Shown here one piece after another: positions 1 through 64,000 of a stretch of 64,000 nt of DNA (within the stretch, counting starts at the first letter, position 1; each line of letters starts with the position of its first letter). The translations under genes and the position numbers were made by a program. Below the pieces are notes generated by a model that saw only the letters and a program-made list of their open reading frames with translations, searched no databases and was not told the DNA's origin. This stretch comes from Bifidobacterium pseudolongum subsp. globosum (GTDB lineage Bacteria; Actinomycetota; Actinomycetes; Actinomycetales; Bifidobacteriaceae). Location: positions 1 through 64,000 of the forward strand of contig NZ_JGZG01000001.1 of NCBI RefSeq assembly GCF_000741295.1, given 5' to 3'.

Positions 1-271
1 GCTCGTCGATGCTCAGATAGCGCGATGACACAGTGGTTGTGCTGTCTTTCACCCGTCCACCATACCAATCGACCAGAGGCCTTTCGTTGCGTCCGTTCGA
101 ACGGGTTCGCCCGTTGCGCCACACCTTTCCCGTGCGCTTGGAGACGCCGACCGCGTGCGCTGCCTGGGTGAAGTTCAGTCCTTCCTCAAGCAGCTGCACA
201 TACCGGGCGCGCCGGGCCTCCTGCATGTCTCGAAGCTTCCCGTACTGCACGCCCTCGAACTCGTATGCCAT
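1..271 (-). CDS. IS30-family transposase, N-terminal part (runs off the window)
   Basis: Reading the minus strand from the ATG at 269-271 gives an open frame to the window edge, starting MAYEFEGVQYGKLRDMQEAR and followed by a helix-turn-helix-like stretch (LNFTQAAHAVGVSKRTGKVW, about residues 33-52). This fits the N-terminal DNA-binding part of IS30-type transposases found in bifidobacteria. A GGAGG ribosome-binding site lies just upstream of the ATG. The catalytic DDE core would be outside the window, so whether the element is intact is unknown. It lies about 90 bp downstream of the end of the DUF262 gene and reads in the same direction. Family assignment is from recognition of the sequence pattern. 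Confidence 0.7.
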   Translation of the reverse strand, partial: MAYEFEGVQYGKLRDMQEARRARYVQLLEEGLNFTQAAHAVGVSKRTGKVWRNGRTRSNGRNERPLVDWYGGRVKDSTTTVSSRYLSIDE

Positions 272-362
272 CGCTGCAACCTCCGACTCTCGATGGTGTT
301 GCAACGACCACTAGAATTCGCCCCGTGTGCTCGGTGGCCGCCCCCTCACGTTGTGCATGGCG
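272..362. mobile_element. Probable end region of the IS30-type element
   Basis: This short gap separates the transposase start from the end of the DUF262 gene. Insertion-element termini are expected here. A stretch reading TAGTGGTCGTTGCAACACC on the + strand complement is a plausible terminal repeat, but the other end of the element is not in the window, so the boundary and any target duplication cannot be confirmed. Confidence 0.3.
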
Positions 363-2438
363 TCACATCATCGCGCGGTACGCCTTCCAGATGTCGCTCA
401 ATGCACGACCGTCCGACTCACGCTTCCAGACGTTGAGGCTCGCCGTCGATCCGCCGATCTGCCGTGCCGCGGCCGTCGGCGTCGCGTATTCGGTGCCGTC
501 CTCTCCCTGGAACCCAGTTTCAGTGACGGTGATAATCCACGTCTCATGCTTGCGCGGCCGGTTCCACACGAACCGGTCCCCCGGTTTGAGCAGCCCCGCG
601 CGCACCACTTCGGCCACAGCCACACGCTTCGACGTGCGCTTGGACCGGTGCGCGACGCCCGGCGTGTGCGTCGAGGCCGCCGCCTGCTGTTCGGCGATCG
701 CCACATCACCGCGGTCGATGTGCCATGCCTGCGCGATGAGGTCGATGATCTGTCGTTGCCGCAACTCCAGATACTGCGGGGTGATCACCTCCAGATCGCG
801 CAGCACGCGCGTCAACGGGAACCGCCGCGAACTGGCGTCGCGCACCATGAGGTCGCGCCGTGCGCCAAAATCATCCACAGCGTTGAAATACCGCGGCGCC
901 TTCTGCGTGAGTACGAAGTTGCCGATCCGCTGCGCCCAATAGTCGCATGTGCCGGCCGGCCAAGCGGCGAACTGCGAACCGGTGGGCATGCGTTCGGGGA
1001 TGATCGGCACGGCGTTGAGGCTGCGCGGCCGTGTGATGCGCTCGCCGGCGAGCTGTTCGTTCGCACGGATGAGCAACAGCCGCCGCATGCCGGCGTCAAT
1101 CGAAAGCTCACCGCGCAGGTGCAGCATCGCGAGCCGCTGCTCGTCGGCGCTGACGCTGAACCCGGCGATGCGTTGCAGCGGCATCTGTTTCTTCAGGTCG
1201 CGCACAATCGTGGCCGCGCGCGTGCGCCGTTCGAGTTCCGACTTCCCGTTGAGGCAGTCAATGCCGGTCACGCGGTCGAGCATCGTCAGGATCTGCATCA
1301 GGCGCTCGCCATCGTGCAGCGAGGCGCGCTGTGCATTGCGGTCACCATGCGCGAAGACGACCGTGTCCGGGTCGGTCAGACCGTCGAGCGAATGGACGAG
1401 CGCCCACAATGCGACCGGCTTCCAGTCGCTGTACGGGTAGTCGCCGAGCGCACAGAGCAGGTCGACGATCGGGCGCGGCAGCAGGCTTTCGCTCGGCCGG
1501 TGCAGAATCTCGTCGCAGATTGCATACGGCCGCAGCACGTCGTCGATGAATTCGATGCATTGCCCTTTGCGGATGTACCCGTCGAGTACGTGGCCGGTGA
1601 AATCGGCGATCAGTGACTCGCAGATCGGCGTGCGCGTGAAGATGAGGTCGAGGTCGGCGAAGAACCGTTCGATGCGCGCGTTCTCGTCGCCCATCGGTTC
1701 CATGATGTCGTCCCAATAGCGCGCGTAGACGGTGCGTGCAGCGCTCGAGATACCGGAGACGACCTTCGCCTTGAACACGTCGGACGGCGTGAGCGGCATG
1801 CCTCGCATGTTCATGACGTCGAAGATGCGGTACGCTCCCGATATGTCGTCGGTCGTGACGATGACGAACATGACATCGTTGACGAGGTAGGCAGCGAACT
1901 GCCGGCGTTCGTCGTCGGTCATCGACGCGAGCATGTCGTACGCGCATTTCGTATTCATCTGGATGTTGCGCTGCGCCTGCGTCGCGATGTCCGTGTCGCG
2001 CAGGTCGAACAGCGCCTCGAGGTCGCCGTGCTGCACGTATTCGCGGAAGAACTCCTCGTCCTGCTCGCGCAGCCTGAGGCGCGGCTCGGTCTCGATGCCG
2101 CGCAGTTTGTCGCCCGCTTCGGTGAGCAGGCCGGCGAGGCTCGCGTGCAGTTGCGGGTCCTCTTCGAGCGTGAGCAGCACCGCGAAGATGATGGACAGCG
2201 ACACCAGACGCTGCTGCCCGTCGATCACCTGGTGCATGCCGTGCTCGTCGCGCACGAGGATGAGGGAGCCCAGGAAATACGGCCCGTCGTGCACGGCGCA
2301 CGCGTCCATGACGTCTTCGATGAGTTGCTTCATCTGCACGTTGTGCCAGCTGTACGAACGCTGGAACGCCGGAATCGCGAACCGGTAGTCGGCGGTGAAC
2401 ACTTTGGACAGCGGTTTTTCGCTTGCGCTAATCGACAT
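363..2438 (-). CDS. DUF262/DUF1524 (GmrSD-like) protein with C-terminal RAMA-type domain
   Basis: 691 residues from ATG 2438, chosen because a strong AGGGGG site precedes it. The N-terminal DUF262 (ParB-like nuclease fold) is shown by IPAFQRSYSW (about 22-31), YFLGSLIL and the VIDGQQRL motif (about 71-78). The middle/C-terminal region around YWAQRIGNFVLT matches DUF1524, but the usual HIxPQ histidine motif is replaced by VPIIPERM. The last ~90 residues (LLKPGDRF..., YATPTAAARQIGG, NVWKRESDGRALSDIW) resemble a RAMA domain, predicted in restriction systems to sense modified DNA. Family members act as modification-dependent (type IV) restriction enzymes; that role is inferred here. The start overlaps the end of the upstream nicotinamidase gene by 11 bp, suggesting translational coupling. 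Confidence 0.8.
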   Translation of the reverse strand: MSISASEKPLSKVFTADYRFAIPAFQRSYSWHNVQMKQLIEDVMDACAVHDGPYFLGSLILVRDEHGMHQVIDGQQRLVSLSIIFAVLLTLEEDPQLHASLAGLLTEAGDKLRGIETEPRLRLREQDEEFFREYVQHGDLEALFDLRDTDIATQAQRNIQMNTKCAYDMLASMTDDERRQFAAYLVNDVMFVIVTTDDISGAYRIFDVMNMRGMPLTPSDVFKAKVVSGISSAARTVYARYWDDIMEPMGDENARIERFFADLDLIFTRTPICESLIADFTGHVLDGYIRKGQCIEFIDDVLRPYAICDEILHRPSESLLPRPIVDLLCALGDYPYSDWKPVALWALVHSLDGLTDPDTVVFAHGDRNAQRASLHDGERLMQILTMLDRVTGIDCLNGKSELERRTRAATIVRDLKKQMPLQRIAGFSVSADEQRLAMLHLRGELSIDAGMRRLLLIRANEQLAGERITRPRSLNAVPIIPERMPTGSQFAAWPAGTCDYWAQRIGNFVLTQKAPRYFNAVDDFGARRDLMVRDASSRRFPLTRVLRDLEVITPQYLELRQRQIIDLIAQAWHIDRGDVAIAEQQAAASTHTPGVAHRSKRTSKRVAVAEVVRAGLLKPGDRFVWNRPRKHETWIITVTETGFQGEDGTEYATPTAAARQIGGSTASLNVWKRESDGRALSDIWKAYRAMM

Positions 2439-3069
2439 AATCGTCCCCCTCAATGATTGTGACCCCGGCCCGCCGCATCCGTTCGACAGCCGCCGCACCC
2501 AACTCCTCGCTCACCGGAACGCTCAGGTCGGTGTACACGCGCACATCGTAGCCGCGCGATGCCGCATCGAGCGCGGTGTCGCGCACACAATGCGACAACG
2601 CGATGCCCACGATGTCGACGCGTGTGACGCCTGCTCCGGTGAGCAGCGCGTCGAGCGTGCGGCCCGCGGCGAGCGCCTCGGCCACATCGTCGCGCGTGGG
2701 GATGGCCTTGCCGTTGTCTTCGACGCCTTCGAACCCGGAGTACGCGGCGCTGTACTGCCCCTTCTTGATGTGGTGCGGCACGCCGAGCGACTCGACCGCC
2801 GGGTGCAGGCGCGCATTCGGCGTGCCGGCCGCGCCGTGCACCGGCCATGTGTCGACGAAATCCGGGTGGTCGGACCAATGCTCCCCCGGTTCGACATGCC
2901 AGTCCTGCGTCGTCGCGATGAGCGTATACCGGCTGCGGTTGCGCTCGGCGAACCCATGGATGCGCTCGGCTACCGCGTTGCCGCCCTCAACGGCGAGCTC
3001 GCCGCCCTCCGTGAACGTTGGCTGTACATCGACGATGATCAGTGCTGTGTTGTTCGTGCCCACGTGCAC
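2428..3069 (-). CDS. pncA: Nicotinamidase / isochorismatase-family hydrolase
   Basis: 213 residues. Nicotinamidase converts nicotinamide to nicotinate plus ammonia for NAD salvage. Seen: catalytic Asp in ALIIVDVQ (about 9-16), metal-site region DWHVEPGEHWSDHPDF (about 56-71), the Lys in HIKKGQY, and the catalytic Cys in GIALSHCVRDTALDA. Length is normal for PncA. The start is GTG; a second GTG two codons on lies 8 nt after a TATAGA box, so a leaderless start there is possible. Downstream it overlaps the GmrSD-like gene. It fits with the NrtR/MFS pair at 31.6-33.9 kb, since bifidobacteria generally salvage NAD precursors. An isochorismatase-like hydrolase of other specificity is the alternative. 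Confidence 0.85.
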   Translation of the reverse strand: MHVGTNNTALIIVDVQPTFTEGGELAVEGGNAVAERIHGFAERNRSRYTLIATTQDWHVEPGEHWSDHPDFVDTWPVHGAAGTPNARLHPAVESLGVPHHIKKGQYSAAYSGFEGVEDNGKAIPTRDDVAEALAAGRTLDALLTGAGVTRVDIVGIALSHCVRDTALDAASRGYDVRVYTDLSVPVSEELGAAAVERMRRAGVTIIEGDDYVD

Positions 3070-3317
3070 ATTCTATAGCACGCGGCACAGGGCATGCCGC
3101 GTGCGTGCCAAACTCGTGCTACATGCCCTTCCATGCGTGGTATTCCGAGGCTTTCGCTTATCAGACATGGTGCTGGCATGTGCAGTTGGCGCAGGATCCC
3201 AGCAGCGTTGCGCTCCGCGGCGAGAGAACAGGACGCGCGACGCGCGGCCCCATAATGGCCTCAGTGCTTGCCAACGATGGCATCACCTGAGGAAAGAGCA
3301 ACTAAGGAGCGTGGACC
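3070..3317. other. Divergent intergenic region
   Basis: About 250 bp between divergent genes. It holds the presumed pncA promoter (TATAGA on the minus strand next to the start) and an inverted repeat GCACGCGGCA...TGCCGCGTGC at about 3079-3105. An AAGGAGCG site lies just before the ATG at 3318. No other gene seen. Confidence 0.5.
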
Positions 3318-3578
3318 ATGACCTGACTATATGCGAGCCTGTTCACCATCATCATCGTCGCCATCAGCATCTGGGTGCTGTATTACGTGATCCGTGCCGC
3401 CGTGCGCGCGGGCATTATCGACGCCGAGCGTGAGATGGGCAAGATCAAGATGCCCGTCACGAAGGATGACAAGCTGCAGGAACAGCGCGAGGCGCTTCAG
3501 GAGGAACGCGTGCGTGCGATTGTGGCCGACGAGCAGCGCAAGCAGGCGGCGAAGGCCGCCAAGGAGCAGGGCAAGTAG
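3318..3578 (+). pseudogene. Small membrane protein gene with in-frame TGA at codon 3
   Basis: A good ribosome-binding site (AAGGAGCGTGGACC) precedes ATG 3318, but the frame reads ATG ACC TGA CTA TAT GCG. After the TGA it stays open to 3578 and encodes LYASLFTIIIVAISIWVLYY, a convincing N-terminal membrane helix, then a charged tail rich in Lys, Glu and Gln (EREMGKIKMPV..., KAAKEQGK). The whole would be about 86 residues. Either one substitution (most simply TGG to TGA) has inactivated the gene, or translation starts at GTG 3375, which would remove most of the helix. The function of the family is not known to me. A strong terminator follows. Confidence 0.6.
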
Positions 3579-3601
3579 GCTCAGGGCTCACCACATATAC
3601 C

Positions 3602-3647
3602 AAGGGGGAGGGCCCATCCACAGTCGTGTGGATGGGCCCTCCCCCTT
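3602..3647. terminator. Bidirectional terminator between the small membrane gene and acn
   Basis: Perfect 21-bp inverted repeat (arms 3602-3622 and 3627-3647) with a 4-nt GTCG loop, flanked by an A pair and a T pair. It sits between two convergent genes and can serve both. Confidence 0.9.
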
Positions 3648-3667
3648 GCGCTCTGGCGTGCTTAGCG

Positions 3668-6370
3668 TCACTCGCTCATCAGATTGCGCAGCACGTACTG
3701 CAGGATGCCGCCATTGCGGTAATAGTCGGCTTCGCCAGGCGTGTCGATGCGCACCACGGCTTCGAACTCGGTCTTCGAGCCGTCCTTGTGCGTCGCCTCG
3801 ACGTGCACGGTCTTCGGCGTCACGCCCTGATTGAGCGCGTCGATCCCGGTGATCGAGTAGACCTCGGTGCCGTTCAGGCCGAGCGATTCCGCCGATTCGC
3901 CTTCGGGGAACTGCAGCGGCAGCACGCCCATGCCGATGAGGTTGGAACGGTGGATGCGCTCGAAGCTTTCGACGATGACGGCCTTGACACCGAGCATCGC
4001 GGTGCCCTTCGCCGCCCAGTCGCGCGAGGAGCCGGTGCCGTATTCCTTGCCGCCGATGACGACGAGCGGCGTGCCGTTCGCGATGTAGTCGCGTGAGGCC
4101 TCGTAGATCGTCGTCGGCTTCATCGCCAGGAAGTCGTAGGTGTAGCCACCCGGCTTGATCTCCTCGCCCACCGACGCGAGCAGCATATTGCGCAGGCGGA
4201 TGTTGCCGAACGTGCCGCGTACCATGACTTCGTGGTTGCCACGGCGCGAACCGTACGAATTGAAGTTCTTCGGCTGCACGCCATGCTCCACAAGGTATTC
4301 GCCCGCGGGGCTCGTCGCCTTGAACGCGCCGGCCGGCGAGATGTGGTCGGTCGTGACCGAGTCGCCGAGGAACGCGAGCACGCGTGCGTCGCGGATGTCC
4401 TCGACCGGGGCCGGCTCGGCGCCCATGCCGTCGAAGAACGTCTGCTTGCGCACATACGTCGACTCCGGATCCCATGCGAACAGTTCGCCTTCGGGCACGT
4501 CAAGGCCCTTCCAGCGCGCGTCGCCTTCGAACACCGAAGCGTAGTCGTTGAGGAACATCTCACGGCTCACATTGCTGCTCACCACCTGCTCGACCTCGTC
4601 GTTCGTGGGCCAGATGTCCTTGAGGTACACCGGCTTGCCTTCCGGGTCGGTGCCAAGCGGCTCCGTCTCGAAGTCGAAGTCCATCGTGCCGGCGAGCGCA
4701 TAGGCGATGACGAGCGGCGGCGAGGCGAGGTAGTTCATCTTGACGTCCGGGCTGATGCGGCCTTCGAAGTTGCGGTTGCCCGACAGCACGGCGGTCACCG
4801 TGAGGTCGTTCGCGTTGATCGCTTCGGAGATCTCCGGCAGCAGTGGGCCGGAATTGCCGATGCATGTGGCGCAGCCGAAGCCGACGAGCTGGTAGCCGAG
4901 GCGGTCGAGGTCCTCCTGCAGGCCAGCCTGCTTCAAGTAGTCGGCCACGACCTGCGAGCCCGGGGCGAGCGAGGTCTTGACCCATGGCTTGGGCTTGAGG
5001 CCCCTCGCCACGGCGTTGCGCGCGATGAGGCCGGCGGCGATCATGACCGAGGGGTTCGAGGTGTTGGTGCACGAGGTGATCGAGGCGATTGCCACGTCGC
5101 CGTTCTGGATGTCGAAGTCGCCGCGGAAATCGGTCGAGACGTGCACGGGGTTGCCGTTCGTCTTCTCGGTCACATAGCCAGGCAGTGTCTCTTCGAACGT
5201 CGTCTTCGCACGGTTGAGCTCGATGCGGTCCTGCGGGCGCTTCGGGCCGGCAATCGACGGCACGACCGTCGACAGGTCGAGCTCGAGGTATTCGGAGTAC
5301 TGCGGCTCCACATACTGCGGGTCGTTGACGTCGTGCCACAGCTTGTTCGCCTTCGCATACGCCTCGACGAGCGCCACCTGCTCGTCGGAACGGCCGGTCA
5401 GGCGCAGGTAGTCGAGCGTGACGTTATCGATCGGGAAGATGCCGCACGTCGAGCCGAACTCCGGGCTCATGTTGCCGATCGTCGCGCGGTTGGCGAGCGG
5501 GACGGACGCGATGCCTTCGCCGTAGAACTCGACGAACTTGCCGACGACGCCGTGCTGGCGCAGCATGTCGGTGATGGTGAGCACCACGTCGGTCGCTGTG
5601 ACGCCTTCGGGGATCGCCCCCTTGAGCTTGAAGCCGACGACGCGCGGCACGAGCATCGAGATCGGCTGGCCGAGCATGGCGGCCTCGGCTTCGATGCCGC
5701 CGACGCCCCAGCCGAGCACACCGAGGCCGTTGACGGTCGTGGTGTGCGAGTCGGTGCCGACGCACGAATCGAGGTACGCGAGCGTCCTACCGTCGGCGGC
5801 GGCCTTGCGCATGACGACCTGGGCGAGGTATTCGATGTTGACCTGGTGGATGATGCCTGTCCCCGGCGGCACCACGCGGAAGTTCTCGAAGGCCTGCTGG
5901 CCCCAGCGCAGGAACTGGTAGCGTTCGCCGTTGCGTTCGTATTCGATGTCCATGTTGATCTGCACGGCGTCATCCACACCGTAGGCGTCGATCTGCACGG
6001 AATGGTCGATGATCATGTCGGACTGCACCTGCGGGTTGATCACCTCGGGGTTGCCTCCGAGCTCCTTGACGGCGTCGCGCATCGTGGCCAGGTCGACGAC
6101 GCACGGCACGCCGGTGAAGTCCTGCATGACGACGCGCGACGGCGTGAACTGGATCTCATGGCTTGGATCGGCTGCAGGGTCCCAATCGAGCAGCGCCTTC
6201 ACGTGCTCGTCGGTGATGTTGGCGCCGTCCTCGTTGCGCACAAGGTTCTCGACGAGCACCTTGAGCGAATAAGGAAGGTGGTCAATGCCCTCAAGGTCGG
6301 CGATGCGGTAGTAGTCGTACGACTGCTCCCCGACGTTGAGGACGTCCAGCTGGTCGTCGCGCATGGACAT
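3668..6370 (-). CDS. acn: Aconitate hydratase
   Basis: 900 residues from ATG 6370 (GGAGGAAACCC site); an upstream GTG at 6412 lacks such a site. AcnA/IRP-type [4Fe-4S] aconitase converting citrate to isocitrate in the cytosol. Seen: [19 protein letters not shown] (about 207-225), [12 protein letters not shown] and [14 protein letters not shown] with the three cluster cysteines, and the C-terminal swivel domain with [11 protein letters not shown] and [18 protein letters not shown]. Length is normal. Bifidobacteria have a partial TCA cycle, where aconitase supplies 2-oxoglutarate for glutamate. The P-type ATPase lies 61 bp upstream on the same strand. An acn gene near a TRAM-type methyltransferase and DUF3710/DUF3159 genes recurs in actinobacteria (recalled, not checked). 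Confidence 0.97.
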
Positions 6371-6431
6371 GGGTTTCCTCCGAACGTGTTGTGGAACTGG
6401 TGATTGGCTCACACGATACCGTGTGCATGTT

Positions 6432-8954
6432 TCAGCGCTTCGATATGCGCTTGTATTGTGAGATGACCGAACGCATGGTCACGGGCAGGAACTTGGGGAA
6501 CAGCCACACACTGAGCGCGAAGAGCAGCGTGGCGATCACGATCTGCACACCAAGCGCGAGCAGGCCCTTGCCGCCCGGCAGCTGGAATGCGAAGAAATGC
6601 GCAACGAACGGGATGCACATGCCGATTACACCCGCCGCCGCGAACGCCGCGACGAGCCAGCCGCGCCACGAGTTGAGTGGCGTCGCCACGCGCGCGAGCA
6701 CGTAGATGCCCATCACGAAGAGCACCGTGGCGCACATCGACCGCCACAACAGCTGGTACTGCGCCGAGCCGTCGACGTTCCACCCCATGAGTTTCGGAAC
6801 GAACCATGCGGACAACAGCACCGAGAGCGCCGTCGCGATGCCGCACGGCACCGAGAACGCGAAGACGCGGCGCAGGAATCCGGGAATGTAGCGGCGCGTG
6901 TTCGGCGCGAGCGCGAGCAGGAACGCCGGGGCGCCGATCGTCAACGCGCCGATGTAGCTGATGTGGCGCGGCAGATACGGGAACGGGATCATGCTGAGCA
7001 CGACACCGAACGAGATCAGCGCCGAATAGACGGTCTTCGTCAGGAACAGGCTCGCGACGCGCTCCATGTTCGCCATGACCTGGCGCCCGCGCGCCACGAC
7101 GTCGGGCAGATGCGAGAATTTCGAGTCGACGAGCACGACTTCGGCCACGGCTTTCGTCGCCGGCGCCGCGTTGCCCATCGCGATGCCCAGATCGGCCTCC
7201 TTGATCGCGAGCGCATCATTGACGCCGTCGCCGGTCATCGCCACCACATGCTTCTGCGTGTGCAGCGCCTGTACAATCGCTTTCTTCTGTTCGGGCAGCA
7301 CGCGACCGAGCACGTCGACGTTCTCGAGCACGCGCGCCAGCTCATCGACGTCCTGCGGCAGTTCGCGCGCATCCATGGCCACCGGCTTGCGGTCGCCGGT
7401 GAGCTTGACCTTACCGGCGATCGCACCGACCGTCACCGGGTTGTCGCCGGAGATGACGCGGCAGCGCACGCCCTGTTCACGGAACCACGCGAGCGTCGGC
7501 TCCGCGTCGTCACGGATATGCTCGGAGCACAGCACGATCGCCACGGGCTGCGCGCCCGCCTCGAGCTTCGGGTCGGTCTCGAAATCGGCGGGGACTTCGC
7601 CGGCGGCGTGCGCGATGAGCAGCACGCGCATGCCGTTGTTCGCGTAGTCGTTGACTTGCTTGAGCACGTCCGGGTACTGGTTCGCGAATCCGGCGAGCAG
7701 CACTTCCGGCGCACCCATGTACCACACGCCGCCCTGGCCCGCTTCGGGCTCATCGTGGAACGCGACCGCGCTCCATTTGCGCGCGCTCGAGAACGGCACG
7801 CGTTCGAGCTGCGCGCTGCCGGTGCATCCCTGCTTGCCGAGCCCCGCGAGCACGGCACGGCCGGTGCCGTTCGGGCTTTCCTCGTTCGCCAGGTCGTAGA
7901 GCGCCTGCATCGCCTGCTGCTTGCTGGCGCAGGCAGGCAGTGCGATGAAATCGTCGTAGACGATGCCGCCGTCGGTGATCGTGCCGGTCTTGTCGAGGTT
8001 GAGGCAGTCGACGCGCGCGAGCGTCTCCACCGAGTCGAGGTCCTGCACAAGCGTGTTCTTGCGCGCGAGCCTGATCGCCGCGAGCGCGAAGTTGAGCGAG
8101 GTGAGCAGCACGAGGCCTTCCGGCACCATGCCCACCACGCCGGCGACCGATGAGACGACCGCCTGCCGCCATGCGCCGCTCGCGATGGCCGCGGACCAGC
8201 CGCCGACGGTCTTCATCTGTGTGAGGATGAGCAGGATGCACAGCGGCACCACGAGGAACGTCATGAACTTGAGGATTGTGTTGATGCCCTTGTTGAGGTC
8301 GGAGACGTTCTTCTTGTATACCTTCGCCTGCGCGGTGAGTGTGGCGGCGTAGCTGTGCGCGCCGACCGCGGTCACGTGCACGAGCGCCATGCCGGACACT
8401 GCGGTCGAGCCGGAGTAGACAGTGTCGCCTTCGTTCTTGCGCACAGTGCGCGATTCGCCGGTGATCATCGACTCGTCAAGTTCAAGCCCCCATGTCTGCA
8501 CGATCGTGGCGTCCGCGGGCACCTGCTCCCCCGAGCGCAGCCACATGAGGTCCCCGAGCACGATATCATTGTGCGAGACGTCCACATCCTTGCCGTCACG
8601 GCGCACCAGATAATCCGAGGCGACGAGGATCGACAGTTTGTCGAGCGTATGCTTCGCGCGCAGCTCGGTGACGATGCCGATGCCCGTGTTGATGATGATG
8701 ACGAGCCCGAAGACGGCGTCTTTCCATGACCCGGCGATGAGCACCATGACCATCGCCGTGAGGATGATGCCGTTGAACAGGGTGAACACATTCGCTCGCA
8801 CGATGTCGACGAGCGAACGCGACGTCGACGATGTGACGGCGTTCGTCTGTCCGCGTTCGATGCGGTCCTCGACTTGCGCTTGCGTCAGTCCGCGTTCAGA
8901 CACATCCGGCATCTTCGGGTGCGCGGCCGTTGCCGCATTCGTCGTTTCGCTCAT
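6432..8954 (-). CDS. Cation-transporting P-type ATPase (CtpE-like)
   Basis: 840 residues. ATP-driven cation pump of the inner membrane. Seen: actuator motif MITGES (about 161-166), phosphorylation motif [10 protein letters not shown] (Asp near 320), nucleotide-domain motifs, and the hinge [20 protein letters not shown]. Membrane segments lie at about 45-85, 230-290 and five or six helices after residue 650. The membrane-4 motif is VPEGL, as in CtpE/calcium-type pumps rather than CPx heavy-metal pumps; no N-terminal metal-binding domain is present. Substrate is uncertain, calcium being most likely by resemblance. There is no ribosome-binding site; a TAGACT box 7 nt before ATG suggests a leaderless message. 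Confidence 0.9.
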
Positions 8955-9017
8955 GCGCGCCAGTCTACTCGACCGTGTGCACCCGCCGTTGTATGCTCCG
9001 CCAGCCAGTGGCTGCGC

Positions 9018-10328
9018 TCACTTCGTGAAGACGGCGACCGTCTCCACATGGTGCGTCATCGGGTAGATGTCGAACGCGGCGATCGAATGGAGCGCATATC
9101 CATGCTGGGTGAGCGTCGCCGTGTCACGCGCGAGCGACGCCGGGTCGCACGCGATGTACACGACGATCGGCGCGCCGGAGTTCGCGATCTTCGTGCACAC
9201 CTTCGCCTTCGCACCCGCGCGCGGCGGGTCGAGGACGACGATGTCGGGGTGCGCGCGCTGCGGATCGATGTCTTTCTCGAGCGTCTTGAGCACGTCGCCG
9301 CACAACGCCTGCACCGTGTGGATGCCCGCGCTCTTGAGGTTCCTGCGGGCGTTCGCGACCGCCGTCTTCGCGCCTTCGACGCTGACGAGCTTCGCATGCT
9401 CGTCGATCAGGGTCGCGAGCGGCAGGGTGAACAGGCCGGACCCTGAATACAGATCCCAGATCACCAGATTGCGGCCGTTGCGGGGCGCGCGGTCGCCAAG
9501 GACTTCGCGGATCTGGTCGATGACGTACTGCGGCAGCACCTGCGGCGCCTCGCGGTGCATCTGCCAGAAGCCGGCGGCGTCTACCGTGTAGTCGAAGGCG
9601 TGGCCGTCCACAGTGATCCGCTCGGTCAGGCTGCGGCTGCCGTGGCGCACCTTGCCGTCGACGATGATGGCGTAGTTCCTGCCGATGGCACGGCGCAGCG
9701 CAGCCCCATCCGCGATGTCCGCGGCGTCCACGCGCGGCTCGGGAACGGCGATGCGCACCTGCGCGTTAGCGGGTAGCGCGCCGCCCCACACGTCGTTCAT
9801 CGCGGCCGCTTCGAGCACGGCGCGCGTCGCGAGCGGCATCGTGTCGATCGGCACACGTACGTGGCTGCCACGGCGGTGCATCGACGGCCGTCCCTCATCG
9901 TCGGTGATCATCTCGATGCGCGTGCGCCAGTGCAGCCCCTGTGCGTCTTCGTCGCCGGGCATGGCATAGACGGGGATCTCGTCGAGCTCCACATGGCCGA
10001 GCCGGCGCATCACGTCCATGACCGCGGCTTCCTTCCACCGTTCCTGACCTTCGAGCGACACATGGATGAGGTCGGCGCCACCGACGCCGCCGCCCATCGC
10101 GAGCGGTCCGGCGAGCGGCCAGCTCGGCGCCACACGGTCCGGGCTCGCCTCGAGCACCTCGACGACTTCGCCGGTCCAGAACCGGTCGCTCCTGTCGGTC
10201 GGCTCGTCGAGCACGATCCTCACGCGCTCGCCCGGCAGCGCGAACCGCACAAAGACGACGCGCCCGTCGATGTGTGCGACGCACCTGCCCTGATCCGCGT
10301 ATCGTTCGATCTGTACCGTGGCTTCCAT
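9018..10328 (-). CDS. TRAM-domain class I SAM-dependent RNA methyltransferase (RumA/TrmA-like)
   Basis: 436 residues from ATG 10328 (AGGAACGG site). Members methylate C5 of uridine in rRNA or tRNA. Seen: an N-terminal TRAM RNA-binding domain (EATVQIERYADQGRCVAHID...), SAM site DLYSGSGLFTLPLA, DPPRAGAK, and the catalytic Cys in YIACDPASLARD near the C terminus. No iron-sulfur cysteine set typical of RlmD is evident, so the exact target base is not assigned. It ends the DUF3710-DUF3159-lipoprotein run, 26 bp after the lipoprotein gene; the P-type ATPase follows after 63 bp and has its own promoter-like box. Confidence 0.88.
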   Translation of the reverse strand: MEATVQIERYADQGRCVAHIDGRVVFVRFALPGERVRIVLDEPTDRSDRFWTGEVVEVLEASPDRVAPSWPLAGPLAMGGGVGGADLIHVSLEGQERWKEAAVMDVMRRLGHVELDEIPVYAMPGDEDAQGLHWRTRIEMITDDEGRPSMHRRGSHVRVPIDTMPLATRAVLEAAAMNDVWGGALPANAQVRIAVPEPRVDAADIADGAALRRAIGRNYAIIVDGKVRHGSRSLTERITVDGHAFDYTVDAAGFWQMHREAPQVLPQYVIDQIREVLGDRAPRNGRNLVIWDLYSGSGLFTLPLATLIDEHAKLVSVEGAKTAVANARRNLKSAGIHTVQALCGDVLKTLEKDIDPQRAHPDIVVLDPPRAGAKAKVCTKIANSGAPIVVYIACDPASLARDTATLTQHGYALHSIAAFDIYPMTHHVETVAVFTK

Positions 10329-10354
10329 ACCCGTTCCTGTCTGTTGTCGTGTGT

Positions 10355-10963
10355 CTATTCGGTGGCGGTGATCGTCGTGACCATCATCTCGCGGTCGTGC
10401 GGCTCGTCGCGGATCACCATGTCGGCGGCCTTGGCGAGCGGCACCGCATCCATCATGCGGTCGTTGACGCGGAACACCGCAGCATACAGCAGTGGGTCGT
10501 GGGGCTCGCCCTCCGGATTGAGCAACACGACCGGAATGCCGCTTTCGCGCGCCTTGCCGAGCGTCTGGCTCCACGCGCCCTCTTCCCCCTCGGTGAAATC
10601 ACTGATCATGATGAGGTTGACGCGTCGTGCCACCGCGTCGAGCACCGCTTGGCGCGCCGTGGCGCCCGGGTCGTCGAGGCCTGCCGTGGCCGTGTAGACG
10701 ACGTCGAAGTCATCGTCCGCATCCAGCGCATTCACTGCAAGTGTGTCCGCATTGGATGCGTGCGGCGATCCGATCAGCGCGATCGTCGTGCGTGCACCCG
10801 GCACGTTGTCATGCGCCGGCGCCTGCTCCTGCTGTGTGTCGCCGACGGCTGCGCCGCGCGGTGTGCATGCGGCGAGGCCGAACACGGCGAGCGCGCAGCA
10901 CACGCCCACCGCCAGCTTGAGAAGGATTCCGTTGCCCATGGTGTATCTTATGCCTTTGCTCAT
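10355..10963 (-). CDS. Putative lipoprotein with periplasmic-binding-protein-like segment
   Basis: Up to 202 residues from ATG 10963, four bases after the DUF3159 stop; ATG 10939 with AAAGG upstream is an equally good start and gives a cleaner signal peptide. The N terminus (ILLKLAVGVCCALAVFGLAAC) is a lipoprotein signal with lipobox LAAC. The mature part (TIALIGSPHASN..., DFDVVYTATAGLDDPGATARQ, VNLIMISDFTEG, SGIPVVLLNPEG) has the alternating strand/helix look of a type I (RbsB-like) sugar-binding fold but is far shorter than the usual ~300 residues. Function unknown. Its place between DUF3159 and the methyltransferase is not one I recognise as conserved. Confidence 0.75.
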   Translation of the reverse strand: MSKGIRYTMGNGILLKLAVGVCCALAVFGLAACTPRGAAVGDTQQEQAPAHDNVPGARTTIALIGSPHASNADTLAVNALDADDDFDVVYTATAGLDDPGATARQAVLDAVARRVNLIMISDFTEGEEGAWSQTLGKARESGIPVVLLNPEGEPHDPLLYAAVFRVNDRMMDAVPLAKAADMVIRDEPHDREMMVTTITATE

Positions 10964-10967
10964 CTGC

Positions 10968-11702
10968 TCATTGCGTGCTGTTCGACGCGTGGGGATGTTC
11001 GGCGCTCTCTTCGAGTTGCGCGCGTTCACGCATCTTGTGGCGGTGCATCGGCGTCGCCACAATCAGATAGGTGACCCAGATGGCCAGCGCCCAGAACGGC
11101 AGGCCCATCAGCAGGCGTGCGGTGCCGAGCCAGCCCACGTGGTTCGTCACGTACAGCGGCACCTGCACCACAAGGCGCAGTGCGAACACACCGAGCCACA
11201 GCCACGTGGCGATGGTGTAGGCCTTCACGAGCTCTTTGTCGGAACGCCAGCCGTCGAGCCACTGTCTGAAGTGTTCGGTGGGCAGCGAGCGGATGAATTC
11301 GATGAGGAACCCAAGCGCCGGCACATGCACGGCGAGCGAGACGAGCAACAGCACGATGTAGGCAGCGTTCGTGAGGAACCCGTACATGTAGTAATCGCGC
11401 GCCTCACCGGTACGCCATGCCCAGATCAGGCAGATCGCGACCGCCGCCAGGCCACTGAGCGCACCCATGACCGATTGGCGTTGGCACAGGCGCACCACTA
11501 CCTGCAGCACGGCGAGCGCCGCGGACACGATGATCGTGAGCTGCAGATTCAACGTGACGACGAACATGACGACGAAGAGGAAGCCCGGCAGCATGGATTC
11601 CACCACGCCGCGCGGGCCGCCGATGGCCGTGATGACCGAGAAATCGTCGTCGCCGGCCTGTGCGAGCGCGCCGAGTCCGGTGCGTTTGCGGTCGTTGCCC
11701 AT
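10968..11702 (-). CDS. DUF3159 family integral membrane protein
   Basis: 244 residues from ATG 11702, sharing a base with the DUF3710 stop (TGATG). About five or six membrane segments between residues 35 and 215 (for example FLFVVMFVVTLNLQLTIIV and AAYIVLLLVSLAVHV), with conserved GGPRG near the start and a short charged tail. DUF3159 proteins are actinobacterial, and their function is not established. Adjacency to DUF3710 is the known arrangement and supports the call. Confidence 0.85.
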   Translation of the reverse strand: MGNDRKRTGLGALAQAGDDDFSVITAIGGPRGVVESMLPGFLFVVMFVVTLNLQLTIIVSAALAVLQVVVRLCQRQSVMGALSGLAAVAICLIWAWRTGEARDYYMYGFLTNAAYIVLLLVSLAVHVPALGFLIEFIRSLPTEHFRQWLDGWRSDKELVKAYTIATWLWLGVFALRLVVQVPLYVTNHVGWLGTARLLMGLPFWALAIWVTYLIVATPMHRHKMRERAQLEESAEHPHASNSTQ

Positions 11703-12559
11703 CAACGCAGTTCCGAGAACATCGGTCCGCGCGACAACGTCGTCTTCGTCTCCGTCTCCTGGTCGGAGTTGAACGGACCTTCCGGCTTGCCAGGCAGCTG
11801 TGCGCCCTCGCCGTCCTGCTGTGCGGCGTCACGCTCGCGGCGCTCGTTCGGTGTGAGCGGCGGTGCCATCGGGATCAGATCGCGCGGGGCGAGCGGCTCC
11901 TCGCCGCGGTCCACGACGATGTCGGAGAAGAAGCGGTTGAGGATCTCCGCTTCCGGCGACTTGGGGTCCTCAGCCGCGGGGCCCGAGAAGATGCCGCGCA
12001 GCATCCAACGCGGGCCGTCCACACCCACGATGCGCGTGGTGTGCACCTTGCCGTTGTCGAGCTTGACGGGCAGTTCGATCTCGGCTCCGAAAATGCCGGG
12101 CACTTCCTTGGCGTTGGCGTTGCCTTCGAGCAGGTCCTCGCGCACGTCGTCCCACAGGCCGAGCGTCTTCGGCGCGGCGAACGCCTCAAGCTCAAGGCTC
12201 GACCGCCCGATCGTCACCGTCGCGCCGAGCAGCGTGTTGTCCGCACGGCTCGCCTTGATGCGCAGCTGGATGCCACGCACGAACGGGATGTAGAACGCGC
12301 CGAGCGACATGTATTCGTCGAAATCAGGGGCGTTGTCCTCGTCGATGTCCCACGGGCCGTACTCTTCGCCGCGGCCCTCGTATGTCATGCTCGTCTCTTC
12401 GGGGATCTGCCCCGTCATGCGCTCGCCAGCCGCGGCATCGTCGCCCTGCTGGGATTCGTCGTCGATCCGGACGTCTTCCTTCGCCATGTCTTCGGTCTGC
12501 GAAGCGATGGCCTCGGCCTCACGGTTTTTCTTCTTCTTGCCGAATCCGAACAGTCCCAT
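11702..12559 (-). CDS. DUF3710 family protein
   Basis: 285 residues. Soluble protein starting MGLFGFGKKKKNREAE, followed by an acidic linker (to about residue 70) and a conserved core containing GPWDIDE, YIPFVRGIQLR, GPRWMLRG and DRGEEPLAPRD; the C-terminal ~45 residues are charged and probably disordered. DUF3710 is a conserved actinobacterial family without an established function. It opens a run with DUF3159, the lipoprotein and the RNA methyltransferase, all overlapping or within 30 bp. A GAGGATAT site precedes the ATG. Confidence 0.88.
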   Translation of the reverse strand: MGLFGFGKKKKNREAEAIASQTEDMAKEDVRIDDESQQGDDAAAGERMTGQIPEETSMTYEGRGEEYGPWDIDEDNAPDFDEYMSLGAFYIPFVRGIQLRIKASRADNTLLGATVTIGRSSLELEAFAAPKTLGLWDDVREDLLEGNANAKEVPGIFGAEIELPVKLDNGKVHTTRIVGVDGPRWMLRGIFSGPAAEDPKSPEAEILNRFFSDIVVDRGEEPLAPRDLIPMAPPLTPNERRERDAAQQDGEGAQLPGKPEGPFNSDQETETKTTLSRGPMFSELR

Positions 12560-12729
12560 ATATCCTCATTTCGTTGCAGGCCGCCGGCGGCGCGCATGGC
12601 CACCGGCAGCCCATTGGCAATAGTCAATCACTACTTCCAGTTCAGTATAGGGCGCATGAGTGATTGCATGGAACGCCGCGCCCGGTCACTGCACCAAACA
12701 TCCATGGCCTGCATGCGCGGTCTTGTGCG
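12560..12729. other. Intergenic region between xthA and DUF3710
   Basis: 170 bp with no gene. It should contain the promoter of the DUF3710 operon; a TATACT-like box on the minus strand (TATACTGAACTGGAAG, about 12637-12652) is a candidate. Confidence 0.3.
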
Positions 12730-13590
12730 TCAGACGTCGTACGTGATGGTCAGCGGCGCATGGTCGGACCACCGCTTGAACCATTCCTCGGCGCGGTCCA
12801 CACGGAATCCCCGTGCGGTGAGCGCAAGCTCGGGCGTGGCGAACTGGTAGTCGAGGCGCCAGCCGGCGTCGTTGTCGAAGGCACGGCCGCGCTGGCTCCA
12901 CCACGTATACGGCCCTTGGATGTCGCCGGCAAGGTCGCGCATCACGTCCACATACTCCATCTGCCCGATCCAGCGGTCCATGTAGGCGCGCTCCTCGGGC
13001 AGGAAGCCGTGCGTGGTGATGTTGGCCTTCGCGTTCTTCAGGTCGATCGGCGTGTGCGCGATGTTGAAGTCGCCGCAGATCACCGCCTGGTTGCCGCCGG
13101 ACGCCGCGATGTCCTGCAGTTCACGCATGCGTTCGGTCATCGCGTCGAGGAAGCGGTATTTCTGCACTTCCTTGATGTCGTCGCCGTCGCCGCCCGCGTG
13201 CACATACACGCACACCACGGTGATCTCGTACCCCTGCGGAGTGCGCACGTCGGCCTCCACCCAGCGCCCTGAGTCCACGTCTTCGTCAAGCCCCGGCAAC
13301 CCGATGCACGTGCGTTCCACGGGGCGGTCGGTGACAAGGCCCACACCCGCGCGCCCCTTGATCCGGCACACGTCGTCCACGGCGGCCAGATCGTCGGGCG
13401 TGGCGATGCGCCCCTGCTCCACATAGGTCGCACCGAAGTCCTGGAACATCTCGTCGAGGATCTCCTGCGGCGCACGCGTCTCCTGCATGCACCAGATGTC
13501 GGGCGTGTTGCGGGCGAGCCATTTGCTGACCCCTTTGCGTTTGGCGGCACGGATGCCGTTGAGATTCGCGGTGGTGATTGTGAGTGTCAT
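12730..13590 (-). CDS. xthA: Exodeoxyribonuclease III (AP endonuclease)
   Basis: 286 residues. Mg-dependent AP endonuclease/3'-5' exonuclease of base-excision repair. Seen: TANLNGIRAA (metal/active-site Asn, about 7-16), IWCMQETRA with the catalytic Glu (about 32-40), YVHAGGDG, CGDFNIAHTPIDL (about 172-184), and the C-terminal RLDYQFATPEL and SDHAPLTITYD with the catalytic Asp-His pair. All the expected active-site motifs are present and the length is normal. No ribosome-binding site is visible; TAGGCT stands 7 nt before the ATG, suggesting a leaderless message. It is divergent from the membrane protein gene at 13.7 kb. Confidence 0.95.
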   Translation of the reverse strand: MTLTITTANLNGIRAAKRKGVSKWLARNTPDIWCMQETRAPQEILDEMFQDFGATYVEQGRIATPDDLAAVDDVCRIKGRAGVGLVTDRPVERTCIGLPGLDEDVDSGRWVEADVRTPQGYEITVVCVYVHAGGDGDDIKEVQKYRFLDAMTERMRELQDIAASGGNQAVICGDFNIAHTPIDLKNAKANITTHGFLPEERAYMDRWIGQMEYVDVMRDLAGDIQGPYTWWSQRGRAFDNDAGWRLDYQFATPELALTARGFRVDRAEEWFKRWSDHAPLTITYDV

Positions 13591-13710
13591 GCTTTAGAGC
13601 CTACCAGCGCACAACGGCCGCGGGCCCGTTCATGCTTGGTGAACGCGTGCCGGCGCGGGGCAAACGCGTTACCGTGGAGGCATCGGCGCCAAACGCCGCA
13701 TTCCCTTTGC

Positions 13711-14394
13711 ATGAATCGAGCGACAATGACACAGACCACGAACCAAGCCCTCACCTCGCCCACACGGCCGCATGTACCGCGCGGATTCATCATCTGCATG
13801 GGTGCGGTGCTCCTCACCCTCGTGTGCGCGGCGGTCTCGCTGTTTGACGACCGCGAATTCTACAGCGACATCTTCGTGGAGGTCTCCGTCTTCGTGGTGT
13901 TCGTGGCCGGCTTCTTCACCAACACGCGCACATTGCAGTTCGGCTACCTGCTCTTCGCGAACCTGTACAGCATCATGTTCCTCGCCATCTTCGGCAAGGT
14001 GTTCTACGACAATTACAGCCAAGGCGTCGGTATCCTCGTGCTGATCCAGATCATCTTCTCGACGATCAACCTCGTGCCGATCCTGCTGTACCACCTGACG
14101 AACCGCACGTTCTTCTACAGCTACCAGCGCCAGCTGATCTACCCCACGCTGTTCTTCGCGTTCGTGTTGCTCGGCCACCTGCCCGGTGGCGACGTGCTGA
14201 CGGCCGAGGTCTCGCACGAGATCTTCTCGCTCATCATCTTCGCGCAGGCCTTCGATCTGATGGATTCGATCCACAAGATCGGCAAGGCGCACCACATGGC
14301 CACGTATGCGGTGGGCAAGGAAGACGGCGGCATCGTCGATGATGACGATGCCGCCGAAGATGACGATGACGAGCGCAACCCCGTGGAAGGGTGA
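13711..14394 (+). CDS. Polytopic membrane protein of unknown function
   Basis: 227 residues from ATG 13711, or 222 from ATG 13726; neither has a strong ribosome-binding site, so the start is uncertain. Five or six hydrophobic segments run from about residue 30 to 205 (IICMGAVLLTLVCAAVSLF, VEVSVFVVFVAGFF, LVLIQIIFSTINLVPILL, TLFFAFVLLGHL, IFSLIIFAQAFDL). The tail is strikingly acidic (VDDDDAAEDDDDE). I do not recognise a family. The stop codon lies in the loop of a terminator hairpin shared with the convergent peptide-importer operon. Confidence 0.75.
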   Translation: MNRATMTQTTNQALTSPTRPHVPRGFIICMGAVLLTLVCAAVSLFDDREFYSDIFVEVSVFVVFVAGFFTNTRTLQFGYLLFANLYSIMFLAIFGKVFYDNYSQGVGILVLIQIIFSTINLVPILLYHLTNRTFFYSYQRQLIYPTLFFAFVLLGHLPGGDVLTAEVSHEIFSLIIFAQAFDLMDSIHKIGKAHHMATYAVGKEDGGIVDDDDAAEDDDDERNPVEG

Positions 14395-14405
14395 CCTTCC
14401 ACGGG
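14380..14405. terminator. Convergent terminator containing the stop codon
   Basis: Perfect 11-bp arms CCCGTGGAAGG / CCTTCCACGGG around a GTGA loop; the TGA stop of the membrane protein (14392-14394) is in the loop. Only 15 bp separate it from the end of the convergent ABC gene. Confidence 0.7.
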
Positions 14406-14419
14406 CCTAGCCGCCCATA

Positions 14420-16438
14420 TCAGTCTAGATTGAGGCCGAGTTCGAGCTTGCCGCCCGGGATCGCGTCAAGCAGGTCGCGCGTGTACTGCTGCTGCGGGTG
14501 CAGGAACACCTCGTCGGTGGTGCCGTGCTCCACGAGCTTGCCGTGCTGCATGACCACCACGTCGTCGGCGATCTGCCGCACAACCGCGAGGTCGTGCGTG
14601 ATGAACAGATAGCTCAGGCCGTTCTTGGCCTGCAGGTCGTTGAGCAGATGGAGCACCTGATCCTGCACAAGCACGTCGAGCGCGGACACGGCCTCATCAC
14701 AGACGATGACGTCCGGATTGAGCGCCATCGCGCGCGCGATCGCGATGCGCTGGCGCTGACCGCCCGAAAGCTCGTTCGGGTACCGGCGCATGACCGACTC
14801 CGGCAACTCCACCAGGTCGAGCAGCTCGCGCACGCGGGCGGCTCGGCTCTTCTTGTCGCCGATCTTGTGGATGCGCAGCGGCTCCTCGATGGAGCGGAAG
14901 ATCGAATACATCGGGTCCAGCGAACCGTAGGGGTTCTGGAACACCGGCTGCACATGGCGGCGGAAGTCGAGCAGGCTCTTGCCTTTGAACTGCGCGATGT
15001 CGCTGCCGTTGTAGGTGACGGTGCCGCTCGTGGGCTCCAGCAGCTTGAGCACCATGTTCGCCACGGTGGACTTGCCCGATCCCGATTCACCCACAATCGC
15101 GAGCGTGGTGCCGCGCTTGACCTTGAAGCTCACATCGTCGACGGCCTTGAACATGTCCTTGGTGCGCGGCAGCTTGAACTCACGCGTCAGGTGGCTCACT
15201 TCGATGATCGTGTCCGCCGTTTCGAGCGACTGCTCGTTGACCTTGTGCTCCATGATCGATGAAGCGTCCTGCCCATGCTCCTCGACCGACACGATGCGCT
15301 GCGAGGCGAGCGATGGGGCCGCGGCCACCAGGCGCTTCGTGTATGGGTGCTGCGGGTGCTGCAGCACTTCGAGCGACGGACCCGACTCCACGACCTGCCC
15401 CTTGTACATGACCACGATGTGCTGGGCGCGTTCGGCTGCCAGGCCAAGGTCATGGGTGATGAACAGCACGGCGGTGCCCAACGAATCGGTCAGGTCCTGC
15501 AGATGGTCGAGGATCTTCTTCTGCACCGTCACGTCGAGCGCGCTCGTCGGCTCGTCGGCGATGAGCAGTTCCGGCCGGCAGGCCAGACCGATCGCGATCA
15601 GCGCGCGCTGGCGCATGCCGCCGGAGAACTCGTGCGGATACTGGCGTGCGCGCGTGGCGGCATCGGGCAGGCCGGCCTCGACGAGCAGGCCGGCGATGCG
15701 GTCCTCCATCGACGAGCCGGTGACGTATTTCTTGGCGATGTACCATGCGTCGTCATCCTTGACGCCGGCCTTGATCAGGTCGTCGGCCACGCGCCAGCGG
15801 GTTTCGGAGCCCGGCACCCATTCGGAACGGAAGTACTCCATCTTCCTCGTGAACGCGTCGCCTTCCACGCCAATGCCCACAAGCGCCTGTTCGGCGGCTT
15901 CGAGCAGTTCCGGCAGCTCCTTGGAGCCGAGGAACGTCTCGTCGCCTTCGCTCTTGATCTCGATGTCCGCATTGGCGAGCGCCTTGGCCAGATCGGAACG
16001 CTTTTCGTGCGAGACGTCCATGTTGTTGGCCACAAGCGCCTCTTTGACCTGCGTGCCGATGCGCCACACCGGGTTGAGGTTGCTCATCGGGTCCTGCGGC
16101 ACAAGGCCCATCTTGGAGCCGCGCACGTTCACGAACTCTTTCTGCGCGTAGTGCGAGATCTCGGTGCCGTTGAGCTTGATGGAGCCACCCACGACCTTGC
16201 CTGTGCCCGGCAGCAGGCCCAGGCACGCCATGGCGGACGTGGACTTGCCCGAACCGGATTCACCCACGATGGCCACCCACTGGCCCGGATACACGCTGAA
16301 GGAGGAGTCACGCACCGCATGCACGGCGCGGCCGTCGTCGGTCGTGAAGTCGACCTGCAGGTCCTTGACCTCGAGCAGCGGGCCCTCGGCGCGCTGCAGC
16401 TGGTCGAGTTTGTCGTCAATATTCGTTTGCTCACTCAT
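14420..16438 (-). CDS. Oligopeptide ABC importer, fused DppD-DppF ATPase (system 1)
   Basis: 672 residues from ATG 16438 (GAGG site). Two nucleotide-binding domains in one chain energise the two permeases encoded just upstream. NBD1: Walker A GESGSGKST (about 59-67), signature FSGGMRQR (about 271), Walker B LLIADEPTSALD. NBD2: [29 protein letters not shown], with a peptide-importer C-terminal extension after each domain. NBD1 has roughly 95-100 extra residues (about 145-245) between the Q-loop and the signature, containing KRSDLAKALANADIEIKSEG, that are absent from the paralogue at 54.7 kb. In the second Walker B, Pro of DEPxSALD is Ala. Gene order is binding protein, DppB, DppC, ATPase. Confidence 0.93.
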   Translation of the reverse strand: MSEQTNIDDKLDQLQRAEGPLLEVKDLQVDFTTDDGRAVHAVRDSSFSVYPGQWVAIVGESGSGKSTSAMACLGLLPGTGKVVGGSIKLNGTEISHYAQKEFVNVRGSKMGLVPQDPMSNLNPVWRIGTQVKEALVANNMDVSHEKRSDLAKALANADIEIKSEGDETFLGSKELPELLEAAEQALVGIGVEGDAFTRKMEYFRSEWVPGSETRWRVADDLIKAGVKDDDAWYIAKKYVTGSSMEDRIAGLLVEAGLPDAATRARQYPHEFSGGMRQRALIAIGLACRPELLIADEPTSALDVTVQKKILDHLQDLTDSLGTAVLFITHDLGLAAERAQHIVVMYKGQVVESGPSLEVLQHPQHPYTKRLVAAAPSLASQRIVSVEEHGQDASSIMEHKVNEQSLETADTIIEVSHLTREFKLPRTKDMFKAVDDVSFKVKRGTTLAIVGESGSGKSTVANMVLKLLEPTSGTVTYNGSDIAQFKGKSLLDFRRHVQPVFQNPYGSLDPMYSIFRSIEEPLRIHKIGDKKSRAARVRELLDLVELPESVMRRYPNELSGGQRQRIAIARAMALNPDVIVCDEAVSALDVLVQDQVLHLLNDLQAKNGLSYLFITHDLAVVRQIADDVVVMQHGKLVEHGTTDEVFLHPQQQYTRDLLDAIPGGKLELGLNLD

Positions 16439-16457
16439 TTGCATAACCTCGCGAAGC

Positions 16458-17411
16458 TCACGCCGTACGGCTCTTGGGATCAAGGGCGTCTTTGACGGCG
16501 TCGCCCATCATGATGAACGCCAACACGGTGACGGCCAACGCCACCGATGGATAGAACAGCACCATCGGGTCGGTGCGCAGGATCGACTGCGCGTTCGAGA
16601 TGTCGCCGCCCCAGCTGACCGTCGTGGACGGCAGGCCGATGCCCAGGAAGCTCAGTGTGGCTTCGGAGACGATGTACGAGCCGAGCGACGTGGTGGCGAT
16701 GACGATGATCGGCGCCAGCGAGTTGGGCAGGATGTGGCGGAACAGGTTGCGCATCGGAGTGGAGCCCAACGCGGTCGAGGCCGTGTTGAATTCGAGGTTC
16801 TTCGACGAGAGCACGGCGCCGCGGGCGATGCGCGCGGTGGAGACCCAGCCGAAGAGCGCGAGCACGAGCACGACCTTCCAGATCGAGGTGACGGTGCGGA
16901 ACATCTGCAGCACCACAATCGCGCCGAGCAGCATCGGGATGGCCATGAAGATGTCGACGATGCGGCTGAGCACCGCGTCGATCCAGCCGCCGCAGAAACC
17001 GGCGATCGCGCCGATGAGCGTGCCGACCGCCACGACGATGAGCGTGGAGAGAATGCCGACGCTCAGCGACGTGCGCGTGCCGTAGACGACGCGTGCGTAC
17101 ACGTCGCAGCCCTGCATGTCGAATCCGAAGGGATGGCCCGGGCGTGCGGGTTCAAGCGAATCGTCGAGCGTGCAGTAGTTCGGGTCGGTCTTCGTGAAGA
17201 CGCCCGGGAAGAGCGCCACGAAGATGATGAACACGATGAGGATCGCCGAGATGATGAACAGCGGGTTCCTGCGCAGCGTGCGCCACGCGTCGGACCACAT
17301 GCTTGTGGCCGGAGCGGATTCGTCGACCGTGTCCACCGTCTGCAGCGGCGTCTCTTCGAGCGGGGCGACGTAACGCTCCTGCCCCGGAAGCGTTGTATTG
17401 ATGTCTGTCAT
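16458..17411 (-). CDS. Oligopeptide ABC importer permease, DppC/OppC type (system 1)
   Basis: 317 residues from ATG 17411, 8 nt after AAGGGG (a TTG two codons earlier is less likely). Inner-membrane permease with an N-terminal cytoplasmic extension containing WRTLRRNPLFIISAILIV, typical of the OppC N-terminal domain, then the binding-protein-dependent transport domain with about six membrane helices. The EAA loop that contacts the ATPase is visible (RGAVLSSKNLEFNTASTALG, about 195-214), as is IVSEATLSFLGIGLP near 235. It lies 18 bp after dppB and 19 bp before the ATPase gene. Confidence 0.93.
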   Translation of the reverse strand: MTDINTTLPGQERYVAPLEETPLQTVDTVDESAPATSMWSDAWRTLRRNPLFIISAILIVFIIFVALFPGVFTKTDPNYCTLDDSLEPARPGHPFGFDMQGCDVYARVVYGTRTSLSVGILSTLIVVAVGTLIGAIAGFCGGWIDAVLSRIVDIFMAIPMLLGAIVVLQMFRTVTSIWKVVLVLALFGWVSTARIARGAVLSSKNLEFNTASTALGSTPMRNLFRHILPNSLAPIIVIATTSLGSYIVSEATLSFLGIGLPSTTVSWGGDISNAQSILRTDPMVLFYPSVALAVTVLAFIMMGDAVKDALDPKSRTA

Positions 17412-17429
17412 GTGCAATACCCCTTTTAC

Positions 17430-18356
17430 TCACGCGTACCTGATGCGCGGATCAAGTGCCGCATACAGCATGTCGACAAGCAGGTTGCACACCACGAACA
17501 CGAGCGTGAGCAGTGTAACGACCGAGACGACCATGTTGGCTTCGCCCTTGAGGATGCTCTGGTAGGTCAGGAAGCCGATGCCGTGGATGTTGAAGATCTG
17601 TTCGGTGATCATGGCGCCGCCCATCAGCGCGCCAAGGTCCTGACCCAGATACGTGACGACCGGGATCATCGAATTGCGCAGAATGTGGCGGAAGGTGACC
17701 GATGTGTTGCTCATACCCTTGGCGCGTGCCGTGCGCACATAGTCGAGTGCGATGTTCGACGAGACCTCGGAACGGGCCAAGCGGATGATGTAGGCCATCG
17801 AGACCGATCCCAGCACCATCGCCGGCATCAACAGGTCGAAGAACCCCGGGTTCGCTCCGGCCGTCACCGGCAGGATGCGCCATTTGACGCCGAGGAAGTA
17901 TTGGCCGACGAAACCGGTGACGAAGGTCGGCACCGAAATGAGCAGCAGCGAGACGATGAGAATCACCGAGTCATACCACTTGCCTTTTTTGAGGCCGGAA
18001 ATGACACCGAAGACACAGCCGAAGATGGCTTCGAAACAGAATGCCATCAATGCGAGCTTGATCGTGACGGGGAACGCACGGCCGATCTCCGCGATGACGG
18101 GCTGGCCGGCGAAGGTCTCACCGAAATTGAGGGTCAGCGCGTTCTTCAGGAACAGGAAATACTGTACGATGAACGGCTTGTCCAAATTGTATTCGGCGCG
18201 GATCTGGGCAGCGACGGCTTCATTGACGGGCTTGTCTCCGAACATCGCCTTGACCGGGTCACCCGGAAGAGCGAAGACGAGCGCATACACCAACAGTGTC
18301 GTACCGAGAACCACGGGGATCATCTGCAGAATGCGGCGCAGAAGATATTTGCCCAT
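17430..18356 (-). CDS. Oligopeptide ABC importer permease, DppB/OppB type (system 1)
   Basis: 308 residues; AAGGAGCAACC precedes ATG. Starts with the family's typical GKYLLRRILQMIPVVLGTTL, followed by LPGDPVKAMFG (about 32-42). About six membrane helices. The EAA loop region reads YVRTARAKGMSNTSVTFRHI (about 207-226), and GGAMITEQIFNIHGIG follows near 255. Pairs with the DppC-type permease downstream. A strong hairpin separates it from the binding-protein gene upstream. Confidence 0.94.
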   Translation of the reverse strand: MGKYLLRRILQMIPVVLGTTLLVYALVFALPGDPVKAMFGDKPVNEAVAAQIRAEYNLDKPFIVQYFLFLKNALTLNFGETFAGQPVIAEIGRAFPVTIKLALMAFCFEAIFGCVFGVISGLKKGKWYDSVILIVSLLLISVPTFVTGFVGQYFLGVKWRILPVTAGANPGFFDLLMPAMVLGSVSMAYIIRLARSEVSSNIALDYVRTARAKGMSNTSVTFRHILRNSMIPVVTYLGQDLGALMGGAMITEQIFNIHGIGFLTYQSILKGEANMVVSVVTLLTLVFVVCNLLVDMLYAALDPRIRYA

Positions 18357-18518
18357 TGGTTGCTCCTTGTTGTCTTACAGACCGCGCTCAGGGCATAATC
18401 GATTACGCCGCTCGCGGTCGCGGTATCCAGCAAGTCTACCGCATGACCTGACTTACGGCATGCTTTTGGCGTATATGTGCCGTTCTGCTCATATTCCGGG
18501 ATGCCGCCCGTTGCCAAT

Positions 18519-18559
18519 GGCAGGGCCCCGGAACCCATCCGGGGTTCCGGGGCCCTGCC
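18519..18559 (-). terminator. Intra-operon hairpin between binding protein and permease genes (system 1)
   Basis: Perfect 18-bp arms (18519-18536 and 18542-18559, GGCAGGGCCCCGGAACCC and complement) with a 5-nt loop, 45 bp after the binding-protein stop. No T-run follows on the minus strand. It probably stabilises the upstream mRNA or terminates part of the transcripts so that binding protein exceeds permease. Confidence 0.75.
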
Positions 18560-18603
18560 TGCGCTCGCCGCCCGTCACGGAACGGGAGCCGTTGTCGGAT
18601 GCC

Positions 18604-20235
18604 TCACTTCGTCATGTTCTCGTAGATCGGCTGGTTCTGCCAGTCCATCTCGAAGCCCTTGACACCCTTCGCCGCCACACCGTCGGCGTTGGTGTAGTAG
18701 ATCGGGATGGCGGGGAGCTGCTCGAGCAGGATCTCCTCGACCTGGTGGTAGAGGTCGATCTGCTTGTCGCTCTTCGTCGCCGCGGCGGCCTTGTTCAGCA
18801 GCTCGTCGACTTCGGCGTTCTTGTAATCGCCGTCGTTCGAGCCGTTGCCATCGGCGGCACGCGAATCATAGAGCTGGTACAGGTAGTTCTCGGCCGACGG
18901 ATAGTCAGGCTGCCAGCCGGTGCGGAACGCGCCGTCGATCTTGCGCTCGGAGACCGCGTTGCGGAACTCCTGGAAGGTCGGCATCGGGTTCGTCGCGGCC
19001 TTGATGCCGAGGTTGTTCTTGACCTGGTTCACGATTGCGTCGTAGATCGGCTTCGCGCCGCCGTCGGCGTTGAAGGAGAACGTCAGCGTGCCGTCCCACT
19101 TGGAGATTGCCTCGGCCTGGTCCCACAGCTTCTTGGCTTCGGACGGGTTGGCCTTGAGGTACTTGCCGTTCTTGAGGTCCTTCGAATAGCCCGGGATGGC
19201 CGGCGCCGTGAAATCGGTCGCCGCGGTGCCGACGCCGTTGAGGACCTTGGTGACGAGCTGTTCGCGGTCGATCGCCATTGACAGCGCCTGGCGGCGCAGC
19301 TGGCCTTCCTCGGTGTTGGTCTCCCAGTGCTTCATGTTCGCCGGGATTGTAAAGGTCTGGATGACCGAGCCGGCCTTGTTGTAGGCCTCGATCGACGAAT
19401 CCTTCTCGAAGGTCTTCGTGGCGGAGGCGGGGACGGTGTCCATGACGTCGAGGTTGCCCGCCTGGACATCCGCATAGGCGGCGTCCACGTCGGTGTAGAT
19501 CTTGAAGGTGACGCCGTCGTTCTTCGGCTTTTCCTCACCCTTGTAGTCGGCGTTCTTCGTCAGCACGATCTGCGAGTTGTGGTCCCACTTGTCGAGCTTG
19601 TACATGCCATTGCCGACCGGTTTCTCACCGAAGGCCTTCGGATCCTTGTAGAAGGATTCCGGCAGCGGCGCGAATGCCAGATAGCCCACCTTGATCGGGA
19701 AGACCGAATCCGGCTGGGCCAAGTCGACGGTGAAGGTCTTGTCGTCAACGACCTTGAGGCCCTCGAGCTGTTCGTCGCCTTTGAGGCCGTCCTTCTGCAG
19801 GTCGTCATAGCCCTTGATCATGCTGAAGAACGACGAGCATTTCTGCGCGTTCTTCGCGTTCGCCGTGTAGCTCCACGACTTGGTGAAGGATTCGGCGGTC
19901 ACCGGCGTGCCGTCGGTGAACTTCCAGCCGTCCTTGAGCTTGACGGTGTACTGAGTGGCGTCCTTGTTCGGTTCGATCGAGTCGGCGACTTCCATCTTGG
20001 TGTCGCCCTTGGAATCGTAACGCACTAGGTTCGCGAACAGCAGCTGCCCCACCTTGCCGCCGCCGGTCTCGTTCGTGTCGCCCGGGATGAGCGCGTTCTG
20101 CGGTTCCGAGTTGAACGCGGTGATGACGTTGGCGCCGCCACTGGCGTTGGAATCGCCACCTGACCCGCCACAACCGCTGAGAAGCATGCCGAGCGTGCAG
20201 GCGCCTGCGACGACGGCGATAGCCTTCTTCTTCAT
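18604..20235 (-). CDS. Oligopeptide-binding lipoprotein (SBP family 5, system 1)
   Basis: 543 residues from ATG 20235, which begins MKKKAIAVVAGACTLGML and ends in lipobox LLSGC; a longer upstream open frame lacks this logic. Extracytoplasmic solute-binding protein that delivers peptides to the DppBC permease. Seen: family-5 features VADSIEPNKDATQYTVKLKD, GWKFTDGTPVTAESFTKSW (about 107-125), LRRQALSMAIDREQLV, and a C-terminal GAFRTGWQPDYPSAENYL. Length is normal. Peptide rather than nickel or sugar binding is inferred from family and operon. Promoter presumably in the 200 bp before xerC. Confidence 0.95.
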   Translation of the reverse strand: MKKKAIAVVAGACTLGMLLSGCGGSGGDSNASGGANVITAFNSEPQNALIPGDTNETGGGKVGQLLFANLVRYDSKGDTKMEVADSIEPNKDATQYTVKLKDGWKFTDGTPVTAESFTKSWSYTANAKNAQKCSSFFSMIKGYDDLQKDGLKGDEQLEGLKVVDDKTFTVDLAQPDSVFPIKVGYLAFAPLPESFYKDPKAFGEKPVGNGMYKLDKWDHNSQIVLTKNADYKGEEKPKNDGVTFKIYTDVDAAYADVQAGNLDVMDTVPASATKTFEKDSSIEAYNKAGSVIQTFTIPANMKHWETNTEEGQLRRQALSMAIDREQLVTKVLNGVGTAATDFTAPAIPGYSKDLKNGKYLKANPSEAKKLWDQAEAISKWDGTLTFSFNADGGAKPIYDAIVNQVKNNLGIKAATNPMPTFQEFRNAVSERKIDGAFRTGWQPDYPSAENYLYQLYDSRAADGNGSNDGDYKNAEVDELLNKAAAATKSDKQIDLYHQVEEILLEQLPAIPIYYTNADGVAAKGVKGFEMDWQNQPIYENMTK

Positions 20236-20434
20236 GTGATTACTCCTTTTTCTTACGATCGGCCGACGGAGAGTGATTCCCCCGCCGCATACGTCGGCGC
20301 GAAACCGCTTCGGGTTCCGCCCCCGCCGCCGATTACCACACCATTGTGCCACACCCATGTAACCTGCGTTCTCGGTATGAGAAAACATTCCGTCTTTCCG
20401 GTTCGGCGCCCACCGGCATCCGCCGGACCGGCTG
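20236..20434. other. Intergenic region upstream of peptide importer system 1
   Basis: About 200 bp between the xerC stop and the start of the binding protein, both on the minus strand. It should contain the importer promoter. A CACAAT box and an upstream TTTTCT (17 nt before TTACAT) are weak candidates; nothing firm is seen. Confidence 0.3.
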
Positions 20435-21385
20435 TCAGGCGCGCGGAAACGCCTGCCTGTAGCGCGATTTGAGCTGCTCGATCGACACATGCGTGTAGCG
20501 CTGCGTCGTCTGCAGCGAGGAATGCCCCAGCATCTCCTGCACCTCGCGCAGGTCCGCTCCCCCGTCGAGCATATGCGTCGCCGCGCTGTGCCGCAGCGCG
20601 TGCGGCGAGATGTCGGGCACACCGGCGCGCGCCGCCTCGCGGTGCACGACAGCGCGGACCACACGCTGGTCGATGCGCGCGCCCCGCGCGCCGAGGAACA
20701 GCGCGTCGCCGGCATCGCCAGCCGCGAGCACCGCGCGCCCGTCGCGCAGCCACGCGTCAAGCGCGCGTTGCGCGGGCGCGCCAAACGGCACGACACGCTG
20801 CTTGTCGCCTTTGCCCGTCACGGTTATGGTGCGGTCCGCGTGGTTGACCGAACGCATGTCGAGCCCCACAAGCTCGGCCACGCGAATGCCGGTGGCATAC
20901 AGCAGCTCGAGCATCGCGCAATCGCGCAGTTCGATTGCGCGGGCATGCGGCGACACCTCACCGCGCGATGCCCCATCTTGCGGCTTACAGGCGGCATCGG
21001 CCGATTCCATGAGCTCCTGCGCCTGCTTCTCGTTGAGCACCGCCGGCAGCGTCTTGCCGAGTTTCGGCGTCTTGAGCGCGGCCGCCGGGTCATGGTGCGT
21101 CACACCGTGGGCGAAGCACCACGCGAACAGCCGGCGCACCGCGATCGTCTTGCGCGCCAGGCTTGTTTTGCTCACCTGCTGCAGTTCGTTCGCCATCCAT
21201 ACGCGCAGGTCGTCCAACTGCACCGCCTCGAGTTGGGCCTGCGTGCGTATGCCGAGCACGTCCATGCACTGTTCGGCGTCGGAACGGTACGACCGGCATG
21301 TGTGTTCACTCAACCCCTCGTTGGCACGCAGATATGTGATGAACGCGTCAATCACCGGCCCCACGCCGCGCTCATCACTGTCCAT
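20435..21385 (-). CDS. xerC: Tyrosine site-specific recombinase XerC
   Basis: 316 residues from ATG 21385, preceded by GGAGGTGTC; a longer frame to 21415 has no such site. Integrase-family recombinase that resolves chromosome dimers at dif. Seen: N-terminal SAM-like core-binding domain (to about residue 110), catalytic Arg in ATGIRVAELVGL, Lys in GKGDKQR, HALRHSAATHML, GHSSL and the nucleophile Tyr in TTQRYTHV. The ending SIEQLKSRYRQAFPRA matches XerC (XerD-type ending is seen in the second recombinase at 35.0-35.9 kb). A ~20-residue stretch DAACKPQDGASRGEVSPHAR near the middle looks like an insertion before the first catalytic motif. Confidence 0.9.
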   Translation of the reverse strand: MDSDERGVGPVIDAFITYLRANEGLSEHTCRSYRSDAEQCMDVLGIRTQAQLEAVQLDDLRVWMANELQQVSKTSLARKTIAVRRLFAWCFAHGVTHHDPAAALKTPKLGKTLPAVLNEKQAQELMESADAACKPQDGASRGEVSPHARAIELRDCAMLELLYATGIRVAELVGLDMRSVNHADRTITVTGKGDKQRVVPFGAPAQRALDAWLRDGRAVLAAGDAGDALFLGARGARIDQRVVRAVVHREAARAGVPDISPHALRHSAATHMLDGGADLREVQEMLGHSSLQTTQRYTHVSIEQLKSRYRQAFPRA

Positions 21386-21535
21386 GACACCTCCACATAC
21401 CGAACACAATCCCATGATAGCCGCAGCATCATGTAGGCTTGTGCGCAGCGAGTAACAGCAGGGGTTCCTGGCATGTCCGCATACATGCCATCTTCACGCC
21501 GGTTTTCCACCGGCATATCCACATGGCGAAATATT

Positions 21536-21571
21536 TATTGTTTCTCAATATGTTTTTATCGTTTTTCGATA
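21536..21571. promoter_or_regulatory. Tandem operator-like palindromes upstream of the ABC/FtsX operon
   Basis: Two 15-bp inverted repeats of the same design, TATTGtttctCAATA (21536-21550) and TATCGtttttCGATA (21557-21571), with centres 21 bp apart (two helical turns). They lie 43-78 bp before the ATPase start in an AT-rich stretch. The consensus TATYGTTTYTCRATA suggests one dimeric repressor binding side by side. No regulator gene is adjacent. Confidence 0.6.
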
Positions 21572-21613
21572 TATCATCGCAACGAACATGAGACCACAGC
21601 AGAAAGGAAACTC

Positions 21614-22417
21614 ATGAGCAAGCGCACGGGCGCCAACGCAACCAGCCCCATCGTGGCGAAAGCGGTCGATCTGGTCAAGACCTACGGAGACACCGACAGC
21701 CAAGTGACGGCACTCAACCACGTAAGTGTCGACTTCCGCCGCGGCGAACTCACCGCGATCATGGGTCCGTCCGGCTCCGGCAAATCGACGCTGATGCACT
21801 GCATGGCGGGCCTCGACGTGCCGTCGAGCGGCCAAGTGTTCGTCGAGGACCTCGAAGTCTCGTCGATGAACCAGAAGCAGCTCACCCAACTGCGCCGCAA
21901 GGAAATCGGCTTCATCTTCCAGTCCTTCAACCTCGTGCCCACACTGACGGCCGAAGAGAACATCCTGCTGCCATTGCAGATCGCGCACCGCCCGGTCGAC
22001 CGCGAATGGTTCAGGAAAGTCGTGGGCGTCGTGGGGCTCGAGAACCGCCTCGACCACCGCCCCAGCCAGCTTTCGGGCGGCCAGCAGCAGCGCGTCGCGT
22101 GCGCACGCGCCCTGATGGAACGCCCGTCGGTCATCTTCGCCGACGAACCGACCGGCAACCTCGATTCGCGTTCGAGCCGCGAAGTGCTCGAGTTCCTGCG
22201 CACATCCGTGCGCGACTACGGCCAGTCGATCGTCATGGTCACGCACGACCCGCGCGCGGCGAGCTTCGCCGACCGTGTGCTCGTGCTCGCCGACGGTTCG
22301 ATCACGCAGGACATGGACCACCCGACGTATGACGACATCCTCGCCGTCTTCGCCGAGCATGACGACCCGGACAACGGGCCGGTCTCGGTCGAATCCGCAG
22401 ACGCCAAGGAGGCCTGA
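21614..22417 (+). CDS. ABC transporter ATP-binding protein (MacB/LolD type)
   Basis: 267 residues from ATG 21614 (AGAAAGGAAACTC). ATPase of a type VII (MacB/LolCDE-like) system. Seen: Walker [10 protein letters not shown] (about 54-62), Q-loop [17 protein letters not shown], signature LSGGQQQR (about 156-163), Walker [17 protein letters not shown], and H-loop [13 protein letters not shown]. The DEPTGNLD form is characteristic of this subfamily. The permease gene follows after 7 bp. Such pairs in Gram-positive bacteria are mostly linked to antimicrobial or peptide efflux/sensing; the substrate is not shown here. Tandem palindromes upstream suggest repression. Confidence 0.93.
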
Positions 22418-22424
22418 GCCAACG

Positions 22425-25259
22425 ATGTTCCGTATCGGATTAAGGGATACCAAGGCGCATTTCCGCCGCTTCATCATGTCGATCATCGCGATCGCACTCG
22501 GCGTCGCGTTCGTCGTCGGCTCGTTCTGCTTCCGCGAGATGCTCAACGACCAGGTCGCGCAGATGATGGGATCGAATTCGGACGCCGACGTCTATGTGCG
22601 CGGCGCGACGGAGGAGAAGCAGGAGCCGGGTGGCAGTGTCACCAGCTACAACAGCACATACACCGAGATCAGCACAAGCATCATCCCCGACATTGAGAAT
22701 GTCGACGGCGTCACGAGCGCCGATGCGACGATGCAGCTGGGCAACGCCGTGCTGCTCGACCACAACGGCGACGCGCTGACGACGGTCGGCGCACCGACGC
22801 TCGTCATCGGCGTCGATCAGGACGACCCATGGCGTTCGGCGCATTTCGTCTCGGGCGAATACCCGCAGACGGACGATGAGATCGCGCTGCTTGAAGACAC
22901 GGCCGACAAGGCCGGGCTCAAGACCGGCGACACGGCGAAACTCATCGTGGACGGCGAGGCACGTGAGATGACCGTCTCCGGTGTCTTCACTTCGCCGTCG
23001 ACACAGCTCGGCGCAATCCTCATTCTCGCCCGCCCGAGTTTCGTCCAGCATGTGCTGCAGGAGGAGGGAGAGGACACCTCGAGCATCCAGTTCATCGGCG
23101 TGTACGGCAGCAAGACGACGCCGCTCGACGAGGAGGCCCAGCAGCAACTCGCCGACCGCATCAACAAAGCACTGCCGAAGAGCGCGGACGCGCACGCCGT
23201 GACCGGCGACTCGGTGCGTGACGACGCGACGAAGAGCATCCAGGACCAGCTCGGCTTCATCCAGCCGCTCATCCTCATCTTCGCGGCGATCGCATTGTTC
23301 GTCGGCGCGTTCATCATCGCGAACACGTTCACGATGATTGTGCGCGAGTCGATGCGCGGCTACGCGTTGCTGCGCTCGGTCGGCGCCTCGCCGGCCCAGG
23401 TGTTCGCGAGCGTGCTCATCCAGGCCGTCATCCTCGGCATCGTCGGCTCCGGCATCGGCGTGTTGCTCGGCTGGGGCCTGCTCGAAGCGATCGCCAAGGG
23501 CATGAGCAGCGGTGGCATGCCGTTGTCTGGCTCGCCCGCACCATCGGCGACCGACGTCATCATCGGCGTCATCGTCGGTGTCGTCGTCACGATCATCGGC
23601 GCGACGCTGCCGGCGAAGACCGCGGCGACCGCTCCCCCGATCCAGGCGATGAACGAGACGGTCAATCCGGAGAAGCCGGTCAAGGCCCGTGGCTGGATCG
23701 GCATCGTGATGGTTGCGCTCGGCGCGGCTTTCTGGGTGCTGTGCTATCTCGGCGCCGCCAAGCGCGTGGATTGGCAGTGGCTCAAGGACCTTGGATCCGG
23801 TTGGACGCTCGGCCTCGGCGCGGCGTTCGTCGTCATCGGCGCGATCGTGTGCGCGCCGGCGTTCGTCGCACCGGCCGCGAAGGTGCTCGGCTGGATTCCG
23901 TCGAAGATGTTCCCGGTCACCGGCAAGCTCGCGACGCGCAACATCGGGCGCGCGAAGCGGCGTACCGCGAACACGGCGGCCGCGCTGTTCATCGGTGTCG
24001 CGATCGTCAGCTGCCTCGGCGTCGTCGCGTCGTCGATGAAGACCTCGGTGAACAACCTCGTCGACAACAATGTGAACGCCGATTATGTGGCGATGTCGGC
24101 GAGCATGACGCAGCCGATCTCCACGAAGGCCGTCGACGCGATCGAAGACACCAAGGGCGTGGGCGCCTCCTCGGCCGTCTACATGCTGCCCACGGTGAAG
24201 GCGACGAACGCCGAAAAGGACGTCATGACCGCCGCCATCAAGACCGACCTGCTCACGGAACTCGCCCCGGTCGGACAGCAGGACGGCGACGCCGCGAAGG
24301 CGATCGACGACGGCGAGGCCGCGGTCGGACGCACAATCGCCGACGACGAGCACTGGAAGGTCGGCGACGTGATCGACCTCGAATCGGAGAACACGTCCGT
24401 CGACGAGGAAGCCACGAAGCAGGCGTCCGAAGCGTACCAGAAGCAGGCCGAGGCACAGGCCAAGACATTGCAGCAGGAAGCGCAGCAGTTGGCCGCCTCC
24501 GGAGACGTCTCCGGAGCGCAGTCCAAGGCGAAGGAGGCCGAGAACGTCGTCAAGCAGGCGCAGAACGTCGATCCGAAGCAGTTCGTCAAGATGAAGACCG
24601 AGACGAAGACGGAACAGGTCAGGATCGGCGCGATCATCGACGACTCGCTGTATGCGGACAGCATCTTCATCTCGGTGCCGACGGCGGAGAAGATCACGAG
24701 CAAAGACATGATGATGGTCACGCAGATGTACGTGCAGGCGGAGCCCGGTGCAAACGTCGAGCAGCTCGGCAAGGACCTCAAGAAGACCGTGAAGCCGTTC
24801 TATACGGTCTCGGTCCTCACTCGCGACGAGTTCAAGTCGTCGATGAGCTCGATGATCAATTCGATGCTCGCGATCATCTACGCGTTGCTCGCGCTGTCGA
24901 TCGTCATCGCGATCTTCGGCATCGTCAACACCCTGGCGCTCAACGTGTCGGAACGCACCAAGGAGATCGGCCTGCTCCGCGCGATCGGCACATCGAACGG
25001 ACAGGTGCGCGGCATGCTCGCAATCGAGGCGGTCATCCTCTCGGTGTTCGGCACCATCGTCGGCATCGTCGTGGGTGTGGCGGCCGGTGTCGTCATCCGA
25101 GCAGCCTACGAGTCACAGGGCATGACGACGTTGACGATTCCATGGGACCAGCTCGTGCTGTTCCTCATCGTCGCGATCCTCGTCGGCCTCGTGGCGAGCA
25201 TCTCGCCGGCGCGCCGCGCGCTCAAGCAGCCGGTGCTTGACGCCGTCGCGAGCGAGTAG
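22425..25259 (+). CDS. FtsX-family ABC permease with large extracytoplasmic coiled-coil region
   Basis: 944 residues from ATG 22425. Two FtsX repeats: a first membrane helix at about 20-40 followed by an extracytoplasmic MacB_PCD domain, helices at about 285-400, 425-470 and 480-510, then a second extracytoplasmic domain (about 540-800) and three C-terminal helices (IVIAIFGIVNTLALNVSERT..., about 820-930). The second outer domain carries a strongly helical Gln/Ala/Lys/Glu-rich segment (EEATKQASEAYQKQAEAQAK and on to about residue 705) predicted to form a coiled coil. Works with the ATPase upstream. Its length is above the ~650-850 common for the family. Confidence 0.92.
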   Translation: MFRIGLRDTKAHFRRFIMSIIAIALGVAFVVGSFCFREMLNDQVAQMMGSNSDADVYVRGATEEKQEPGGSVTSYNSTYTEISTSIIPDIENVDGVTSADATMQLGNAVLLDHNGDALTTVGAPTLVIGVDQDDPWRSAHFVSGEYPQTDDEIALLEDTADKAGLKTGDTAKLIVDGEAREMTVSGVFTSPSTQLGAILILARPSFVQHVLQEEGEDTSSIQFIGVYGSKTTPLDEEAQQQLADRINKALPKSADAHAVTGDSVRDDATKSIQDQLGFIQPLILIFAAIALFVGAFIIANTFTMIVRESMRGYALLRSVGASPAQVFASVLIQAVILGIVGSGIGVLLGWGLLEAIAKGMSSGGMPLSGSPAPSATDVIIGVIVGVVVTIIGATLPAKTAATAPPIQAMNETVNPEKPVKARGWIGIVMVALGAAFWVLCYLGAAKRVDWQWLKDLGSGWTLGLGAAFVVIGAIVCAPAFVAPAAKVLGWIPSKMFPVTGKLATRNIGRAKRRTANTAAALFIGVAIVSCLGVVASSMKTSVNNLVDNNVNADYVAMSASMTQPISTKAVDAIEDTKGVGASSAVYMLPTVKATNAEKDVMTAAIKTDLLTELAPVGQQDGDAAKAIDDGEAAVGRTIADDEHWKVGDVIDLESENTSVDEEATKQASEAYQKQAEAQAKTLQQEAQQLAASGDVSGAQSKAKEAENVVKQAQNVDPKQFVKMKTETKTEQVRIGAIIDDSLYADSIFISVPTAEKITSKDMMMVTQMYVQAEPGANVEQLGKDLKKTVKPFYTVSVLTRDEFKSSMSSMINSMLAIIYALLALSIVIAIFGIVNTLALNVSERTKEIGLLRAIGTSNGQVRGMLAIEAVILSVFGTIVGIVVGVAAGVVIRAAYESQGMTTLTIPWDQLVLFLIVAILVGLVASISPARRALKQPVLDAVASE

Positions 25260-25273
25260 CGGCAACTGATTTC

Positions 25274-25335
25274 ACAACATCGAAGGAGGGTGCGCCCGTC
25301 ACCATGGTGACGGGCGCACCCTCCTTCGATGTTGT
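25274..25335. terminator. Perfect 62-bp palindromic bidirectional terminator
   Basis: Arms 25274-25304 and 25305-25335 are exact reverse complements with no spacer (centre CCATGG). It lies between the convergent permease and glycerate kinase genes and ends in TGTTGT. Confidence 0.85.
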
Positions 25336-25344
25336 CTGGTCTCC

Positions 25345-26502
25345 CTAGGCCCGCGAAGTCATGCCCCTCGTGCAGGCGATCAACCGGGTCACGTTCGCAG
25401 CGCAACGTTCCAGATTCTCCGCACCGCAAGCGAGCGCCTGCCGCAGGTTCTGTGGGCCAGGCATGATGCCAAACACGGCGTCGATGCCTTGGCTGTACAA
25501 CTCCTCGACGCCACTGCCCACATTCCCGGCGAACGCCACGACCGGGCAATGCGGTGCGGCTTCTTTTACCGCACGGGCCACACCGATCGGCGTTTTGCCG
25601 TATTGCGTCTGGCTGTCGATGCCGCCTTCGCCGGTGAAGCACCAATCCGCACCAGCCGTCAGCGTCTTGAGTCCGGTCGCCTCCACCACGAGCGACACAC
25701 CCGATTGCATCCGCGCGCCAGTGAATGCGAGGAATCCAGCTCCAAGGCCTCCTGCGGCGCCAGCTCCCGGCACGGTCTCCACGTCACGCCCAAGATCGCG
25801 CGCCACAATCGACGCGTAATGGTGCAATGCCGCATCGAGTTCGGCCACCATCGATGCATCGGCGCCTTTCTGGGGGCCGAAGACCGACGACGCCCCCTGT
25901 GGGCCGGTCAGTGGATTCGTCACGTCGGAGGCCAAACGGATGTCGGCCGTGGCGATCCGCGAGTCAAGGTCGGAAACATCGATTGTGGCAAGGCCGGCAA
26001 GCGCCGCGCCGCCGAAGGGCAGCTCATTGCCTTGGGCATCGAGCAGATGCGCACCGAGTGCCTGCGCCATGCCCGTTCCCCCGTCGTTCGTGGCCGAGCC
26101 GCCGAGGCCGAGGATGAATGCGGTGACACCATGGTCGAGTGCATCGAGAATGAGCTCGCCCACACCGTAGGTGGTTGTGATGCGCGGGTCGCGGGTCGTC
26201 TCGTCCACGTAACCGATGCCACTGGCCGCGGCCATTTCGATGACCGCCGTGCAACCATCGCCCAGCATGCCGTACTGTGCGTGCACCGGCGTGCCCAATG
26301 GCCCGGTCACCGTCGCCTCGAGCAATGTGCCGCCGGTCGCATCCACGAGCGATTGCACGGTGCCCTCGCCGCCATCGGCCATCGGCACGAGCACGCATTC
26401 AGCGTCCGGCAGCACATGGTGCACGCCGTGTTCCATTGCCTCAGCCGCCTGCCGTGCGCTCATGCATCCCTTGAAGGAGTCTGGTGCGATGATGATTTTC
26501 AT
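25345..26502 (-). CDS. glxK: Glycerate kinase
   Basis: 385 residues from ATG 26502 (AGGGGGCG site). GarK/GlxK family (type 1) kinase phosphorylating glycerate. Seen: IIIAPDSFKGCMSA (about 3-16), VPMADGGEGTVQSLVDATGG (about 46-65), the central GLGGSATNDGGTGMAQALGA (about 130-149) and C-terminal GEGGIDSQTQYGKTPIGVA. All match the family over its whole length. The product would be 2- or 3-phosphoglycerate feeding lower glycolysis. It stands alone, with terminators downstream and the small DUF6725-like gene divergent. Confidence 0.93.
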   Translation of the reverse strand: MKIIIAPDSFKGCMSARQAAEAMEHGVHHVLPDAECVLVPMADGGEGTVQSLVDATGGTLLEATVTGPLGTPVHAQYGMLGDGCTAVIEMAAASGIGYVDETTRDPRITTTYGVGELILDALDHGVTAFILGLGGSATNDGGTGMAQALGAHLLDAQGNELPFGGAALAGLATIDVSDLDSRIATADIRLASDVTNPLTGPQGASSVFGPQKGADASMVAELDAALHHYASIVARDLGRDVETVPGAGAAGGLGAGFLAFTGARMQSGVSLVVEATGLKTLTAGADWCFTGEGGIDSQTQYGKTPIGVARAVKEAAPHCPVVAFAGNVGSGVEELYSQGIDAVFGIMPGPQNLRQALACGAENLERCAANVTRLIACTRGMTSRA

Positions 26503-26592
26503 GTCGCGCCCCCTGCCAGCATTCCGGCTTGATGGCATGGGCGGTATGATGGGGTGCTGCGGCAGAGGCCGCCTGATTCCAAGGAGACACCC

Positions 26593-26841
26593 ATGCGACT
26601 TCCCGAGACCATTCCCGCAGGCGCGCGCATCGTGGTGCGCACATACGCCGGGCTCGACCCGCATACCGGCAGGCAGCAGTACCGCGACGTCGTGGGCCAT
26701 GTGCGGGCTTGGGACGGCACGACGCTCGAGATGACGCGCGACGCCGCCGCCAATGGCTCACGTCCTGCACAGGACGTGAGCATCGACGCCGCGAGTATCG
26801 CGATTCTCAAGCCGGTGCCCGAGCGTCCGCGGCGCCGTTGA
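26593..26841 (+). CDS. Small conserved protein (DUF6725-like)
   Basis: 82 residues from ATG 26593, with AAGGAGACACCC upstream. Contains RLPETIPAGARIVVRTYAGL, DPHTGRQQYRDVVGHVRAWD, LEMTRDAAANGS and IDAASIAILKPVPERPRRR, a compact beta-rich protein, probably soluble, with a basic C terminus. It resembles a small family in bifidobacteria and relatives that I recall as DUF6725; no function is known to me. It ends 12 bp before the stop of the convergent tyrA. Confidence 0.75.
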   Translation: MRLPETIPAGARIVVRTYAGLDPHTGRQQYRDVVGHVRAWDGTTLEMTRDAAANGSRPAQDVSIDAASIAILKPVPERPRRR

Positions 26842-26853
26842 GGCGCCCTGGGG

Positions 26854-27954
26854 TCAGATGGTGGAGTGACGTTCGGCGAGCGCATGGTGCCCCGAGGTGA
26901 AACGCACAATGTATTCACCGCGCTTGGCCGATTCGAGGAAGTCGCTGCGCCAATGCTCCGGGTGGATGCGCAGCGTGGTGAACACCGTCTCGGTCTCCCC
27001 GCTGTTGCGGTTGGCCAAACGCTGCTTGAAGTCGCGGTATGGCTGGCCTTCCGTGAAGAACCGGTGGATGGCGGCCACATCGTCGTCACGCAGGGCGTCG
27101 GCGAATTCGGTGAGACGGCTGGCCATCTGGCGCAGCAGGACCTCCACGTTCTGGCTGTTCTCCACGACCATCGCGCATGTGCGGTCCGGGTCGGTGAGCG
27201 CCACACGCGTCATGTCGCGCCATGATCCCGCCGACAGTTCAGCGGCGATGTTGCGGTCGGGGTCGGCTGTCATCTGATTGATCAGCGCCGTCGAGACGAC
27301 ATGCGGCATATGCGAGATCAGCGAGGCGGCGCGGTCGTGTGTCTCGTCGTCGATGACGATCAGTGAATTCTGCAGGCCGCGCGTGATCAGGCCAGCCACC
27401 TGCACGATGCGCCGGTATTCGGTGTACTCGTCGTAGGTCAGGGCCCACAGCGCATTGTCGAAGATGCCCGGGTTGGCGGCCGTCCAACCGGAACGCTCAT
27501 TGCCGGTCATCGGGTGTGCGCCCACATAGCAGTCAGTGATGCCTGCGGCGTGCACCTGCTCGCGCACCAAGCCCTTCACGCTCCCCACGTCGGTGAGCGT
27601 TGTGCGCGCCGGGTCGATGATCGGCTTGATCGTCTGCAGGATCTTGGGCATCGCGACAAGCGGATTGCACAACACGAGCACATCCGGCTGGGCCTCCACG
27701 AGTTCTTCGAGGGTGTCTTTGCACTCGATGCCGATGCGCGCCGCAGTCTCATACGGGTGCGCGCGGTGGTTCCATGCACTGACGGCGCAGCCCGCGGAAC
27801 GCAGACGGACCGCGAGCGAACCACCGATGAGCCCGAGGCCGACGATGCCCACATGCTGCGGGCATTCGATGCCGTCTGCGGCGATCGCCGGCAATGTGGA
27901 CGTGACTTCAACCGGGGCTGCCGCCGGTGGTGTAGGGGTGTGTGCTTCTACCAC
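26854..27954 (-). CDS. tyrA: Prephenate dehydrogenase
   Basis: 366 residues from GTG 27954, 7 nt after GAAAGGAA; this start overlaps the last codons of pheA, a tight coupling. Converts prephenate to 4-hydroxyphenylpyruvate in tyrosine synthesis. Seen: Rossmann motif GIVGLGLIGGSLAVRLRSAG (about 36-55), TLTDVGSVKG, GAHPMTGNERSGW with the active-site His (about 147-159), and HDRAASLISHMPHVVSTAL. No ACT domain is visible at the C terminus. The last gene of the membrane protein-pheA-tyrA operon. Confidence 0.93.
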   Translation of the reverse strand: MVEAHTPTPPAAAPVEVTSTLPAIAADGIECPQHVGIVGLGLIGGSLAVRLRSAGCAVSAWNHRAHPYETAARIGIECKDTLEELVEAQPDVLVLCNPLVAMPKILQTIKPIIDPARTTLTDVGSVKGLVREQVHAAGITDCYVGAHPMTGNERSGWTAANPGIFDNALWALTYDEYTEYRRIVQVAGLITRGLQNSLIVIDDETHDRAASLISHMPHVVSTALINQMTADPDRNIAAELSAGSWRDMTRVALTDPDRTCAMVVENSQNVEVLLRQMASRLTEFADALRDDDVAAIHRFFTEGQPYRDFKQRLANRNSGETETVFTTLRIHPEHWRSDFLESAKRGEYIVRFTSGHHALAERHSTI

Positions 27955-28949
27955 AGCAGTTCCTTTCTCATGGACGCATCGCCTTGCCATGCCTCCTGCA
28001 AGGTTCCTGCATTGCATCGTACGCCCCCTTGTGGAAGCATCCATTCATCCACGGGCGGATGTGGGCGTTCTTGGCGCGGGTAGACGGCGAGTGTCTTGAG
28101 CCAGTCGCCGTGCTCCGCTATCTCGATGAGCGTTTCACGGAAACGCGGTTCCCACGGCGCCGCATCGAGGGTCACGATGAAACTGTAGGTGCCATCATGC
28201 CCTTTGATTGGTCTGGAGATGAAACTCGTCATGTTGAGTCCCGCGTCACGCACCACGTCGAGCAGATCGGCGAGCACGCCCGGGCCGGTGGCGAGCGGAA
28301 TGAACGTGAGGATCGATTCGAATTCGCGCACACCGTGCTCCCGTGCGTCGGCGAGCAGCTGTTGCACGCGGGCGCGGGGCGCGACGACGAGGAATTCGGT
28401 GCGGGCACCGGCGAAGTCCTCGACGTGCGTGGCCACGCGGTCCAATCCATAGAGTTCACCGCAGATGGACGGGCCGAGCCCCACCTCGCCCTCGCGCAGG
28501 TCGCGGCAGGCAGCGGCATTCGACGACGCGGGCACAGCGCGCAGGCCATAGCGGTCCGCGAAGGCGCGGCATTGCGCCAAACCGTGCGGGTGGGCGGTGA
28601 CGACGGAGCAGGATTCGAGGATGTGGTCACGATCCTGCGCGTGCTGCGCGGTCGCGGCGGTCACGAATGCGTCGAACGTCACATCCACACCGACGCGCAT
28701 GAACGCGGCCACGTCAGTGGCGTCGATCATCATGTCGAGATTCGGCACCACGTAGCCTTCCACATTGTTTTCCCAGGCGATCACGCCCAACCCCTCGCCC
28801 GTGGCCACATGGCGCAGGATCTGCGGCACGTCGGCGCACGCATGCAACCGTGCGTCATGCTCGCCGTGGCTTGCAAGTCCTTCGGCCGCGGCGATCGCCG
28901 CCTGATGGGTGAATGTGCCTTCGGGGCCCAGATAATATACGTCGGTCAT
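27948..28949 (-). CDS. pheA: Prephenate dehydratase
   Basis: 333 residues from ATG 28949 (AGGAAGCG site). Converts prephenate to phenylpyruvate. Seen: VYYLGPEGTFTHQAA (about 4-18), VIAWENNVEGYV, the segment ASSNAAACRDLREGEVGLGP, and an ACT regulatory domain (LTFIPLATGPGVLADLL, then NMTSFISRPIKGHDGTYSFI, about 220-265). The usual TRF motif reads ART-E-F here, so Arg is replaced by Glu; the catalytic Thr and the Phe remain. The ~50 residues after the ACT domain are unusual in composition. The start overlaps the upstream membrane-protein stop (ATGA) and the end overlaps tyrA. Confidence 0.92.
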   Translation of the reverse strand: MTDVYYLGPEGTFTHQAAIAAAEGLASHGEHDARLHACADVPQILRHVATGEGLGVIAWENNVEGYVVPNLDMMIDATDVAAFMRVGVDVTFDAFVTAATAQHAQDRDHILESCSVVTAHPHGLAQCRAFADRYGLRAVPASSNAAACRDLREGEVGLGPSICGELYGLDRVATHVEDFAGARTEFLVVAPRARVQQLLADAREHGVREFESILTFIPLATGPGVLADLLDVVRDAGLNMTSFISRPIKGHDGTYSFIVTLDAAPWEPRFRETLIEIAEHGDWLKTLAVYPRQERPHPPVDEWMLPQGGVRCNAGTLQEAWQGDASMRKELLW

Positions 28950-29389
28950 TGGCGCTTCCTGCCCGGAATCACGAACCAGCGCGCTGGCAGGAACAGCATG
29001 ATCACCTGCAGCAGAATCGAGCCGTACAGCCAGATCACGCCGCAATACAGGCTGAGCCACGGCAGGGTGGAATCGTGGAAGCCCACAATGACCGCGTCAC
29101 CGTTGGGCCAACCCTGGGCGATCATATAGATCAGCAATGTGGAGCACAGCATGTGCACGGCGAATCCGGTGATGCCGCCGCGCGAGCGCGCGCACCACGC
29201 CGACATGCCGAGCAACGCGAACGCGATCACCAAACCGATCGGCATGTTGTGCGCGGCGCCGATGCGTGAGGAGAATGTGGCGACGAGGGCCGATCCCAGC
29301 GCCGAAAAGACGGTGATGAGGGTGCGCACCGGTGCGCTGCGGCGATGCGACCACGGTTGGCTCGTGTCCTGCTGCTGTGGATTGCTCAT
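28946..29389 (-). CDS. Four-helix membrane protein of unknown function, first gene of pheA-tyrA operon
   Basis: 147 residues from ATG 29389. After a short polar N terminus there are four predicted membrane helices (LITVFSALGSALVATF, MPIGLVIAFALLGMSAWCA, GFAVHMLCSTLLIYMI, LYCGVIWLYGSILLQVIMLF), ending in basic GRKRQ. I do not recognise the family. The ATGA overlap with pheA shows that it is co-translated with aromatic amino-acid genes; a link to aromatic amino-acid transport is only speculation. Confidence 0.7.
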   Translation of the reverse strand: MSNPQQQDTSQPWSHRRSAPVRTLITVFSALGSALVATFSSRIGAAHNMPIGLVIAFALLGMSAWCARSRGGITGFAVHMLCSTLLIYMIAQGWPNGDAVIVGFHDSTLPWLSLYCGVIWLYGSILLQVIMLFLPARWFVIPGRKRQ

Positions 29390-29460
29390 ATCTGCCCAGT
29401 GTAAGCCGACCGCGCAACTTCGCCCGGGGCCGCATCGGGCGTAGGTGCCCGAATATGCGT

Positions 29461-29498
29461 GGGCGGGGTCCGCACAATCCACTGTGCGGACCCCGCCC
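29461..29498. terminator. Terminator hairpin downstream of typA
   Basis: 16-bp perfect arms GGGCGGGGTCCGCACA / TGTGCGGACCCCGCCC around ATCCAC. It lies after the typA stop and before the next gene on the same strand. Confidence 0.8.
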
Positions 29499-29526
29499 AT
29501 GTCACCCTGTTTGCGGGGTTCGGCGC

Positions 29527-31455
29527 TTACTTGGTCGCGTTGTTGTTGGCGCGGCGCTGCTTGGCGCGCCACTTGTACCAATCCTCGCGGTTGAGGATGA
29601 TCTTGCGGATGCGGATCGATTCCGGCGTGACCTCCACGCACTCGTCCTCGTTCGCGAAGTCGAGCGACTCCTCGAGGCTCATCTTGATCGGCGGCGTGAG
29701 CGTCTCAAGCACGTCCGCGGTCGCTGAACGCATGTTCGTCATGTGCTTGGCGAGCGTGATGTTCACATCGAGCTCTTCGGGCTTGTTGTTGACGCCCACG
29801 ACCTGGCCTTCGTACACCTGCGACTGCGGCTCCACGAAGAAGTTGCCGCGCGCCTGCAGGCGCTGCATGGCGTACGGGGTCGCAGTGCCTTGGCGGTCGG
29901 AGACCATCGAGCCGTTCTGGCGGGTCACGATCTGGCCGGCCCACGGCGCATAGCCCGCGGAAAGCGACGACGAGATGCCGGTGCCGCGCGTCGCCGAGAG
30001 CAGCGCGGTGCGGAAGCCGATCAGGCCGCGCGACGGCACGGTGAACTGCAGGCGCACCCAGCCGGAGCCGTGGTTCGACATCGATTCCATGCGGCCTTTG
30101 CGGTCCGCCATGAGCTGCGTGACGGTGCCCATGTATTCCTCGGGCACATCGATCGTGGTGGATTCCATCGGCTCGCACAGCGTGCCGTCGATCGTCTTCG
30201 TCACGACCTGCGGGCGGCCGACCGTCAGTTCGTAGCCTTCGCGGCGCATCTGCTCGGCGAGCACGGCGAGCGCGAGTTCGCCGCGGCCCTGCACTTCCCA
30301 TGCGTCCGGGCGGTCGGTCGGGATGACCTTGATCGAGACGTTGCCGATCAGTTCGCGGTCCAGACGGTCCTTGATCATGCGGGCGGTGAGCTTGTGGTCC
30401 TTGCCTTCGGTGCCGGCGAGCGGGGAATCGTTCGTGCCGAAGGTCATGGAGATGGCCGGGTCGTCCACGTGGATCAGCGGCAGCGGGCGCGGGTCGTTGG
30501 GGTCGACGATCGTCTCGCCGATCATGATGTCGTTCACACCGGCCACGGCCACGATGTCGCCGGGGCCAGCGGAATCCACCGGAATGCGGTCGAGTCCCTG
30601 CGTGCGCAACAGCTCGGAGACGCGGAAGTTCTCGATCGAGCCATCCACACGGGAAAGCCCGTAGGTCTTGCCCTTTTCGAGGTTGCCGTTGTAGATGCGC
30701 ACCAGGCCAAGGCGGCCCAGGAAGTCGGAGGAGTCGATGTTCGCCACATGCGCCTGCAGCGGGGCGTCCGGGTCGTATTCCGGAGCCGGGATGTTCTTGA
30801 TGATCGCGTCGAACAGCGGCTCGAGGTTGTCGTTGTTGGGCAGTTCGCCGTTCGCGGGCTGGTCCGTGGAGGCGTAGCCCACCTTGGCGGCGCAGTAGAT
30901 GACCGGCAGGTCGAGCAGCGAATCGAGGTCGAGGTCCACGCCTTCCTCGATCACGTCCTGGGCCAGTCCGAGCAGCAGGTCGGAGGCTTCGCCCACTACT
31001 TCCTCGATACGCGCGTCGGGGCGGTCCACCTTGTTGACGCACAGGATGACCGGGAGCTTGGCCTCAAGGGCCTTGCGCAGCACGAAGCGGGTCTGCGGCA
31101 GGGGGCCTTCGGATGCATCGACGAGCAGCACAACGCCGTCGACCATCGAGATGCCGCGTTCCACTTCACCGCCGAAGTCGGCGTGGCCCGGGGTGTCGAT
31201 CACGTTGATCGTGATGCCTTCCGGGTGGCCGTATTTCTCGGCGAGCGGGCCGGTGTATTCCACGGCCGTGTTCTTCGCGAGGATCGTGATGCCCTTCTCG
31301 CGCTCGAGGTCGTTCGAGTCCATGACGCGGTCGGGCACTTCCTCGCGCTCGTTGAACACATGGGACTGCTGAAGCATTGCGTTGACCAATGTGGTCTTGC
31401 CGTGGTCAACGTGAGCCACAATTGCCACATTACGAATATCGCCGCGAACCGCCAT
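29527..31455 (-). CDS. typA: Translational GTPase TypA/BipA
   Basis: 642 residues; AGGAGAAAACAGCA precedes ATG. Ribosome-associated GTPase important for growth under stress and 50S assembly. Seen: P-loop AHVDHGKTT (about 14-22), switch region REKGITILAKNTAVEY, DTPGHADFGGEV (about 75-86), NKVDRPDAR, domain II, and the EF-G-like C-terminal domains with GRGELALAVLAEQMRREGYE, EPMESTTIDVPEEYMGTV and SRGLIGFRTALLSATRG. Full length. Transcribed alone between two hairpins. Confidence 0.97.
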   Translation of the reverse strand: MAVRGDIRNVAIVAHVDHGKTTLVNAMLQQSHVFNEREEVPDRVMDSNDLEREKGITILAKNTAVEYTGPLAEKYGHPEGITINVIDTPGHADFGGEVERGISMVDGVVLLVDASEGPLPQTRFVLRKALEAKLPVILCVNKVDRPDARIEEVVGEASDLLLGLAQDVIEEGVDLDLDSLLDLPVIYCAAKVGYASTDQPANGELPNNDNLEPLFDAIIKNIPAPEYDPDAPLQAHVANIDSSDFLGRLGLVRIYNGNLEKGKTYGLSRVDGSIENFRVSELLRTQGLDRIPVDSAGPGDIVAVAGVNDIMIGETIVDPNDPRPLPLIHVDDPAISMTFGTNDSPLAGTEGKDHKLTARMIKDRLDRELIGNVSIKVIPTDRPDAWEVQGRGELALAVLAEQMRREGYELTVGRPQVVTKTIDGTLCEPMESTTIDVPEEYMGTVTQLMADRKGRMESMSNHGSGWVRLQFTVPSRGLIGFRTALLSATRGTGISSSLSAGYAPWAGQIVTRQNGSMVSDRQGTATPYAMQRLQARGNFFVEPQSQVYEGQVVGVNNKPEELDVNITLAKHMTNMRSATADVLETLTPPIKMSLEESLDFANEDECVEVTPESIRIRKIILNREDWYKWRAKQRRANNNATK

Positions 31456-31573
31456 TGCTGTTTTCTCCTAAAAAGTATTGATGTTCTCGTGTAACCGGTG
31501 GCATGACATAGGCATTCACCATTCGTACACAAACCGGCACAATACTACGCGCACAGGCTGACACGATGATTGC

Positions 31574-31608
31574 GTGCAGCCCTCCCGCATCGACCGGGAG
31601 GGCTGCAC
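31574..31608. terminator. Terminator downstream of the MFS gene
   Basis: 14-bp perfect arms GTGCAGCCCTCCCG / CGGGAGGGCTGCAC with a 7-nt loop, 27 bp after the MFS stop on the minus strand and upstream of typA. Confidence 0.8.
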
Positions 31609-31634
31609 GCTCAGAAGGGAACAGGCGGGTCCGC

Positions 31635-33041
31635 TCAGTCGTCGAGCGACGCTCCCGTGCGTTCCGGCAGGAACAGCGCCGCAACACAGGCGAACACGAA
31701 CGACGCCGCGAACACGATGAACGCGATCGACTTGTTGCCGCCCGACAGTGTGAGGAACCACGGCACGAGCAGCGGTGCCACAATCGCCGCGACACGCCCG
31801 CATGCGGCTGCGGCGCCGGCGGCCGCGCCACGCAGACGCGTCGGGTAGATCTCTGGCGTGACCGCGTACAGCACGCCCCATGCGCCCAGGTTCGACGCGG
31901 ACAGCAGCATGCCGAAGCACAGCACGGCGGTGACTGTGGAGGACTGCGAGAACAGGAACGCCGCCACGGCGGACACCGCAAGGAACACGCTCAGCGTGGT
32001 GCGCCTGCCCCAACGCTCCACGAGCCATGCCGCCAAGAAGTAGCCGGGCAGCTGTGCGAGCGAGATGGCCAGCGTGTAGCCGAAGGACTTGGTGAGAGAG
32101 CCGAACTGGTCGGCGAGCAGGCTCGGCATCCATGTGAACGCGCCATAATACGAGAAGTTCACAAAGAACCATGTGGCCCAGATCGCCAACGTGATCGGCA
32201 GGTATTTGCGGCCGAACAGTTCACGCGTGCGGATCTTGGGGAGTTTGACCGCCTTGGCGCTCGCCACCGGACGCACGCCACTGGCCGCCTCGAAGTAGCA
32301 CACCGACCGTTCGGCGCCCTCGTCGTCGCCGCGCGATTCGAGGAACCGCACCGATTCTGGCAGTTCACGGCGCACGATGATCGCATAGAGCAACGGCAGT
32401 GCGCCGATCAGCAGCGCCCAACGCCAACCCCAGTCACCGGTCGTAGGGATCACGAAATAACCGATCATGGCGGCCAGGATCCAGCCGATGGCCCAGAAGG
32501 ATTCGAGCAGCACCGTCATGCGGCCGCGCTGTTTGGTCGGCGAGAACTCCGAGACGAGCGTGGAGGCCACCGGCAGTTCGGCGCCAAGTCCCAAGCCGAT
32601 TACGAAGCGCGCGGCGAGCAGCATGCCGAGGGTCCACGAGAATGCCATCGCGCCATTGGCGAGGCCGAAGATGATCATCGTGGCGGTGAAGACGGTCTTG
32701 CGGCCCCAGCGGTCGGCGAACCAGCCGCCGAGCGCGGCGCCGATCGCCATGCCGATGAAGCCGATCGAGAGCACCCACGACTTCTGCATGGCGTTGAGGT
32801 TGAAATGCGGGTCGGCGGCGATCGCCGTCACCACGAACGAGACGAGGCCCACGTCCATCGCGTCGAACGCCCAGCCCACGCCAGAGGCGACGAGTAGGCG
32901 GCGGTGCGCCTTGTTGAACGGCAGGCGGTCCAGGCGCTCATTGCGCGTGAGCGGGGCGCCTTCGCGGTCAACGGGTTCCGGTTCTATACGTGGGGCCGGT
33001 GCGCCGGCAATGGCTCCGGCGGTGATTTCGGCAGCCGTCAT
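31635..33041 (-). CDS. MFS transporter, probable niacin/organic-acid permease (NiaP-like)
   Basis: 468 residues from ATG 33041, 5 nt after GGAGG (the ATG at 33044 is too close to it). Twelve-helix major facilitator. Seen: GVGWAFDAMDVGLVSFVVTA (helix 1), the A-motif GGWFADRWGRKTVF, ELPVASTLVSEFSPTKQRGR (helix 4-5 loop), central PESVRFLESRGDDEG, and the repeat motif LVERWGRRTTL. These are shared by the NiaP/aromatic-acid symporter and sugar-porter branches. The gene is directly downstream (32 bp) of an NrtR-like regulator of NAD metabolism, so niacin uptake is the best inference, not proven. Confidence 0.85.
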   Translation of the reverse strand: MTAAEITAGAIAGAPAPRIEPEPVDREGAPLTRNERLDRLPFNKAHRRLLVASGVGWAFDAMDVGLVSFVVTAIAADPHFNLNAMQKSWVLSIGFIGMAIGAALGGWFADRWGRKTVFTATMIIFGLANGAMAFSWTLGMLLAARFVIGLGLGAELPVASTLVSEFSPTKQRGRMTVLLESFWAIGWILAAMIGYFVIPTTGDWGWRWALLIGALPLLYAIIVRRELPESVRFLESRGDDEGAERSVCYFEAASGVRPVASAKAVKLPKIRTRELFGRKYLPITLAIWATWFFVNFSYYGAFTWMPSLLADQFGSLTKSFGYTLAISLAQLPGYFLAAWLVERWGRRTTLSVFLAVSAVAAFLFSQSSTVTAVLCFGMLLSASNLGAWGVLYAVTPEIYPTRLRGAAAGAAAACGRVAAIVAPLLVPWFLTLSGGNKSIAFIVFAASFVFACVAALFLPERTGASLDD

Positions 33042-33073
33042 CATAACCTCCAAGGGGAAACGGCGGGTGAATG

Positions 33074-33886
33074 TCAATCGTGAAGCAGAGCGGTGGTCAG
33101 CGATCCGAGCGGATTATCATCCGCAGAGGCGCGTTCTGGCGCCGTGTTCATATGCTCGAGCTGCTCGCCTTCGCAGCCTGCGGGGAGCCATGGAGCGCCC
33201 GCATCGTCCAGCGCGCCCGGGCGGAACCGGTAGAGCGCGGCCGGGCGTTGCCGCCCTTCGCGCAGCACTCCCCCGGTCTCTTCGAGCAAGCCGGACGCGA
33301 GCATGCGGCGCCGGTAGTTAGCAACGTCGACGCGCTCGCCGCGGATCGCCTCGGTCAGCGCATGCAATTGGCGCAGCGTGAACGGTTCGCCGACGAGCTG
33401 GCGCACCACGCGCGGGCTGTCCATGCGGTGGCGCAGGCGCCACAGCGCATAGTCCACGATCGCGCGGTGGTCGAACGCGAGCGGCGGCAGGTCGTCGTCG
33501 GCGAACCACTGCACGTTGTGCCGCGGTTCGAGCTGCGCCACATCCGCCTGGCCCACGAGCGCCCAGTAACACACCGAGACCATCGGCACTCCCCCGTGCG
33601 AGCGCGCGGGGTCACCGAAGGTATAGAGCTGTTCCAGATAACGCGGGCGCAGGTCGGTCGTCGAGGCGAGCGTCTCGTACGCCGACTGTTCGAGCGACCG
33701 GTCGGCGCGCAACGGGCCTCCCGGGAGCGCCCACTGGCCGAGGAACGGCTCGCGCACGCGGCGCACGAGCGGCAACCAGAGGCGCCGCCGCCCGTGCTCG
33801 CGCGCGGGTTCCAACGCCAGGATGACGGAGGTCACGCCCACCTGCGGCGGCTCATGCCGCCGTTCGCTGACGTTGCCCCGGTTCAT
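33074..33886 (-). CDS. nrtR: NrtR-like transcriptional regulator (degenerate NUDIX plus winged helix)
   Basis: 270 residues; GGAGGAGCC precedes ATG. NrtR proteins sense ADP-ribose/NAD metabolites through a NUDIX-like domain and repress NAD-salvage genes. Seen: N-terminal NUDIX fold (GVTSVILALEP..., REPFLGQWALPGGPL) whose catalytic box is degenerate (SLEQSAYETLASTTDL in place of REUxEExGU), and a C-terminal winged-helix region FTLRQLHALTEAIRGERVDV / ANYRRRMLASGLLEETGG / ALYRFRP that closely follows the NrtR pattern. The ~35-residue tail is low in complexity. It is co-directional with the MFS gene, and a palindrome 54 bp upstream is a likely operator. Confidence 0.85.
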   Translation of the reverse strand: MNRGNVSERRHEPPQVGVTSVILALEPAREHGRRRLWLPLVRRVREPFLGQWALPGGPLRADRSLEQSAYETLASTTDLRPRYLEQLYTFGDPARSHGGVPMVSVCYWALVGQADVAQLEPRHNVQWFADDDLPPLAFDHRAIVDYALWRLRHRMDSPRVVRQLVGEPFTLRQLHALTEAIRGERVDVANYRRRMLASGLLEETGGVLREGRQRPAALYRFRPGALDDAGAPWLPAGCEGEQLEHMNTAPERASADDNPLGSLTTALLHD

Positions 33887-33939
33887 GATGGCTCCTCCAG
33901 ATATGCTGAACTCTTGCTTCCACGGCGAGCCTATCAGTA

Positions 33940-33956
33940 ATAGTCAATGTGACTAT
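33940..33956. promoter_or_regulatory. Candidate NrtR operator
   Basis: ATAGTCA-atg-TGACTAT, a 17-bp inverted repeat with exact 7-bp arms, 54 bp upstream of the nrtR start in the only intergenic gap before the nrtR-MFS pair. Placement fits autoregulation. Assignment to NrtR is inferred from context. Confidence 0.6.
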
Positions 33957-34014
33957 AAGTCAGGGCCGCATTGTGGACATACCATGCGATGCGGTTGTGT
34001 GGGTGCGCGGCGCC

Positions 34015-34854
34015 TCAGGCGACGATGCCCTTGGCGATGAGCTCGCGCGCGACCTCGCGGTATTCGCGCGCGGTCTTGTGGTTGTGCGCATAGTACGTGA
34101 TCGGCGCGGCCGCAACGTTGGCGTCGGGCAGCTTGATCGAACGCGAGATCACCGAGTGGAACACCTTGTCTCCGAACGCCTCGTAGATGCGTTGCATCAC
34201 TTCGTCGCAGTGCAGCGTGTGCGTGTACATCGTCACAAGCACGCCGTACACCTCGAGGCTGGGGTTGATGCGCGTCTGCACCTTCTCGATGGACTGCATG
34301 AGCAATGCCACGCCGCGCAGGGCGAAGAACTCGGCGGCCACGGGGATGATCACCCCGTCGGCCGCGGCGAGCGCGTTCACCGTGAGCAGGCCGAGGGACG
34401 GCTGGCAGTCGATGAAGATCGCGTCGTACTCATTGACGATCGGCCGCAGCACGCTCGCGAGGATCTGCTCGCGCCCCACTTCTGTGACGAGCTGCACTTC
34501 CGCCGCGGACAGGTCGATGTTCGCCGGGATGATGTCGAGCCCGTCGAATTTGGTGTGCTGGATGATCTCGTGCACGTCGATGCGCGGGTTGAACAGCGCG
34601 GTGTAGATCGTGTTCTCGAGCGCGTTCGCGTTGATGCCGAGCCCCACGGTCGCGGCGCCCTGCGGGTCGAAGTCCACGATGAGCACGCGGCGGCCGTACT
34701 GGGCCAACGCGCCCGCGATGTTGATCGAGCTCGTCGTCTTGCCTACGCCGCCCTTCTGGTTGCACATGGCAATGACCCGCGCCGGCCCATGCTGCCGCAA
34801 AGGCTCAGGCACCGGAAAGGTCTCGTATTCTCGTCCAAGCAAATCCGTAGGCAT
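34015..34854 (-). CDS. parA: ParA/Soj-family chromosome-partitioning ATPase
   Basis: 279 residues from ATG 34854. Deviant Walker A CNQKGGVGKTTSSINIAGAL (about 31-50), LIVDFDPQGAATVGLG (about 59-74), and YDAIFIDCQPSLGLLTVNAL (about 130-149). Cytosolic ATPase of the ParA/Soj group. No ParB gene is next to it. In many Gram-positive actinobacteria a ParA-like gene after xerD is followed by scpA and scpB; here xerD is 145 bp upstream but the following gene is nrtR. Role in segregation or condensin-linked functions is therefore inferred only from family. Confidence 0.9.
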   Translation of the reverse strand: MPTDLLGREYETFPVPEPLRQHGPARVIAMCNQKGGVGKTTSSINIAGALAQYGRRVLIVDFDPQGAATVGLGINANALENTIYTALFNPRIDVHEIIQHTKFDGLDIIPANIDLSAAEVQLVTEVGREQILASVLRPIVNEYDAIFIDCQPSLGLLTVNALAAADGVIIPVAAEFFALRGVALLMQSIEKVQTRINPSLEVYGVLVTMYTHTLHCDEVMQRIYEAFGDKVFHSVISRSIKLPDANVAAAPITYYAHNHKTAREYREVARELIAKGIVA

Positions 34855-34999
34855 ACAGCTCTCTTTGATCAGTCCGTGCACATCCTTGAGGCGTCCCCAC
34901 CCGCGCCGCACGCCGGATGCGCACCGCGGGATGGCCGAGGGGGGCGCCGTATTCCTCATTGGTTCTCAAGTGTACCGCTTCACCCGCACAGCGCGTCGC

Positions 35000-35923
35000 C
35001 TATTTGGCGCGTGGGTGAGCGGTGATGTAGGTCTCGATGAGCTTGTCGGGGCTGATATGCGTGTAGATCTGCGTTGTCTTGACCGAGGCATGCCCCAACA
35101 GCTCCTGCACCGTGCGCACATCGGCGCCCCCTTGGATCAGGTGCGTGGCGAATGAATGGCGCAGGGTGTGCGGGTGGAGCGGGCGGTCGATGTGCGCGCG
35201 TTCGCCGGCGCGCCGGATCACCTCCCACACCGATTGGCGCGACAGGCGTCTGCCGCGCAGATTGAGGAACATGGCGCGCATCTCCTGCTCGCCCTTCGCC
35301 TTGGCCGCAAGGGCCGGACGGCCGTGGCGCAGATACCCCTCAAGTGCGCGCCGCGCGTAGTCCCCGAACGGCACAAGCCGCTGTCTGCCGCCCTTGCCCA
35401 TGAGCCGCACCACGCATTCGTCGAAATCGACGTCGTCGAGATTCACCCCCACAGCCTCGCTCACACGGCAACCCGTGGCGTACATGAACTCCAACAATGC
35501 GCTGTCGCGCAATCCCACGGCGTCCTGCGGGTCGGCGGTCTGCGCGGCCTGCAGCAGCGCGGTCACCTCGTCCACATCGAGCACGTCGGGCAGCTTGGAG
35601 CCGGTCTTCGGGGCGCGCACCTGTTGCGAGACGTCGTCGGGCACCATGCGCTCGCCGAGCAGGAAGCGGTGGAACATGTGCACGCTCGCGAGATGCCGGG
35701 CGCGGCTCGTGCCGCTTTGGCCGGCGAGGGCCAGCGCCTGCATGAACGCCTCCACATGGAGTGTGGTGATCTGCCGTGCGTCGTCGATGCCATGGTCGCC
35801 GAGCCACTCGATATAGCGGTCGAGGTCACGCCGGTAGGCTTCGACCGTCGCATGGGCGAGCCCCCGTTCCACGTCGACGTAGGTGAGGAACCGCGATTCC
35901 ATCATCTGCAGTGCGTGTGCCAT
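35000..35923 (-). CDS. xerD: Tyrosine site-specific recombinase XerD
   Basis: 307 residues; AAGGAGCGCGG precedes ATG. Partner of XerC in dif recombination. Seen: N-terminal core-binding domain (FLTYVDVERGLAHATVEAYR...), catalytic Arg in ATGCRVSEAVGV, Lys in GKGGRQR, HTLRHSFATHLIQGG, GHASV and Tyr in TTQIYTHIS. The C terminus DKLIETYITAHPRAK is characteristic of XerD. It sits just downstream of rplT, as in other bifidobacteria and actinobacteria, and 145 bp before parA. Confidence 0.93.
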   Translation of the reverse strand: MAHALQMMESRFLTYVDVERGLAHATVEAYRRDLDRYIEWLGDHGIDDARQITTLHVEAFMQALALAGQSGTSRARHLASVHMFHRFLLGERMVPDDVSQQVRAPKTGSKLPDVLDVDEVTALLQAAQTADPQDAVGLRDSALLEFMYATGCRVSEAVGVNLDDVDFDECVVRLMGKGGRQRLVPFGDYARRALEGYLRHGRPALAAKAKGEQEMRAMFLNLRGRRLSRQSVWEVIRRAGERAHIDRPLHPHTLRHSFATHLIQGGADVRTVQELLGHASVKTTQIYTHISPDKLIETYITAHPRAK

Positions 35924-35963
35924 CCGCGCTCCTTTGCTGTGCTCGATGTGCGGCTGTCAATGC

Positions 35964-36001
35964 AAAGAGCCGAACCCACGCGTGACTGGGTTCGGCTCTT
36001 T
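35964..36001 (-). terminator. Terminator of the infC-rpmI-rplT operon
   Basis: 15-bp perfect arms AAAGAGCCGAACCCA / TGGGTTCGGCTCTTT with an 8-nt loop, 23 bp after the rplT stop on the minus strand and before xerD. Confidence 0.85.
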
Positions 36002-36024
36002 GCGATCAATGCGATGCAGTCGGC

Positions 36025-36408
36025 TCAGGCGGAAACCGGAGCGTTGACATCCTCAGGCAGCGCGGCCTTGGCCTGCTCGACGATGGCCTTGAACGTGTCG
36101 GGATCGGACACGGCCAGCTCGGCGAGGGCGCGGCGGTCCAGCTCGATGCCGGCGAGGCGCAGGCCCTGAATGAAGCGGTTGTAGGTGATGCCTTCGTTGC
36201 GGACGGCGATGTTGATGCGCTGGATCCACAGCTTGCGGAAGTCACCCTTGCGGGCCTTGCGGTCGCGGTAGTTGTAGTTAAACGAGTGGAGCAGCTGTTC
36301 CTTCGCCTTGCGGTACAGGCGGGAGCGCTGGCCACGGTAGCCCGAAGCCCTTTCGAGTACGGTACGACGCTTCTTGTGTGCGTTCACTGCGCGCTTGACA
36401 CGTGCCAT
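36025..36408 (-). CDS. rplT: 50S ribosomal protein L20 (bL20)
   Basis: 127 residues. Begins [38 protein letters not shown] (positions 1-38), the basic helical extension of L20, followed by [20 protein letters not shown] and [24 protein letters not shown]. Length slightly above the usual ~118 because of an extended C terminus ([12 protein letters not shown]). Third gene of the infC operon; L20 is needed for early 50S assembly and represses this operon in other bacteria. Confidence 0.98.
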
Positions 36409-36455
36409 TTGATTTCCTCAGCTTTCTAACGTATTCCCAATGTCTGCGGTGCGGT

Positions 36456-36650
36456 TCAGCGACCCAGCAGGCCCTTCATCTTCTTTGCCTGTGGCGTCGA
36501 CAGGACGTCGTCACGCTTGAGCGCGCGACGCTTGCGAGCAGACTTGTGCTCGAGGTTGTGGCGCATGGCGCTGCCGGCATGCATCACCTTGCCGGAACCG
36601 GTGATGCGCACACGCTTGGCTGCTGCGGTCTTTGTCTTCATCTTCGGCAT
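36456..36650 (-). CDS. rpmI: 50S ribosomal protein L35 (bL35)
   Basis: 64 residues starting [20 protein letters not shown], with [20 protein letters not shown] in the middle, the standard L35 sequence pattern and length. It lies 14 bp after infC and 47 bp before rplT in the conserved infC-rpmI-rplT order. Confidence 0.98.
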
Positions 36651-36664
36651 TGCTGCCCTCCTTG

Positions 36665-37363
36665 TTATTTCTTCGTTTCGGAAGTCTCGGTGGCTTCGGA
36701 GACCACGGCCTTCGCCGCTTCGGCCTCCTGCGCCTTGGCCTCTTGCTTGGCGGCGAGGCGGGCGGCCTGGCGCGCCTGGCGTTCGGCGCGGGATTCCGCA
36801 CCGCGGCGGCGCTGCTCGGACTGCGTGTGGACCTTCTTGCCCTTCGGCGCCAACGTCATGATGATGTTGCGCCCCTCTTGCTTCGGCGCGGATTCGATCG
36901 AACCCGACTGAGCGACCTCGTCGGCGAGGCGCTGCAGGAGCTCCACGCCGCCGATCGGGCGGGACTGTTCGCGGCCGCGCAGCATGATCGTGACCTTGAC
37001 CTTGTCTCCGCCGTTGAGGAAGCGCTCCACATGGCCCTTCTTGACTTCGAAGTCATGGTCGTCGATCTTCAGGCGGAAGCGAATCTCTTTGATCTCGGCC
37101 GTGCTTTGGTTACGGCGCGCCTCACGCTGCTTGACCTTTTCGTTGTACTTGAACTTACCGTAATCGATGAGCTTGGCGACCGGAGGTTTTGCGTTCGGTG
37201 CCACCTCGACGAGATCGAGGTTCGCTTCCTTCGCCAGGTTCAGGGCCACCGAGGTGGCGATGACGCCGACCTGTTCGCCGTTCGGTCCAATAAGACGCAC
37301 CTGTGAGACGCGAATCTCGTCGTTAATGCGTGGTTCGTCGCTAATGATGACTCCAATCCTCAT
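36665..37363 (-). CDS. infC: Translation initiation factor IF-3
   Basis: 232 residues if started at ATG 37363. IF-3 keeps 30S subunits free and proofreads start codons. Seen: N-domain [40 protein letters not shown] and [19 protein letters not shown] linker, then the C-domain [20 protein letters not shown] and [18 protein letters not shown]. About 55 extra residues follow ([20 protein letters not shown]...), rich in Ala, Glu, Lys and Arg and probably helical. A GGAG five nt before an ATT (37345) suggests that, as in other bacteria, a rare AUU/AUC codon may be the true start, giving 226-227 residues. Confidence 0.95.
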
Positions 37364-37729
37364 ATGGTTGTATGTGCGGGCCACATGGCGCACACCGTGA
37401 TTGGATTCAACAAGCAGCCGTTTGCGTGCACGGCACGCGACGGCATGACGCCCATGTGCACACTGGTTTGATGCCGTATGCGATCGCGTGCCCCATGCAC
37501 GCCGGAGGCGTTGCCTTGAACCCGAAACCACAATGGGCTTCCAGGTGGGTTTCCCACTTTCTTGATTGCTCAAGCCTTGTCGAGTATAGCACAGCCCCCG
37601 ACAACAGCCGGCCGCGTGTCATCACACACCGCGCACCGTCACCCCATATGTAGATAGATATACGGTACGGTGGCTTACACAGTACACAACATGCACTGCG
37701 CAAGCCAACACACAACCCAAGGAGCGGCC
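37364..37729. promoter_or_regulatory. infC leader and divergent promoter region
   Basis: About 365 bp without a gene. On the minus strand TATACT at 37583-37588 is a good -10 box, which would give infC a leader of about 210 nt. The leader contains small inverted repeats such as GTGGGAAACCCAC (about 37547-37559) and could hold an attenuator or ribosomal-protein binding site. Toward the thiN side is an AT-rich stretch (about 37648-37670) fit for its promoter. Confidence 0.5.
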
Positions 37730-38485
37730 ATGGCACCGGTACGGACGGCGTGCACACCCCTACCCACCTGCGTGGTATTCGCGGCCGGCGAGTACTACCA
37801 CGAGCCGATCGACGTGCCGCCCGGCGCGTTCGTCGTCGCCGCGGACGGCGGCTACGACCACGCGCGCGAGCTCGGCGTGCAGGTGAACGCCGTGGTCGGC
37901 GACTTCGACTCGGTGTACAGCGCGCGCAGCGCGATCGGCGCCGAGACCGTGGCGCTGCCGCCGCAGAAGGACGACCCCGACCTGCTGAGCGCGCTGAAGA
38001 TCGGATGGGCGCACGGCGGCCGCGCGTTCCACATCTACGGCGGATTGGGCGGGCGCGTCGACCACACGATCTCCAACATCCAACAGCTCGCGTTCATCGC
38101 CGCGCACGGCGGCATCGCGTTCCTGCACGGTGCCGGGCAGATCGTGACCGCCATATGCGACGCGGCGCTCACGTTCCCCGCGCACCCCGTGCACGGCACG
38201 CAGTACATCTCTGTGTTCGCGCACAGCGACGAGGCGCGCGGCGTCGACGAGCGCGGGCTCGCGTACGAACTGCATGACGCGACGATGACGAACCTGCAGG
38301 TCAACGGCCTGAGCAACGAATTCGTGGACGGGCTCGGCGCCGAGGTGCGTGTGCGCAGGGGACTGCTGACCGTCGTGTTCGATGCCGCCGCACCGCTGCC
38401 CACGCTCGTGGGTGCGCCTGCGGCGGCCGGGACGCTCGGCGCGCCTTCCACCCATGTGAGCGCGGCACTCGCGGATCGCGGATAG
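37730..38485 (+). CDS. thiN: Thiamine pyrophosphokinase
   Basis: 251 residues from ATG 37730 (AAGGAGCGGCC). Transfers pyrophosphate from ATP to thiamine to give TPP, needed for the phosphoketolase pathway of bifidobacteria. Seen: AADGGYDHARELGV (about 37-50), VVGDFDSV (about 55-62), PPQKDDPDLLSALKIGWAHG (substrate Asp pair, about 81-100), GGLGGRVDHTISNIQQL, and a C-terminal beta domain with LSNEF and VRRGLLTVVF. The last ~25 residues are Ala/Pro-rich. No ThiE/ThiD neighbour is present, which fits uptake of preformed thiamine. Confidence 0.92.
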   Translation: MAPVRTACTPLPTCVVFAAGEYYHEPIDVPPGAFVVAADGGYDHARELGVQVNAVVGDFDSVYSARSAIGAETVALPPQKDDPDLLSALKIGWAHGGRAFHIYGGLGGRVDHTISNIQQLAFIAAHGGIAFLHGAGQIVTAICDAALTFPAHPVHGTQYISVFAHSDEARGVDERGLAYELHDATMTNLQVNGLSNEFVDGLGAEVRVRRGLLTVVFDAAAPLPTLVGAPAAAGTLGAPSTHVSAALADRG

Positions 38486-38583
38486 TTGCGCTCACAGCGC
38501 ATGATCGCCAATGATGTGGGCTGCGGTCCGTTCAATGCAACCGTTCGCAGCCAATTCCAACGGTTTTTCGACGCGCAGGGAGA

Positions 38584-38612
38584 CTGACTTGGTCAAGCAA
38601 CGCCACTAGAAT
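38584..38612 (+). promoter_or_regulatory. Promoter of gap
   Basis: CTGACT (38584-38589), a 17-bp spacer and TAGAAT (38607-38612) match a housekeeping promoter. The start of gap follows 70 bp later with a GGGAG ribosome-binding site. Confidence 0.6.
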
Positions 38613-38681
38613 GGGGCACGTTGGTTAACCATGCCGGCGGGCATTCATTGGCCGCCGGCTGTTCCCCAAGGGAGTAATTAC

Positions 38682-39740
38682 ATGACAGTGAAGATTGGTA
38701 TCAACGGCTTCGGTCGTATCGGTCGTCTCGCATTCCGTCGTATTTTCGAGCTGCAGGAAAAGGGCGGCGAAGCTGCTGACATCGAGGTCACCGCGATCAA
38801 CGACCTGACCTCCCCGCAGGCGCTTGCATACCTGCTCAAGTACGACAGCACGCACGGCGTCTTCAAGCACGTCGACGGCACCCCGGTCGATGTCAAGGCC
38901 ACCGATTCCGCCATCGTCGTTGACGGCAAGGAATACCCGGTCTACGCCGAGCGCGATGCCCGTGACCTCAAGTGGGTTGCGAACGACGGCGTTGAGTTCG
39001 TGCTCGAGTGCACCGGCTTCTACACCTCCGCCGAGAAGTCCCAGGCCCATCTGGACGCCGGCGCCAAGAAGGTCCTCATCTCCGCCCCGGCCAAGGACGA
39101 GACCACCCCGACCGTCGTGTTCGGCGTGAACCACGACATCCTGAAGAAGGACGACAACATCGTCTCCGCAGGCTCCTGCACCACCAACTCGATGGCCGCC
39201 ATGGTCAAGCTGCTCAACGACAAGTGGGGCATCAAGGCCGGCTTCATGACCACGATCCACGCCTACACCGGCACCCAGATGATCCTGGACGGCCCTCGTG
39301 GCAACAAGAGCGGCCGTGCACTGCGCGCCGCTGCCGTCAACACGATCCCGCATTCGACCGGTGCCGCCAAGGCCATCGGCAAGGTCGTGCCGGAAGTCAA
39401 CGGCAAGCTGCAGGGTCACGCCCAGCGCGTGCAGGTTCCGGACGGATCGATCACCGAGCTCTTCACCGTGCTCGACAAGGAAGCGACCGTCGACGAGATC
39501 AACGCCGCGTTCAAGGACGCTTTCGAGGATTGCGCCTACTACGGCTACAACGATGACGAGATCGTCTCCGGCGACATCGTCGGCGACACCCACGGTGGCG
39601 TCTTCGACCCGACGCAGACCGACGTCAACGAAGTGGACGGCGTGACCATGGTCCGCACCGTTGCCTTCTACGACAACGAGTACGGCTTCACCTCGAACAT
39701 GGTGCGCACACTCGAGTACTTCGCCGAGATCTCCGAGTGA
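38682..39740 (+). CDS. gap: Glyceraldehyde-3-phosphate dehydrogenase
   Basis: 352 residues from ATG 38682 (AAGGGAGTAATTAC). NAD-dependent oxidation/phosphorylation of GAP in lower glycolysis, downstream of the bifid shunt. Seen: NAD motif [14 protein letters not shown] (about 6-19), catalytic Cys in [13 protein letters not shown] (about 163-175), His in THAYTGTQ-type segment [14 protein letters not shown], and C-terminal WYDNE-like [13 protein letters not shown]. The codon choice is visibly more uniform (few rare codons) than in neighbours, as expected for a highly expressed gene. Monocistronic, with its own promoter and terminator. Confidence 0.97.
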
Positions 39741-39775
39741 TTGACCGCGCCTAGCGCGCGCCATCGCTGACCCTT

Positions 39776-39810
39776 CAGGGCTTTCGCTCACGCGGAAGCC
39801 CTGTTTTGTT
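39776..39810 (+). terminator. Terminator of gap
   Basis: Arms CAGGGCTTTCGC (39776-39787) and GCGGAAGCCCTG (39792-39803), one G-U pair, followed by TTTTGTT: a classical intrinsic terminator. Confidence 0.9.
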
Positions 39811-39838
39811 GCCATACGGCAGCCCTACACTGGTACAC

Positions 39839-40348
39839 ATGGGCAAAAAGAAACAGAAAGCCGCCGCCACACCGGCCATCGCACAGCTTGAGCAGGCGGG
39901 CGTCACGTTCACCATCCACGAGTACGAACACAGCAACGACGACACGGAAGGGTACGGCCTCGAAGCCGCGCGCAAGCTCGGCTATGACGAGCGGCAGGTG
40001 TTCAAGACCCTGATGGCTGACACCGGCGACGAACGCGTCATCGGCGTCGTGCCGGTCAACGGGCACATGAGCCTCAAGGAGCTCGCGCACGCCGTGGGCG
40101 CGAAGAAAGCGGAGATGGCCGACCCGAAGGTCGCGATGCGCGAAAGCGGCTATGTCGTCGGCGGCATCTCCCCGCTCGGGCAGCGCACCAAGCATAAGAC
40201 CGTGCTCGACGAGTCGGCGATGGAGTTCAGCGAGATCCTCGTGTCGGGCGGCAAACGCGGCCTGAGCCTCGGCGTCAATCCGCGCGATCTGGTGCAGGTG
40301 CTCGACGCAGTCGTCGCGCCGATCGGAACGACGAAGAAATCATACTGA
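39839..40348 (+). CDS. ybaK: Cys-tRNA(Pro)/aminoacyl-tRNA deacylase YbaK
   Basis: 169 residues from ATG 39839. Trans-editing enzyme hydrolysing misacylated Cys-tRNA(Pro). Seen: ATPAIAQLEQAGVTFTIHEY near the start, GYGLEAARKLGYDERQVFKT with the catalytic-region Lys (about 45-64), VIGVVPVNGHMSLKELAHAVG, GYVVGGISPLGQ (about 104-115) and SGGKRGLSLGVNP. Length normal. A TACACT box stands 7 nt before ATG and no ribosome-binding site is present, so the message is probably leaderless. Its 3' end overlaps that of convergent ispH by 9 bp. Confidence 0.93.
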   Translation: MGKKKQKAAATPAIAQLEQAGVTFTIHEYEHSNDDTEGYGLEAARKLGYDERQVFKTLMADTGDERVIGVVPVNGHMSLKELAHAVGAKKAEMADPKVAMRESGYVVGGISPLGQRTKHKTVLDESAMEFSEILVSGGKRGLSLGVNPRDLVQVLDAVVAPIGTTKKSY

Positions 40349-41314
40349 GCGCAGCGCCTTCGGCAGCACGAAGTGCATGTTCTCCTGGATCGTCTCGACT
40401 GTGCTGACGTCGTGGAATCCGAGCCCCTGCAGCCGCTCGACCACGCCGGCGACAAGTTCGTCGGGCACCGAGGCGCCTGAGGAGACGCCGACCGTGCTCA
40501 CGCCGGCGAACCATGCGGGGTCCATTTCGGCGGCGTCGTCGACGCGGTGCGCTTCGCCGCACGCGCCGAGCGCTTCGTTCGCGACCTCCATGAGCCGCAC
40601 CGAGTTCGACGAGTTCGCCGAACCGACGATGACCATGCAATCCGCCTGCTGCGCCACGAGTTTGACGGCTTCCTGCCGGTTCGACGTGGCATAGCAGATG
40701 TCCGAGCTCGGCGGCAGTTCGATCCACGGGAACCGCCGCTGCAGGGCGGCGATCACATCCGCTGTCTCATCCACGCTGAGCGTCGTCTGCGACAGCAGCA
40801 CGAGCTTGGTGTGTTCGGGGAAGTCGAGCCGCTCGACGTCGGCGGTATGTTCAATCAGGTGCACATGCTCGGGCGACTCCCCCACCACGCCGACGGCCTC
40901 GTCGTGGCCGTTGTGCCCGATGTAGACGATCTCGTACCCTTCGCGCACAAACCGCAATACTTCGCGGTGCACTTTGCCCACCAGCGGGCACGTCGCGTCC
41001 ACAATGCTCAAGCCCCGCGCGTCGGCCTCACGCTGCACCGCGGGGGACACGCCGTGCGCGGAGAACACGACCGGAATGCCGGCTTCGGCGGCGACATCCG
41101 GAATCTCATTGAGTTCCTCGACGAACACGGCGCCACGGCCGGCGAGCTGTTCGACGACATGCTTGTTGTGCACGATCTGCCGGCGCACATACACCGGCGG
41201 CAGGCCATCCGCACGGGGCCCGGCAGTGCGCAGAATCGTGTCGACCGTTTGGATGGCGCGGTCCACGCCGGCGCAGAATCCGCGTGGATTCGCCAACACA
41301 ATGCGTTTCGTCAT
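40340..41314 (-). CDS. ispH: 4-hydroxy-3-methylbut-2-enyl diphosphate reductase
   Basis: 324 residues; AAAGGACATC precedes ATG. Last enzyme of the MEP isoprenoid pathway, a [4Fe-4S] protein. Seen: ANPRGFCAGVDRAI with the first cluster Cys (about 8-21), FSAHGVSPAVQ with substrate His, DATCPLVGKVHREV (second Cys), YIGHNGHDEAVG, SQTTLSVDETADV, DICYATSNRQ (third Cys) and VGSANSSNSVRL. Full set of cluster and substrate residues. The long C terminus matches other actinobacterial IspH. Confidence 0.97.
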   Translation of the reverse strand: MTKRIVLANPRGFCAGVDRAIQTVDTILRTAGPRADGLPPVYVRRQIVHNKHVVEQLAGRGAVFVEELNEIPDVAAEAGIPVVFSAHGVSPAVQREADARGLSIVDATCPLVGKVHREVLRFVREGYEIVYIGHNGHDEAVGVVGESPEHVHLIEHTADVERLDFPEHTKLVLLSQTTLSVDETADVIAALQRRFPWIELPPSSDICYATSNRQEAVKLVAQQADCMVIVGSANSSNSVRLMEVANEALGACGEAHRVDDAAEMDPAWFAGVSTVGVSSGASVPDELVAGVVERLQGLGFHDVSTVETIQENMHFVLPKALRSV

Positions 41315-41525
41315 GATGTCCTTTCGCAGTTTGCCCCCAATAGTAGACCACGGCGCTCACCATGCGCCAGCGGCGCCCTGTGATGTTGCGCACAGACCCG
41401 TCCACCTACGCACATCGCATGTGAACGGTCACATGAGCGGCTAAGATAGGGAGATGTGCGCTGTGCGCATTGTTGTGGCGCGCAGCACCGGCACACACAC
41501 CTTACCGACAATGGAGTATGCATCT
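41315..41525. other. Divergent intergenic region ispH / aldose epimerase
   Basis: About 210 bp with no gene. A TAAGATA box (about 41441-41447) on the + strand may serve the epimerase gene; otherwise nothing notable. Confidence 0.35.
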
Positions 41526-42476
41526 ATGGCTGTCACCCAGCTTTCCCCCCGCACGGGCCAACAATATACCATCGCTTTCGGTGATTACACCGCCGTCATC
41601 ACCCAGCAGGGCGCAGGATTGCGCCGCCTGACGTGGCAAGGCAACGACGTGGTGGTGCCCTTCGGCGCCGACGACGTGCCCACCTGCATGCGTGGCCAGC
41701 TGCTCGTGCCGTTCCCCAACCGCATCGAAGGCGGCGAATACACCTTCGAAGGGCAGACCTACGAGCTGCCGATCGACGAGCACGAACGCAACAACGCGAT
41801 CCACGGCTACGGCTACCGCCACTTCTGGACCCTCGAGCGGCTCACCACGTCGGCCGTGACGCTCTGCTGGCGCACGCCGAACCTCGCGGGCTACCCGTTC
41901 GACGTGCTCGTGCACGTGACCTACGAACTCGATGAGGACGGCCTGCATGTGCAGGTGCATGCGCAGAACCATGGCGGCGAGGACGCGCCGTGGGCGGCGG
42001 CGATCCACCCGTGGGTCGCCAACGGAGGCGACGCGTACGGAGACGCGATCGACGAGCTCAACGCGCAGTGCATGCTCGAGCTGCCCGCACGCACGCACGT
42101 GACGATCAACCAGAACCTGATCCCCACCGGCACCGAACCGGTGGACGGCACCGCGTACGACTACCGTAAGCCCAAGGCCCTCAGCGCGCAGCCGATCGAT
42201 GATGCATGGACCGACCTCGAGCATGACGCCAGTGGCACGGTCACCGCCGTGTTCACACGCATCGACGGCATCCGTGTGCGCATCACCGGCGACGAATCGA
42301 TCACGTCGTACCAAGTGTGCGACGCGAGCGGCTTCCCCGAGCCGATCCACCCGTGCGGTGTGGCGATCGAACCGCAGACGGCGTATGCGAACGCCTTCAA
42401 CACGGGCATCGACCTGATCACGATCGCGCCGGGCGAATCGTCCACCACCAACATGCTCATCGGAGTCGTGCGCTGA
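41526..42476 (+). CDS. Aldose 1-epimerase family protein
   Basis: 316 residues from ATG 41526, with GGAG 9 nt upstream; ATG 41511 is an alternative start. Mutarotase-fold enzyme interconverting alpha and beta anomers of hexoses. Seen: GQLLVPFPNRIEGGEYTFEG (about 58-77), NNAIHGYGYRHFW with catalytic His (about 91-103), AAIHPWVA with the second His, and GVAIEPQTAYANAFNTG with the catalytic Glu near the C terminus. Length fits the GalM family. No sugar operon is adjacent, so the substrate is not defined. Confidence 0.9.
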   Translation: MAVTQLSPRTGQQYTIAFGDYTAVITQQGAGLRRLTWQGNDVVVPFGADDVPTCMRGQLLVPFPNRIEGGEYTFEGQTYELPIDEHERNNAIHGYGYRHFWTLERLTTSAVTLCWRTPNLAGYPFDVLVHVTYELDEDGLHVQVHAQNHGGEDAPWAAAIHPWVANGGDAYGDAIDELNAQCMLELPARTHVTINQNLIPTGTEPVDGTAYDYRKPKALSAQPIDDAWTDLEHDASGTVTAVFTRIDGIRVRITGDESITSYQVCDASGFPEPIHPCGVAIEPQTAYANAFNTGIDLITIAPGESSTTNMLIGVVR

Positions 42477-42558
42477 ACGCGCGTGGCGGCACGTCTGGGC
42501 GCTATGCGATAATCCTGTAGGCATATTGGCTAGAACCGTTCTACAAAAGGAGTCCATT

Positions 42559-42633
42559 ATGGGTATGCGCGGACGTAAGCGTAAGGCTCGTCGTAAAAAG
42601 GCTGCGAATCACGGCAAGCGTCCAAACGCCTGA
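42559..42633 (+). CDS. 50S ribosomal protein bL37
   Basis: A 24-residue basic peptide, GMRGRKRKARRKKAANHGKR followed by PNA after the initiator Met. The ending ANHGKRPN is the signature of the tiny actinobacterial ribosomal protein bL37. A strong site AAAAGGAGTCCATT precedes ATG, and a GATAAT box (about 42509-42514) is a possible -10. A long terminator follows 25 bp later, so this is a genuine single-gene unit. Such genes are often missed because of size. Confidence 0.85.
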   Translation: MGMRGRKRKARRKKAANHGKRPNA

Positions 42634-42657
42634 TCCGTGGGCGGCAACGCCTTGCCG

Positions 42658-42714
42658 CGAGCAATGTGAAGGCCCCGCAATCATCGGATGATTGCGGGGC
42701 CTTCACATTGCTCG
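42658..42714. terminator. Bidirectional terminator between bL37 and the anti-sigma gene
   Basis: 27-bp exact arms (42658-42684 and 42688-42714) with a CGG loop; core AAGGCCCCGCAATCAT and its complement. It serves convergent genes on both sides. Confidence 0.9.
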
Positions 42715-42734
42715 CATGCTTCGGCGCGGTGTGC

Positions 42735-43019
42735 TCACGCGTCGCTGTGGCGGTGGATCACCGTATGGTGGATGATCGCCGAACCACAGCATTCGTCAAG
42801 CGTCACGCGCAGCCGTTCATACAGGCATTCAGGGGCCTGCTGCGGGCGCAGGTACGCGCGCATCGCCTCGATCATGAGCCTCTCACGCTCATCGCAACAT
42901 GTGCGCGGGTCGAAACACTCCTGATCCTGTGCGTCTGCCGCCTCATGGTTTGCAGTGGTCATCTCTTCGCTTTCGGTATCCATGTCGCCGTCCAGGAACC
43001 CATGCTGTTGCGTGCTCAT
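42735..43019 (-). CDS. Probable RsrA-like anti-sigma factor
   Basis: 94 residues, starting inside the end of the sigma-factor gene (ATGA overlap). Small, acidic, Cys/His-rich: Cys at about 35, 41, 42, 65, 77 and 78 and a His cluster near the C terminus (IIHHTVIHRH). The helix PECLYERLRVTLDECC resembles the core of mycothiol-system zinc anti-sigma factors, but the canonical HxxxCxxC metal motif is not present. Position right after a SigR/SigH-type gene is the main evidence. It would hold the sigma factor inactive until thiol oxidation. Confidence 0.75.
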   Translation of the reverse strand: MSTQQHGFLDGDMDTESEEMTTANHEAADAQDQECFDPRTCCDERERLMIEAMRAYLRPQQAPECLYERLRVTLDECCGSAIIHHTVIHRHSDA

Positions 43020-43696
43020 TGCGCCGCCTTTCCCGAAGCACCGACCAATTCACGGTCACTATGAGATTCAACGGATTTGCCGGTGGTTTTATTTCCACGC
43101 GCCGTTTTGCCATACCCGCGGGCCGCGGCGTACTCCGCGAGCTCCTGCTTGAGCTGGTTGCGCGCGCGGTTGAGGCGGCTCATCACCGTGCCTATCTTGA
43201 TGCCCTGCTCATCGGCCACCTGTTGGTACGATTTGCCGTCGATCGCGGCGTCGATGAACACCTGCCGGCGTTCCTCGGGCAGCTTGTTGAGCGCGGCCAT
43301 GATCTCTTCGGGGGCGAAGGCCTCGAGATACTCCTGCTCGGCGGAGCGCAGACCTTGCGACGCATGCTCGGACGCCGCATAGATGTCCCAATCGTCGTAC
43401 TCCCCCGTCGAATCGTTGGCGCGTTTCGGCCGGCGTTTGGCCTTGGCGTATTGGTTGAAGAACGCGTTGCGTTCGATCGTGGTCATCCACGCCTCGAAAT
43501 TCGACCCCGGCTTGAACGTGTCGAACGCCTTGAACCCACGCTCGAACGTGTCTTGCACCAAGTCCTGCGCGTCTTCGGGGTTGTTGGTGAATTTCATCGC
43601 CTGCCGGTACAGCGCATTCACCACGGGCATCGCCAGCTTCTCGAAGCGGGCCCGCTTCTCTTCCATGGTTTCGGCTTTGCTGTCTTGTTCGCTCAC
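43016..43696 (-). CDS. sigH: ECF sigma factor, SigR/SigH type
   Basis: 226 residues from GTG 43696, which lies exactly 7 nt after TAGAAT and without a ribosome-binding site (leaderless); ATG 43705 is the alternative and would give 229. Group ECF12 thiol-stress sigma factor. Seen: region 2 VVNALYRQAMKFTNNPEDAQ / DLVQDTFERGFKAFDTF and NFEAWMTTIERNAFFNQYAK, an acidic linker with DDWDIY, and region 4 LPEERRQVFIDAAIDGKSYQ / IGTVMSRLNRARNQLKQEL. The C-terminal ~35 residues are basic and likely disordered. Co-translated with its presumed anti-sigma factor. Confidence 0.9.
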   Translation of the reverse strand: MSEQDSKAETMEEKRARFEKLAMPVVNALYRQAMKFTNNPEDAQDLVQDTFERGFKAFDTFKPGSNFEAWMTTIERNAFFNQYAKAKRRPKRANDSTGEYDDWDIYAASEHASQGLRSAEQEYLEAFAPEEIMAALNKLPEERRQVFIDAAIDGKSYQQVADEQGIKIGTVMSRLNRARNQLKQELAEYAAARGYGKTARGNKTTGKSVESHSDRELVGASGKAAQ

Positions 43697-43822
43697 GCTG
43701 CCCATTCTACGGCACCGCTGCGCGATCCGCCCGCGGCATCGCGGCGAGCGTGGAGCGCCGCCGGGCACTTCATTGCCACGCGTTAGAATGCATACGCTAC
43801 GGAAATCCAAGGAGATCATGGC

Positions 43823-45355
43823 ATGACGTTGACATTGCAATCGGCCGCAACACTGCTGAACGAGCATCATCTGCTCAGGGAGATCATCACCCCGGACCAA
43901 TGGACGATGAACCCGGCCACCGTGGAGGGCTCCGGCAAGGAGTTCACCGCGATCACCTACAGCACCCAGCACATCGTCAACGGTGCGATCATGTGCTGTA
44001 AAGGCCGGTTCAAACCCGAATACCTCAAGCACGCCGACGAGCTGGGCATGGCCGCTTACGTGGCCGAGCACGACTACAGCGGGTACACGCAGGCCCCCGG
44101 ACTCATCGTCAACAACGCGAGCCAGGCGCTGAGCCTGCTCGCCCAGGCCTTCTACGACTATCCGCAGGACGAGCTCACGCTCATCGGCATCACCGGCACG
44201 AAAGGCAAGACCACGACCGCATACCTGACGCACGCCATCCTCAACGCCGTCTCAGGCGGCAAGGCCGCGCTGTTCTCTTCGGTCGACAACTGCCTCGACG
44301 GCGAGCACTACCACGAGTCCGACCTGACCACCCCGGAGTCGCTCGATGCGATCCGCATGATGCGCGAAGCGATCTCGTACGGCATGCAGTACCTGGTGAT
44401 GGAGGTCTCGTCGCAGGCGTACAAAGTCAACCGCGTCTACGGCCTCAACTTCGACGCCGCCGCGTTCCTCAACATCTCCCCCGACCACATCAGCCCCATC
44501 GAACACCCCACATTCGAGGATTACTTGTACTGTAAACGCCGCATCGTCGCCAACACCGACGCGCTCGTGCTCGGCGTGCCCGGCGACTTCGCGCCGCTCA
44601 TCGAACAGGACGCCGCACTCGCGCAGATCCCCGTCACCACATTCTCGATGACCGACCCCGCCGCCGACGTCACCGCCACGCCGGCGAACGCGCAGCATAC
44701 CGCGTTCGCCATGCGCGCAGGCGGCCAACCGCTTGGAGACCTTTCGCTCGCGATCAACGGCGACTTCAACTACGCGAACGCCGCCGCCGCGATCGCGCTC
44801 GCACACGCCGTGGGCGTCGATGTCTCCGACCCACGCGTGCTCGACTCCATGCGCGATGTGCGTATCTCAGGACGTATGGAGGAGACGCACGACTCGCAGT
44901 CGAACACCCTCGCGATCGTCGATTACGCGCACAACTACGCGTCGGTGAACGCGTTGCTCGACTACGTAGAGCAGCGGTACGGAAACGAACACCCGCACAT
45001 CACACTCGTCACCGGATCGGCCGGCAACAAGGCGATCGACCGGCGCAAGGAGATCATCGAAGCCGCGCAACACCGCGTGCAGACGATCATCCTCACGCAG
45101 GAAGACTCCGACACCGAGCCGTTCGAAGACATTTGCGCGCAGATGTACAACTACGTGACCGACCCGCATGTGGAGCGCATCATCGAACTCGACCGCCCCA
45201 CCGCCGTGCAGATGGCGGTCGATGCGGCGCGCGCACGCGACGGCTTCGACGTGCTGCTGTTCATCGGCAAAGGCGACGAACAATGGATCAAGGTGCTCAA
45301 CAAACACGTGCCATACGAAGGCGATGAACAGATCATCCGCCGACTCTTCGCGTGA
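43823..45355 (+). CDS. murE: MurE-like UDP-N-acetylmuramyl-peptide ligase
   Basis: 510 residues from ATG 43823; AAGGAG precedes. Mur ligase adding the third residue of the peptidoglycan stem peptide. Seen: ATP site GITGTKGKTTTAYLTHAIL (about 123-141), TTPESLDAIRMM (substrate Thr/Glu region), NISPDHISPIEHPTFEDYLY (about 216-235), the KRR Lys, DYAHNYASVNALLDYV (about 368-383) and SAGNKAIDRR. The position of the mDAP-selective DNPR motif reads EDSDTEP, so a different diamino acid (Lys/Orn) is likely, as known for bifidobacteria. TAGAAT at about 43785 is a promoter candidate. FemX follows after 14 bp. Confidence 0.9.
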   Translation: MTLTLQSAATLLNEHHLLREIITPDQWTMNPATVEGSGKEFTAITYSTQHIVNGAIMCCKGRFKPEYLKHADELGMAAYVAEHDYSGYTQAPGLIVNNASQALSLLAQAFYDYPQDELTLIGITGTKGKTTTAYLTHAILNAVSGGKAALFSSVDNCLDGEHYHESDLTTPESLDAIRMMREAISYGMQYLVMEVSSQAYKVNRVYGLNFDAAAFLNISPDHISPIEHPTFEDYLYCKRRIVANTDALVLGVPGDFAPLIEQDAALAQIPVTTFSMTDPAADVTATPANAQHTAFAMRAGGQPLGDLSLAINGDFNYANAAAAIALAHAVGVDVSDPRVLDSMRDVRISGRMEETHDSQSNTLAIVDYAHNYASVNALLDYVEQRYGNEHPHITLVTGSAGNKAIDRRKEIIEAAQHRVQTIILTQEDSDTEPFEDICAQMYNYVTDPHVERIIELDRPTAVQMAVDAARARDGFDVLLFIGKGDEQWIKVLNKHVPYEGDEQIIRRLFA

Positions 45356-45369
45356 CAACCGGAAGGAAC

Positions 45370-46419
45370 ATGATGATTACGATCGAACGCGTGACGCCGC
45401 AGACGCTCGAAAAGGAAGCGGCGGCCAACGGCATCGACCTGCCGATTGAGCAGACCGCAGTATGGGCCGATTTCCAGTCCGGCGTGGCCGGGCGCGCACC
45501 GTGGGGCAGCCTGCTCATCCGTGACAACGACACACTTGTGGCGGTCATCTCACTGATCGACATGGAGACGCACGGCTACCACTACCTGCGCTCCGTGCAC
45601 GGTCCAGCGTGGAAGACCAAGCCGAGCGAGGCGCAGGAACAGGCGGTGATCCAAGCGCTCGCCGACTTTGTGAAACTGCACGACAAGCATGTGGTGTTCC
45701 TGCGCATCGACACGTGGACAGACAAGGGCACCTACCCCGTGCTGTCCACAGTGCCGTACAACGAGACCGTGGTGCTCGACATCACCGGCGGCGACGAAGC
45801 TCTGCTTGCGCGCATGAAGAAGCGCGGCAGGCGTGATGTGCGCAAGGCATTGCGCGAAAGCCCAGCCGAGGTCGCGGATGAGACCGCACAGGCCACGCAG
45901 GACTTCGCCGATTACTACGCGGTGATGGTGGAGACCGCCAAGCGCGATGGCTTCACCGCCGCCCCCATGAGCGATTACACCGATATGATCAAGGCGCTTG
46001 GGCCAGATCATTGCCGTGTGTTCGCCGCGCGCATCGACGGCAAGGTTGTGGCGTGGACCATCGTGACGACCCACGGCAAGACGGCCGTGTACTACTACGC
46101 GTCCATGCTCACCTCGGTGCGCCGCCAGCATGTGCCGGACAAGCTGCTCTACTTCGCGGCCTGCACCTTGGGTCAGGAAGGATACGAGAAGCTTGACCTC
46201 ATGGGCATCGGCAACGATTTCGCACCTTCCCTCAAATCGCTCAACGACTTCAAGACGAAGTTCGCCCCCGACACCGTGATGATCGCCGCCGGGCGTGATA
46301 TCCCCATCAAGAAGGGGTTCTATACCATGCTGCGCATGGTGCAGAACGTGCGCCACGCGCTCAAGCCGAAGAAAAAGGCGAAGGCGAATCCCAAGCCGCA
46401 AGCCGCCCCGGCCAAGTAG
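45370..46419 (+). CDS. FemABX-family peptidoglycan interpeptide-bridge aminoacyltransferase
   Basis: 349 residues from ATG 45370 (or ATG 45373) after GGAAGGAAC. Uses aminoacyl-tRNA to build the cross-bridge on lipid II. Seen: N-terminal acyltransferase-like domain with IEQTAVWADFQSG (about 28-40), YHYLRSVHGPAW, VFLRIDTWT; RRDVRKAL helical region; and second domain with WTIVTTHGKTAVYYYASML / RRQHVPDKLLYFAACTLGQE, YEKLDLMGIG and SLKSLNDFKTKFAP. The Lys/Pro/Ala tail is disordered. Placement behind the MurE-like gene supports a joint role in stem-peptide extension and bridge formation. Confidence 0.92.
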   Translation: MMITIERVTPQTLEKEAAANGIDLPIEQTAVWADFQSGVAGRAPWGSLLIRDNDTLVAVISLIDMETHGYHYLRSVHGPAWKTKPSEAQEQAVIQALADFVKLHDKHVVFLRIDTWTDKGTYPVLSTVPYNETVVLDITGGDEALLARMKKRGRRDVRKALRESPAEVADETAQATQDFADYYAVMVETAKRDGFTAAPMSDYTDMIKALGPDHCRVFAARIDGKVVAWTIVTTHGKTAVYYYASMLTSVRRQHVPDKLLYFAACTLGQEGYEKLDLMGIGNDFAPSLKSLNDFKTKFAPDTVMIAAGRDIPIKKGFYTMLRMVQNVRHALKPKKKAKANPKPQAAPAK

Positions 46420-46422
46420 CCC

Positions 46423-46448
46423 AATGCCGCCACTGCCGTGGCGGCATT
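46423..46448 (+). terminator. Terminator hairpin after femX
   Basis: Arms AATGCCGCCAC (46423-46433) and GTGGCGGCATT (46438-46448), loop TGCC, four bases after the femX stop. Confidence 0.7.
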
Positions 46449-46723
46449 GTTGTTGGTGGCTAGCCACTAGCCACCAACAACTACCGGAGGGCTTCTTGGC
46501 GTCCGTTCGTGGCTACCTACTAGACATCTGCAGCTAACAATCATCATCTACATGGCTGTAGGTGTCTACCGTCAGTCACCTACAGCCATCTATTGCCTCA
46601 ATGGTGACTATTGGTGATGGCGCGCACCCAGAAACGGCCATTTTCCAAGCGCGACACACCCCTCCGTACACATTGCCCCGCGTGGATTGCGCAACACCGA
46701 TCGCGTTCCTTATTGTCAACTGC
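46449..46723. repeat. Inverted-repeat cluster on the left of the AbiEi-like gene
   Basis: Contains TTGTTGGTGGCTA-gccac-TAGCCACCAACAA (46450-46480), a related partial copy GGCTACCTACTAGACA (46511-46526) and ATGGCTGTAGGTG...CACCTACAGCCAT (46552-46589, 12-nt loop). The words GGCTAGCCACTAG and CACCAAC recur on the other side of the gene at 47.7-47.8 kb. GC content falls in this stretch. Confidence 0.6.
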
Positions 46724-47680
46724 ATGAAAAAGGACACACGTATTGAACATCTTCTCGATGAAGCCGAGCAGCATGGTCTGTGTGCGATAGCAGCGGACGA
46801 CAATCAACGGCGCAGACTCGCACGCCGCGTTGAGAGCGGGGAGCTTGTCAACCCGCATCCCGGTTTGTATATCCGGGCGGATGTATGGAACGAGCTCAAT
46901 CCCACCAAACGCAAACGCGCCATGGTGAGAACACTCGCTCGCATCCACCCTGACAGGGTGTTTGCCGCAGAAAGCGCGGTGTGCATGTTCGATCTTGAGC
47001 AGCCATACGACATCCACCCCGACAACGAACTGACAATCGCCTCGCCATCGCGCAGCGGCATACGCGTCTTTGTGAAAACCGGGTTCATCAAACGCACGTT
47101 GTACGTTCCCAATATGCAGGCGGTGAGCGTCAATGGTGTGCACGTGACGTCACTCGCCCGCACGCTGTTTGATTGCGCAAGGCTCCTGCCGTTCGAATGC
47201 ATGCTCCCCATCGCCGATTCCGCAGCCAGGGCCGGTTTTGATATGGCATCGTTGACGCAGTTTCCGACCGCACACTTCAATGAAGCAAACAACATCGCCC
47301 GCCTGCTCACCTATACCGATCCACTGAGCGACAATGGCGGTGAGTCACGCGCACGTGCCGTGATGATCGCCGGTGGCTACATGCTGCCCCACCTGCAATA
47401 TCCATTTCCCAATCCGGATAATCCCGCATTCCCCTTGCGTGTTGACTTCATCTGGTTTCTTCCGGGGGATGTCACGGTCGTGGGCGAATACGACGGCATG
47501 GCGAAATACGGGAACACGTGGACCGAAGTGAACACGCATGTCACCAAGCAGTGCAAACGCGATGCGTATCTGCGCAAACGCGGCGTCACCACGATTGTGC
47601 ACTTCAGTTTCGACGATGTCATCCACCGCGAACTGCTGTACAGGAAACTTGATGACGCGGGTATTCCACGCATGCATTGA
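46724..47680 (+). CDS. AbiEi-like protein with nuclease-like C-terminal domain
   Basis: 318 residues from ATG 46724; no clear ribosome-binding site, so the start is uncertain. N-terminal winged-helix part (HLLDEAEQHGLCAIAADDNQ, RRLARRVESGELVNPHPGLY) is typical of AbiEi-type antitoxin/transcription factor domains, followed by a middle region with AAESAVCMFDLEQPY and VTSLARTLFDCARLLPF. The C-terminal part LRVDFIWFLPG...VVGEYDGMAKY...LRKRGVTTIVHF has the D...ExDGxxK arrangement of Vsr/DUF559-like PD-(D/E)XK folds. No AbiEii nucleotidyltransferase toxin is adjacent. Base composition is less GC-rich than neighbours, and repeats flank it, suggesting acquisition by transfer. Role in defence is inferred. 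Confidence 0.8.
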   Translation: MKKDTRIEHLLDEAEQHGLCAIAADDNQRRRLARRVESGELVNPHPGLYIRADVWNELNPTKRKRAMVRTLARIHPDRVFAAESAVCMFDLEQPYDIHPDNELTIASPSRSGIRVFVKTGFIKRTLYVPNMQAVSVNGVHVTSLARTLFDCARLLPFECMLPIADSAARAGFDMASLTQFPTAHFNEANNIARLLTYTDPLSDNGGESRARAVMIAGGYMLPHLQYPFPNPDNPAFPLRVDFIWFLPGDVTVVGEYDGMAKYGNTWTEVNTHVTKQCKRDAYLRKRGVTTIVHFSFDDVIHRELLYRKLDDAGIPRMH

Positions 47681-47700
47681 CGATGAACGACTGCGCTCCC

Positions 47701-47840
47701 AGTGTCTATTGGTGTCTAGTGGGCAGACACCAACAGCCGCCTACCTCCTCTGTGGCAGCCTCATGTGGCTAGTCACTAGACACCAACTACCAGCACTACG
47801 CCCATACAAGGCTATCCGTGGCTAGCCACTAGACGCGGAA
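47701..47840. repeat. Inverted-repeat cluster on the right of the AbiEi-like gene
   Basis: Contains TTGGTGTCT-agtgggc-AGACACCAA (47709-47733), GGCTAGTCACTAGACACCAA (47767-47786) and GTGGCTAGCCACTAG (47818-47832). These share the core GGCTAGYCACTAG and CACCAAC with the left cluster, so the AbiEi-like gene is bracketed by one repeat family. Confidence 0.65.
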
Positions 47841-47852
47841 GGACACTATCGA

Positions 47853-49397
47853 CTACTCCGCGGTGTCGTCATCGCCGCCGAGGATGCTGTTGACGTCGAA
47901 GACGTCGAAATCGGTGTCCGCATCCGATTCGTATTCGCGCTCGGCCTCGTCCTCCACACTGGCGGCATCGCGCGCGTCGGGCGTCACCACCGGCTGATGC
48001 ACACGCTCGGCCTTGCTCAACTTCAGATCGGGATGGATCGATTCCTTGAGCAGCATGCGCGCGTCACCGGCGGTCACGAAGCTGCCGCAGATCAGCACAC
48101 CGTGCCCGTAGCCGACGCCGAGCTCGTCTTCGGCATCCACGCGGTTCACCGCCTCCTGGATCGCCTCGGGCAGGTCCGGAATGCACGTCACGCGCTCCGG
48201 GCCGAACACCTCGCGCGCGATGTCCGCCAGCTGTTCCGCAGGCATCACGCGGTCCTTCCATGAATTCTCGGTGACGATGATCTCGCTGACGATCGGCTCG
48301 AGCACGCCCAGATACTCCTCGACCTGCTTGTCCTCCATCATCGCGACGACGGCGACGAGCTGCGTGAAGTCGTAGTTCTCCTCGATCGCCGCGCGCAACG
48401 CCTCGGCCGCGTTGACGTTGTGTCCGCCGTCGATGATGATTGTCGGCGAGTTCCTCACCTGTTCGATGCGCCCAGGAATCTTGACCGAGCTCAGCGCCTC
48501 GCCGACGAGGTCGCCGTCGAGCGGGCCGGTCACCGGAATGACGACCTCCGCCGCACACAGTGCCGCGAGCGCGTTGTGCGCCTGATGCTCGCCGAATTTG
48601 TCGAGCGGCACGTCCGCGTAAGTGCCGTTCGGCGTGCGCAGCGTCACCATCTGACCGCCCACGGCCGGCATGCGCGCCACGACTTCCGCCTCCACCCCAT
48701 CGCGCACAAGCGTGGCGTGGTTTTCAGCCGCCGCCTGCTCGATGATCGGCATGACCTCGTCCTCATGCGGCTGCCTGCCGATGATCGCCGTGCAGCCAGG
48801 CTTGATGATGCCGACCTTCTCCGCGGCGATCTGCTCGACCGTGTCGCCGAGCCATGCCATATGGTCCATGTCGATCGGTCCGATGACGGCGGCGTCCGCG
48901 TCGAGCACGTTCGTTGCGTCCCAGCGGCCGCCCATGCCGACTTCGATAATCGCGACGTCGACCGGTGCATCCGCGAACTTCCAGATGGCCATCGCGGTGA
49001 GCACCTCGAAGAAGCTCATGCGCGGTGCGCCTTCTGCGTCCATCTTCGCGTCGACGAGCGCGACAAAGTCTTTCACCTGATCCCACAGTTCCACAAAATC
49101 GTCGTCGGACAGGCGCTGCCCGTCGATCGCGATGCGCTCGTTCACATGCTCAAGGTGCGGCGATGTGTACAGTCCAGTGCGCATGCCGTATGCGCGGCAG
49201 ATTGCTTCGGCCATGCGCGCCGTCGAGCCTTTGCCGTTGGTGCCGGTGATGTGGATGATGCGGAACGAATCCTGCGGGTCACCAAGCAGGTCGAGGATCA
49301 TCTTCATTCGTTTGAGATCCAGATTCGTTGTGTTCCGTTCGCTCGGACGTCCCATGATGTCACGTTCGACGTCGTGGATGCTGCTCTTGTCTGCCAT
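47853..49397 (-). CDS. folC: Folylpolyglutamate synthase / dihydrofolate synthase
   Basis: 514 residues. Mur-ligase-fold enzyme adding glutamate to folates (and in some cases making dihydrofolate). Seen: FRIIHITGTNGKGSTARMAE (about 45-64), TGLYTSPHLEHVNERI (about 73-88), EVGMGGRWDATNVLDADAAV, IGPIDMDHMAWLGDTVEQIA, NALAALCAAE, IIIDGGHNVNAAEALRAA, and ATP-domain segments to about 455. The last ~50 residues are acidic and disordered. Longer than the usual ~430 because of this tail and a few loops. Nothing in its context suggests an operon partner. Confidence 0.93.
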   Translation of the reverse strand: MADKSSIHDVERDIMGRPSERNTTNLDLKRMKMILDLLGDPQDSFRIIHITGTNGKGSTARMAEAICRAYGMRTGLYTSPHLEHVNERIAIDGQRLSDDDFVELWDQVKDFVALVDAKMDAEGAPRMSFFEVLTAMAIWKFADAPVDVAIIEVGMGGRWDATNVLDADAAVIGPIDMDHMAWLGDTVEQIAAEKVGIIKPGCTAIIGRQPHEDEVMPIIEQAAAENHATLVRDGVEAEVVARMPAVGGQMVTLRTPNGTYADVPLDKFGEHQAHNALAALCAAEVVIPVTGPLDGDLVGEALSSVKIPGRIEQVRNSPTIIIDGGHNVNAAEALRAAIEENYDFTQLVAVVAMMEDKQVEEYLGVLEPIVSEIIVTENSWKDRVMPAEQLADIAREVFGPERVTCIPDLPEAIQEAVNRVDAEDELGVGYGHGVLICGSFVTAGDARMLLKESIHPDLKLSKAERVHQPVVTPDARDAASVEDEAEREYESDADTDFDVFDVNSILGGDDDTAE

Positions 49398-49529
49398 TCG
49401 TTCTTGGCCTTCCCGCTGTGTGCTGCCGACTTGATACAGCTGTCCATTCTATGCCGTTGACTGACCATCCACCGCGAGCGATGCCAACGCTCCTCGCGAC
49501 TCACCCACGCTACTATCTAGTATCCGGAC

Positions 49530-50009
49530 TCAGCCGTTCCCCCAATCCTGCAGGACCCACGTTTTCGTGCCATCATCCTGCGGCAGCAACATGTACCATT
49601 CCACGTGGTCCTCGTCGTCGACATGCTCTTGGCAGGTCATGTCGACGAACAGTACAGCCGCGCCATCGCGCCCATGTTCCCTCACCGCTCTTCCGAGTGC
49701 GGAACCGTGGCCTTCGTCATAGGAGTCGATCTCCATATCGACAATATCCTCGCTCTGCCGTTCGTCATACTTGACCTTGTCGACGCTGCAGTTCTTCATC
49801 CCCGCGTTCGCTCTGTACGACGCCTGCACCAAGTCGTCCAGCTGTGCGGTCTTGAATTTCGAGGATGCGGAGATTTCGACCTTTGTATGCGATGTGTCAA
49901 GCGGTTTCGGCCACAGCCACCACACGCCCACCGCAACCGCTGCTACTACGACCACTGCGACGATTGCCTTTGTCAGCCGCTTCCACGAATGTGCACTATG
50001 CGATTCCAC
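49530..50009 (-). CDS. Membrane-anchored hypothetical protein
   Basis: 159 residues from GTG 50009, preceded by GGGGAAAC. Short basic N terminus, one membrane helix (AIVAVVVVAAVAVGVWWLW, about 15-33), then a ~125-residue extracytoplasmic domain with two Cys (KNCSVDK and MTCQEH) that could form a disulfide, and Trp-rich end EWYMLLPQDDGTKTWVLQDW. Family not recognised. The next gene upstream on the same strand is the GNAT protein, 37 bp away, so they may be cotranscribed. Confidence 0.65.
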   Translation of the reverse strand: MESHSAHSWKRLTKAIVAVVVVAAVAVGVWWLWPKPLDTSHTKVEISASSKFKTAQLDDLVQASYRANAGMKNCSVDKVKYDERQSEDIVDMEIDSYDEGHGSALGRAVREHGRDGAAVLFVDMTCQEHVDDEDHVEWYMLLPQDDGTKTWVLQDWGNG

Positions 50010-50046
50010 GTTTCCCCATCCCTATATCTATGGTGATGCCGTCCCT

Positions 50047-50613
50047 TCAGTCGCGCAACATCTGCCAATAGTCGTAGTAGTGCGTGCCGTCGTGCCCGAT
50101 GAGCGGCTGGCGCTTCGCGGCATACCCCGCGTTCGCGAGCGCCGCGCGGCGCTCGACCGCGTAGATCGGCGCCTTCGTCGCGATCTTCGCGCAACCGAAC
50201 AGCGTCATGAATGGCACGGAGACGAGATTGAGGATGCTGCATATGACATCCTCGCGTTCGTACGCGGCCGCCAGATCGATGCGCAGAATGCCGCAGTCGT
50301 CATAGTAATCGTCTCTTTCGCGCCGAAACATCTCAAGCGTGCCAATCACTCCCCCTGCTTCCAGTGATTCGACAGCGAAGCGCACAAAGCCGCGGTTCTC
50401 GTGGTATTCGATGAGCCAGTATTTTATACTCTCCTGCACGTCGTGCAATGTGCGGCAGTAGAAATTCGCGCCGTGGCAGTTGTCGGAGTTGAAGAACGGC
50501 AGCGCGAGCTTGTCACTATATACGGCGAGCAGGTCCTCGGCGTCCCTGGGTTCGATCAAGCGGATGCGGTAAGCGTCGTCACTCAGTTCCGGGCAGTTGT
50601 CATAGATATTCAT
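50047..50613 (-). CDS. GNAT-family N-acetyltransferase
   Basis: 188 residues; AGGATTGAAAC precedes ATG. RimJ/RimL-type GNAT pattern: YRIRLIEPRDAEDLLAVYSD (about 15-34), FVRFAVESLEAGGVIGTLEM (strands around residue 85), ILRIDLAAAYEREDVICSIL (pyrophosphate-loop region, though the RxxGxG/A consensus is not intact), and AANAGY-like ALANAGYAAKRQPL near the end. The substrate is unknown. Possible loss of CoA binding should be considered because the loop is atypical. Confidence 0.8.
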   Translation of the reverse strand: MNIYDNCPELSDDAYRIRLIEPRDAEDLLAVYSDKLALPFFNSDNCHGANFYCRTLHDVQESIKYWLIEYHENRGFVRFAVESLEAGGVIGTLEMFRRERDDYYDDCGILRIDLAAAYEREDVICSILNLVSVPFMTLFGCAKIATKAPIYAVERRAALANAGYAAKRQPLIGHDGTHYYDYWQMLRD

Positions 50614-50685
50614 GTTTCAATCCTAGCCTTCCGAGCGGCGGTGACGCGCTTAGACCCTCCAATGATCTCTCTGCGTTGATAGGGC

Positions 50686-51123
50686 CTAGTTTTCCTCCGG
50701 TGGCAAAGGAATCGTAATGTCATCCAACATGGCAACAGGTCCAAAATCCACAGAGTCTTCTTCGAGAAGAGACTCGAGCAACTCAACCAATGCAGGGGTG
50801 TCATTTACAACCGAACCGTACAGAATACGAAGGTCCACCTCGTCGTATTTATGCACCAACCAATCCCGCGTGCCTGCAATCTCACGCCAATCAACAGAGC
50901 TCTCATCTGACCTGAATTCCCGAGAGAGTCCTTTCACGTGTTCCCCAACTTGGGCAATTGCCATCGCGACTGCGAACTGGGTTTGCACATGCGATTCATC
51001 GGAGAATTCGTCGAAGGTCATCTCTCCTATGAACGAGGATGCGAGATTCAGGTATCTCAGCATGGCCGCCAAATGCACGGCGTCTTTTTCACCCAGACTC
51101 ATGCTCTGCCATCCCCTCTTCAT
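50686..51123 (-). CDS. hepT: HepT-like HEPN ribonuclease toxin
   Basis: 145 residues, overlapping the MntA stop by ATGA. HEPN (DUF86) all-helical protein: DAVHLAAMLRYLNLASSFIG, FAVAMAIAQVGEHVKGLSRE, then RDWLVHKYDEVDLRILYG carrying the exact RxxxxHxY motif (R, H and Y of RDWLVHKY, about 87-94). In characterised systems this motif cuts RNA and its Tyr is AMPylated by MntA. Length normal. GC content is lower than in the surrounding housekeeping genes. Confidence 0.85.
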   Translation of the reverse strand: MKRGWQSMSLGEKDAVHLAAMLRYLNLASSFIGEMTFDEFSDESHVQTQFAVAMAIAQVGEHVKGLSREFRSDESSVDWREIAGTRDWLVHKYDEVDLRILYGSVVNDTPALVELLESLLEEDSVDFGPVAMLDDITIPLPPEEN

Positions 51124-51452
51124 AGGATCTTATAAACGGGATGCTGTTGCAGATTACGCATGAACGCTCGGCGGATACGCTCCGAATCCCTGTCTTTTTT
51201 GGGCTCATCAAGATACTCTTTGCGGACCAGATCCACGGGCCTGCCCAGAGACTGGCTCAGTCTCCTTCGAAAATCGATGACCATCCGATACTGCTCTGGA
51301 GTACATGGCAGATTGTAGATGAAATCGACGTCGGACTGTTCGTTTTGCGTTCCCCGCGCCATCGAACCGAACAAATACAGTTCCTTGATTCCATATTCCT
51401 GTGCGATTGGCACCGCAATAGCTGCAATCTTGTGTGGTGTGAGATGCTCCAT
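51120..51452 (-). CDS. mntA: MntA-like minimal nucleotidyltransferase antitoxin
   Basis: 110 residues; GGAAGGAGAAGGC precedes ATG. Minimal nucleotidyltransferase: KELYLFGSMARGTQNEQSDV followed by DF gives the GSxARG...SDxDF catalytic motif (about 23-43), then RRRLSQSLGRPVDLVRKEYL. In known HEPN/MNT pairs it inactivates HepT by adding AMP. First gene of the two-gene unit, coupled to hepT by a 4-bp overlap, in the usual antitoxin-first order of this type. Confidence 0.85.
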   Translation of the reverse strand: MEHLTPHKIAAIAVPIAQEYGIKELYLFGSMARGTQNEQSDVDFIYNLPCTPEQYRMVIDFRRRLSQSLGRPVDLVRKEYLDEPKKDRDSERIRRAFMRNLQQHPVYKIL

Positions 51453-51633
51453 GCCTTCTCCTTCCGCACATACTGAACATTATTTTATCATCAGCCAGCA
51501 TGGGATTCATATAAAGCTTTTCGGAACCGCAAATTTGTGCAACTCCACACGCTCCGTGAACACGTTCGCTGTGGTGACTACGATGTTGGGCGACAGCCAC
51601 CGCGTTCCACAAGCAGATGAAGAAAGGGCAGGA

Positions 51634-53217
51634 ATGAGCGAAGTGATCACCGAACAGGACAAGGCATACGAGGCGCGCGAAGAGGCGGCGGCCCCCGGAG
51701 ACGACCAGCCGATGGGCGACCGCGTGAACAACCGCTCGCTGCGCCCGCGCTCCGACGCATTCGTGGAGTTCATGAGCAGCGGCTGGGACGACAACGAACC
51801 CGCGATCGAGCGTTTGGCATCCGCGGAGTTCACCCCCGCGCGCCTGCAGACGCTGAGCGAGGCGTTCCCCGGCGAGCGCCTCGTGATCCCCGCCGGCCAG
51901 CCGAAGGTGCGCAACAACGACTGCGACTATGCGTTCCGCCCGGATTCCGCATTCTCGTATTACACCGGCCTTGGGCAGGACTACGAGGCGGGAGCGGTGC
52001 TCGTGCTCGACCCGAACGCGGACGGCACGCACACGCCGATGCTGTTCGTCGCCCCGCGTGCCGACCACTACACGCAGGATTTCTTCAAGGACCCGCACTA
52101 CGGTGAATACTGGGTGGGCCCGCGCGCGGGATTGAAGGAACTCGAGGCGATGACGGGCATCGAGACTCACGACATCGCCCAGCTCGCCGATATGCTCGGC
52201 AAGAACGTAGGTACCGAACCCGGCGCCGTGCAGTTGCGCGTGATCAGCGCGACCGACCCGCAGATCACCGCGATGGTGCAGGGACTGCGCGCCGAGCACG
52301 GATTCCCGGATGAGGCACACAACACCGTGCACGACGACAAGCTGCACGAGTTCGCGTCGGAGGCGCGCATGGAGAAAGACGGTTTCGAGGTGCGCGAGAT
52401 CCGCCGCGCCGTCGACGCGACGAAGCACGGCTTCGACAACATCCTGCGCAAACTGCCGAGCGCGCTGGGCAAGCCGCGTTCCGAACGCATCCTCGAAGGC
52501 GCGTTCAACGCGGTCTCGCGCGAGGAAGGCAACGAGGTCGGCTACGACACGATCATCGCATCCGGCGCGCACGCACCGATCCTGCACTGGATCCGCAACA
52601 CCGGCACCGTGAATGCGGGCGAACTGCTGCTCATCGACGCCGGCGTGGAGGTCGATTCGCTCTACACGGCGGACATCACGCGCACATTCCCCACCAACGG
52701 CAAGTTCACCGACTTCCAGAAGAAGCTCTACCAGGCGGTGCTCGACTCGCAGCAGGCCGGGTTCGAAGCGGCCAAGCCGGGCGCGACCTACTCCGACATC
52801 CACCATGCGTGCATGCGTGTGATCGCCGAGCGCCTGCACGACTGGGGCATCCTGCCGGTCGACGTCGAGGAGAGCCTCTCGCCCGAAGGCCAGCAGCACC
52901 GCCGTTGGCTCGCGTGCGGCGTGGCACACCATCTGGGGCTCGATGTGCACGACTGCGCGCAGGCGCGGTATGAGTCGTACCAAGGCGCGAAGATCACGCC
53001 GGGCATGGTGTTCACGATCGAACCGGGGCTCTACTTCCGCGAGGACGACCTGATGATTCCGCCGGAGTACCGCGGCATCGGCATCCGCATCGAAGACGAC
53101 GTACTGATGACCGAGGACGGCCCCGAATGGATCTCCGCGGGCATCCCGAAACAGATCGACGACGTGGAGGCATGGATGGCGCAGATGGCGGCCGAAGGCG
53201 CAAAGGACGCGCGATGA
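51634..53217 (+). CDS. pepP: Xaa-Pro aminopeptidase (aminopeptidase P)
   Basis: 527 residues from ATG 51634 (GAAAGGGCAGGA). Dinuclear-metal peptidase removing N-terminal residues before Pro; fits the peptide-scavenging lifestyle suggested by two oligopeptide importers. Seen: N-terminal domain with FRPDSAFSYYTGLGQDYEAG (about 105-124), and pita-bread catalytic domain with metal ligands in LLIDAGVEVDSLYTADITRT (about 332-351), HHLGLDVHD (about 432-440), TIEPGLYF (about 463-470) and GIGIRIEDDVLMT. The N-terminal ~35 residues are acidic and disordered. NUDIX gene overlaps its stop. Confidence 0.95.
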   Translation: MSEVITEQDKAYEAREEAAAPGDDQPMGDRVNNRSLRPRSDAFVEFMSSGWDDNEPAIERLASAEFTPARLQTLSEAFPGERLVIPAGQPKVRNNDCDYAFRPDSAFSYYTGLGQDYEAGAVLVLDPNADGTHTPMLFVAPRADHYTQDFFKDPHYGEYWVGPRAGLKELEAMTGIETHDIAQLADMLGKNVGTEPGAVQLRVISATDPQITAMVQGLRAEHGFPDEAHNTVHDDKLHEFASEARMEKDGFEVREIRRAVDATKHGFDNILRKLPSALGKPRSERILEGAFNAVSREEGNEVGYDTIIASGAHAPILHWIRNTGTVNAGELLLIDAGVEVDSLYTADITRTFPTNGKFTDFQKKLYQAVLDSQQAGFEAAKPGATYSDIHHACMRVIAERLHDWGILPVDVEESLSPEGQQHRRWLACGVAHHLGLDVHDCAQARYESYQGAKITPGMVFTIEPGLYFREDDLMIPPEYRGIGIRIEDDVLMTEDGPEWISAGIPKQIDDVEAWMAQMAAEGAKDAR

Positions 53218-53741
53218 GTACCCCGGAATTCATCCTCGAACTGCGCGAGCGCATCGACCACATGCCGTTGTGGCTCATCGGCGTGACCGGATACGTGCGC
53301 CGCGACGACGGGCTAATCCTGCTCGAACAGCGTGCCGACAACGGCAAGTGGACGCTTGTGACCGGCATCAACGAGCCCGGCGAGGAGCCCGCGGACACCG
53401 TCGTGCGCGAAGCGAAGGAGGAGACGGGCGTCGACGTCATCGTCACCGACTTGGTGAGCGTCAAATCCGACCATGAGATCAAGACCTATCTCAACGGCGA
53501 CCAGACGTGGTACCTGGACCACCTGTTCCTGTGCGAAGTGGCGCCGGACGGCAACAGCGAGCCGGTCGTAGGCGACGACGAAAGCACGTCCGTCGGCTGG
53601 TTCTCGCTCGACGCGCTTCCCGAGCCGCTCGCGGCAAGCTCGCGCGAGCGCATCGGCTATGTGCAACAGTTCCTGAAGCACCGCGCGGAAGGCAGCGCGC
53701 ACGCGCAGTTCGCGTTCCGCAACGTCATCGAGCATCTGTGA
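53214..53741 (+). CDS. NUDIX hydrolase
   Basis: 175 residues from ATG 53214, sharing ATGA with pepP, so translationally coupled. Intact Nudix box: GINEPGEEPADTVVREAKEE followed by TGV (about 44-66), so Gx5Ex7REUxEExGU is satisfied with U positions V/A and V. Other parts: WLIGVTGYVRRDDGLILLEQ, WYLDHLFLCEV, VGWFSLDALPEPL. MutT-like domain hydrolysing nucleoside-diphosphate derivatives; the substrate cannot be told. Unlike the NrtR-like protein at 33 kb it should be enzymatically active. Confidence 0.92.
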   Translation: MSTPEFILELRERIDHMPLWLIGVTGYVRRDDGLILLEQRADNGKWTLVTGINEPGEEPADTVVREAKEETGVDVIVTDLVSVKSDHEIKTYLNGDQTWYLDHLFLCEVAPDGNSEPVVGDDESTSVGWFSLDALPEPLAASSRERIGYVQQFLKHRAEGSAHAQFAFRNVIEHL

Positions 53742-53750
53742 CCCGCCCTG

Positions 53751-53787
53751 CTGTGCGCGCATCGACTGATGGACGATGCGCGCACAG
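53751..53787 (+). terminator. Terminator after the NUDIX gene
   Basis: 14-bp exact arms CTGTGCGCGCATCG / CGATGCGCGCACAG with a 9-nt loop, 9 bp after the stop. Confidence 0.75.
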
Positions 53788-53909
53788 TCTATTCCCATGT
53801 TTGCCAAGGGCTGGTTTGGCCAATGCGCGGCTGCGCGCGCTTAAGATGGGCCTCGGATCGACGGAGACACCGCCACACGCATTGCATGCGTGAACGATCA
53901 GAGGTGACT

Positions 53910-54599
53910 ATGACCACAATCGCCATACTTGGAGCCAACGGCCGCATCGCCCGCATTGCCGAAGGCATGCTGCTCGCCCATGACGATATTGAACTGACAC
54001 TGTTCATCCACAGCGAGGACGAACTCGGCGCGGACATCAAGGACAACCCGCGCGTGACCATCGTCAAAGGTGGCGCGAAGAACGCGGACGACGTGCTCAA
54101 CGTGATCAACGGCGCCGACGAGGTGTACGCCAATCTGGCGGCCACACAACGCGGCAGCGCCGACATCATTCCGATGGCCAAGGCCGTGGTGGACATGATG
54201 GACAAAGCGGGTATCAAGCGGCTCGTCTGGATTTCATCGCTCGGCATCTACAACGAGGTTCCCGGTGAGTTCGGCGCATGGAGCGCGAACATTCTGGGTG
54301 ATTATCTGGTGAACTACCGCAAAGCGGCGGACGTGATCGAGGCGAGCGACCTCGACTACACAATCATCCGCCCGGCTTGGCTCACCGACAAAGACGAGGT
54401 GGACTTCGAAATCACCGAGAAGGGCGAACTCTTCCGTGGCACCGAGGTCTCGCGCAAGTCCGTGGCAAGCGAAGTGGTGAAGCTGCTGCTCGACCCGGGC
54501 GAAGAGGTCCGCGCGTCGATTGGACTCGACAAGCCCGGCACCGACGGCGACAAGCCGGAATGGTTCCGTTCCGCTTCCACCGAGCATCGTTCGGAGTGA
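53910..54599 (+). CDS. NAD(P)-binding oxidoreductase-like protein (atypical SDR/NmrA-like)
   Basis: 229 residues from ATG 53910 (AGAGGTGACT). N-terminal Rossmann motif TTIAILGANGRIARIAEGML (GxxGxxx, about 2-21), then VTIVKGGAKNADDVLNVING, VYANLAATQRG, GIKRLVWISSLGIYNEVPGE (about 94-113), LVNYRKAADVIEASDLDYTI with YxxxK-like NYRK, and IRPAWLTDK. This is the atypical SDR (SDR_a5/NmrA-like) pattern in which redox function is not certain. Likely cytosolic. Promoter-like TAAGAT at about 53842. Confidence 0.88.
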   Translation: MTTIAILGANGRIARIAEGMLLAHDDIELTLFIHSEDELGADIKDNPRVTIVKGGAKNADDVLNVINGADEVYANLAATQRGSADIIPMAKAVVDMMDKAGIKRLVWISSLGIYNEVPGEFGAWSANILGDYLVNYRKAADVIEASDLDYTIIRPAWLTDKDEVDFEITEKGELFRGTEVSRKSVASEVVKLLLDPGEEVRASIGLDKPGTDGDKPEWFRSASTEHRSE

Positions 54600-54615
54600 C
54601 GCACCGCACACAAAG

Positions 54616-54700
54616 CGCGTATGAAAAACTGCGTCGGTGTGGGCGACACCCGCTGAGAACCAGCAGACGCCACCCACGCCAGCGCTGTTTTTCATACGCG
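54616..54700. terminator. Large nested palindrome between convergent genes
   Basis: Outer exact arms CGCGTATGAAAAAC (54616-54629) and GTTTTTCATACGCG (54687-54700), giving an A-run on one strand and a T-run on the other. Between them is an imperfect stem (54636-54655 with 54661-54680, 14 of 20 matched) around AGAAC. Well placed as a terminator for both the SDR-like gene and the dpp operon. Confidence 0.7.
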
Positions 54701-54709
54701 GGACCGCGC

Positions 54710-56458
54710 TCAGCCGGCTTCCTGCTTGAGGATGCGGCGCAATTCTTCGCGGTGCGCGCGCTGTTCGCGCGGATCAGGCACCGGCAGCGATGCGAGCAGT
54801 TTGCGTGTGTAGGGATCCTTGGGATGGCGCATGATTGTGTTCGCGTCGCCATGCTCGACGATGTGCCCCTTGTGCATCACCATGATCCGGTCGGCGAGCA
54901 TATCCACAACCGCCAAGTCATGCGTGATGAACAAGCAGGCGAAGCCAATCTCTACCTGCAGTGTCTTGAACAGTTCGAGCACTTTCGCCTGTACGGACAC
55001 ATCGAGCGCGCTCGTCGGCTCATCCGCTATGAGTAGCTTCGGCTTGAGCGCCAAAGCGCGCGCGAGCGAGGCGCGCTGACGCTGGCCGCCGGACAGTTCG
55101 TGCGGGAAGCGGTTCATGTACGCCTTGGGCAGCTGCACCATCTCGAGCAGCCTACCGACCTCCTTCTGTGCTGCGGTAGGTGTCCTGTATACGCCGTGCA
55201 CGATGAGGGGCTCGGCGACATTCTCGAGAATCGTCATGAGCGGGTCAAAGGAACTGCCCGGATCTTGGAAAACAAAGCCGATCTCAGCGCGCTTGGATTT
55301 GAAGGCACGTTCGCGCACCCCGTTCATCTGCACGCCGAGGACCTCGAGCGAACCGCCGGACACTTTCTGCAGGCCGGCGATTGCACGTCCGGTCGTCGAC
55401 TTACCCGAACCGGACTCGCCGACGAGACCGAGCACTTCAGACCCGTGAATCTCGAAGTCAACGCCGTCCACGGCCTTGAAGTCCGGCTGCATGAGACGGC
55501 CTGGATACGTGATTGTCAGATCTTTCGCCCTGACGACGACCGGTTCGGCCCGCCAGTCGACCCCGCGCTCGACGATATGGCCGTCGGCAGCGTGCACGAC
55601 GAGCTTCTCGCCGATGCGCGGCACTGCGGCAAGCAGACGCTTGGTGTAGTCGGCCGTCGGATGGTAGAAGATCTGCTCGACGTTCCCCTGCTCGACGACG
55701 TGCCCACGGTACATGACGACGACCTGATCGGCAATGTCGGCCACGACGCCCATGTTGTGCGTGATGATGAGCACGGAGGCTCCGAATTCGTCGCGTGCCA
55801 AACGCAGCAGATCGAGAATCTCCGCCTGTACGGTCACGTCGAGTGCCGTGGTCGGCTCGTCGGCGAGGATCAGGCCGGGGTTGAGCACGAGTGCCATCGC
55901 GATGACGATGCGTTGCTTCTGCCCCCCAGAGAACTGATGCGGATAGTAGTCGACGCGCGTCGCGGCGTCAGGGATGCCGACTTTCTCGAGGATCTCAACC
56001 GATTTGGCGCGCAGCTGCTTCTTACCCGTCATACCGTGCGCGCGCAGGCCCTCCTCGATCTGCCAGCCGATGGTGAAGACCGGGTTGAGCACGGCGTTCG
56101 GCTCCTGGAAGACCATGGCAGCACGGCCGCCACGCACCTTGCGCAGCTGTTCTCCGCTCATCGTGAGCACGTCGACGCCGTCGCCGTCGTCGCGTGCCGT
56201 CAGATAGATCGCGCCGGCAGTCGTGGCGGTTTCGGGCAGCAGCTTGATGATCGAGCGCGCGGTAACCGACTTGCCTGAGCCGGATTCTCCGACGACACCG
56301 ACAACGGTGCGTTTGGGGATGACGAAATCGATGCCGTCGATCGCCTTGATCGGCCCGGCATCCGTCATGAAGGACACGCTCAGGTCGCGCACGTCGACGA
56401 GATTGCCATCGAGTCGCTCCTGTGAGGCTGTGGCCTGTGCCGTTCGTTGTTCAGTCAT
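54710..56458 (-). CDS. Oligopeptide ABC importer, fused DppD-DppF ATPase (system 2)
   Basis: 582 residues. Two NBDs: NBD1 with GESGSGKSV (about 55-63), FQEPNAVLNPVFTIG, FSGGQKQR and LILADEPTTALD; NBD2 with GESGSGKST, FVFQDPGSSFDPLMT, LSGGQRQR and LLIADEPTSALD. Between them lies the peptide-importer linker (MYRGHVVEQGNVEQIFYHPT / ADYTKRLLAAVPRIGE). It is 90 residues shorter than the system 1 ATPase because NBD1 lacks the extra helical insertion. The start overlaps the end of the dppC gene by 8 bp. Confidence 0.94.
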   Translation of the reverse strand: MTEQRTAQATASQERLDGNLVDVRDLSVSFMTDAGPIKAIDGIDFVIPKRTVVGVVGESGSGKSVTARSIIKLLPETATTAGAIYLTARDDGDGVDVLTMSGEQLRKVRGGRAAMVFQEPNAVLNPVFTIGWQIEEGLRAHGMTGKKQLRAKSVEILEKVGIPDAATRVDYYPHQFSGGQKQRIVIAMALVLNPGLILADEPTTALDVTVQAEILDLLRLARDEFGASVLIITHNMGVVADIADQVVVMYRGHVVEQGNVEQIFYHPTADYTKRLLAAVPRIGEKLVVHAADGHIVERGVDWRAEPVVVRAKDLTITYPGRLMQPDFKAVDGVDFEIHGSEVLGLVGESGSGKSTTGRAIAGLQKVSGGSLEVLGVQMNGVRERAFKSKRAEIGFVFQDPGSSFDPLMTILENVAEPLIVHGVYRTPTAAQKEVGRLLEMVQLPKAYMNRFPHELSGGQRQRASLARALALKPKLLIADEPTSALDVSVQAKVLELFKTLQVEIGFACLFITHDLAVVDMLADRIMVMHKGHIVEHGDANTIMRHPKDPYTRKLLASLPVPDPREQRAHREELRRILKQEAG

Positions 56459-57602
56459 CGTTGATCACCCCTCGGGATTCGTCCGGCACGTCGCGCGAGA
56501 CGACGGCGATCTGTGGATCCTGACTTGTCATGAACTCTTCGACGACTGGCTCGTCGGAATTCGGTCGTTCGGTCGGGTCGACGGATGTGTCCTCTATCGA
56601 GCCGACGACTTCGCCGGCGGACTTGCGTGCGCGCAGACGTGGATCGGCCAGATCGTTGAGCGATTCGCCGATAAGTGTGATGCCGAGCACGATGAGCACA
56701 ATCGCCAGCCCCGGGAACACCGCGGTCCACCAGATGCCAGCGGTCACGTCGGCGACAGAGCGGTTGAGGTCGTAGCCCCATTCGGCAGCGGCCGTCGGTT
56801 CGATGCCGAAGCCGAGAAAGCCTAGGCCGGCGAGCGTGAGGATCGCCTCGGAGGAGTTGAGGGTGAGGATGACCGGCAGCGTGCGCGTGGAGTTCTTGAG
56901 CAGGTGCTTGGTCATGATGCGCCACGTGGAGGCACCAACGACCTTCGCCGATTCGACGTAGGCGGAGTCCTTGATACGGATGACTTCGGCGCGGATTGTG
57001 CGGAAGTACTGCGGGATGTACACAACGGTGATTGAGATGCCCGAAGCGAGGATTCCGCCCCACAAGCTTGACTGGCCGCCGGAAATCATGATCGCCATGA
57101 GGATGGCGAGTAGTAGTGACGGGAACGAATAGACGGCATCGGCGACCACGACGAGGACGCGGTCGACCCATCCACCGAAATAACCCGAGACGAGGCCCAG
57201 AAACACGCCGGCGAAGATGGACAGCAGCACGGCGACGACAATAGCGATGACCGCGGTGCGGGCGCCCCAGACTGTGCGACTGAACACGTCAAAGCCACCT
57301 ACCGTCGTACCCCAGATATGCTCGCGTGACGGGGGTGCCTGGGTGGGGAATGCCACACCGTCGGCGGATTTGATCTGCGCGTAGCCGTAGGGCGCGATGA
57401 GTGGCGCGAAGATCGCGACGAGGACGAAGAACGCGGTGATGACGAGGCCGACGACGAGCATCGCTTTCTGCCAACCAACGGCGATCCGCAGGTCGCGGAC
57501 GATGGGCAGTTTGCGCCAGCGCGCCTCGGGTTTGGAGATCTGCAGGTGTTCTAGTCGGGTGTCGCCCGGCACGCCGACGGTGGTTTCGTTGCTTTCGCTC
57601 AT
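56451..57602 (-). CDS. Oligopeptide ABC importer permease, DppC/OppC type (system 2)
   Basis: 383 residues. OppC-type N-terminal segment WQKAMLVVGLVITAFFVLVA (about 44-63), EHIWGTTVGGFDVFSRTVWG (a typical GTDxxGRDxxSR site, about 104-123), six membrane helices, and EAA loop IKDSAYVESAKVVGASTWRI (about 222-241). The ~65-residue C-terminal cytoplasmic tail after RLRARKSAGE is longer than usual for OppC and acidic. Directly follows dppB with 1 bp spacing and overlaps the ATPase gene. Confidence 0.93.
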   Translation of the reverse strand: MSESNETTVGVPGDTRLEHLQISKPEARWRKLPIVRDLRIAVGWQKAMLVVGLVITAFFVLVAIFAPLIAPYGYAQIKSADGVAFPTQAPPSREHIWGTTVGGFDVFSRTVWGARTAVIAIVVAVLLSIFAGVFLGLVSGYFGGWVDRVLVVVADAVYSFPSLLLAILMAIMISGGQSSLWGGILASGISITVVYIPQYFRTIRAEVIRIKDSAYVESAKVVGASTWRIMTKHLLKNSTRTLPVILTLNSSEAILTLAGLGFLGFGIEPTAAAEWGYDLNRSVADVTAGIWWTAVFPGLAIVLIVLGITLIGESLNDLADPRLRARKSAGEVVGSIEDTSVDPTERPNSDEPVVEEFMTSQDPQIAVVSRDVPDESRGVINDD

Positions 57603-57603
57603 A

Positions 57604-58698
57604 TCAGTACCTCACTCTCGGATCAATGAGCGCGCTGATCACGTCGACGATGAAATTGACCACCGACACGATGATGGCGATGAGGATAACGATGCCCTGC
57701 ACCGCGACGAAATCACGGGCCTTGAGATAGTTGGAAAGCATGAAACCCAGGCCCTTCCATTCGAAGGTTGTCTCGGTGAGCACCGCACCGGCAAGCAGCA
57801 GCGCGATCTGCATGCCCATGACGGTGATGATCGGGATGAGCGCGGGACGCCACGCGTGCTTGCTCATGAGACGCTTCTCACTCACGCCGCGCGAGCGAGC
57901 GGCCTCGATGTAGCCGGTGTTGTAGGTTGAGATGACATTCGTGCGCACGAGGCGGATAAAAACACCCGCGGTGAGCAGACCGAGCGCGAGCGCCGGCAGC
58001 ACGGCATGCATGAGTACGTCACCCAGCACCCGTATGTCTCCCAACTGCAGTGCGTCGACGATATACAAGCCGGTCGGGGACACGAGCCTTGAGAATTGCA
58101 TCTCGGATTGCAGTGAGGAACGGCCCGAGCTGGGCAGGATGCCTAGACCTACCGAGAAGACGAGTTTGAGCACGAGACCGAGGAAGAACACGGGCGTGGC
58201 GTAACACAGAATCGCGAAGAAGCGCACGCCAGCGTCGGTGGCGCGGTCGCGGTATTTGGCGGCAAGTCGGCCGAATCCGATGCCGATGACGAGCGCGACG
58301 ATGAGCGCGAGGACCGCCAGTTCGAGTGTTGCCGCACCATAGCGTGTGAGCACGGAGATGACCGGTTGGTTGTCGGTGAGCGTGGTGCCCAGATCACCGC
58401 GCAGGATACCGCCGAGGTATTCGCCGTACTGCACGATGAGCGGCCGGTCGTAGCCAGCCTCATGCACGCGCCGCTGCAGCTCGTCCGGTGTGAGCCTTCC
58501 GCCCATGGCTGCGGAGATCGGATCGCCGGTCGCCCGCATCACGAAGAATACGATCGTGACGAGAATGAACACGGTGGGGATGATGAGCAGGAAACGGCCG
58601 ATGATAAATCGGAAGAATCCTGCGGAAAGCCTGTTTCTATGCGCGCCGCCGGCTTTCGCTCCGGTTGGGGCGGCGCCGGCGTCTGTGGTACTGGACAC
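57604..58698 (-). CDS. Oligopeptide ABC importer permease, DppB/OppB type (system 2)
   Basis: 364 residues from GTG 58698, with GAGGAGTATAGG upstream. After a ~28-residue polar lead, FFRFIIGRFLLIIPTVFILV (first helix), ATGDPISAAMGGRLTPDELQ (the LPGDP-like site), about six helices, and EAA loop region YIEAARSRGVSEKRLMSKHA. Ends ALIDPRVRY, as is typical of DppB/OppB. Longer than system 1's 308 residues because of extra loop sequence around residues 190-240. The binding-protein gene is 105 bp upstream, separated by a hairpin. Confidence 0.93.
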   Translation of the reverse strand: MSSTTDAGAAPTGAKAGGAHRNRLSAGFFRFIIGRFLLIIPTVFILVTIVFFVMRATGDPISAAMGGRLTPDELQRRVHEAGYDRPLIVQYGEYLGGILRGDLGTTLTDNQPVISVLTRYGAATLELAVLALIVALVIGIGFGRLAAKYRDRATDAGVRFFAILCYATPVFFLGLVLKLVFSVGLGILPSSGRSSLQSEMQFSRLVSPTGLYIVDALQLGDIRVLGDVLMHAVLPALALGLLTAGVFIRLVRTNVISTYNTGYIEAARSRGVSEKRLMSKHAWRPALIPIITVMGMQIALLLAGAVLTETTFEWKGLGFMLSNYLKARDFVAVQGIVILIAIIVSVVNFIVDVISALIDPRVRY

Positions 58699-58738
58699 CC
58701 TATACTCCTCAAATCATGGATGGTCTATGGATGGCGCT

Positions 58739-58772
58739 CGTGGCCCGTCCGAGGCATGGCGGACGGGCCACG
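58739..58772 (-). terminator. Intra-operon hairpin between binding protein and permease genes (system 2)
   Basis: 13-bp exact arms CGTGGCCCGTCCG / CGGACGGGCCACG with an 8-nt loop, 31 bp after the binding-protein stop. Same position and design as the hairpin of system 1; no T-run. Confidence 0.7.
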
Positions 58773-58803
58773 GGTGCATATGTCGTTCAGCAGATGCGGG
58801 GCG

Positions 58804-60435
58804 TCACTGTTTCTCGACGGACGCGTAGCGGAAACGGAAGGAGGGGTCGAGCACCACGCCATTGACATTGGTGCCGGTCACGGCCACCTGATTGCCCTGC
58901 AGCAACGGGATGGTGGACAGGTCTTCGGTCTCGAGCTTCTGGATCTGTTTGAGCATCTCCTCGCGCTTGGCCTCGTTCTTCTCGCCGGCTTGGGCCACGA
59001 TCAGGTCGTTGACTTCCTTGTCGGAGTATCCGTTGTTGACGAAGTTACCATCGCGGAAGAAGGGCGACAAGTAGTTGTCCGGATCGGAGTAGTCAGGGAA
59101 CCAGCCGAGCTGATAGACCGGATAGGTGCCGTCGGAGTCGTCGGTGACGACGCGTTCCTTGTTGTACTGTGTCCATTCAGTCTGCTGCAGGTCGACCTTG
59201 AACAGGCCGCCGTCTTCGAGCTGAGATTTGATGGCGGCGTATTCGTCGGCGGAGCTGGAGCCGTAGTGGTCGCCGTTGTACTGCAGCTTGAGGTCGACTG
59301 GAGTCTTGACACCCGCGTCGGCCAGGATCTTCTTCGCCTTGTCCAGATCGGGCGCGCCGTCCTTCGTGTAGGCGTCCTTGAGTGTGTCCTCATGCCCGGA
59401 CAGACCGTCGGGGATGTAGGAGTACAGCGGGGCGTAGGTGCCCTTGTACACCTTTTCGCTCAGCTCGCTGCGGTCGAGCAGGCACGCCACGGCCTGGCGC
59501 ACAGCTTGGGCCTTCTTGGCATCCGCGTCGGGCTGTGATTCACCGTAAGGCTGCAGCTTGAAGTTGAACGCGAGCATGCGCGCCTCGCCGCCGGGTCCCT
59601 GAACAACCTTGACCTTGTCGTTCTTCTCGAGGTCGGCGATGTCGGTCGGCGTGAACGAACGGTGCGCGACGTCCACCTGACCCTGCTCGACGGCCATCTT
59701 CAGGTTCGAGGTGTCGGCAAAGTACTTGACTTGCACGGCGTCGTTCTTGGCCGGGGTCAGACCTTGGTAGTTCGGGTTCTTCGCATAGCTCAGCGCCTCG
59801 TTGATTTTGAAGGAGTCAAGCTGGTAGGGGCCGCCGAAGGCATTGGCCTTGACGATCGTGTCGGCGTCGGTCAGCTTGTCGGCGGCGAAAACCTCGTTGT
59901 CGACGATGGGGCCGGCCGGCGAACTCATGACCTGCTTGAGCGTCACATCGAAGGGCACCTTCGCGTTGAACACGACGGTTTGGTCGTCTGGCACCTCAAT
60001 GGACTCAATGTTGGCCAGCAGCGAGCTTGGACCGTTCGGATCGTTAATCTGCATGATGCGGTCATAGGAGAATTTGACGTCGTTGGCGTCGAGTGTGTTG
60101 CCGTTGGCCCACTTGAGATCCGGCTTGATCTTGACGGTGAACTGTTTGCCGTCCTCGCTCCAGGTACCCTCGTCCGCAGCGATGTCCGGCGACAACTCAG
60201 ACGAGTTGTAGTCCTGCGCGTAGAGGAACGGGAACACCTGGATCTGCACGGCGTACGAACCGTTGTCGTACGAGCCGGCCGGATCGAGGCTCGTGATCTT
60301 ATCGGTGGTGCCGATCATGATGGCGTCTCCGCCGGCATTGCCGGCGGAGACATCGTCCTTCACGCCGCCGCATGCGGCGAGCGAGACCACCGCCGCAATG
60401 GACGCGACGGCCGCGATGATCTTCCTGCTGTTCAC
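58804..60435 (-). CDS. Oligopeptide-binding lipoprotein (SBP family 5, system 2)
   Basis: 543 residues from GTG 60435 (AGAGGGGC upstream), giving signal MNSRKIIAAVASIAAVVSLA and lipobox LAAC; the longer frame to 60579 is not needed. Family-5 features: ADEGTWSEDGKQFTVKIKPD, LKWANGNTLDANDVKFSYDR (about 104-123), VRQAVACLLDRSELSEKVYK, and QLGWFPDYSDPDNYLSPFFR near the C terminus. Delivers peptides to the DppBC pair downstream. Shares length and organisation with the system 1 protein but differs in sequence, so a different peptide range is likely. Confidence 0.95.
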   Translation of the reverse strand: MNSRKIIAAVASIAAVVSLAACGGVKDDVSAGNAGGDAIMIGTTDKITSLDPAGSYDNGSYAVQIQVFPFLYAQDYNSSELSPDIAADEGTWSEDGKQFTVKIKPDLKWANGNTLDANDVKFSYDRIMQINDPNGPSSLLANIESIEVPDDQTVVFNAKVPFDVTLKQVMSSPAGPIVDNEVFAADKLTDADTIVKANAFGGPYQLDSFKINEALSYAKNPNYQGLTPAKNDAVQVKYFADTSNLKMAVEQGQVDVAHRSFTPTDIADLEKNDKVKVVQGPGGEARMLAFNFKLQPYGESQPDADAKKAQAVRQAVACLLDRSELSEKVYKGTYAPLYSYIPDGLSGHEDTLKDAYTKDGAPDLDKAKKILADAGVKTPVDLKLQYNGDHYGSSSADEYAAIKSQLEDGGLFKVDLQQTEWTQYNKERVVTDDSDGTYPVYQLGWFPDYSDPDNYLSPFFRDGNFVNNGYSDKEVNDLIVAQAGEKNEAKREEMLKQIQKLETEDLSTIPLLQGNQVAVTGTNVNGVVLDPSFRFRYASVEKQ

Positions 60436-60752
60436 AAACAGCCCCTCTCTCTCTTTGGTGGTTGGCCGACAGCATGACGCCATGGGCCCAGTGCGCAGCC
60501 GATTTTTCGTCGCAAGCGTTACCTGTATGTTTCGTCCGAGCGCCTCTTGCGTTACGAATCGCAGGGCATCCCCTCTCACGGCAGTGTGCCGTTACACTTT
60601 GGCCATTCACGCCCAGCGTGCCCTCGCCAGCTCGCATAGTGAGACCCCGATGGACGCGACGTCGGCGTGTCGCGTTGCATTATTGATTAACAGCGTTAAT
60701 ATATAAACATCGTTAACACAGAGATGTGCATAAGGTCACCGAAGGAGGTGCC
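60436..60752. promoter_or_regulatory. Divergent control region with GTTAA palindromes
   Basis: About 315 bp between the peptide importer and the ROK-kinase operon. TTAAC-agc-GTTAA (60687-60699) and the near-palindrome GTTAATATATAAAC (60695-60708) lie together, with a further GTTAAC at 60712-60717. A promoter TTGCAT (60675-60680), 17-bp spacer, AATATA (60698-60703) is embedded in them. This suggests repression by the adjacent ROK regulator. Confidence 0.5.
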
Positions 60753-62000
60753 ATGACCACGCAGACCGCAGGCGACCAGCAGAACCTTTCGGAATACAAC
60801 CGTTCGCGAACACTGCAATACCTGTACCATCATGGCATCGCCTCACGCGCGCAGATCGCGCAGGCGCTGCACCTCACCCCCGCCGCGCTGAGCAAAATCA
60901 GCAACCATCTGCTCTCCAGCGGCGCCATCATCGAAACCGGACCGCTCGAAGGCAAGGGCAACCGCCGCTCGATCGGACTGGCGGTCAACACCGGGCAATA
61001 CCGCGTGCTCGGCGTCAAATTCGCGCGCAGCCTCATCCAGATCGGCCTGTTCGACCTGGCCGGCAGCGCACAGGCCGTCTGGGTGGACCAGGCGACCGAT
61101 TACCCCACTCCAGCCGAGGCGATTGAAGCGGTGAAGCAGCTCATCCGCTCGATCATGCGGCAGTTCACCAACATCGTGGCGATCGGCATGGCCGTGCCCG
61201 GGCCGTATCTGCGCAGCGTCGGCCACACGGCGGTCGTCTCGTCGATGCGGCAGTGGCGCGAAGTCAATTTCAAAGCCGAGTTCGAGCACGCGTTCGACAT
61301 TCCGGTGATCATCGAGCAGGACGCGCGGGCCGGCGCCTTGGCCCAGTACCTCTTCGACCCACAGCCGCGCAACGAGAACCTCGCCTACTACCTGCTCGGC
61401 GAAGGCATCGGCCTCGGCGTGATCGACCATGGGTCCGTGATCAACGGCGCGCTCGGCACGGCCACCGAAATCGGCCATGTGAGCGTCGACGTACACGGCA
61501 TACCCTGCGACTGCGGCAACGTCGGTTGCCTGGAGCGGTACTGTTCGGCCGTCGCGATCCACGACCTGCTCAACGAAGACCGCACGATCGTGCCCGATTC
61601 GCCCGCGCTCACCCATCACGAGGCCTGCATCGCGCTGTTCGAACTCGCCGGGCGCGGTGACACACGCGCGCAGGAACTCGTCAGGCGCATCGGCACCTAC
61701 GTGGGCTACGGCTGCGTGACGATCTGCAACGCGTTCAACCCCTCGCGCATCGTCATCGGCGACATCGTGGCCGAAGCGGGCGAACCGCTGCTTGACCGCG
61801 TCCGCGAGGTCGTGCGGGAGCGGGTGCTGCCGGAGCTCGTGGAATCGACCGCGATCGAACTGTCGACGCTGCCGACCGACGCCGCGGTGACCGGCGCCAC
61901 CGCCGTGGCGATCATGTACATCCTGGACCACCCCTCGCGGTTCTTCACACCACAGACTGTGCACAACGCAACAACCAGCCACAACAATCAAGAAAGGTGA
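60753..62000 (+). CDS. ROK-family transcriptional regulator
   Basis: 415 residues from ATG 60753 (GAAGGAGGTGCC). N-terminal winged helix LYHHGIASRAQIAQALHLTP / AALSKISNHLLSSGAIIETG (about 28-67), then a ROK sugar-sensing domain with GIGMAVPGPYL, VIIEQDARAGALAQYLF (about 189-205) and the zinc motif GHVSVDVHGIPCDCGNVGCLE (CxCGxxGCxE, about 244-264). NagC/XylR-type repressor responding to a sugar or sugar phosphate. The PfkB kinase gene begins 5 bp after its stop, so sensor and kinase probably share one sugar, perhaps fructose. Confidence 0.92.
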   Translation: MTTQTAGDQQNLSEYNRSRTLQYLYHHGIASRAQIAQALHLTPAALSKISNHLLSSGAIIETGPLEGKGNRRSIGLAVNTGQYRVLGVKFARSLIQIGLFDLAGSAQAVWVDQATDYPTPAEAIEAVKQLIRSIMRQFTNIVAIGMAVPGPYLRSVGHTAVVSSMRQWREVNFKAEFEHAFDIPVIIEQDARAGALAQYLFDPQPRNENLAYYLLGEGIGLGVIDHGSVINGALGTATEIGHVSVDVHGIPCDCGNVGCLERYCSAVAIHDLLNEDRTIVPDSPALTHHEACIALFELAGRGDTRAQELVRRIGTYVGYGCVTICNAFNPSRIVIGDIVAEAGEPLLDRVREVVRERVLPELVESTAIELSTLPTDAAVTGATAVAIMYILDHPSRFFTPQTVHNATTSHNNQER

Positions 62001-62005
62001 CCACC

Positions 62006-62902
62006 ATGACCAAGCCAATCGTCGTCTCGCTCGGAGAACTCCTGTGGGACATGCTCCCCTCCGGAAAGCGCGCAGGCGGTGCGCCCGTCAACTTCGCCTA
62101 CCATTCGATGATGAACGGCGCCGAAAGCTACTCGATCAGTGCCGTGGGCGAGGACGAGCTCGGCGACGAGCTCGCGATGGCCACCGAAAAGGCCGGCATC
62201 CACACGGTGCTGCAGCGCAACGCGTGGCCCACCGGCACCGTGGAAGTCGCACTGCGCAACGGCATCCCGGAATACACGATCGTGCCGAACGTGGCATGGG
62301 ACCACATCCTGTACACGCACCAGCTCATCGACATCGTGCAGCAGGCCGACGCCGTGAGCTTCGGTACGCTCGCGCTGCGCTCCCCCGAGTCGCATGAGAC
62401 GATCATCGAGCTGCTCAAGCACACCAAGCCCGAGGCGCTGCGCTTCTTCGACATCAACCTGCGCGGTGACATGTATTCGAAGGAACTCATCGAAGAGATG
62501 CTTGGCTACGCCAACGTGTTCAAGATCAACGACGAAGAGCTGCTGCTCCTGCGCGGCATGTTCGGCATCGAGAACACCTCGGACGACGAGGCATGCCGCT
62601 GGTTCATCGAGCAGTACGACCTGCGTTACCTGATTCTGACGGGCGGCGCCACGTTCTCCACGATCATGTCGAACGACGGCGAGATCTCCACGCTGAACAC
62701 CCCGCACGTCGAGGTCGTCGACACCGTGGGCGCCGGCGACTCGTTCTCCGGCACGTTCACCGGCCGTCTGCTGTGCGGCGACTCGCTGGGCCTGGCCCAC
62801 CGCGCCGCCGTGAACACCGCCGCATTTGTGTGCACGCAGAACGGCGCATGGCCCACCTATCCGGACCAGATGCCCGATTACCTCGCCGAAGCCGGCATGT
62901 GA
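62006..62902 (+). CDS. PfkB-family carbohydrate kinase (fructokinase-like)
   Basis: 298 residues from ATG 62006, with AAAGGTGACCACC upstream. Ribokinase-fold sugar kinase. Seen: SLGELLWDMLPSGKRAGGAP (about 9-28) with the GGAPVNFA substrate-binding motif, FDINLRGDMYSKELIEEMLG (about 148-167), NDEELLLLRGMFG, LILTGGA, and the signature VVDTVGAGDSFSGTFTGRLL (about 233-252) with the catalytic Asp of GAGD. The GELLWD start and NxR in FDINLR fit the fructokinase branch. Cotranscribed with the ROK regulator. Confidence 0.92.
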   Translation: MTKPIVVSLGELLWDMLPSGKRAGGAPVNFAYHSMMNGAESYSISAVGEDELGDELAMATEKAGIHTVLQRNAWPTGTVEVALRNGIPEYTIVPNVAWDHILYTHQLIDIVQQADAVSFGTLALRSPESHETIIELLKHTKPEALRFFDINLRGDMYSKELIEEMLGYANVFKINDEELLLLRGMFGIENTSDDEACRWFIEQYDLRYLILTGGATFSTIMSNDGEISTLNTPHVEVVDTVGAGDSFSGTFTGRLLCGDSLGLAHRAAVNTAAFVCTQNGAWPTYPDQMPDYLAEAGM

Positions 62903-62928
62903 CCCACTCTGGCCCTACCATAGGTGCC

Positions 62929-63408
62929 ATGAGAATCGTATTGCAGAAAGTCAGCCAGGCCAGTGTGGACGTCGTCGATGAGCGGACGGGCGAACCCGAC
63001 CCCTCATTCGAGCCGCAGTCCATTGGCCCCGGATTCGTGTTGCTCGTCGGGTTCGGCGAACACGACGAGCAACCGAATCTGGCTTGGCTCGCTTCAAAAA
63101 TCGCCAAACTGCGCGTCTTCGCGGATGCAGATGGCAAAATGAACCGTTCGATCCGCGACGTCGGGGGCGCCGTGTTGTCCATTCCGCAGTTCACGCTCTA
63201 CGCGCAGGTGCGGCACGGCAACCGCCCGAGTTTCACCGGCGCGATGGATCCGACGCGCGCACGCGAACAGTGGCTACGGTTCAACGACGCGTTGTGCGCC
63301 GAAGGGCTGCCTGTACACACGGGCAGGTTCGGCGCGCATATGCGTGTGTCACTGACCAACGACGGACCGGTGACGATCCTGTTCGACAGCGACGAACTGG
63401 GAGTGTGA
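62929..63408 (+). CDS. dtd: D-aminoacyl-tRNA deacylase
   Basis: 159 residues from ATG 62929. Removes D-amino acids from tRNA. Seen: MRIVLQKVSQASVDV, SIGPGFVLLVGF, the adenosine/cis-peptide motifs as IPQFTLYAQVRHGNRPSFTG (SQxxT region, about 82-101) and TNDGPVTILFDS (GP motif, about 143-154). The Ser of SQxxT is Pro here; the Gln and Thr remain. Length slightly above the usual ~145, partly due to an insertion DERTGEPDPSFEPQS near residue 20. A TACCAT box 7 nt before the ATG and lack of a ribosome-binding site suggest a leaderless message. Confidence 0.93.
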   Translation: MRIVLQKVSQASVDVVDERTGEPDPSFEPQSIGPGFVLLVGFGEHDEQPNLAWLASKIAKLRVFADADGKMNRSIRDVGGAVLSIPQFTLYAQVRHGNRPSFTGAMDPTRAREQWLRFNDALCAEGLPVHTGRFGAHMRVSLTNDGPVTILFDSDELGV

Positions 63409-64000
63409 CCACTGCGCCTGGTCATATGGCCGCAACGGCATCCACAACGGCAGGAATGGAACAAACGGCGCCAGCACCTACGGCGTGCACCATTGCCGGC
63501 CATCTAGGTGTTTTGCCCTTAGCATAAAACTTTTCCACGATGACATCCCACCGACACGCCACATACATGAGAGCGAATCGTTCGGCGAGAGGAAGCTTGA
63601 GTTCCCCAGCAAGTTCGACATCGCCCCAATCTACCGTTATCTAGGCGAGCTTGCATTGACGCCCCGCCAGCGGATCAACGCAAAGTGAGCGCTCGCGTGC
63701 CAGCGCACCTATGGTGGTTTGAGGGTGCTACCGGCTGGCGGTTGAGGGTGGTGCCAGCCAGGAAAAAGCGCCCCAATCCTTGCCATCTCTTACCACCGCG
63801 TGTGGCGACTGCCAACTGAGACGGCGTTTACCTTCTCGCTACGGGTAGTGCCCCCTTCGCTACGGGTAGTGCCTTTGCAGACAAAATCTGCTGACAATCG
63901 TTGGAAAATGGCACATTGTAGGGAAAGGGTATCCGACAGGCACTACCCGTAGCGGAAGTATGGATAGGTACATGACGAATTCGCCGTTCAGGTCACCGCC
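63409..64000. repeat. Gene-poor right edge with short direct and inverted repeats
   Basis: No convincing gene. A 67-codon frame at 63485-63688 ends in a plausible peptide (ERKLEFPSKFDIAPIYRYLG and on) but has no start signal and may be a gene remnant. Repeats: CGCTACGGGTAGTGCC at 63837-63852 and 63858-63873 in direct orientation, and its exact reverse complement at 63939-63954. Another short direct repeat, TTGAGGGTGSTRCC, lies at about 63719-63755. Confidence 0.5.

What the first reader, a model, noticed from the sequence alone, without database searches (positions are those of the whole stretch)
363..2438. GmrSD-like protein with a RAMA-type C-terminal domain and an altered HNH motif
DUF262 is well preserved (QRSYSW, DGQQR) and the last ~90 residues look like a RAMA domain, proposed to read modified DNA. 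The usual HIxPQ of DUF1524 reads VPIIPERM, so the nuclease half may be dead or altered. A modification sensor fused to a GTP/NTP-type restriction module would be a variant of type IV restriction.
Basis: partly seen in the sequence, partly recalled or inferred. Interest (0 to 1): 0.55.

Follow-up and report, generated by a model that had tools for sequence, protein, structure and literature searches.

The report
Bifidobacterial GmrSD relative lacking nuclease site
A gene kept near one chromosomal spot in many Bifidobacterium species looks like a DNA-cutting defence enzyme whose cutting site has been lost while its energy-using half and its DNA-binding tail are strongly preserved, so it probably senses DNA without cutting it.

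Summary
Window 363-2438 (-) encodes a 691-aa protein with a GmrSD_N/DUF262 domain (2.8e-35) and a C-terminal RAMA domain (1.1e-14, above Pfam's cut-off). The predicted RAMA fold matches MPND (Z 11.2) and CcrM (Z 9.9). The middle is a DUF1524 homologue without a nuclease site. Among 68 orthologues the catalytic acid is present in 0, the His in 3 and the last Asn (521) in 0, while DGQQR is present in 68. Alanine at the acid or the His abolishes cutting but not ATP hydrolysis in BrxU (PMC8565348).

It occurs in 60 of 112 genomes of the genus and lies within 15 kb of acnA in 48 of 50 testable genomes. Its four domains are under purifying selection (median dN/dS 0.06-0.13 in 18 chosen pairs). Two ordinary GmrSD genes of the same genome match in only 9 and 3 of 112.

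GmrSD-RAMA fusion itself is not new: HNH-intact versions occur in the same family of bacteria. The new part is a conserved, HNH-less form. Best reading: a DNA-sensing NTPase that no longer cuts. What it senses and does next is inferred.

The parts
363..2438 (-). DUF262 - pseudo-DUF1524 - RAMA protein, 691 aa, with stop codon
   Evidence: orthologues
1761..2408 (-). DUF262 / GmrSD_N domain (residues 11-226); ParB/Srx-like NTPase domain according to the literature
   Evidence: Pfam PF03235 E 2.8e-35; 14 motif residues checked are invariant in 68 of 68
2208..2222 (-). DGQQR nucleotide motif (residues 73-77)
   Evidence: 68 of 68 orthologues and 7 of 7 intact relatives
714..1151 (-). degenerate DUF1524 domain (residues about 430-575), scaffold kept, HNH site lost
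   Evidence: 36 of 47 orthologues hit PF07510; 29-33% blastp alignments through residue 574 to HNH-intact relatives; residue tables; median dN/dS 0.105
990..1010 (-). VPIIPER (residues 477-483), the position of VEHxxPQ in intact relatives
372..656 (-). RAMA domain (residues 595-689)
   Evidence: Pfam PF18755 54.6 bits; fold match to MPND and CcrM
2428..3069 (-). upstream isochorismatase-family gene (nicotinamidase is my guess); its stop overlaps the target's start by 11 nt
   Evidence: (PF00857 E 1.2e-22); placed directly before the target in 9 of 47 loci
3668..6412 (-). acnA (aconitase), positional landmark of the locus
   Evidence: distance table

Best explanation
It is a GmrSD-family protein that has lost its nuclease and is kept for a non-cutting job. 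Shown here: nucleotide motifs intact in DUF262, an HNH site dismantled throughout one clade while the rest of that domain stays under purifying selection, a RAMA fold at the C-terminus, and a nearly fixed chromosomal place. Inferred: RAMA holds the protein on double-stranded DNA, probably favouring modified (foreign) DNA. DNA binding and NTP binding then switch the DUF262 dimer, as in BrxU and SspE. The pseudo-DUF1524 domain serves as a DNA-binding or partner-binding scaffold, not as a cutter. The outcome (blocking, signalling or recruiting another nuclease) is unknown. I favour sensing of foreign modified DNA over regulation of the cell's own genome.
For: Catalytic acid in 0 of 68, His in 3 of 68, Asn521 equivalent in 0 of 68, against 7 of 7 in intact relatives for each; DGQQR in 68 of 68. 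In BrxU, D474A and H475A lose resistance and cutting but keep wild-type ATP hydrolysis, and Q101A/R102A reduce hydrolysis (PMC8565348, passages). Median dN/dS over 18 chosen pairs: DUF262 0.063, middle 0.134, pseudo-DUF1524 0.105, RAMA 0.088. 68 genomes with a full-length orthologue (60 of 112 in the genus, 8 in a sister genus), no internal stop in any listed copy. 48 of the 50 that share a contig with acnA lie within 15 kb of it. RAMA fold: 7ydt Z 11.2, 7ydw Z 11.1, 6pbd Z 9.9, next row 5.2. For the foreign-DNA part: the window's genome has no match at E <= 0.001 to four DNA methyltransferase families, PF02384, PF01555, PF00145 and PF02086, so no own mark was found for RAMA to read.
Against: No activity, binding or phenotype data. 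MPND's RAMA bound DNA regardless of 6mA (PMC9963953). ParB/Srx proteins can have nuclease activity (PMC4619093), so DUF262 itself could cut. Neither AlphaFold job gave a usable model outside RAMA (mean pLDDT 38.4 and 49.6), so the pseudo-DUF1524 fold rests on sequence alone. 52 of 112 genomes of the genus lack a full-length copy. The linker (576-600) shows no constraint in some pairs (dN/dS up to 1.9). Type IIG and other methyltransferase families were not searched in the window's genome.
Confidence: 0.6

Rival explanations
1. It is still a restriction enzyme: cutting is done by DUF262 (ParB/Srx folds can be nucleases), by a rebuilt site in the C-terminal half, or by a partner nuclease such as one of the other GmrSD proteins of the cell.
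For: DUF262 invariant motifs; ParB/Srx nuclease precedents (PMC4619093 passages); DUF262 proteins without DUF1524 occur in other defence systems (PMC10952713 passages); three more GmrSD genes with DUF1524 in the same genome.
Against: In BrxU cutting needs the HNH acid and His. No neighbouring gene is shared by all 47 loci examined, some of them short. Two of the other GmrSD genes match in only 9 and 3 of 112 genomes, so they cannot be the general partner; the third (L088) was not counted.
Confidence: 0.2
2. A housekeeping or regulatory protein: a former type IV enzyme now binding the cell's own DNA as a nucleotide-switched clamp or regulator.
For: Nearly fixed place near acnA and intact genes in 60 of 112 genus genomes; purifying selection on the four domains.
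Against: 52 of 112 genomes do without it; no shared neighbour; no match to four methyltransferase families in the window's genome; methylation motifs differ between two B. longum strains (PMC4618763 passages), so a shared own mark is unlikely.
Confidence: 0.15
3. A decaying restriction gene without function.
For: HNH site lost; a 3' stub in one genome (L085).
Against: Purifying selection including the HNH-less domain; no internal stops in the listed copies.
Confidence: 0.03
4. RAMA is only a non-specific DNA-binding tail and the protein senses some other cue through DUF262.
For: MPND and CcrM RAMA contact the backbone without base contacts, and 6mA made no difference to MPND (PMC9963953 passages).
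Against: RAMA above the Pfam cut-off in 60 of 60 genus genomes with the gene; RAMA is joined to GmrSD in a separate group of proteins too.
Confidence: 0.02

Closest known systems
GmrSD / BrxU / Eco94GmrSD type IV restriction enzymes (DUF262 + DUF1524)
   Same: DUF262 with DGQQR, DUF1524-derived C-terminal domain
   Different: HNH acid and His absent, RAMA added, nearly fixed chromosomal place
Actinobacterial HNH-intact GmrSD without RAMA (L081, L089-L094)
   Same: nearest relatives found outside the clade, 29-33% through residue 574
   Different: VEHVLPQ or IEHVLPQ intact; proteins end at about the residue-574 equivalent. Pfam was run only on L081: no RAMA
GmrSD-RAMA(-DUF4268) proteins of Bifidobacteriaceae (L082-084, L115, L116, L118, L119)
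   Same: DUF262, DUF1524 and RAMA in the same order
   Different: EHxxP intact; DUF4268 above cut-off in L082-084, below it in L115 and L118; separate branch of the tree for the five included
SspE (phosphorothioate-sensing, DUF262 + DUF1524)
   Same: DUF262 matches 6jiv, E 6.2e-14
   Different: SspE's DUF1524 nicks DNA (PMC10952713 passages); here that site is lost
Menshen, Dazbog and PD-T4-2 proteins with DUF262 but no DUF1524
   Same: DUF262 without a working DUF1524 (PMC10952713 passages)
   Different: Menshen's DUF262 gene is paired with an OLD nuclease; no shared neighbour here
MPND and CcrM RAMA domains
   Same: fold
   Different: joined to an MPN domain and a methyltransferase, not to DUF262
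GmrSD proteins with a DUF4357 domain (Machnicka 2015)
   Same: DUF4357 overlaps our RAMA region weakly (21 of 47 orthologues at E <= 0.01; ranges), so some of those proteins may carry RAMA-like tails
   Different: that paper does not use the name RAMA and I did not examine its sequences

Membership tests
GmrSD type IV restriction family | DUF262 with (I/V)DGQQR | tested here: met
GmrSD type IV restriction family | DUF1524 domain | tested here: inconclusive
   window protein has no PF07510 match; 36 of 47 orthologues do; alignable with intact relatives through residue 574
GmrSD type IV restriction family | HNH motif (E/D)HxxPQ with downstream Asn | tested here: not met
   acid 0 of 68, His 3 of 68, Asn521 equivalent 0 of 68
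GmrSD type IV restriction family | NTP-stimulated cleavage of modified DNA | not testable with these tools
   needs biochemistry
GmrSD type IV restriction family | defence- or mobility-linked genomic setting (frequent in the family, not strictly defining) | tested here: inconclusive
   48 of 50 within 15 kb of acnA, which argues against mobility; defence genes nearby were not searched by model in each locus
RAMA domain family (PF18755) | Pfam score above cut-off | tested here: met
   54.6 bits against 35.2; 47 of 47 orthologues match at E <= 0.01
RAMA domain family (PF18755) | RAMA fold | tested here: met
   MPND Z 11.2, rmsd 2.0 over 83 residues; CcrM Z 9.9, rmsd 3.0 over 85
RAMA domain family (PF18755) | binding of modified DNA | not testable with these tools
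   disputed even for MPND
SspABCD-SspE | phosphorothioation genes with it | not tested
   no search for ssp or dnd genes was made
Menshen / Dazbog / PD-T4-2 | partner gene beside the DUF262 gene | tested here: inconclusive
   no neighbour shared by all 47 loci; partner families were not searched by model

The most novel reading that the evidence does not exclude
A type IV restriction enzyme was turned, on the stem of the Bifidobacterium lineage, into a permanent chromosomal DNA-mark reader: RAMA loads it on DNA, DUF262 works as a ParB-like nucleotide switch, and the dead HNH domain has become a conserved docking surface, so that the protein regulates or signals instead of cutting.
Probability: 0.25. 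Interest if true: 0.72.

Novelty: new variant of a known kind. Interest (0 to 1): 0.47.

Why it matters
If right, it is a natural separation of sensing from cutting in the GmrSD family: a widespread, conserved set of proteins in which NTP switching and DNA binding must be useful without the nuclease. It would allow RAMA's disputed role as a modified-base reader to be tested in a bacterial protein without DNA cleavage interfering, and it may bear on how methylated DNA fares in bifidobacteria.

Tried and rejected
Foldseek on that model gave no hit at E <= 0.001; only the second look resolved the RAMA matches. A second job on residues 425-580 stayed at mean pLDDT 49.6, so no DUF1524 fold was shown by structure. 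The five PDB sequences matched by the profile are two named SspE and three named only DUF262 domain-containing protein; none is named BrxU.

Searches that led nowhere: viral contigs gave 53 pattern matches and no relative; 7 phage records have partial matches over at most 41% of the query; 1,098 plasmid records match, all under 60% identity, the best listed near 32%. PDB sequence searches with RAMA alone found no RAMA chain. Rfam found nothing at gathering scores in the window.

Considered and rejected: broken gene; fixed operon with the isochorismatase gene (directly upstream in only 9 of 47 loci); RAMA shared by descent with the GmrSD-RAMA-DUF4268 group (the tree puts that group apart, but the tool warns of long branches and the root is a midpoint).

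Against simple vertical descent: identity to the window correlates only moderately with that of AcnA (Spearman 0.59 over 68 genomes, 0.39 over the 60 below 70%). Orientation relative to acnA varies, and the 15-kb limit was set after seeing the distances; 34 of 50 are within 2 kb. 18 of 68 lie on another contig than acnA and could not be placed; 2 of 50 lie far away. Of 15 acnA neighbourhoods sampled from genomes without the gene, 14 keep no trace and 1 keeps a 3' stub.

Parts used: the tree holds 15 of the 47 then aligned orthologues, 6 of 7 intact relatives, 5 GmrSD-RAMA proteins and 3 other GmrSD proteins of the window's genome. Residue counts use all 68. dN/dS uses 18 close pairs that I chose. 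L095 (a 119-aa fragment) was left out of residue counts. One genome (G157) has two copies; one was used.

Full report
Observation. The ORF at 363-2438 on the minus strand encodes 691 aa from an ATG at 2438. Pfam finds GmrSD_N at 11-226 (E 2.8e-35) and RAMA at 595-689 (E 1.1e-14, 54.6 bits, cut-off 35.2), and lists no GmrSD_C at E <= 10. NCBIfam's only, weak, match is CcrM at 579-630 (E 0.075, far below its cut-off), which fits a RAMA domain. PADLOC's best matches are 'Orf5' (1.5e-63), HEC-06 and SspE models, with their best stretches in the N-terminal part.

RAMA. AlphaFold gave a usable model only from about residue 605 on (10-residue means 61-86 from residue 611; nearly all the rest below 50). 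The second-look aligner put mouse MPND first and second (Z 11.2 and 11.1, 83 residues) and CcrM third (Z 9.9), with the next row at 5.2. So the fold is RAMA. What RAMA reads is open: MPND was reported to sense 6mA, but the structural paper saw no significant effect of 6mA and no base contacts (PMC9963953, passages); PMC11037411 (passage) names RAMA-nuclease fusions as subjects for future study.

The HNH region. The nearest relatives outside the clade are actinobacterial GmrSD proteins (L081, L089-L094) that align at 29-33% through residue 574 and carry VEHVLPQ or IEHVLPQ. Across all 68 full-length orthologues found in the family search, aligned with these seven: the acid is L, V, I or M in 68 of 68; the His is P, R, A or T in 65 of 68 and His in 3 (L047, L057, L040), without the acid; the Asn at column 521 is absent in 68 of 68; column 516 has Asn in 5 of 68; the His at column 503 is absent in 68 of 68. 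Scaffold positions persist: P481, W501, R504, G506 and L510 in 68 of 68, N507 in 67 of 68. The 14 DUF262 motif residues checked are kept in 68 of 68. 36 of 47 orthologues hit PF07510 at E <= 0.01 (the window protein does not); in L063, L077, L079 and L121 the match starts at profile position 54. In BrxU, D474A and H475A abolish phage resistance and DNA digestion with wild-type Pi release, whereas Q101A and R102A of DGQQR reduce hydrolysis (PMC8565348, passages). I therefore infer an NTPase that cannot cut in the BrxU way.

Not a broken gene. Nei-Gojobori dN/dS over 18 chosen pairs, medians: DUF262 0.063, middle 0.134, pseudo-DUF1524 0.105, RAMA 0.088, whole protein 0.122; the linker has 0.206 over 17 pairs and exceeds 1 in some. 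No listed copy has an internal stop.

Where it lives. 60 of 112 genomes of the genus and 8 of a sister genus carry it (genus total). RAMA over the cut-off occurs in 62 of 112 genus genomes. Sixty of these are the same genomes as carry this gene; the other two have other proteins, a GmrSD-RAMA gene in G109 and a split one in G033. Of 50 genomes where gene and acnA share a contig, 48 have them within 15 kb and 34 within 2 kb; 18 more cannot be judged. Immediate neighbours vary: an isochorismatase-family gene directly precedes it in 9 of 47 loci, the window's group, with an 11-nt overlap in the window; elsewhere other genes. No neighbour is shared by all 47 loci, some of which are short. By contrast two GmrSD genes with DUF1524 of the same genome (L087 and L086) match in 9 and 3 of 112 genomes at E <= 1e-60, three of those copies with a stop inside. 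Of 15 acnA regions sampled from genomes lacking the gene, one (L085) keeps a 3' stub and 14 nothing; reversed queries gave 0 hits.

Relatives with the same architecture. GmrSD with an intact EHxxP motif plus RAMA occurs in Bifidobacteriaceae (L082-084, L115, L116, L118, L119), with a DUF4268 tail above cut-off in L082-084 and below it in L115 and L118, and in a distant actinobacterium (L097). L103 has a diverged EHIWANK and RAMA. In a 29-row tree the 15 target rows form one clade (100/100, stem 1.54) that groups with the intact RAMA-less relatives (98/95; those relatives' own clade only 82/71), while the five GmrSD-RAMA rows sit elsewhere (midpoint root, long-branch warning). This suggests that RAMA joined GmrSD more than once and that the HNH was lost on the stem of the target clade. 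In a class-wide sample (394 genomes, 2 candidates scored each) seven other genomes matched at E <= 1e-30: six HNH-intact proteins and one fragment. In a phylum-wide sample with the C-terminal part (396 genomes, 6 scored each) seven other genomes matched at E <= 1e-8 and I recognised no HNH-less GmrSD among them, though two loci (L101, L104) were left unresolved.

What it may sense. The window's genome, rated 99.98% complete, has no match at E <= 0.001 to N6_Mtase, N6_N4_Mtase, DNA_methylase or MethyltransfD12 (the controls ring in 13, 11, 10 and 4 of 14 known genomes). Other methyltransferase families were not searched. Two B. longum strains carry different methylation motifs (PMC4618763, passages). 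Both facts speak against a shared own mark and for foreign modified DNA; neither is proof.

Literature. Machnicka 2015 lists DUF4268, DUF4357 and PF01035 as extra domains of GmrSD (PMC4619093, section 12 read); the word RAMA does not occur in its main text, but DUF4357 overlaps our RAMA region weakly (21 of 47 orthologues), so RAMA-like tails may already be among its proteins under that name. The only held paper with both DUF262 and RAMA mentions RAMA-HNH fusions as an author's current work (PMC12707154, passages). Searches for Bifidobacterium with DUF262 (3 papers) and with GmrSD (1 paper) gave nothing on this protein in the listings. So I found no description of an HNH-less GmrSD-RAMA family in these searches; most subscription papers and bioRxiv preprints are outside the library.

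Verdict. Observation confirmed; interpretation partly supported. A new variant of a known kind: a conserved, HNH-less, RAMA-bearing GmrSD relative at a nearly fixed place in Bifidobacterium. Mechanism inferred.

Noticed in passing
window 2-304 (-): Start of a helix-turn-helix gene (HTH_23, E 4.1e-6), IS30-transposase-like by eye and recall, running off the contig start just downstream of the target gene; an insertion element may have caused the assembly break.
   Followed up: partly
window 2428-2438: Isochorismatase-family gene and target overlap by 11 nt with a GAGGGGGA stretch before the target's ATG, suggesting coupled translation in this lineage.
   Followed up: partly
G000 contigs C5 and C7 (L086, L087, L088): The genome carries three more GmrSD genes with DUF1524 and no match to four DNA methyltransferase families: four modification-dependent-type genes in a host that may be little methylated.
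   Followed up: partly
L117 4410-6897: A GmrSD-RAMA gene split into two ORFs (600 codons and 239 aa), apparently broken.
   Followed up: no
L085 7241-7405: 3' stub of the target gene near acnA in a genome that lacks the rest.
   Followed up: yes
L115 13-3330: A 1,106-aa GmrSD-RAMA frame with long low-complexity Gly/Ala/Ser inserts.
   Followed up: no
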